A stretch of 20,599 nucleotides of DNA from a virus. The position numbers and the translations under genes were made by a program. The notes under the pieces were generated by a model. That model searched no databases, had not been told where the DNA came from, and was given only the letters and a program-made list of their open reading frames with translations. The DNA lies in the IMG/VR virus record IMGVR_UViG_3300032087_003963, positions 1 through 20,599 of that record; one strand, 5' to 3'. Position 1 is the stretch's first letter, and each line of letters opens with the position of its first letter. This document shows, in pieces, positions 1 through 20,599 of this stretch.

Positions 1-303
1 AGTGAGAATCGTATGTTTCTGTTCTGTGATCAGGAGCGTCCAGATGATCTGTACATAACCTACAACATTGTGTTACCATCGCCTAGAAGATCTGCTAACA
101 CCATTTCCATTCACAGAAAGAAGGAGAGCAATACATTGTATAGTATCAATGCTCTCAATACAGTGATTAAGGAATGTAACAATGGTGTTCTTGACAAGAG
201 TTTCATCATTCCATGGCAACTCTACAGAAACTCTCTGTTGTTAACGGACGGTGATCAACTCAGACAAATCAAATTGAAAATGCTCAAACGATTGGATGTT
301 TAA
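1..303 (+). CDS. Unrecognised phage protein, C-terminal part or short complete ORF
   Basis: The reading frame is open from the window edge; the first ATG is at position 13 and the stop TAA is at 301-303. The gene may therefore be truncated at its 5' end, or be a complete 96-residue protein starting at 13, with no visible Shine-Dalgarno sequence. The product is basic, with a Lys/Arg-rich middle (around RRSANTISIHRKK) and a C-terminal half containing LYSINALNTVIKE and IIPWQLYRNSLLLT. I see no catalytic motif, signal peptide or membrane segment. It lies just before gp32. In T4 that neighbourhood encodes gp59, gp33 and DsbA, but I could not match this protein to any of them. No function is proposed. 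Confidence 0.65.
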   Translation, partial: SENRMFLFCDQERPDDLYITYNIVLPSPRRSANTISIHRKKESNTLYSINALNTVIKECNNGVLDKSFIIPWQLYRNSLLLTDGDQLRQIKLKMLKRLDV

Positions 304-310
304 GCATATT

Positions 311-318
311 TATATTTG
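311..318 (+). promoter_or_regulatory. Possible -7 box TATATTTG upstream of gp32
   Basis: TATATTTG exactly matches the Bacteroidota -7 consensus TAnnTTTG. A TTG lies at 292-294, giving a 16-nt spacer, slightly short for that promoter class. It would be a second, upstream start for the gp32 transcript, next to the better-spaced candidate at 351-381. AT-rich sequence makes a chance match possible. Confidence 0.35.
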
Positions 319-350
319 TAAAAATAATTGAAAAATAACCACTAAAAGAC

Positions 351-381
351 TTGGATATTTGAATCTAAGCACTTATATTAA
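351..381 (+). promoter_or_regulatory. Candidate phage promoter (TTG-N20-TATATTAA) for gp32-uvsX-exonuclease
   Basis: TTG at 351-353 is followed after 20 nt by TATATTAA at 374-381, within the recurrent core CTTATATTAAG. The same arrangement occurs at six other sites before genes in this window. The box ends 46 nt before the gp32 ATG, leaving an AT-rich, apparently unstructured leader that carries a Shine-Dalgarno sequence. T4 gp32 represses its own translation through its leader; whether this leader acts similarly cannot be told from sequence. Confidence 0.6.
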
Positions 382-413
382 GAATTGATTAGTATTTTAT
401 TGTTTAACCAAAA

Positions 414-419
414 AAGGAA
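414..419 (+). promoter_or_regulatory. Shine-Dalgarno site of gp32
   Basis: AAGGAA lies 7 nt before the gp32 ATG at 427. It is one of only three clear Shine-Dalgarno sequences in the window and fits a highly expressed, stoichiometrically used protein. Confidence 0.7.
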
Positions 420-426
420 TTGAAAA

Positions 427-1200
427 ATGGCAATTGATTTAGATGCGATTAAAAGGAAGCTTAATCAACTTCAAACGACAGGCAACCGCCGTCAAACATT
501 ATGGCGCCCAGAACCGGGTAAGCAGGTTATTCGAATTGTGCCTTATCAGCATGATCGAGCAAACCCATTCCAGGAACTTTATTTTCATTACAACTTAGGC
601 AAGAAGAACTTTCTGTCTCCTACGACATTCGGCAAGGCTGATCCAGTTGTAGAGTTCACTGAGAAACTCAAAGCTTCAGGTAATTCAGATGAATGGAAAC
701 TTGGCAAAAAGATGGAACCGAAGATGCGTGTGTATGCACCAATCATCGTTCGAGGCCAAGAATCTGAAGGTGTGAAATTTTGGGGCTTTGGAAAAACTGT
801 GTACACTGAACTTCTAGGATTCATTGCAGATCCAGATTATGGTGACATCACAGATCCAATGGGAGGACGTGACATTGTTGTTGAGTTTACTCCGGCAGAA
901 GGCCCAGGATCATATCCTAAGACAGCTATCAGAGTGAAACCAAATGTTTCTCCAATGACTGAAGATCGAAATGTTGCTGAGCAGATTGCAAAGAATCAGC
1001 AGGCTCTCACAGAGATCTTCAAGGAACCAACATATGATGAACTCAAAGAAGCTTTGGAGACATGGTTGAATCCAGAAGAAGCATCATCTGATGCTAGTTC
1101 GGATGGAGTTCCTCCACCACCAAAAGAAGGTGAAGTGCCTTCAACGGTAAATCGTGTTGATGATGTGTCATCAGCATTTGATGAATTATTTAACGATTAA
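427..1200 (+). CDS. 32: gp32-like single-stranded DNA-binding protein lacking cysteines
   Basis: This 257-residue protein is a T4 gp32-type ssDNA-binding protein that coats template strands and recruits replication and recombination proteins. The sequence shows a basic N-terminus (residues about 8-30), an OB-fold-like core with VIRIVPYQHDRANPF and KFWGFGKTVYTEL, and an acidic, Ser-rich tail ending SSAFDELFND. That tail resembles the T4 end (LDDLLNDL), which contacts partner proteins. Unusually, there is no cysteine at all, so the zinc site of T4 gp32 (one His and three Cys) is missing; the equivalent stretch reads YFHYNLGKKNFLSPTTFGKAD. It is the first gene of a unit with uvsX and the exonuclease. 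It has a Shine-Dalgarno sequence and one or two candidate promoters. T4 gp32 is longer (301 residues). Confidence 0.93.
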   Translation: MAIDLDAIKRKLNQLQTTGNRRQTLWRPEPGKQVIRIVPYQHDRANPFQELYFHYNLGKKNFLSPTTFGKADPVVEFTEKLKASGNSDEWKLGKKMEPKMRVYAPIIVRGQESEGVKFWGFGKTVYTELLGFIADPDYGDITDPMGGRDIVVEFTPAEGPGSYPKTAIRVKPNVSPMTEDRNVAEQIAKNQQALTEIFKEPTYDELKEALETWLNPEEASSDASSDGVPPPPKEGEVPSTVNRVDDVSSAFDELFND

Positions 1201-1202
1201 TT

Positions 1203-1209
1203 AAGGAGG
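1203..1209 (+). promoter_or_regulatory. Strong Shine-Dalgarno site of uvsX
   Basis: AAGGAGG lies 4 nt before the ATG at 1214, just after the gp32 stop. It is the strongest ribosome-binding site in the window and fixes the uvsX start. Confidence 0.85.
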
Positions 1210-1213
1210 ACTT

Positions 1214-2350
1214 ATGAAGTCTAAAGTTGAGTTACAGGACTCTCTGGCTGGAGAACTCGCCAGTGCCATAAACAAGAAGTTTAAGAATACTGGCTACAAG
1301 ACAGCTTACTTTCTTAACCAGGACACTGATTCGCCCTCAGAAGTGCGAGGATGGATTCCAACAGGATCTGATATGTTGGATCTTGCAATCTCAAACAGAG
1401 AGAATGGAGGTTTCCCGGTCGGACGTATCACTGAGATAACAGGATTGGAAGCATCTGGCAAGTCTCTGTTAGCGGCTCATGCATTGGCTAGTACTCAGAA
1501 ACAAGGAGGATTGGCAGTATATATTGATACTGAGAATGCAGTTAGCCGTGATTTTCTGGAAGCCATTGGTCTGGATCTTGAGAAGATGTTGTATGTGCCT
1601 TTGGACACCATTGAAGATGTTTTTGAAGCAATTGAAAGCATTGTTGTAGGTGTTCGAAATAGCAGTAAGGACAGACTCGTTACCATTGTTGTTGATTCAG
1701 TGATGGGCGCATCCACTAAGATTGAGATGGCCAAAGAATTTGACAAGGATGGTTATGCCACTTCCAAGGCAATCATTCTGAGCAAAGGTATGCGTAAGAT
1801 CACTAACATGATTGGTCGTGAAAAGATCTGTTTGTTATTCACAAATCAGCTCAGAACAAGACTTGGTGTTGCATTTGGTGATCCGTATACAACATCAGGT
1901 GGTAAGGCCATTCCATTCCACGCTTCAGTTCGATTACGTCTGAAATCAGTAGGACAGATCAAAATGAAGAAGGATGGTGTTGATCAGGTCATTGGTATCA
2001 AGACCAGAGTTCAGGTTGTGAAGAACAGAATGGGGCCGCCATTGAAGTCAATCGATTATGACATCTATTTTGAGTCAGGTATTGACAATTATGGTGGATG
2101 GCTAAATGTTATGAAGGACTACAAACTGCTTAATCAGTCCGGTGCATGGTATACATATACTCGAACAGATGGTTCTGATGTGAAGTTTCTATCAAAAGAT
2201 TTTGAGAAGAAAATAGCTGAAGAAGATGGATTAAAACAAGAGATCTATGATGCCATCTGCAAAGCATATATCCTGAAGTACAAGCCAGGAGAAGATTTTG
2301 GAGTAGATGACATCGAGATTGATGAAGAGTTTGTTAATGAAGAAGGTTAA
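1214..2350 (+). CDS. uvsX: UvsX, RecA-family strand-exchange recombinase
   Basis: This 378-residue ATP-dependent recombinase forms filaments on ssDNA and catalyses strand exchange for recombination-dependent replication and repair, normally with gp32 and a UvsY mediator. The Walker A motif GLEASGKS is at residues 77-84. The catalytic glutamate is in YIDTEN (E107), Walker B in VTIVVDS (about 156-162), and the L2 DNA-binding loop region follows TNQLRTRLG (about 210-235). The N-terminal SDMLDLAIS segment (52-60) is typical of UvsX. The length is close to T4 UvsX (about 390). It follows gp32 by 13 nt with a perfect Shine-Dalgarno sequence. Its stop overlaps the next start by one base (TAATG), so translation of the exonuclease is probably coupled. 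No UvsY gene is seen nearby. Confidence 0.97.
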   Translation: MKSKVELQDSLAGELASAINKKFKNTGYKTAYFLNQDTDSPSEVRGWIPTGSDMLDLAISNRENGGFPVGRITEITGLEASGKSLLAAHALASTQKQGGLAVYIDTENAVSRDFLEAIGLDLEKMLYVPLDTIEDVFEAIESIVVGVRNSSKDRLVTIVVDSVMGASTKIEMAKEFDKDGYATSKAIILSKGMRKITNMIGREKICLLFTNQLRTRLGVAFGDPYTTSGGKAIPFHASVRLRLKSVGQIKMKKDGVDQVIGIKTRVQVVKNRMGPPLKSIDYDIYFESGIDNYGGWLNVMKDYKLLNQSGAWYTYTRTDGSDVKFLSKDFEKKIAEEDGLKQEIYDAICKAYILKYKPGEDFGVDDIEIDEEFVNEEG

Positions 2351-3399
2351 TGCAGAAACGGTATAAAGAGCTGCTGCAGCAGATTGAGCAGGAACGGCAG
2401 GATGGAACGGGTAGAGATAAGAATTCTCATATAATGGTTATAGACGGATTGAACACTTTCATCAGAGTGTTCTCTGCCGTTCCTGCTCTCAATGATGATG
2501 GACAACATATTGGCGGAGTAACTGGATTTCTCAGATCAATAGGTGCAGTGATACGACAACTGAAACCAACCAGATGTATCATTGTGTTTGATGGTAAGGG
2601 AGGTTCCAAGCGCAGAAAGAGCATTTACTCGAACTACAAGGCCAATAGAGCAAACAAAACTGCTTTCAACAGATATCAGGAGTTTGCTTCATTGGAGGAT
2701 GAACAGGAAAGTATGCGCCGGCAATTTGGCCGAATGATACAATATCTGAACTGTTTACCAGTTACCACCATGTCCATTGACAATGTGGAAGCAGATGACA
2801 TCATTGCATACATTGCAAATGAAGTGTACACAGAAGATCATCAGAAGTGTACAATTGTGTCCACAGACAGAGATTTTCTGCAGTTAGTTAATCACAGAAT
2901 CAATGTATGGAGCCCTATCAAAAAGCGCTTATATACTCCAAGTCTTCTACAAGAAGAAATAGGTATAAATGAAAAGAACTACCTCTTGTACAGGGCGATA
3001 ACGGGGGATAAATCGGATAATATTGAGGGTATCAAAGGAGTAGGCCTGAAATCACTGATCAAGTATTTTCCAATGTTGACAGAGGACCGAGAAGTGTCAG
3101 TTGATGAGATCATTGACTATGCAGTGCAACAAGATTCCAAATACAAAGTTGTGAACACGTTGGCAGCTGCTAAAGATCAGTTGGATCTGAATTACAGATT
3201 GATGCAACTCAAAGAAGTGGACATTCATGGTAATGCCAAAATGTTGGCTTTGAATATGTGTAAACAGGACATTCAGAAACTGGATGTGTTGGAGTTCAAG
3301 AAGATGTTCATGCGTGATAAGATGTACACGGTTATCAAAGATCTGGACAGTTGGCTGAATTCATCATTTATGTCACTAAATGCTTATGGAAGCATTTGA
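2350..3399 (+). CDS. rnh: FEN-family 5'-3' exonuclease (T4 RNase H type)
   Basis: This is a 349-residue structure-specific 5' nuclease that would remove RNA primers and flaps from lagging-strand fragments. Metal-binding acidic residues are visible in order: D32 (MVIDGLNTF), D81 (IVFDGKGG), E148/D149/D150 (VEADD), D173 and D175 (STDRDFLQL), and D220/D223 (TGDKSDNI). A helix-three-turn-helix DNA-binding motif follows (IEGIKGVGLKSL, about 225-236). T4 RNase H has 305 residues, so this protein is somewhat longer, mainly through an N-terminal extension of about 27 residues before the first motif. The ATG at 2350 shares its A with the uvsX TAA stop, which favours this start despite the extension. 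It lies between recombinase and helicase genes, which suits lagging-strand processing. Confidence 0.95.
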   Translation: MQKRYKELLQQIEQERQDGTGRDKNSHIMVIDGLNTFIRVFSAVPALNDDGQHIGGVTGFLRSIGAVIRQLKPTRCIIVFDGKGGSKRRKSIYSNYKANRANKTAFNRYQEFASLEDEQESMRRQFGRMIQYLNCLPVTTMSIDNVEADDIIAYIANEVYTEDHQKCTIVSTDRDFLQLVNHRINVWSPIKKRLYTPSLLQEEIGINEKNYLLYRAITGDKSDNIEGIKGVGLKSLIKYFPMLTEDREVSVDEIIDYAVQQDSKYKVVNTLAAAKDQLDLNYRLMQLKEVDIHGNAKMLALNMCKQDIQKLDVLEFKKMFMRDKMYTVIKDLDSWLNSSFMSLNAYGSI

Positions 3400-3425
3400 T
3401 TATTTGAAAAATTTTATTATATTAT
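3395..3425 (+). promoter_or_regulatory. Candidate promoter (TTTG-N19-TATATTAT) directly before gp41
   Basis: TTTG at 3395-3398 (spanning the exonuclease stop) and TATATTAT at 3418-3425 are 19 nt apart. The box ends only 5 nt before the helicase ATG at 3430 and no Shine-Dalgarno sequence is present, so a transcript started here would have almost no leader. Confidence 0.55.
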
Positions 3426-3429
3426 GTAA

Positions 3430-4785
3430 ATGACAGATCGATTATCAAGTTACGGATATTCATTTCAGATCAAGGTGATCACATCACTGATGACTGATAA
3501 GACATTCCTACAGCAAATAGCAGACATACTTTCTCCGAAATATTTTGAATCGGAAGCTAATCAATGGATAGTCGATATCATTCTGAAATATCATTTGGAA
3601 CACAAATCATCTCCGACTCTGGATGTGATGAAAGTGAAATTGGAAGATGTTGATCATGATGTACTTGCTACACAGATCAAAGAACATCTGAAAGATGCTT
3701 GGAAGTATACTGAGTCGGATGATTTGGAGTTCATAAAGGAACAGGCTTTGGACTTCTGTAAGAATCAGGAGATTAAAAAAGCCATCATGAGCAGTGTTGA
3801 ATTGCTCAAACATGGTCGTTATGATGATATCAAGGTGCAGATTGATGATGCTCTGAAAGCAGGGGCAGATAAGGACATCGGACATGATTACATGACTGCT
3901 ATTGAAGAACGTTATACAGACGCTGTTCGACATGTACAATCAACTGGTTGGGACGTGATAGATGATCTTGTAGATGGTGGTCTAGGCAAAGGAGAATTAG
4001 GAGTGATGGTTGCCCCGGCCGGTATTGGTAAATCGTGGGCATTGATGAACATAGGAGCATCTGCTGTGAAGAAAGGCAAGACAGTGCTACATTATACATT
4101 GGAGCTCAATGAAGCATATGTAGGTCTCAGATATGACTCTGTGATAACTGGTATTGCAAATCAGAACCTGAAACATTATCAGTCTGAAGTGAAAGAGAAA
4201 TTGTCTAAAATAGATGGTGAACTGATCATCAAACATTATCCTACTAAGAGTACATCAGTACTAGGTATTCGAGCTCATGTTGAGAAATGTATAATGCAAG
4301 GTAAGAAACCAGATGTGATAATTGTGGATTATGCTGATCTGCTCAGAGGTAATGGAACAGAGAAACGACATGAGCTGGAAAGTATATATGAAGATCTCAG
4401 AGGTATGGCCGGCGAATATGAATTGCCAGTATGGACAGCATCTCAGGCAAACAGATCTGCATTGGAGGAAGATGTGATTGATGCAAGTAAAGTTGCTGAG
4501 TCATATGGTAAAGTGATGGTTGCAGATTTCATCATATCATTGTCTAGAAAGGTTGAGGATAAATTGGCCGGTACAGGTCGTTGGCACATCATCAAGAATC
4601 GTTTTGGTCCTGATGGTATCACACTGCCAAGCAAGATGAATCTTAGTAACGGGCAATTTAACATATATACGGATACGTCCATTAATGGTCAACAGACGCA
4701 AAAGCAAATGGATAATGGGAATACGTTGGCTAGACAATTGCTTGCCCGAAAATACAATGAAACAATTGGAAAAGATTTCGGGTGA
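3430..4785 (+). CDS. 41: gp41-like replicative DNA helicase (DnaB family)
   Basis: This 451-residue hexameric 5'-3' helicase unwinds the fork and works with primase. It has an N-terminal helical domain (about 1-150) and a RecA-like ATPase core with Walker A APAGIGKS (195-202), catalytic E225 in HYTLEL, Walker B VIIVDYADLL (296-305), the SQAN sensor (338-341) and an RFGPDG element that probably supplies the arginine finger (R391). Its size is close to T4 gp41 (475). The start at 3430 matches the family: MTDRLSSYGYSFQIK leads straight into the conserved N-terminal helices. It appears to have its own promoter and no Shine-Dalgarno sequence. A gp59-type helicase loader and a gp61 primase were not found in the window. 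Confidence 0.96.
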   Translation: MTDRLSSYGYSFQIKVITSLMTDKTFLQQIADILSPKYFESEANQWIVDIILKYHLEHKSSPTLDVMKVKLEDVDHDVLATQIKEHLKDAWKYTESDDLEFIKEQALDFCKNQEIKKAIMSSVELLKHGRYDDIKVQIDDALKAGADKDIGHDYMTAIEERYTDAVRHVQSTGWDVIDDLVDGGLGKGELGVMVAPAGIGKSWALMNIGASAVKKGKTVLHYTLELNEAYVGLRYDSVITGIANQNLKHYQSEVKEKLSKIDGELIIKHYPTKSTSVLGIRAHVEKCIMQGKKPDVIIVDYADLLRGNGTEKRHELESIYEDLRGMAGEYELPVWTASQANRSALEEDVIDASKVAESYGKVMVADFIISLSRKVEDKLAGTGRWHIIKNRFGPDGITLPSKMNLSNGQFNIYTDTSINGQQTQKQMDNGNTLARQLLARKYNETIGKDFG

Positions 4786-4909
4786 TTTTGTTGTTCAAAT
4801 GGCTATTCTACGCTCTCATGACGTATATATATTGCAGTAAATCGTTCTTTTTACGCCAAATTAGTTACGACGAACACTTTATTAAATAACATTAAAAAAT
4901 TAGGAATTC
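4786..4909 (+). other. Noncoding gap between gp41 and ribonucleotide reductase
   Basis: This 124-nt AT-rich gap has no convincing ORF and no full copy of the promoter motif. TATATTG occurs around 4827-4833, without a well-spaced TTG. A weak inverted repeat (GTAAA ... TTTAC, around 4837-4854) is followed by no T-run, so I do not call a terminator. I see no cobalamin riboswitch B12-box. A short AGGA precedes the reductase ATG. Confidence 0.4.
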
Positions 4910-6766
4910 ATGGATATATCTACCCAGATACTCAGTGATATCACCGTACACATGAAGTATGCCAAGTTCCTCCCTGAAAAGAACAGGAGAGAGACATGGT
5001 CAGAACTTGTGGATCGGAACAAGGCAATGCATTTGAAAAAATACCCTGCATTGTCAGAAGCAATTGAAACGGCATATAAATTAGTATATGACAAGAAAGT
5101 TTTACCATCAATGCGTAGTATGCAGTTTGCTGGTAAGCCTATTGAGATATCACCTAACCGTGTATACAATTGTGCATTTGCACCAATTGATGATTGGAGA
5201 GTATTTGGTGAAGTGATGTTCCTATTGTTAGGAGGTACAGGAGTTGGATATTCAGTTCAGCGTCACCATGTAGACAAACTACCTGAAATCAACAAACCTA
5301 ATCCAGCTCGTACACGAAGATTCCTGATTGCAGACTCAATTGAAGGTTGGGCTGATGCAGTGAAAGCGTTAGTGAAAACGTATTTCTATAGTGGATCAAA
5401 GATCAAGTTTGACTTTTCAGACATCAGACCAAAAGGTGCTAGACTCATAACATCAGGAGGTAAGGCACCTGGACCACAGCCGCTGAGAGAATGCTTAGTA
5501 AAAGTGGAGGGCATCTTGAATGAAAAGCAGAACGGTGAAAAATTGACGCCATTGGAAGTGCATGACATCATTTGTCACATTGCAGATGCAGTGTTGGCAG
5601 GAGGTATTCGTCGAGCAGCTTTGATCAGTTTGTTCTCAGCAGATGATGATGAAATGATTGGGTGCAAGTCTGGTAATTGGTGGGAGAACAATCCACAGAG
5701 AGGTCGTGCCAACAATTCGGCTGTGTTACTTCGCCATCGCTTGGAAAAAGATTTCTTTATGGATCTTTGGAAGCGTATTGAATTGAGTGGAGCCGGCGAA
5801 CCTGGCATCTATCTTTCTAATGACAAAGATTGGGGAACAAATCCATGTTGTGAGATTGGACTGAGACCATTCCAGTTTTGTAATTTAACTGAAGTGAATG
5901 TTTCCAACATTGAATCTCAGGAAGATCTGAATGAGCGAGTACGTGCAGCATCTCTGATAGGAACATTGCAAGCAGGATATACAGATTTTCATTATCTGCG
6001 TCCAGTATGGCAAAGAACCACTGAGAAGGATGCATTGGTAGGTATATCAATGACAGGTATTGGTTCCGGTGTTATATTAGATTATAACATGAAGGAAGCT
6101 GCTAAGGTTGTGAAAGATGAGAACGTTAGAGTTGCTGGTCTCATCGGTATCAACAAAGCAGCAAGATGTACCACAGTTAAGCCTGCAGGAACCACATCAT
6201 TGACATTGGGAACATCATCAGGTATTCATGCATGGCATAACGATTTCTATATCAGAAGAGTACGTGTTGGCAAGAATGAAGCAATTTATTCTTATTTGGT
6301 AGAAAATCATCCAGAGCTTATTGAAGATGAATATTTCAGACCGCATGACACTGCTGTGATATCAGTACCACAGAAATCTCCTGAGACGGCAATCCTTAGA
6401 ACAGAGTCGCCTCTGCAATTGTTGGAGCGAGTGAAACATGTCACAAAGGATTGGATTCGTCCAGGACATAGAACAGGTGCTAACAGCCATAATATTTCAG
6501 CCACCATTTCAGTGCGTGAACACGAATGGGATGCTGTAGGCAGTTGGATGTGGGAGAACCGCGAATTTTATAATGGTCTCTCAGTACTACCTTATATGGG
6601 AGGTACTTATAAGCAGGCTCCATTCGAAGACATCACAGAAGAACAATATGATCAGTTAATGCAGAGCCTTGTTGATGTGGATCTTTCAAGAATTGTTGAA
6701 ACAGAAGATGAGACAGATCTGAAAGGTGAGATTGCTTGTGGGGCAAACGGATGCGAAATCGTTTAG
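4910..6766 (+). CDS. Monomeric class II (adenosylcobalamin-dependent) ribonucleotide reductase
   Basis: This 618-residue enzyme reduces ribonucleotides to deoxynucleotides using a B12-derived radical, supplying precursors for phage DNA. It resembles the Lactobacillus leichmannii RTPR family. Redox C88 lies in VYNCAF. NPCCEIGL carries the thiyl-radical cysteine C313 with N311 and E315, and the partner C324 (FCNLTEVNV) is 11 residues on, the same spacing as C408/C419 in RTPR. The C-terminal shuttle pair is C610 and C615 (CGANGCEIV), also with RTPR spacing. The PAGTTSLTLGTSSG loop (about residue 425) is present. It is shorter than RTPR (739). T4 uses a two-subunit class I enzyme instead, so this is a replacement. 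Activity would depend on cobalamin made or imported by the host. A homing endonuclease follows 36 nt downstream. Confidence 0.95.
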   Translation: MDISTQILSDITVHMKYAKFLPEKNRRETWSELVDRNKAMHLKKYPALSEAIETAYKLVYDKKVLPSMRSMQFAGKPIEISPNRVYNCAFAPIDDWRVFGEVMFLLLGGTGVGYSVQRHHVDKLPEINKPNPARTRRFLIADSIEGWADAVKALVKTYFYSGSKIKFDFSDIRPKGARLITSGGKAPGPQPLRECLVKVEGILNEKQNGEKLTPLEVHDIICHIADAVLAGGIRRAALISLFSADDDEMIGCKSGNWWENNPQRGRANNSAVLLRHRLEKDFFMDLWKRIELSGAGEPGIYLSNDKDWGTNPCCEIGLRPFQFCNLTEVNVSNIESQEDLNERVRAASLIGTLQAGYTDFHYLRPVWQRTTEKDALVGISMTGIGSGVILDYNMKEAAKVVKDENVRVAGLIGINKAARCTTVKPAGTTSLTLGTSSGIHAWHNDFYIRRVRVGKNEAIYSYLVENHPELIEDEYFRPHDTAVISVPQKSPETAILRTESPLQLLERVKHVTKDWIRPGHRTGANSHNISATISVREHEWDAVGSWMWENREFYNGLSVLPYMGGTYKQAPFEDITEEQYDQLMQSLVDVDLSRIVETEDETDLKGEIACGANGCEIV

Positions 6767-6802
6767 ATAATGTCACAGGTTCCTTCTCAATATATATAAT
6801 TG

Positions 6803-7564
6803 ATGGAACCAGTAATATACAAAATTGAAAATAAGATAAACGGTAAATGCTATATAGGTAAATCTATAAATGTTAAGCAGCGTTGGCAAAGCCATTTACG
6901 CAATGCATTGAAAACGGAACGAAAAGGACCATTATTAAATGCATTGCGTAAATACGGCTCTCATAATTTTAGTTTTGATATTATTAAACATAGTACTATG
7001 AAAACGATTGATGTTGATGAAATAGAGATGATACGGGAATATGATTCTGTAAAAAATGGATATAACCTAACTCTAGGTGGAGAAGGTGGGGATACATTTA
7101 CTAATTTAACATCAGAAGCTAAGGAAATACGTCGAAAGCAAATATCTATGAGTTCTAAACGTGCAAATGCTAAAAATAGAGAATTACATTCAAAGAACAC
7201 AAAGGCTCTTTGGCAAGATCCTGAATATGTGAAGAAAGTGAAAGATGGATTGTCTAAAGCTAGGACACCGGAGTATTATCAACGACATAGTGAAATTATG
7301 AAAGAAGTATGCAATACTCCAAAGGCCCGGGCTATGAGAAGTAAGAATGCATCAGGAAAAAATAACTCGAATTATAAAGGTATAATTTATTTATACCACA
7401 ATGATACATTGATTAGAGAATATGATTTTATAAAAGATGTGATAGCAGATACCGGTCTTAATATGTTAGATATATCTAGATCGATAAAAAATGATACGGT
7501 TATAAATCGGCAACGGAGTAATAAACAGTACAATGGTTATCAGTTTACTAGGATTAAGAAGTGA
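6803..7564 (+). CDS. Free-standing GIY-YIG homing endonuclease
   Basis: This 253-residue nuclease, of the kind that spreads by cutting unoccupied alleles, has an N-terminal GIY-YIG domain: VIYKI (the GIY element degenerated to VIY), CYIG at 16-19, R27 in KQRW, glutamates at 73/75 in the EIEMIREY segment, and NGYNLTLGGEGG at 85-96. The middle is Lys/Ser-rich with NUMOD3-like pieces (RRKQISMSSKRA, LWQDPEYVKKVKDGLSKA). The C-terminus resembles an IENR1/NUMOD1 DNA-binding segment (IIYLYHNDTLIREYD). The ATG at 6803 is preferred over a TTG one codon earlier. Its codons are more AT-rich (AAA, ATA, AAT) than its neighbours, consistent with recent transfer. It sits between complete genes, so it is not an intron ORF as far as I can see. 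Confidence 0.9.
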   Translation: MEPVIYKIENKINGKCYIGKSINVKQRWQSHLRNALKTERKGPLLNALRKYGSHNFSFDIIKHSTMKTIDVDEIEMIREYDSVKNGYNLTLGGEGGDTFTNLTSEAKEIRRKQISMSSKRANAKNRELHSKNTKALWQDPEYVKKVKDGLSKARTPEYYQRHSEIMKEVCNTPKARAMRSKNASGKNNSNYKGIIYLYHNDTLIREYDFIKDVIADTGLNMLDISRSIKNDTVINRQRSNKQYNGYQFTRIKK

Positions 7565-7686
7565 GTCAATTGCGACCAATGACAGCAGAACAGCTCAAAG
7601 CGAGAGGTTATTGTTGTGGTTTGAAGTGTCGCAATTGTCCATATTATCCAAAACATCGAAAAGGTAATACAAACTTAGGTAAATAA
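7561..7686 (+). CDS. Four-cysteine mini-protein (DUF5522-like RGYCCG..CRNCPY)
   Basis: This short ORF encodes 41 residues from GTG 7561, or 35 from the internal ATG at 7579. The GTG overlaps the TGA of the homing endonuclease (GTGA), the usual coupled arrangement. The core ARGYCCGLKCRNCPYYP contains four cysteines (CC-x3-C-x2-C), like the C-terminal signature of DUF5522 proteins, where the motif reads roughly RGYCCGxxCRHCPY. The cysteines suggest a metal or iron-sulfur site; no function is known to me. Two bases separate its stop from the Smr-domain ATG. The family assignment is from memory of the motif. Confidence 0.65.
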   Translation: MSQLRPMTAEQLKARGYCCGLKCRNCPYYPKHRKGNTNLGK

Positions 7687-7687
7687 T

Positions 7688-7915
7688 ATGAAGACAATGG
7701 AATTGGATCTACATGGCGTTCGACATCGAGATGTGCGTAGAACCATGGACATGTTCCTGGGAGATGCTTTGTTGACAGGTACACATCAGGCATTCATCAT
7801 AACAGGTAACAGCTCAGACATGAAGATAAAAGTGCATGAAGTGTTGGCAGAATATCAGCTCACAGGAGAAACAGATCCTAAGAATTATGGCATGATGATA
7901 GTACATTTAACATAA
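7688..7915 (+). CDS. Small Smr-domain protein
   Basis: This 75-residue protein consists almost only of an Smr domain. The N-terminal ELDLHGVRHRDV (5-16) contains the LDLHG signature, and the second conserved segment reads FIITGNSSDMKIKVHEVL, in place of the classical THGKG loop. Smr domains are found in MutS2 and stand-alone proteins and can bind or nick nucleic acids. The stand-alone phage form has no established role that I know, and the loss of the HGxG loop argues against assuming nuclease activity. It lies between the Cys-rich mini-protein and an unknown protein. Confidence 0.85.
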   Translation: MKTMELDLHGVRHRDVRRTMDMFLGDALLTGTHQAFIITGNSSDMKIKVHEVLAEYQLTGETDPKNYGMMIVHLT

Positions 7916-7929
7916 TATTTATTATAAAA

Positions 7930-8316
7930 ATGGCTCTCAAATTAACATCTCTTATAAAGGAAAGCTTCGACGCTAACATAGTTACGGAAGCAGAAAAGTA
8001 TGTGCAGTACTTCAATAGCAGATTTGGAAACAAATATGCATTTCAATATCAGAAAACAGAAGATGACAAACATTACTTCATCTATAATGTGAAGGATCTT
8101 GGTGATTTTGATCTGATTGTGAATCAAGGTCAGGCAATGGTAGAAGCCAGAGTTGATCTGGAAAAGAAGGAAGCCATCATTGAAATGATTTATGAACTGA
8201 CCGGCGGTGATATGGTTGGTAACATTGTAGGTAGAGTGAAGTCCACTAATGGTGAATTGAGTTATAAAGGTTTTGAAAAATCCAAATTCAGTGCATCAGA
8301 TAGTAGGATAAAATAA
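7930..8316 (+). CDS. Hypothetical protein, 128 residues
   Basis: I do not recognise this protein. It starts MALKLTSLIKESFDAN and has an acidic/aromatic middle (KTEDDKHYFIYNVKDLGDFDLIVNQ) that looks like alternating beta strands, then a helix (KKEAIIEMIYELTGG) and a polar tail. There are no cysteines, no signal peptide and no membrane segment. Its stop overlaps the next start by one base (TAATG), implying coupled translation with the 219-residue protein. The AT-rich stretch before the ATG (about 7909-7929) lacks a clear promoter box and a Shine-Dalgarno sequence. Confidence 0.75.
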   Translation: MALKLTSLIKESFDANIVTEAEKYVQYFNSRFGNKYAFQYQKTEDDKHYFIYNVKDLGDFDLIVNQGQAMVEARVDLEKKEAIIEMIYELTGGDMVGNIVGRVKSTNGELSYKGFEKSKFSASDSRIK

Positions 8317-8975
8317 TGCTCAAACTACATAACGTTCAGCTTGTTAAAGATTGTTTCTTAACAACACCGATTGAAGATGAGTCACTGCTCCATAGTTGCA
8401 GATTAGATAATTTTGACAGAGAAGGTTATGAACTTCTACCTATAGAGCAAGAGTTTTACAAGGCTCAAGGCATTGCACTCACTGAAAAGGATGTGATAGC
8501 AAAGGAAACGGGAGGAGATGATAGTTGGCATGCTGCTATACTACCTTGGTTCGATCAGCCTGATTACCATGACAACATTTATCTGGATCATTCATATTGC
8601 TGCACTGCATATCAGTTGGCCGGAGATGCTTTGGAGCAGGTAAAGAAAGCTGCAAGAACAAGACCAGAACTTTGGAAGTTCGCTCATGCATTCAGAAAGT
8701 GGGGTACAGATTTCTGCATTGACTATATGACAGAACATGAGTGTATAGAGTTGGTGCATTGGGAATGGGACTTTTTGGCATATGAATGGACTGAACTTGA
8801 AGATCATTTGTATGATATGCAGCAGCGAGTGTTGGCAACTGATTGGGAACATTTTGCAAAGCTGTTAATGCGACATCAATCTGAATGGATGAATTTGAAT
8901 GCTGATGACCAAGGCGATTACAAATCCAAATATTTCGGATTAGATCAGGCATTTAAAAGTAAAAAAAGACTTTGA
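8316..8975 (+). CDS. Hypothetical Trp-rich acidic protein, 219 residues
   Basis: I do not recognise this protein. It is acidic and rich in Trp, Tyr, His and Phe, with repeated aromatic clusters such as DSWHAAILPWFDQPDYHD, VHWEWDFLAYEWTELEDH and ATDWEHFAKLLMRHQSEW. A Cys pair occurs in HSYCCTAYQLAG. The composition suggests a soluble, mainly helical protein; I see no catalytic signature and no membrane segment. It starts in the stop codon of the preceding gene and ends at the TTTG of a candidate promoter (8971-9001), so it is probably last in its unit. Confidence 0.78.
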   Translation: MLKLHNVQLVKDCFLTTPIEDESLLHSCRLDNFDREGYELLPIEQEFYKAQGIALTEKDVIAKETGGDDSWHAAILPWFDQPDYHDNIYLDHSYCCTAYQLAGDALEQVKKAARTRPELWKFAHAFRKWGTDFCIDYMTEHECIELVHWEWDFLAYEWTELEDHLYDMQQRVLATDWEHFAKLLMRHQSEWMNLNADDQGDYKSKYFGLDQAFKSKKRL

Positions 8976-9001
8976 TATTACAGAATAATTTCTTATATTA
9001 A
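8971..9001 (+). promoter_or_regulatory. Candidate promoter (TTTG-N19-TATATTAA)
   Basis: TTTG at 8971-8974 and TATATTAA at 8994-9001 are 19 nt apart, inside the recurrent core ATTTCTTATATTAAGG. The box ends 17 nt before the ATG at 9018. A TATAAATT that follows at 9004-9011 is one base off the T4 late promoter TATAAATA, but the recurrent motif is the stronger candidate. Confidence 0.6.
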
Positions 9002-9017
9002 GGTATAAATTAAATTA

Positions 9018-9323
9018 ATGGCAAGAAGAAATATTAGTTACAAGAATGTGCGTTATGCGTTTGATCGCAAATCTATGGACCGTCGAGACCAATTGGCTTT
9101 GAAAGATATGTTTTTTGATCTGCTCAATGGTCGAGAACATAAATCATCACCGGGTGGTATCAAATCCAAATATGATAGTCCAGACAATTTCACTTTCTTT
9201 GACAATGAGCATAAGATGCTCAATGAGATGACCAGCTATGATGCTGATTTTGATAAGGTGTCATCATATCGAATGAATGGCAGAAAGTATTGGTTGGCTT
9301 GGACACATTATGGTGAATATTGA
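9018..9323 (+). CDS. Hypothetical basic protein, 101 residues
   Basis: I do not recognise this protein. The N-terminal half is strongly basic (MARRNISYKNVRYAFDRKSMDRR), followed by a polar, Gly/Ser-containing section (REHKSSPGGIKSKYDSPD) and an aromatic C-terminus (KYWLAWTHYGEY). The basic start would suit nucleic-acid or acidic-protein binding, but that is only inference. It lies between two copies of the candidate promoter, so it may be a single-gene unit. No Shine-Dalgarno sequence precedes the ATG. Confidence 0.75.
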   Translation: MARRNISYKNVRYAFDRKSMDRRDQLALKDMFFDLLNGREHKSSPGGIKSKYDSPDNFTFFDNEHKMLNEMTSYDADFDKVSSYRMNGRKYWLAWTHYGEY

Positions 9324-9355
9324 TTTGGTTCATTGCAAAAAATTTCTTATATTTA
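9324..9355 (+). promoter_or_regulatory. Candidate promoter (TTTG-N20-TATATTTA) for the QueD/QueE unit
   Basis: TTTG at 9324-9327 and TATATTTA at 9348-9355 are 20 nt apart. The spacer closely resembles that at 10894-10925 (shared pattern GTTmATTGCmAAAwATTTCT). The box ends 7 nt before the next ATG at 9362, so the transcript may be leaderless. Confidence 0.6.
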
Positions 9356-9361
9356 AAGTGT

Positions 9362-9544
9362 ATGTATAGTAGTGATAAACAATATGCAGTTGTGAATGCA
9401 ATGGGTAAAGTTTATACTGGTATGATGAAAGGCGTTTTTCAATGGAGTGATGACTGGTCATTGGCCAAACCACTTCATTTGGAGTCTACATCGTATTTAT
9501 TAACAGATGGTATTGAGTTGATACCATATGAAGAAACGCAATGA
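9362..9544 (+). CDS. Hypothetical small protein, 60 residues
   Basis: The frame is open from a TTG at 9320, but those extra codons encode the promoter sequence itself. The ATG at 9362, just after the -7 box, is the likely start. The product begins MYSSDKQYAVVNAMGKVYTG and contains FQWSDDWSLAKPLH and ELIPYEETQ. It is soluble, with no membrane segment and no motif that I can assign. Its TGA stop overlaps the ATG of the next small gene (ATGA). It heads the unit that contains QueD and QueE, but no link to deazaguanine synthesis can be claimed from its sequence. Confidence 0.7.
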   Translation: MYSSDKQYAVVNAMGKVYTGMMKGVFQWSDDWSLAKPLHLESTSYLLTDGIELIPYEETQ

Positions 9545-9675
9545 CAGAATTTCTGAGACATGTTTTTGGTTTATGTGGCGAAGGTCATGTGAACATTTGG
9601 ACGTTATTGGTGGGCGGTTTTGCTTCACTGAATTTCATAGTATATAAATTGTTACAGTATGCAGGAAAGATTTAG
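9541..9675 (+). CDS. 44-residue single-pass membrane mini-protein
   Basis: This ORF starts in an ATGA overlap with the preceding stop and ends at TAG 9673-9675, overlapping the start of QueD by 17 nt in another frame. The product begins MTEFLRHVFGLCGEGHVN and continues with one hydrophobic segment of about 20 residues (roughly 18-38), then a short basic end (YAGKI). It looks like a single-pass inner-membrane peptide. The tight overlaps on both sides and the FGLCGEGH segment before the helix argue for a real gene. Function unknown; a role in host-membrane alteration is one possibility, with no direct support. Confidence 0.6.
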   Translation: MTEFLRHVFGLCGEGHVNIWTLLVGGFASLNFIVYKLLQYAGKI

Positions 9676-10126
9676 ATCTACAAAAATATATGATGGCTAT
9701 TCTACTTGCTTCCGGCAGTGGAAAGCAGTTGATACGCATTGTCAATATCTCCATGGATATTCAGTGTCTCTGAAAGTGACATACGAGGGCGATTTGGATT
9801 TTAGAAACTGGGTAGTTGATTTCGGCAGAGCAAAAAGATCTGAAGAATGTATTGATGGTATGAATCTTAAAGAGTGGTTATCATACATGTTAGATCATAC
9901 AGTTATCATAGCAGAGGATGATCCTGCATTGAGCGATTTTCAGAAGATGGCTTTCGAAGGAGTTATTCAGTTACGAGTGATACCTTCTGTAGGTGCAGAG
10001 AAGTTTGCAGAATATTTCTATCATAAACTCAATGAATGGGTAACAAAAGATACGAATGGCAGATGTCGAGTAGCATCTGTGGAAGTTAGAGAACACGAAA
10101 AAAATAGTGCAATATATGAAGTGTAA
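9659..10126 (+). CDS. queD: QueD-like 6-carboxytetrahydropterin synthase (variant metal site)
   Basis: This 155-residue member of the 6-pyruvoyltetrahydropterin synthase/QueD family would convert dihydroneopterin triphosphate (from FolE) to 6-carboxytetrahydropterin, the substrate of QueE. Family marks are C28-x3-H32-G33 (HCQYLHGYS), NWVVDFG (50-56), LDHTVIIAEDDP (78-89, with the catalytic Asp-His pair D79/H80), VGAEKFAEYF (111-120) and a C-terminal VEVREHE. The usual zinc motif HGH reads HGY here, and the N-terminal AAH histidine is not obvious (GYSTCFRQWKA), so metal binding must differ. It overlaps the membrane mini-protein upstream and QueE downstream. A related activity on 7-carboxy-7-deazaguanine is an alternative to true QueD chemistry. 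Confidence 0.86.
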   Translation: MQERFRSTKIYDGYSTCFRQWKAVDTHCQYLHGYSVSLKVTYEGDLDFRNWVVDFGRAKRSEECIDGMNLKEWLSYMLDHTVIIAEDDPALSDFQKMAFEGVIQLRVIPSVGAEKFAEYFYHKLNEWVTKDTNGRCRVASVEVREHEKNSAIYEV

Positions 10127-10892
10127 AAGATTAAGAAGTTATGAAAAACCTCTACAGGTACTTGAGCTCTATACTGCAGTCCAATCTGAAGGTTCAAGAC
10201 AAGGTTATCCAACTATTGTAGTTAGAACATCAGGTTGTACTCATAGATGCTTCTTTGGTGAAGGAGGATGGTGTGATAGCTGGTATACATCTATCCATCC
10301 GGAAAAAGGCACTTTCTGTTTTAACGACATTATTAAGATGTATGATGATAATCCTCATATCAAAGAAATGATGTTAACAGGAGGATCTCCTACAATGCAT
10401 CCTGCTTTAGTAAATGAATTAACTCATTTTGCTCATGAGCGAGGAATCTTTATTACTATTGAAACAGAAGGATCACATTTCCTAGAAACTGATTATCCTA
10501 TTGATCTATTATCCATTTCACCTAAGTTTAGTAATTCTATTCCAGTAGTAGGAGCTAAGACACCGTTGGGAGAAATAGTAGATGAGAAAATGATTATCAA
10601 ACATAACAGTAAAAGATGTAATAAAGAAGCAATCAAAGCTTCTATTGAATATCATAAAGATTATCATATCAAACCTGTATTAGATAAAGAACTTAGCATT
10701 CTCCCAGAAGTAGAAGAGTTCGTTAAAGATCTAGAGATACCAAATGAGAAGATTTGGTGTATGCCTGCTGGTGATGACATTCCTGCTCTACAAGAATCTT
10801 ATCCTGTAGTAATGAACTTTGTTAGAGATAGAGGATGGAGGTTTACTGGAAGAAGTCATATCATGGCTTTTGGTACAGAAAGATGTGTATAA
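10116..10892 (+). CDS. queE: QueE-like 7-carboxy-7-deazaguanine synthase (radical SAM)
   Basis: This 258-residue radical-SAM enzyme would rearrange 6-carboxytetrahydropterin to 7-carboxy-7-deazaguanine. The N-terminus VLELYTAVQSEGSRQGYPTI matches the QueE entry segment (Y/F-S-I-Q-G-E-G in classical forms). The iron-sulfur cysteines are C41, C45 and C53, a CX3CX7C spacing instead of the usual CX3CX2C, with FFGEGGW inserted before CDSWYTS. SAM-binding GGSP is at 89-92, and IWCMPAG near the C-terminus is typical of the family. I chose ATG 10116, which overlaps the QueD stop by 11 nt; a GTG at 10107 is also in frame. Proline codons here are mostly CCT and arginine almost only AGA, unlike neighbouring genes, suggesting separate acquisition. 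Confidence 0.91.
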   Translation: MKCKRLRSYEKPLQVLELYTAVQSEGSRQGYPTIVVRTSGCTHRCFFGEGGWCDSWYTSIHPEKGTFCFNDIIKMYDDNPHIKEMMLTGGSPTMHPALVNELTHFAHERGIFITIETEGSHFLETDYPIDLLSISPKFSNSIPVVGAKTPLGEIVDEKMIIKHNSKRCNKEAIKASIEYHKDYHIKPVLDKELSILPEVEEFVKDLEIPNEKIWCMPAGDDIPALQESYPVVMNFVRDRGWRFTGRSHIMAFGTERCV

Positions 10893-10893
10893 A

Positions 10894-10925
10894 TTTGGTT
10901 AATTGCCAAATATTTCTTAAATTTA
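10894..10925 (+). promoter_or_regulatory. Candidate promoter (TTTG-N20-TAAATTTA) for co-chaperonin-folE-hpt-polymerase
   Basis: TTTG at 10894-10897 and TAAATTTA at 10918-10925 are 20 nt apart, right after the QueE stop. The spacer is nearly the same as at 9324-9355. The box ends 19 nt before the ATG at 10944, leaving room for the Shine-Dalgarno sequence seen there. Confidence 0.6.
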
Positions 10926-10931
10926 TAGTAT

Positions 10932-10938
10932 AAAGGAA
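10932..10938 (+). promoter_or_regulatory. Shine-Dalgarno site of the co-chaperonin gene
   Basis: AAAGGAA lies 5 nt before the ATG at 10944. It is the third clear Shine-Dalgarno sequence in the window. Confidence 0.7.
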
Positions 10939-10943
10939 CGAGT

Positions 10944-11237
10944 ATGAAAATGAAACCTATGGGCGATTATGTTCTCCTTAAGAAGCAAGAAGGTCAAGAA
11001 ACTACTAAAGGTGGTATCATTCTGACCACTGAGTCTAACAATTATGAATATGCAGATGTCATAGCTGTTGGTCCAGGATTGTTTACTCAGACAGGAGACA
11101 GAATTCCAATGACTTGTAAAGTTGATGATATAGTATTAGTTGCATCACGATGGTTAAAAGGAGACAATGAAGTGTCATTCGATGATGAGACATATGTTTT
11201 AGTTAGAGAGGCAGAAGTGGTAATGGTATCAAATTAA
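10944..11237 (+). CDS. 31: GroES/gp31-like co-chaperonin
   Basis: This 97-residue GroES-fold protein would cap the host GroEL, most likely to fold phage proteins such as the capsid protein, as T4 gp31 does. MKPMGDYVLLKKQE corresponds to the GroES beta strand that opens the domain. TTKGGIILTTES (20-31) is the mobile loop with the hydrophobic GIIL that contacts GroEL. ADVIAVGPG (37-45), DDIVLVASRW and the C-terminal YVLVREAEV complete the fold. The length is that of bacterial GroES, and the sequence is closer to GroES than to T4 gp31. It leads a unit that continues with FolE, HPRT and polymerase and has its own promoter candidate and Shine-Dalgarno sequence. Confidence 0.93.
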   Translation: MKMKPMGDYVLLKKQEGQETTKGGIILTTESNNYEYADVIAVGPGLFTQTGDRIPMTCKVDDIVLVASRWLKGDNEVSFDDETYVLVREAEVVMVSN

Positions 11238-11267
11238 TAATTCGTAATAAAAACACTGAAGAATTAT

Positions 11268-11939
11268 ATGTGTAAAAACAAAGTAAATTTAGAACTAGTA
11301 AAGGCCGGTTATGCCAATGGTGCAGCCGAAGGTAGGCCTTTAACAGAAGAAGAGAAGCAGGTAATGATTGCAGATGCTGAAGAGGCATTTGGTAAATTCT
11401 TAGATGCATTAGGTGTGGATTGGCGCAATGATCCGAATTCAGATAAAACACCGTATCGTGTTGCAAAAGCATATGTGAGAGATCTTTGGGCAGGTCGATA
11501 TGATGCCCCACCTGAGATAACTACATTCCCATCTGATGGTTATGATGGTATTGTGTTTGAAGGAGGCATTCCTTTGACTTCCATGTGTTCGCATCATCAT
11601 CAAACTATCATGGGAGTGGTTCATGTTGCATACATACCAGGTAAAGATGGTAAAGTGATTGGATTATCAAAGCTGAATCGATTGGTAGAGCATTTTGGTA
11701 GAAGAGGTGCTATACAGGAACAATTAACTGTTGCAATACATCATGCCGTTGATGCCATCATAGAAGACAATGCAGGTGTGGCAGTAATGATAGAAGCCAC
11801 TCATAATTGCGTGCAATGTCGTGGTGTGAAGCATGGAGGCGCTAGTATGAAGACTAGTAAGTTAACTGGCGCATTTAAAGATGATTCGGCAACCAGAAAT
11901 GAATATTACGAATTTGTCAGAGGTTATGGTACTAATTAA
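11268..11939 (+). CDS. folE: GTP cyclohydrolase I (FolE)
   Basis: This 223-residue enzyme converts GTP to 7,8-dihydroneopterin triphosphate, the first step of 7-deazaguanine (and folate) synthesis. The zinc and catalytic residues are clear: MCSHHH gives C107, H109 and H110, and HNCVQCRGVKH gives C181 as the third ligand (with an extra C184). TPYRVAKAYVRDLW (61-74) and GLSKLNRLVEHFGRR (132-146) are standard FolE segments. The length matches the bacterial enzyme. It lies 30 nt after the co-chaperonin and its end overlaps the HPRT gene by 14 nt. With QueD and QueE just upstream, it most likely feeds the deazaguanine pathway rather than folate. Confidence 0.97.
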   Translation: MCKNKVNLELVKAGYANGAAEGRPLTEEEKQVMIADAEEAFGKFLDALGVDWRNDPNSDKTPYRVAKAYVRDLWAGRYDAPPEITTFPSDGYDGIVFEGGIPLTSMCSHHHQTIMGVVHVAYIPGKDGKVIGLSKLNRLVEHFGRRGAIQEQLTVAIHHAVDAIIEDNAGVAVMIEATHNCVQCRGVKHGGASMKTSKLTGAFKDDSATRNEYYEFVRGYGTN

Positions 11940-12426
11940 AGAGGCAGATATCAAAGCCAGAGTAAAACAGTTGGCACAGGAAATTGTGGAGGACCATAGA
12001 AGTTCAGGTAATGAACATCCTCCAGTTATGGTATGTGTGTTGAACGGGGCTAGCATATTCTTTGCAGATCTGATCAGAGAGATGAATTTAGATGTGCAGG
12101 TAGATTTTGTTCGAGCCAAGTCATACGTAGGTAAAGACAATTCTGGAGGAGTGATATTTACCAAAGATATGGAAATGCATATCCGTGGTCAACGAGCATA
12201 TATTATTGATGACATTCTGGACACAGGTAACACCATGTTGGAAGTTGTACTTCGAGTAAATGAAATGTTACCAGAAGAAGTTCGTGTTGTGGCATTACTT
12301 CAGCGTGAGAATGGCCCACAGAGAGCAGATTTTTATGGATTTGAAATAGGTGATGATTGGGCGTATGGATATGGTATGGACAATAATTCACTGAATAGAA
12401 ACTTAAAGGATATACACATAGTTTAA
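11926..12426 (+). CDS. hpt: Hypoxanthine-guanine phosphoribosyltransferase
   Basis: This 166-residue purine-salvage enzyme joins hypoxanthine or guanine to PRPP to give IMP or GMP. The start at 11926 gives MVLIKEADIKARVKQLAQEI, matching the usual HPRT N-terminus; an ATG at 11881 in the same frame would add 15 unrelated residues inside folE. VCVLNGASIFFADLIRE (36-52) is the first binding loop, YIIDDILDTGNTM (92-104) the PRPP loop, and WAYGYGMDNNSLNRNL (145-160) the purine-binding C-terminus. It overlaps folE by 14 nt and the polymerase start by one base (TAATG). Phage HPRT is uncommon. Here it could recapture guanine released when DpdA exchanges bases in DNA and return it to GTP for FolE; this is inference from context. 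Confidence 0.93.
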   Translation: MVLIKEADIKARVKQLAQEIVEDHRSSGNEHPPVMVCVLNGASIFFADLIREMNLDVQVDFVRAKSYVGKDNSGGVIFTKDMEMHIRGQRAYIIDDILDTGNTMLEVVLRVNEMLPEEVRVVALLQRENGPQRADFYGFEIGDDWAYGYGMDNNSLNRNLKDIHIV

Positions 12427-14909
12427 TGTATCAAGCAATATCGTATAGAAGAAGTGATAACACCATACATTTATGGGATGACACTACAGGTTACAAGAAG
12501 ATCAAATACAAGCCATATGCTTATCGCAAAAGCAGATATGGTAAGTATGTGGCATTGGATGGGCAGCAGGTAGAAAAGGTATTTGAATTTGAAAGAGGCG
12601 AACCTGGTTTATACGAATCAGATATAAGTCCAGAGACGAGAACTCTGATAGATCTGTATACTGATTCAGATGAAATATCAACTGGTCATCGAACATTGTT
12701 TTTTGATATTGAGGTTGATACTACAGATAAGTTTCCTACTCCAGAGACTGCAGAGAATGCAGTCACATCTATAGCAATATTAGATGCGTCGAAAGGACAA
12801 CGAGTGGTATGGATTTTAGATCCGGATGGTACTGTAGAGAACCAGATCATTGATAATAAAACAGTTGTGTCTTGTGCTACAGAGCATGAATTGTTAGACA
12901 AGTTTCTCAGAAAATATGTTGAGATACAACCGACCATCATAACAGGTTGGAACATTGACTTCTTTGACGTTCCTTATTTGTTCAATCGAATCAGTAAATT
13001 GCTGGGAGAATCTCGCGCGAGGCAGTTATCTCCTATCAAAGATGTGATCTGGATGAAGCATAGAAATCGTTATCGAATTTCAGGTGTTGCAAGTCTAGAT
13101 TATATGGCATTGTATAAGAACTTCACATATTCACAGGAGAGCAGTTATTCTCTGGAAGCCATTTCGCAGAAAGAGTTAGGCAAAGGAAAAGTGAAGTATG
13201 ATGGCTCATTGGATGATCTGATGAGAGATGATATCATGAAGTTCATTGATTACAACATGACAGATGTGGATCTAGTCTATGAGCTCGATGAGAAAATGAA
13301 ATTGATTGATCTTGCAAGAGGTATTTGTCACAAAGGACATGTTGCATATGATGATTTCATATTTGCAACCAGATATCTAGATGGAGCTGCTCTCACATAT
13401 CTAAAACGCTTGAACATTGTGGCACCATCACGTGCAACCAGAGATTCTTCAGAACCATTAGATCTGTTAGGAGCATATGTGAAACCTCCTAATCCAGGTA
13501 GATATAAATGGGTATATGATTTAGATTTGACATCTCTATACCCGTCCATTATTATGACTCTGAACATATCACCAGAAACCAAAGTTACTAAGATAGATAA
13601 TTTTGATGGTAACAGTTATGTTAAAGGTAAGGGCCAACATTACACTGATGGATGGAATGGTTGGGAAGATACAGCCGAACTGAAAAAGTATCTGGATGAT
13701 AATGATTATTCTATTGCAGCTAATGGCGTCATCTATGATAAGAAGTTGAGCGGTTTTCTGCCAACTATTCTCGACAATTGGTTCAATGAGCGAGTTGAAT
13801 ATAAGAATCTGCGTAAGAAATATGAGAAGGAAGGTGATAAAGCGAAGGCTGAATACTTCGATCGTATGCAATTAGTAACTAAGATTCTTTTGAATTCATT
13901 CTATGGAGTATTAGGTAATCCAACTTTTAGATTTTTTGATCCTGACAATGCTGTTGCCATTACAAGTACAGGTCAGCAGTTGATCAAGTTCACTGCAGAC
14001 ATTGGTAACAAGTTCTATGAGAATGAACTTGGAGTGAAGAAAGATTATAACATATACATTGATACTGATTCAGTGTTCTTCTCATCATTGCCTCTGATCG
14101 AGAAACGGTTTGAAACATTTGATGAGACTGATGAAAAGTGGATGGCTGATCGAACCATTGAGATTGCAACTGAAATGCAGACATTCATTAACAATGCTTA
14201 TGACATCTATGCTAAACGGTTCCATCATGTAGACAAACATAGATTTGATATCAAGCAGGAGTTTGTTGCAAAGGCAGGTCTCTGGATTGCTAAGAAGAGA
14301 TATGCGCAGTGGTTGATCAATCAGGAAGGGCATACCATTTCCAGATTAGATGTGAAAGGATTGGATGTGGTAAGATCTTCATTCCCGCCTGCATTCCGAT
14401 CTTTCATGGCCGAAGTTCTGGAGGATATTCTGAATGACATTGAGAAGAATGATCTGGATGCCAAGATATTGAAGTTCAAAGATGACATTAAAGGTATGAC
14501 CATAGATCAGATCATGTTTCCTACAGGTATAAAGAATGTTAAGAAGTATCAAATTAAAAATGCAGATACATTTGCCCCGCGGCTAAAAGGAACACCTGTC
14601 CATGCCAAAGCAGCTTTGAATTACAATGACATGTTGACTTATCATAATGTGTTTAATGTTAGAGAGATTGTGAATGGCGAAAAGATTAGATGGACATATC
14701 TAAAGAATAATCCTTTACGTCTAGATGTGATGGCATTGAAAGGCAATGAAGATCCGGAGGCTCTTCATGATTACGTCGATCAGTACATTGATCATGACAA
14801 GATATTCAGATCAGCATTTCAGAACAAATTAGATGACTTCTATGGTGCATTGAATTGGGGTAAGATACCAGATAACAACAATTTGCAAAAATTCTTCTCA
14901 TTTGGTTAG
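12426..14909 (+). CDS. 43: gp43-like family B DNA polymerase with proofreading exonuclease
   Basis: This 827-residue replicative polymerase has a complete proofreading domain: Exo I FDIEV (D94, E96), Exo II GWNIDFFDVPYL (174-185, D181) and Exo III YNMTD (276-280). The polymerase motifs are A, DLDLTSLYPSI (365-375, metal ligand D367); B, KILLNSFYGVLGN (486-498); and C, IDTDS (545-549, D546 and D548). The C-terminus LQKFFSFG resembles the clamp-binding tail of T4 gp43 (LDFLFG). T4 gp43 has 898 residues; the shorter N-terminal domain accounts for much of the difference. It starts inside the HPRT stop codon (TAATG). No intron, intein or split is visible. Unlike T4, no regA gene is adjacent. Confidence 0.98.
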   Translation: MYQAISYRRSDNTIHLWDDTTGYKKIKYKPYAYRKSRYGKYVALDGQQVEKVFEFERGEPGLYESDISPETRTLIDLYTDSDEISTGHRTLFFDIEVDTTDKFPTPETAENAVTSIAILDASKGQRVVWILDPDGTVENQIIDNKTVVSCATEHELLDKFLRKYVEIQPTIITGWNIDFFDVPYLFNRISKLLGESRARQLSPIKDVIWMKHRNRYRISGVASLDYMALYKNFTYSQESSYSLEAISQKELGKGKVKYDGSLDDLMRDDIMKFIDYNMTDVDLVYELDEKMKLIDLARGICHKGHVAYDDFIFATRYLDGAALTYLKRLNIVAPSRATRDSSEPLDLLGAYVKPPNPGRYKWVYDLDLTSLYPSIIMTLNISPETKVTKIDNFDGNSYVKGKGQHYTDGWNGWEDTAELKKYLDDNDYSIAANGVIYDKKLSGFLPTILDNWFNERVEYKNLRKKYEKEGDKAKAEYFDRMQLVTKILLNSFYGVLGNPTFRFFDPDNAVAITSTGQQLIKFTADIGNKFYENELGVKKDYNIYIDTDSVFFSSLPLIEKRFETFDETDEKWMADRTIEIATEMQTFINNAYDIYAKRFHHVDKHRFDIKQEFVAKAGLWIAKKRYAQWLINQEGHTISRLDVKGLDVVRSSFPPAFRSFMAEVLEDILNDIEKNDLDAKILKFKDDIKGMTIDQIMFPTGIKNVKKYQIKNADTFAPRLKGTPVHAKAALNYNDMLTYHNVFNVREIVNGEKIRWTYLKNNPLRLDVMALKGNEDPEALHDYVDQYIDHDKIFRSAFQNKLDDFYGALNWGKIPDNNNLQKFFSFG

Positions 14910-14927
14910 GATAATTGAATTATTTAA

Positions 14928-14938
14928 CTTATATTTAG
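14928..14938 (+). promoter_or_regulatory. Candidate promoter core CTTATATTTAG before the modification/clamp unit
   Basis: The recurrent core CTTATATTTAG lies between the polymerase stop and the ATG at 14942. A TTTG is at 14901-14904 (25-nt spacer) and a TTG at 14915-14917 (12-nt spacer), so the upstream element is less regular than at the other sites. The -7 box ends 5 nt before the ATG; no Shine-Dalgarno sequence is present. Confidence 0.5.
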
Positions 14939-14941
14939 TTT

Positions 14942-15379
14942 ATGTTAGGAATAAAAGATTATTGGTACGGAAAAGAATGTGAAGGTAGATTCACAGACAT
15001 CATGACATTCTTCATTGGAAACTTCACTCCAGAAACGCCTAAGCGTCCGGATGCCCCACATATCTACATATGTACGCCGGCAACTAGACAGCTTATTGAT
15101 AAGACATCTCCATTGGATTGGGATTGGTTATTGAATCTGATGATAGTTCAGGAGGTTCCGGTTACCATAGAAGTGCAACCAGGCATGCTAAAATACATTC
15201 CAGCCATGGTACGAGTATATGCTCATATCATGTTCATGATGGAAGCGGAGGATGCATCCTTGTTGAAAGAAAATGACAGCATCAAAGTGTTGTATGCAGA
15301 TTATTCATTGTATTGTACAAGTATACAGAACATGCAGCATGTGACACCAGATGATTATAAATTTGATAGAGCATTATGA
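14942..15379 (+). CDS. Hypothetical protein, 145 residues, coupled to the glycosyltransferase
   Basis: I do not recognise this protein. It begins MLGIKDYWYGKECEGRFTDI and contains HIYICTPATRQLIDKT, a WDWLLNLMIVQEVPVTIEV stretch and an Ala/Met-rich helix (YAHIMFMMEAEDASLL). The short hydrophobic stretches look like buried strands and helices, not membrane spans. It is the first gene after a candidate promoter. Its TGA overlaps the glycosyltransferase ATG (ATGA), as that gene in turn overlaps dpdA, so the three are probably made together. A role as an accessory factor in base modification is suggested only by this coupling. Confidence 0.8.
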   Translation: MLGIKDYWYGKECEGRFTDIMTFFIGNFTPETPKRPDAPHIYICTPATRQLIDKTSPLDWDWLLNLMIVQEVPVTIEVQPGMLKYIPAMVRVYAHIMFMMEAEDASLLKENDSIKVLYADYSLYCTSIQNMQHVTPDDYKFDRAL

Positions 15380-16563
15380 AAAGAAAATTATTTTACTTCG
15401 GCTTAGAGCCATTGAAAGCTAGATATACATATCAGCTTTGCAAAGAGTGGATGCCTAAAGCATTCGAACCATATTCAAAACGTTTGGACTTCGTAGAAGT
15501 CGAAGGCGAAATGGTTGATCAGGAAATAAAGGTCGGCGCAGTGTTAGATGCAGTTGGCCGAGGTGTATATTCACTGAGTCAATGCAATCAGTTTCTGAAA
15601 ATGATCAATGAAGGTAAAGTCAAAGACAATGACATCATCTTCCTGCAAGATTATTGGACACCTGGTTTAGATGCCATATGGTACGCATTAGATCTTTATG
15701 GTATCAAAGTGAAAGTGTATGCCATGTTACATGCACAGTCAGTTGATGAATATGATTTCACTTATCCAATGCGAGATTGGATGAGACAATATGAACTTGG
15801 GTTAGACAAACGAATGTCTGGTATCTTTGTAGGCAGTACAATTCATAAACAGCAGCTACGTGATGCAGGATTCAATGCTCCAATCCATGTAGTGTCATTG
15901 CCTATTCATAAGGACGCAACTCTAACTAAACTGCCCGCAGGTAACTATGGGAAGAAGAAAGTTATTGTTTATTCTTCTCGATTAGATAAGGAAAAGAATC
16001 CTTATTTCATGATGAAAGTTGCCGAAACCTTTTTATCATATCGTCCAGATTATGAATGGCATGTCACTACCTCTGGTAAGGAGTTCAGAAGTATGACGCC
16101 AGGAGTCATTGACGAACTCAAAGCATTGGCAAAGCGTCAGCCTCGATTCAAACTCTTGAGTGGATTGACTAAACAGGAATATTATACAGAATTAGCAACT
16201 TGTAAGATTCAGTTCAATTCATCACTTCAAGATTATGTTTCCTGGACAGCAATTGAAGCTACAGCATTTGGGGCAGACATTGTATATCCATTTTTCAGAA
16301 GTTTTCCTGAGTTCATTACACCGAAACGTATGTATAAGGCATTTGATGTGAAAGATGCTCTGGAAACTATTGAAGATGCGATTGAAGCTCCGATGGCACA
16401 TCCACATATTGTTGATCGTTCTGATTTAGGTCGCAGAACAGAAGCATTTATTGTGGCAAATGATTTTGATAAAGAACTTAATGTTTGGCATGAGAAGGAG
16501 TACATTGAAGCCTTAATTGCTGGACCAGCATATAATAATCAGTTAACATTGGATTTCGAATGA
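15376..16563 (+). CDS. GT-B-fold glycosyltransferase (GT4-like)
   Basis: This 395-residue protein looks like a retaining GT-B enzyme of the GT4 type, which transfers a sugar from a nucleotide donor. The C-terminal donor domain has KKVIVYSSRLDKEKNPYF (194-211, the R202/K205 phosphate-contacting element) and QDYVSWTAIEATAFGADIVY (285-304). In the latter the usual EX7E pair appears as D286-x7-E294. RSFPEFITP follows. The N-terminal half (to about 185) would bind the acceptor, with IIFLQDYWTPG and YAMLHAQS typical of GT-B strands. It overlaps both neighbours by 4 nt (ATGA), including dpdA downstream. The acceptor is unknown; coupling to dpdA suggests a modified base in phage DNA, while a protein or host glycan is also possible. 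It does not resemble the T4 alpha- or beta-glucosyltransferases as I know them. Confidence 0.88.
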   Translation: MKRKLFYFGLEPLKARYTYQLCKEWMPKAFEPYSKRLDFVEVEGEMVDQEIKVGAVLDAVGRGVYSLSQCNQFLKMINEGKVKDNDIIFLQDYWTPGLDAIWYALDLYGIKVKVYAMLHAQSVDEYDFTYPMRDWMRQYELGLDKRMSGIFVGSTIHKQQLRDAGFNAPIHVVSLPIHKDATLTKLPAGNYGKKKVIVYSSRLDKEKNPYFMMKVAETFLSYRPDYEWHVTTSGKEFRSMTPGVIDELKALAKRQPRFKLLSGLTKQEYYTELATCKIQFNSSLQDYVSWTAIEATAFGADIVYPFFRSFPEFITPKRMYKAFDVKDALETIEDAIEAPMAHPHIVDRSDLGRRTEAFIVANDFDKELNVWHEKEYIEALIAGPAYNNQLTLDFE

Positions 16564-17747
16564 AAGAGTTAGTATATTATCCATCACTATCATCAGGAGG
16601 TTTTGCTAGTTGGTCGAAGAAAGACAAGGAGGTAGCACCTGGCATTCCGGCTAGATTCTATTCTCCAGAATTTCCAGAACCATGGCGTCATGAATATTTT
16701 CTGATCACAGCAGGTCATCATTACAAGAAGCCTGAATCTCGTAAGGAGTATGGATTAGGTGACAATGTGAAAGTGATGGGCGACTCTGGAGGATTCCAAT
16801 TGGCTACTGGTGCAATCAAATGGAAGCCAGAGTTCAAAGAAACTATATTTCATTGGTTGGAGAATAACTGTGATATCGGAGTTAATCTTGATATTCCACC
16901 GAGAGTGAAGTATGAGGGTAAGTTCTATGAGTGTCTAGATATCAGTTATGAGAACTTCAAATATTTTGCAGACAATCAATCTGGTAAGTGTGATTTCCTG
17001 AATGTGATTCAAGGTAACAATTTGGCAGAGTATGAGTATTGGTATAAGAAGGTAGCTGATTTTGATTTCAATGGTTGGTGTATCGGAGGTACTCAAAGTG
17101 GTCTTGTGTTATTAATGCAAGCTATTGCAGTGATGTTACAGAACGGAGAGTTTGATAAAGAACGAAATCGTTACATTCACATTCTAGGTATTTCCAAAGT
17201 ATCTGACTTCTTCATATTGGCATACTTCCAGAAAATGATAAACGAATATTACGGAGGTAGAATTCAGATATCAACTGACTCAAGTTCTCCGGGACAGTAT
17301 CCTGTTTATGGTATTTATCTGCATTCACCGCAATTAGGTAAGATGGTGTTCAATCAACTTCATTTTCCAAAAGGTGATGCTTTACCATACAAAGAAACAG
17401 ATCCGGTTCCTAATCCATATGGTCATCCAGTAGCTGAAGGTTTCACATTTGGCGATGTAGCTAAATATGATGCTTCATGTATGAACAAGATGACCATAAA
17501 CAATCTGATTGTTTACAATGAAACGGTTCGTCAGGTTACAGAACTAGTGAAGTGCCATGATGAATTAATAAGTTTGATGCTCCCTAATGAATTTTATCGA
17601 GCAATGACATCAATGAGAGAGATGTTTGCACATCCAGATAAGGCATATGAAATCTATGAGAAGTCACTGCCTTTATATAAGAAATACAGTTCGACGCAAG
17701 AAATATCAAACGACAGTGTATTAAACCATTTTTTTAACGTTACATAA
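16560..17747 (+). CDS. dpdA: DpdA-like DNA-guanine transglycosylase (TGT superfamily)
   Basis: This 395-residue homologue of tRNA-guanine transglycosylase is the type that in phages and genomic islands exchanges guanine in DNA for a 7-deazaguanine. Matching TGT signatures run in order: VMGDSGGFQLATG (72-84, D75), NLDIPP (109-114, D111), NVIQG (148-152), GWCIGG (172-177), HILGI (207-211) and STDSSS (238-243), where D240 is the likely nucleophile. The CXCX2C...H zinc site of tRNA TGTs is absent, as expected for a divergent, DNA-acting form. It starts in the glycosyltransferase stop (ATGA) and ends 2 nt before the clamp gene. With FolE, QueD and QueE it forms most of a DNA-modification pathway. 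A tRNA substrate cannot be excluded from sequence alone. Confidence 0.9.
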   Translation: MKELVYYPSLSSGGFASWSKKDKEVAPGIPARFYSPEFPEPWRHEYFLITAGHHYKKPESRKEYGLGDNVKVMGDSGGFQLATGAIKWKPEFKETIFHWLENNCDIGVNLDIPPRVKYEGKFYECLDISYENFKYFADNQSGKCDFLNVIQGNNLAEYEYWYKKVADFDFNGWCIGGTQSGLVLLMQAIAVMLQNGEFDKERNRYIHILGISKVSDFFILAYFQKMINEYYGGRIQISTDSSSPGQYPVYGIYLHSPQLGKMVFNQLHFPKGDALPYKETDPVPNPYGHPVAEGFTFGDVAKYDASCMNKMTINNLIVYNETVRQVTELVKCHDELISLMLPNEFYRAMTSMREMFAHPDKAYEIYEKSLPLYKKYSSTQEISNDSVLNHFFNVT

Positions 17748-17749
17748 TT

Positions 17750-18466
17750 ATGAAGAAAACAGAATTATTAAGTTTTATCAATCGTTATTATCTGAATGGA
17801 GCAGTGAATTCTGTGAAATGGAAAACATCAGATAACGGTTGTACTATTGAGTTCATATCAGATGATCAAAATGTGATAGGAACATTGACAAGCGATTCCA
17901 TTGAATTAGGAACATCTGAATTAGGAGTTTATGCTACTCCATTACTGACAAAGATGTTATCAGCCGTATCAGATGATGTGGACATTGATGTGAACAAGGT
18001 TGGAGATAAAGCTGTTAGTTTGGCTATCTCTGATGGTGAAGTTAACATGACCTTCATGTTGGCAGATCTTAGCATCATCCGTCAGGTTCCAGAACTGAAG
18101 AACATGCCCGATTGGAATGTGACTATTCCTATCACAGATGATTTCCGTAACAAGTTCATTAAGGCAAAGAATGCCATTCCAGATGCTGATAATTTTGGAG
18201 TGCATGTTAGTGCAGGTACGGCGGAGTTGGTTATCAATTATTCCACTATCAATAACAATAGAATTAAATTCAATATTGATGCTGATGATGCTACTGATAT
18301 GGGTATGACATGCTTTTCAGCATCACTGCTAAAAGAAATGATGATGGCTAACAAAGATGCTACTCAGGCTAAGTTGGAAGTGTCTGCAGCAGGATTGGCT
18401 CGTGCCACATTCACCGGATCTGATTATGAGTGTACATATTTCCTAGTTCAATTACAAGTAAGCTAA
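17750..18466 (+). CDS. 45: gp45-like sliding clamp
   Basis: This 238-residue processivity clamp would ring DNA as a trimer and tether the gp43 polymerase. Sequence similarity to T4 gp45 (228 residues) is diffuse, as usual for clamps. It is supported by length, by the beta-rich pattern, by an N-terminal segment LLSFINRYYLNGAVNSVKWK typical of divergent phage clamps, by FMLADLSIIRQVPEL in the interdomain region, and by the C-terminal strand ECTYFLVQLQVS. Position is strong support: it directly precedes dUTPase and the gp44 clamp loader. In T4 the clamp also activates late transcription; no gp33 or gp55 is seen here. Its stop overlaps the dUTPase ATG by one base. Confidence 0.92.
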   Translation: MKKTELLSFINRYYLNGAVNSVKWKTSDNGCTIEFISDDQNVIGTLTSDSIELGTSELGVYATPLLTKMLSAVSDDVDIDVNKVGDKAVSLAISDGEVNMTFMLADLSIIRQVPELKNMPDWNVTIPITDDFRNKFIKAKNAIPDADNFGVHVSAGTAELVINYSTINNNRIKFNIDADDATDMGMTCFSASLLKEMMMANKDATQAKLEVSAAGLARATFTGSDYECTYFLVQLQVS

Positions 18467-18903
18467 TGCAGGTCAAGTTCAAAAAATTGACACCAAAAGC
18501 CAAAGTGCCTTCATATGCAAATCCTGGTGATGCAGGTATGGATCTGTTTGCAGTGACGCATAAGATTGATACACGTCATCACTTTGCAGAATATCATACG
18601 GGTATTGCCATTGAGATTCCAGAAGGTCATGTAGGATTGATATTTCCTAGATCATCAAATTCCAAAAAGGATCTGATGTTGGCAAATTCAGTAGGCGTGA
18701 TTGATTCAGGTTACAGAGGTGAGATCAAATTAAGATTCAAATTCAAAGAAGAAGCTCATTGGCCATCATTGAAGCGATATGCAGATGGTGACAGAGTGGG
18801 TCAATTAGTTATTATGCCAATCCCTTATATAGAACTTTTAGAGGTGGAAAATCTATCAAGTTCAGAGCGAGGAGAAGAAGGGTTTGGTTCAACTGGAAAA
18901 TAG
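18466..18903 (+). CDS. dut: dUTPase (trimeric, all-beta)
   Basis: This 145-residue dUTP pyrophosphatase hydrolyses dUTP to dUMP, keeping uracil out of DNA and supplying dUMP for dTMP synthesis. All five motifs are present in order: I, DAGMDL (22-27); II, PRSS (61-64); III, GVIDSGYRGEI (77-87, with catalytic D80 and the Tyr that contacts the sugar); IV, GDRVGQLVI (108-116); V, RGEEGFGSTGK (135-145). The ATG at 18466 shares a base with the clamp stop (TAATG) and gives the standard N-terminus; an upstream in-frame GTG at 18430 lies inside the clamp gene and is not needed. It works with the class II reductase upstream in nucleotide supply. Confidence 0.97.
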   Translation: MQVKFKKLTPKAKVPSYANPGDAGMDLFAVTHKIDTRHHFAEYHTGIAIEIPEGHVGLIFPRSSNSKKDLMLANSVGVIDSGYRGEIKLRFKFKEEAHWPSLKRYADGDRVGQLVIMPIPYIELLEVENLSSSERGEEGFGSTGK

Positions 18904-18909
18904 GTTTAT

Positions 18910-19839
18910 ATGTTCGGAAATCAGGAGAATACACTATGGGTTGAAGCGTTTCGGCCCGACACGTTAGATGGTTATGTTGGCAATGAACATGTTGTCAGCA
19001 AAGTGAAAGTTTATCTGGAATCAGGAGATGTCCCGCATTTATTATTCTATGGACAAGCAGGTACAGGTAAAACTACATTGGCAAAGATCATTGCAAAAGG
19101 AGTTGATTCAGATGTGATGTATATCAATGCATCAGATGAAAACAACATTGAAACAGTTAGAACCAAGATTAAGAATTTTGCAAGCACAGTAGGATTTCGT
19201 CGTTGGAAGATTGTGATATTGGATGAGGCTGATTACATGACTCCTAATGGTCAGGCAGCACTTCGTAATCTGATGGAGACCTTTTCAAAGACATGTAGGT
19301 TCATATTGACATGTAACTATGTTGAAAAGATTATCGATCCTATACAGTCTAGATGTCAAGCATTTGCTATCGAGCCGCCTAATAGAAAAGAGGTGGCTAA
19401 ACGCATTGTGAACATTTTGAATGAGCGTGGTATCAAGTATGATAACCAGGATCTGGTCACAGTTATCAATTCAGGATATCCGGACATTAGACGCATATTG
19501 AATTCATGTCAAAGTCAGATTGTCGACAATCAATTGGTGATAGATGACAACAGTTTAGTTCAGGCAAATTACATGACCAAGTTGTTGGAAATTTTGAAAG
19601 GCCCATCTGATAAGAAAACTGCATTCAGAGATGCACGTCAATTGATTAATGATAGTAAGGTGAAAGACTTTACGGCCCTATACAGATATTTATTTGATGA
19701 ACTAGATACTTATGCAGAAGGTAGTATTGCCGCAGCCATTCTCATATTGGCAGAAGCTCAGTATCAGGACACATTTGCTGTCGACAAGGAACTTCATGTC
19801 ATGGCAATGTTAATCAAATTGTTAAATGAAATAAAATAG
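18910..19839 (+). CDS. 44: gp44-like clamp-loader ATPase (RFC/DnaX-type AAA+)
   Basis: This 309-residue AAA+ subunit, in T4 a tetramer with one gp62, opens the gp45 clamp and closes it round primed DNA. Walker A is GQAGTGKT (48-55), Walker B VILDEAD (102-108), sensor 1 N136 in LTCNYVEK, and the SRC box (147-149) supplies the trans-acting arginine finger. The N-terminal RPDTLDGYVGNEHVV is typical of the small-subunit RFC family. GYPDIRRILNSCQ lies at the sensor-2 region. Its length is near T4 gp44 (319). It lies 6 nt after dUTPase and 5 nt before the zinc-ribbon gene. No Shine-Dalgarno sequence is clear, so it probably depends on read-through from upstream. Confidence 0.97.
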   Translation: MFGNQENTLWVEAFRPDTLDGYVGNEHVVSKVKVYLESGDVPHLLFYGQAGTGKTTLAKIIAKGVDSDVMYINASDENNIETVRTKIKNFASTVGFRRWKIVILDEADYMTPNGQAALRNLMETFSKTCRFILTCNYVEKIIDPIQSRCQAFAIEPPNRKEVAKRIVNILNERGIKYDNQDLVTVINSGYPDIRRILNSCQSQIVDNQLVIDDNSLVQANYMTKLLEILKGPSDKKTAFRDARQLINDSKVKDFTALYRYLFDELDTYAEGSIAAAILILAEAQYQDTFAVDKELHVMAMLIKLLNEIK

Positions 19840-19844
19840 AAGTT

Positions 19845-20081
19845 ATGAGTAAGACAATCAATATGCAGGATGATAATGTAGGCCGGTCCATGGGACTGAA
19901 GATAGAAGATATGACTGATATCGTATGTTCTAATTGTGGATGTCGTTATTTCAATCAGGTACATGCGTTCAAACGAGTATCAGCATTGTTATCGCCGACC
20001 GGTAAAGAACAGATCATGCCTGTCCCAACATTCCGATGTTCAGATTGTGGTAATATTAATGAGGAATTCTTAATCAAATAA
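19845..20081 (+). CDS. Small zinc-ribbon protein
   Basis: This 78-residue protein has two cysteine knuckles, C28-x2-C31 (VCSNCGCRYF, with an additional C33) and C65-x2-C68 (FRCSDCGNIN), spaced like a zinc ribbon. The segment between them (QVHAFKRVSALLSPTGKEQIMPVPT) would form the ribbon strands. It is placed between the two clamp-loader subunit genes, 5 nt after gp44 and directly abutting gp62, so it is probably made in step with them. It might bind nucleic acid, RNA polymerase or the loader; nothing in the sequence decides. T4 has no counterpart between 44 and 62. Confidence 0.8.
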   Translation: MSKTINMQDDNVGRSMGLKIEDMTDIVCSNCGCRYFNQVHAFKRVSALLSPTGKEQIMPVPTFRCSDCGNINEEFLIK

Positions 20082-20528
20082 ATGGCTAAAACAGCTACTA
20101 TATTTGATCACTTAGCAGGTATCACATATAAGAAAACACCGTGGGAATCATTATCAGAGGCTGATCGAAAATCATTCTCTCCATATCTCATCAATCGTTG
20201 GTTAAGTATGAACGAGGATCTGATAGAGTATGTTGATGCATTCCAGCAATACACTATAGGTCCATTATCAGTACGAGAAGTATACAAACTGTATCTGGAT
20301 CTGTTACCAAAACAACGATTCAGATTCAAATATATAAAAGGTAAGAAAGTGGCAAAGTATAATAATGATTTAGTAAAACTATTGGCAGAACATTTCGAAT
20401 TGTCTAAGGCAGAGGCTACGCAATATGTGGAAATATTGTGTGAACAAGCTCCAGAAGTGTTATATGACATTGTATATAAATACGGCAAAACAGAAAAAGA
20501 AATTAAGTCAATGATTAGGAATCGTTAG
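20082..20528 (+). CDS. 62: gp62-like clamp-loader small subunit
   Basis: This 148-residue protein probably fills the place of T4 gp62, the non-ATPase subunit that completes the clamp loader with gp44. The segments WESLSEADRKSFSPYLINRWLSMNEDLIEY (split around residues 21-50) and LYLDLLPKQRFRFKYIKGKK match the pattern of clamp-loader A subunits in marine T4-type phages: an FSPY(L/M)INR-LS element followed by a Pro-Lys-Arg-Phe element. It is shorter than T4 gp62 (187) and hard to align with it directly. Gene position beside gp44 supports the call. Its ATG begins at the base after the zinc-ribbon stop. Confidence 0.85.
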   Translation: MAKTATIFDHLAGITYKKTPWESLSEADRKSFSPYLINRWLSMNEDLIEYVDAFQQYTIGPLSVREVYKLYLDLLPKQRFRFKYIKGKKVAKYNNDLVKLLAEHFELSKAEATQYVEILCEQAPEVLYDIVYKYGKTEKEIKSMIRNR

Positions 20529-20536
20529 AATATTTC

Positions 20537-20547
20537 CTTATATTAAG
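20537..20547 (+). promoter_or_regulatory. Candidate promoter core CTTATATTAAG before the last, partial gene
   Basis: The core within ATTTCCTTATATTAAGG lies right after the gp62 stop. No TTG is found at the expected distance. TATATTAA (20539-20546) ends 7 nt before an ATG at 20553, like the other near-leaderless cases. Confidence 0.5.
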
Positions 20548-20552
20548 GTTAT

Positions 20553-20599
20553 ATGCATAAGTTACTAAAGTACAATTACAAAGAGCCAGAGTCTGGTGT
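20553..20599 (+). CDS. Start of a gene cut by the window edge
   Basis: An ATG 7 nt after a candidate promoter box opens a frame that runs to the edge with no stop (MHKLLKYNYKEPESG...). Only 15 full codons are visible, so no function can be assigned. The call rests on its position after the recurrent promoter core and on the usual tight gene packing. Confidence 0.45.
   Translation, partial: MHKLLKYNYKEPESG

What the first reader, a model, noticed from the sequence alone, without database searches (positions are those of the whole stretch)
14942..17747. Unknown protein, glycosyltransferase and DpdA joined by ATGA overlaps: possible glycosylated deazaguanine
Three genes are linked by two 4-nt stop/start overlaps: a 145-residue unknown, a GT4-like glycosyltransferase and DpdA. 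Such coupling usually implies a common task. Sugar-bearing modified pyrimidines are known in T4 DNA and glycosylated queuosine in tRNA. A sugar added to a DNA deazaguanine would be, to my knowledge, an undescribed or rare hypermodification. The unknown protein could be a donor-handling or targeting factor. This is the best candidate for a new system in the window.
Basis: inference. Interest (0 to 1): 0.72.

Follow-up and report, generated by a model that had tools for sequence, protein, structure and literature searches.

The report
Phage genes predicted to sugar-coat deazaguanine DNA
Three neighbouring phage genes (a small protein of a new family, a sugar-transferring enzyme and a base-swapping enzyme) belong to a widespread but chemically untested module, whose sugar-transferase and base-swapping genes also sit together in bacterial chromosomes, and which probably replaces guanine in DNA with a sugar-bearing 7-deazaguanine.

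Summary
A 145-aa protein (P1), a GT-B/GT4-type glycosyltransferase (GT) and a TGT/DpdA-like transglycosylase are joined by two ATGA overlaps, in a phage fragment that also encodes QueD, QueE, FolE and an HGPRT-like enzyme. Overlaps are common in this window, so they prove little. The comparative evidence is strong. All 20 phage records with this GT also have a DpdA. So do 103 of 104 IMG/VR loci with at least 5 kb on each side, in three clades whose GTs are 20-35% identical. P1 is homologous to the ~175-aa family near GT and DpdA in the other clades. In sister phages P1, GT and DpdA are missing together; three of five carry QueC. One clade has galE directly after the GT. GT-DpdA pairs also lie in alphaproteobacterial contigs, often with a Vut_1 (queuosine-precursor-type) transporter. 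A glycosylated 7-deazaguanine in DNA is therefore the best explanation (about 0.68). It is not shown: sugar, attachment atom, timing and DNA versus tRNA are inferred. QueC was not found in clade-A contigs or four whole relatives, so 7-carboxy-7-deazaguanine is the likely phage-made base. P1 is a new family of unknown biochemistry.

The parts
14942..15379 (+). P1: 145-aa protein of a new family, partner of the GT
   Evidence: found upstream of the GT in 61 of 64 clade-A loci with room; related to the ~175-aa family c6 of other clades (hhalign 91%, next best of 72 families 4.5%); AF2 pLDDT 93.3
15376..16563 (+). Retaining-type GT-B/GT4 glycosyltransferase, proposed deazaguanine glycosyltransferase
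   Evidence: R202 and K207 invariant, E294 invariant or nearly so, D286-X7-E294 in place of EX7E
16560..17747 (+). TGT-superfamily DpdA-like base-exchange enzyme (distinct subfamily)
   Evidence: D75 (DSGGFQ) and nucleophile D240 invariant
15376..15379 (+). ATGA stop/start overlap P1-GT
16560..16563 (+). ATGA stop/start overlap GT-DpdA
9659..10126 (+). QueD (6-carboxy-tetrahydropterin synthase)
   Evidence: PTPS 1e-14, phrog_2389 5e-40
10107..10892 (+). QueE (7-carboxy-7-deazaguanine synthase)
   Evidence: phrog_2076 1e-49; NCBIfam QueE models below cut-off
11268..11939 (+). FolE (GTP cyclohydrolase I)
   Evidence: PF01227 2e-46
11881..12426 (+). HGPRT-like phosphoribosyltransferase, possible salvage of the guanine released by DpdA
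   Evidence: PF00156 1e-22; HGPRTase model 2.7e-40, 137.9 against 150 bits
12426..14909 (+). Family B DNA polymerase, upstream neighbour
   Evidence: phrog_262 2e-191
17750..18466 (+). Sliding clamp, downstream neighbour
   Evidence: phrog_223 7e-11

Best explanation
The three genes are the late steps of a phage 7-deazaguanine DNA-modification pathway. FolE, QueD and QueE make 7-carboxy-7-deazaguanine (CDG) from GTP. The DpdA-like enzyme exchanges guanine in phage DNA for the deazaguanine base by a covalent aspartate mechanism, and the HGPRT-like enzyme may recycle the released guanine. The glycosyltransferase moves a sugar from a nucleotide-sugar donor (probably UDP-hexose) to the 7-substituent of the base, in DNA or just before insertion. 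P1 is a dedicated accessory of the sugar branch, perhaps presenting the base or recruiting the GT. Shown here: gene content, fold, conserved catalytic residues, conserved linkage, block gain or loss. Inferred: substrate, sugar, order of steps, DNA as target, role of P1.
For: Linkage: DpdA present in 11/11, 44/45 and 48/48 loci of clades A, B and C with at least 5 kb on both sides of the GT, and P1 or its relative in 11/11, 37/45 and 43/48; all 20 phage records with the GT have DpdA. The same GT family pairs with a diverged DpdA (DSGGLQ) in X1, ACP17 and BUCT-ZZ01. Block absence in five sister contigs. P1 not found in three whole DpdA phages that lack the GT hit, found in PA5oct and ACP17. galE (309 bits, cut-off 262) directly 3' of the GT in clade C. 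Bacterial GT-DpdA pairs, many with Vut_1 transporters. Intact GT-B fold and donor-site residues. QueC not found in four whole relatives and clade-A contigs.
Against: No chemical or genetic data. The GT meets no curated family cut-off, and the first Glu of EX7E is Asp in the window clade. CDG offers only a carboxylate at position 7 as acceptor, unusual for a sugar transferase, so an extra activation step may be missing. Some GT homologues sit with a QueC-like protein (L276, L268) or Gat-QueC (PhiXhv), so one acceptor does not fit all. DNA rather than tRNA as target is not proven by sequence. Two key papers (Cui 2023; the 2024 review) could not be read.
Confidence: 0.68

Rival explanations
1. 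The GT acts on a small molecule of the pathway (a pterin or free deazaguanine) that is not put into DNA as a glycoside, as cyanobacterial tetrahydrobiopterin glucosyltransferases do.
For: FolE and PTPS-type proteins are present; BH4 glucosyltransferases are among the structural matches (9v0l Z 24.1, 5zes Z 23.0).
Against: They are not the best matches (BshA Z 26.6). The most constant partner is DpdA, which acts on nucleic acid; the alphaproteobacterial pairs have DpdA but no FolE or QueE within the stretch held.
Confidence: 0.12
2. The transglycosylase and GT modify host or phage tRNA (a glycosylated queuosine analogue), not DNA.
For: The best PDB sequence matches of the DpdA profile are tRNA enzymes; glycosylated queuosine is known in animal tRNA (own knowledge).
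Against: The genes lie between DNA polymerase and sliding clamp; the nucleophile motif TDSSS resembles CDSSSW of 9g DpdA rather than FDCVLPTR of TGT; no tRNA genes in the window.
Confidence: 0.08
3. The GT is unrelated to the modification (for example it alters the cell surface) and is merely inherited with the replication genes.
For: The polymerase-clamp neighbourhood is itself conserved.
Against: Sister phages keep polymerase, clamp and early deazaguanine genes but lack P1, GT and DpdA together; GT-DpdA pairs recur in bacterial contigs without the phage neighbours.
Confidence: 0.05
4. The GT fold is used without sugar transfer, for example as a DNA-binding or base-presenting subunit of DpdA.
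For: First Glu of EX7E is Asp in the window clade.
Against: R202 and K207 are invariant and E294 nearly so; most other members keep EX7E; galE neighbours the GT in clade C.
Confidence: 0.05

Closest known systems
Phage 7-deazaguanine DNA modification (FolE-QueD-QueE-QueC-DpdA; phages 9g, CAjan; PMC6884629)
   Same: FolE, QueD, QueE and a TGT-superfamily exchange enzyme encoded with replication genes
   Different: No QueC found; a diverged DpdA subfamily; adds a GT and P1 as constant partners; the main text of PMC6884629 has 0 occurrences of 'glyco'
T4 DNA glucosyltransferases (alpha-GT, beta-GT) on 5-hydroxymethylcytosine
   Same: Works like: proposed sugar decoration of a modified DNA base by a phage GT
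   Different: Base would be a deazapurine, not hmC; T4 alpha- and beta-GT not among the 50 best structural matches shown (inconclusive)
GT4 enzymes BshA / MshA / BH4 glucosyltransferase
   Same: GT-B fold over about 320 residues, Z 23-26.6; conserved donor-site R, K and E
   Different: 10-12% sequence identity; N-terminal loop EPLxxRYT is typical of this family; acceptor unknown
Glycosylated queuosine in tRNA (QTMAN/QTGAL; own knowledge)
   Same: Sugar on a 7-deazaguanine nucleoside
   Different: tRNA, cyclopentenediol acceptor; homology not tested
5-carboxymethylcytosine hypermodification (CmoX/CmoY; PMC12783734)
   Same: A carboxylate on a DNA base used as handle for further decoration
   Different: Amide ligation on cytosine, not sugar transfer on deazaguanine

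Membership tests
TGT superfamily / DpdA | Base-binding Asp in DSGGFQ and nucleophile Asp | tested here: met
   D75 and D240 invariant in 40 sequences, aligned with DSGGFQ and the Asp at 280 of Z. mobilis TGT
TGT superfamily / DpdA | Curated equivalog score for bacterial DpdA (NF041059) | tested here: not met
   16.3 bits against cut-off 200; so 'DpdA-like', a distinct subfamily
TGT superfamily / DpdA | Profile similarity to the 9g and CAjan DpdA | tested here: inconclusive
   E 0.004 with one profile, none with another; hhalign 2-5%
TGT superfamily / DpdA | Acts on DNA | not testable with these tools
   needs assay or LC-MS
GT4 glycosyltransferase | GT-B fold | tested here: met
   Z 26.6 to BshA over 321 residues; Foldseek best E 6e-14
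GT4 glycosyltransferase | Donor-site R, K and E(x7)E | tested here: met
   R202 and K207 invariant, E294 at 90% or more; first Glu is D286 in the window clade, Glu in most others
GT4 glycosyltransferase | Pfam curated cut-off | tested here: not met
   19.1 against 27 and 17.4 against 26.4 bits; hence 'GT4-type', by fold and residues
Phage 7-deazaguanine pathway | FolE, QueD and QueE present | tested here: met
Phage 7-deazaguanine pathway | QueC (preQ0 branch) | tested here: not met
   none found in whole PA5oct, BUCT-ZZ01, ACP17 and Phosso nor in 12 clade-A-type contigs, which may be fragments; so the preQ0 branch is not claimed
QueE (for P1) | Radical-SAM CxxxCxxC | tested here: not met
   absent from the P1 sequence
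QueE (for P1) | Sequence profile match | tested here: not met
   no QueE model among the families listed for the 48 members; hhalign 5-9%, not above the null set
QueE (for P1) | Fold | tested here: inconclusive
   5th5 best, Z 5.9 over 121 residues, below the noise level stated by the tool
T4 DNA glucosyltransferases | Structural match | tested here: inconclusive
   not among the 50 entries shown

The most novel reading that the evidence does not exclude
A widespread GT-DpdA hypermodification module, in several phage lineages and in alphaproteobacterial chromosomes, installs glycosylated 7-deazaguanine in DNA; in phages it starts from the carboxylate CDG rather than preQ0 and uses a new accessory family (P1), possibly a cluster-less QueE relative that carries or presents the base.
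Probability: 0.5. Interest if true: 0.86.

Novelty: new variant of a known kind. Interest (0 to 1): 0.74.

Why it matters
If true, it joins two classes of phage DNA camouflage, purine replacement and sugar coating, in one base, in a module with at least 599 pattern-confirmed homologues of the GT in IMG/VR from one query and counterparts in bacterial contigs. It would explain unknown genes beside deazaguanine operons, predict resistance to many nucleases, and supply a new kind of DNA-pathway glycosyltransferase. It is directly testable because isolates exist: phages PA5oct, Callisto, Paride, BUCT-ZZ01, X1 and ACP17, and strains of Devosia, Shimia, Sulfitobacter, Magnetospirillum and Azospirillum.

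Tried and rejected
P1 as a known family: no convincing Pfam, PHROGs, NCBIfam or PDB-sequence match. P1 as a QueE pseudoenzyme: QueE is the best VIA-align row (Z 5.9) and the EG..T.F segment aligns with the QueE N-terminal motif, but scores do not exceed those against unrelated families, and the GT profile itself scores as high; kept only as a lead. Small proteins of Phosso, BUCT-ZZ01 and PA5oct beside the GT as P1 homologues: not supported; they belong to a separate PTPS/QueD-like family, c4. The X1 143-aa protein before the GT looks similar by eye but fails the profile tests. A single-protein scan with the X1 GT found nothing. T4 alpha- and beta-GT did not appear among the 50 structural matches shown. 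Literature: no open paper found that reports a glycosylated deazaguanine in DNA; the MIJ3, Paride and Callisto papers have no passage on deazaguanine DNA.

Full report
What is there. The window is a complete 20,599-base IMG/VR record. It comes from a T4-like phage: ssDNA-binding protein, UvsX/RecA, exonuclease, DnaB-like helicase, ribonucleotide reductase, family B polymerase, clamp, dUTPase, clamp loaders. Its deazaguanine genes are QueD 9659, QueE 10107, FolE 11268 and an HGPRT-like enzyme 11881. Overlaps of 1, 4 or more bases are frequent in the window, so they are weak evidence.

The transglycosylase. P0003 matches no Pfam family, but a profile of 40 relatives finds archaeosine TGT (E 2.4e-5) and queuine TGTs in the PDB. 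The alignment puts D75 on the DSGGFQ aspartate and D240 on the Asp at 280 of Z. mobilis TGT, which is the nucleophile (own knowledge). It scores far below the curated DpdA cut-off, and its link to phage 9g DpdA is faint, although the nucleophile motif TDSSS resembles CDSSSW of 9g. It is best called a distinct DpdA-like subfamily.

The glycosyltransferase. AlphaFold2 gives a confident GT-B model (pLDDT 91.4). The best matches are retaining GT4 enzymes, BshA first (Z 26.6, 321 residues; Foldseek E 6e-14). R202 and K207 of the donor site are invariant and E294 nearly so; the EX7E motif reads D-X7-E in the window clade and mostly E-X7-E elsewhere. A family-typical loop EPLxxRYT follows the first strand.

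Who else has them. A tblastn search of phage records found the DpdA in 29 and the GT in 20. All 20 GT records have a DpdA; in X1, ACP17 and BUCT-ZZ01 it is a diverged DSGGLQ type next to the GT. DpdA without this GT occurs in Pseudomonas putida phages, Vibrio phages and NCTB, and two of these that were checked (Peetri, GR7B) have QueC. So the GT implies DpdA, but not the reverse, as expected for a decoration step. IMG/VR scans gave 67 window-like loci (clade A), 72 Phosso-like (B) and a capped list of 80 from at least 599 BUCT-like (C). With at least 5 kb on both sides of the GT, DpdA is present in 11/11, 44/45 and 48/48, FolE in 9, 43 and 45, and QueE in 9, 39 and 22. Wherever both were found, GT and DpdA are on the same strand (65/65, 61/61, 74/74).

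P1. No database match. In clade A it lies upstream of the GT in 61 of 64 loci with room. In clades B and C a ~175-aa family (c6) lies near the GT and DpdA. Profile comparison of P1 with c6 gives 91% (87% in a repeat), against at most 4.5% for the rest of 72 comparisons, with G10, E12, E14, Y139 and D142 invariant. A profile of both finds members in whole PA5oct and ACP17 but not in three whole DpdA phages without the GT hit, nor in BUCT-ZZ01, X1, Phosso or PhiXhv. So P1 follows the sugar branch rather than DpdA itself, but is not universal; it was not found in the alphaproteobacterial pairs either. Its model is confident (pLDDT 93.3). The best structural row is QueE (Z 5.9, 121 of 145 residues), but this is below the tool's noise level, and sequence tests do not support it.

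Block gain and loss. Centring on the polymerase shows five sister contigs (about 50% polymerase identity) in which the clamp follows the polymerase directly and P1, GT and DpdA are missing together; whole-contig searches found neither DpdA nor GT, though contigs may be fragments. Three of them carry QueC; the two of these read gene by gene also hold a QueF-like, a formyltransferase-like and a small TGT-like protein, which fits a formyl-preQ1 pathway. The late pathway seems to be swapped as a unit.

Substrate and donor. QueC was not found in whole PA5oct, BUCT-ZZ01, ACP17 and Phosso nor in 12 clade-A-type contigs, so CDG is the likely phage-made base, unless the host supplies preQ0. Some GT homologues occur with a QueC-like protein (L268, L276) or, in PhiXhv, Gat-QueC plus a deacetylase-annotated gene, so the acceptor may vary. 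In clade C the gene after the GT is mostly a galE; a representative passes the curated score (309 against 262 bits), and a nucleotide-sugar dehydrogenase or nucleotidyltransferase is often near. This points to UDP-glucose or UDP-galactose as donor there; in the window the host would supply it.

Bacteria. A GTDB scan with the GT alignment gave 27 loci, 21 of them with a DpdA in the same stretch. About a dozen lie in named alphaproteobacterial strains or MAGs (Devosia, Shimia, Sulfitobacter, Methylobacterium, Aurantimonas, Magnetospirillum, Pelagibacterium, Azospirillum). Eight have a membrane protein related to Vut_1, the family of queuosine-precursor transporters, beside the pair; the phage CAjan gene annotated as a putative preQ0 transporter matches the same profile. 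Whether they are prophages was not tested. This is an independent context that ties the GT to deazaguanine metabolism.

Verdict. That the GT belongs to a deazaguanine pathway is close to certain on comparative grounds (about 0.93). That the product is a sugar-bearing deazaguanine in DNA is the best explanation (0.68) but unproven. No open paper found reports it, while two central papers could not be read, so priority is uncertain.

Noticed in passing
Contigs behind L222, L220, L104, L166, L205: Viral contigs of 125-180 kb with 10 to 21 radical-SAM domain matches each, far more than the single QueE expected.
   Followed up: no
L290, L292, L293, L294, L295, L297, L303, L306: Alphaproteobacterial contigs with DpdA-GT pairs and a Vut_1-type transporter; some also with a large unknown protein, and L306 with an integrase-like gene.
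   Followed up: partly
L265, L266, L269: Sister phages with QueC (all three) and, where read, QueF-like, formyltransferase-like and small TGT-like genes in place of P1-GT-DpdA: fits formyl-preQ1 DNA.
   Followed up: partly
Loci of clades B and C; L302:9134-9478: Family c4, a ~120-145 aa PTPS/QueD-like protein near the GT that co-exists with a canonical QueD in some loci; possibly a separate step.
   Followed up: partly
window 10944-11237: GroES (Cpn10) gene between QueE and FolE; sister contigs carry GroES- and GroEL-like genes after the clamp.
   Followed up: no
L077:3654-6888 (phage PhiXhv-12): GT homologue beside a deacetylase-annotated gene and a Gat-QueC-like gene annotated as an aminotransferase; could be a glucosamine-type variant.
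   Followed up: no
L276:5159-8008: Class V aminotransferase-like gene and QueC-like gene directly before DpdA in a relative that also has the GT.
   Followed up: no
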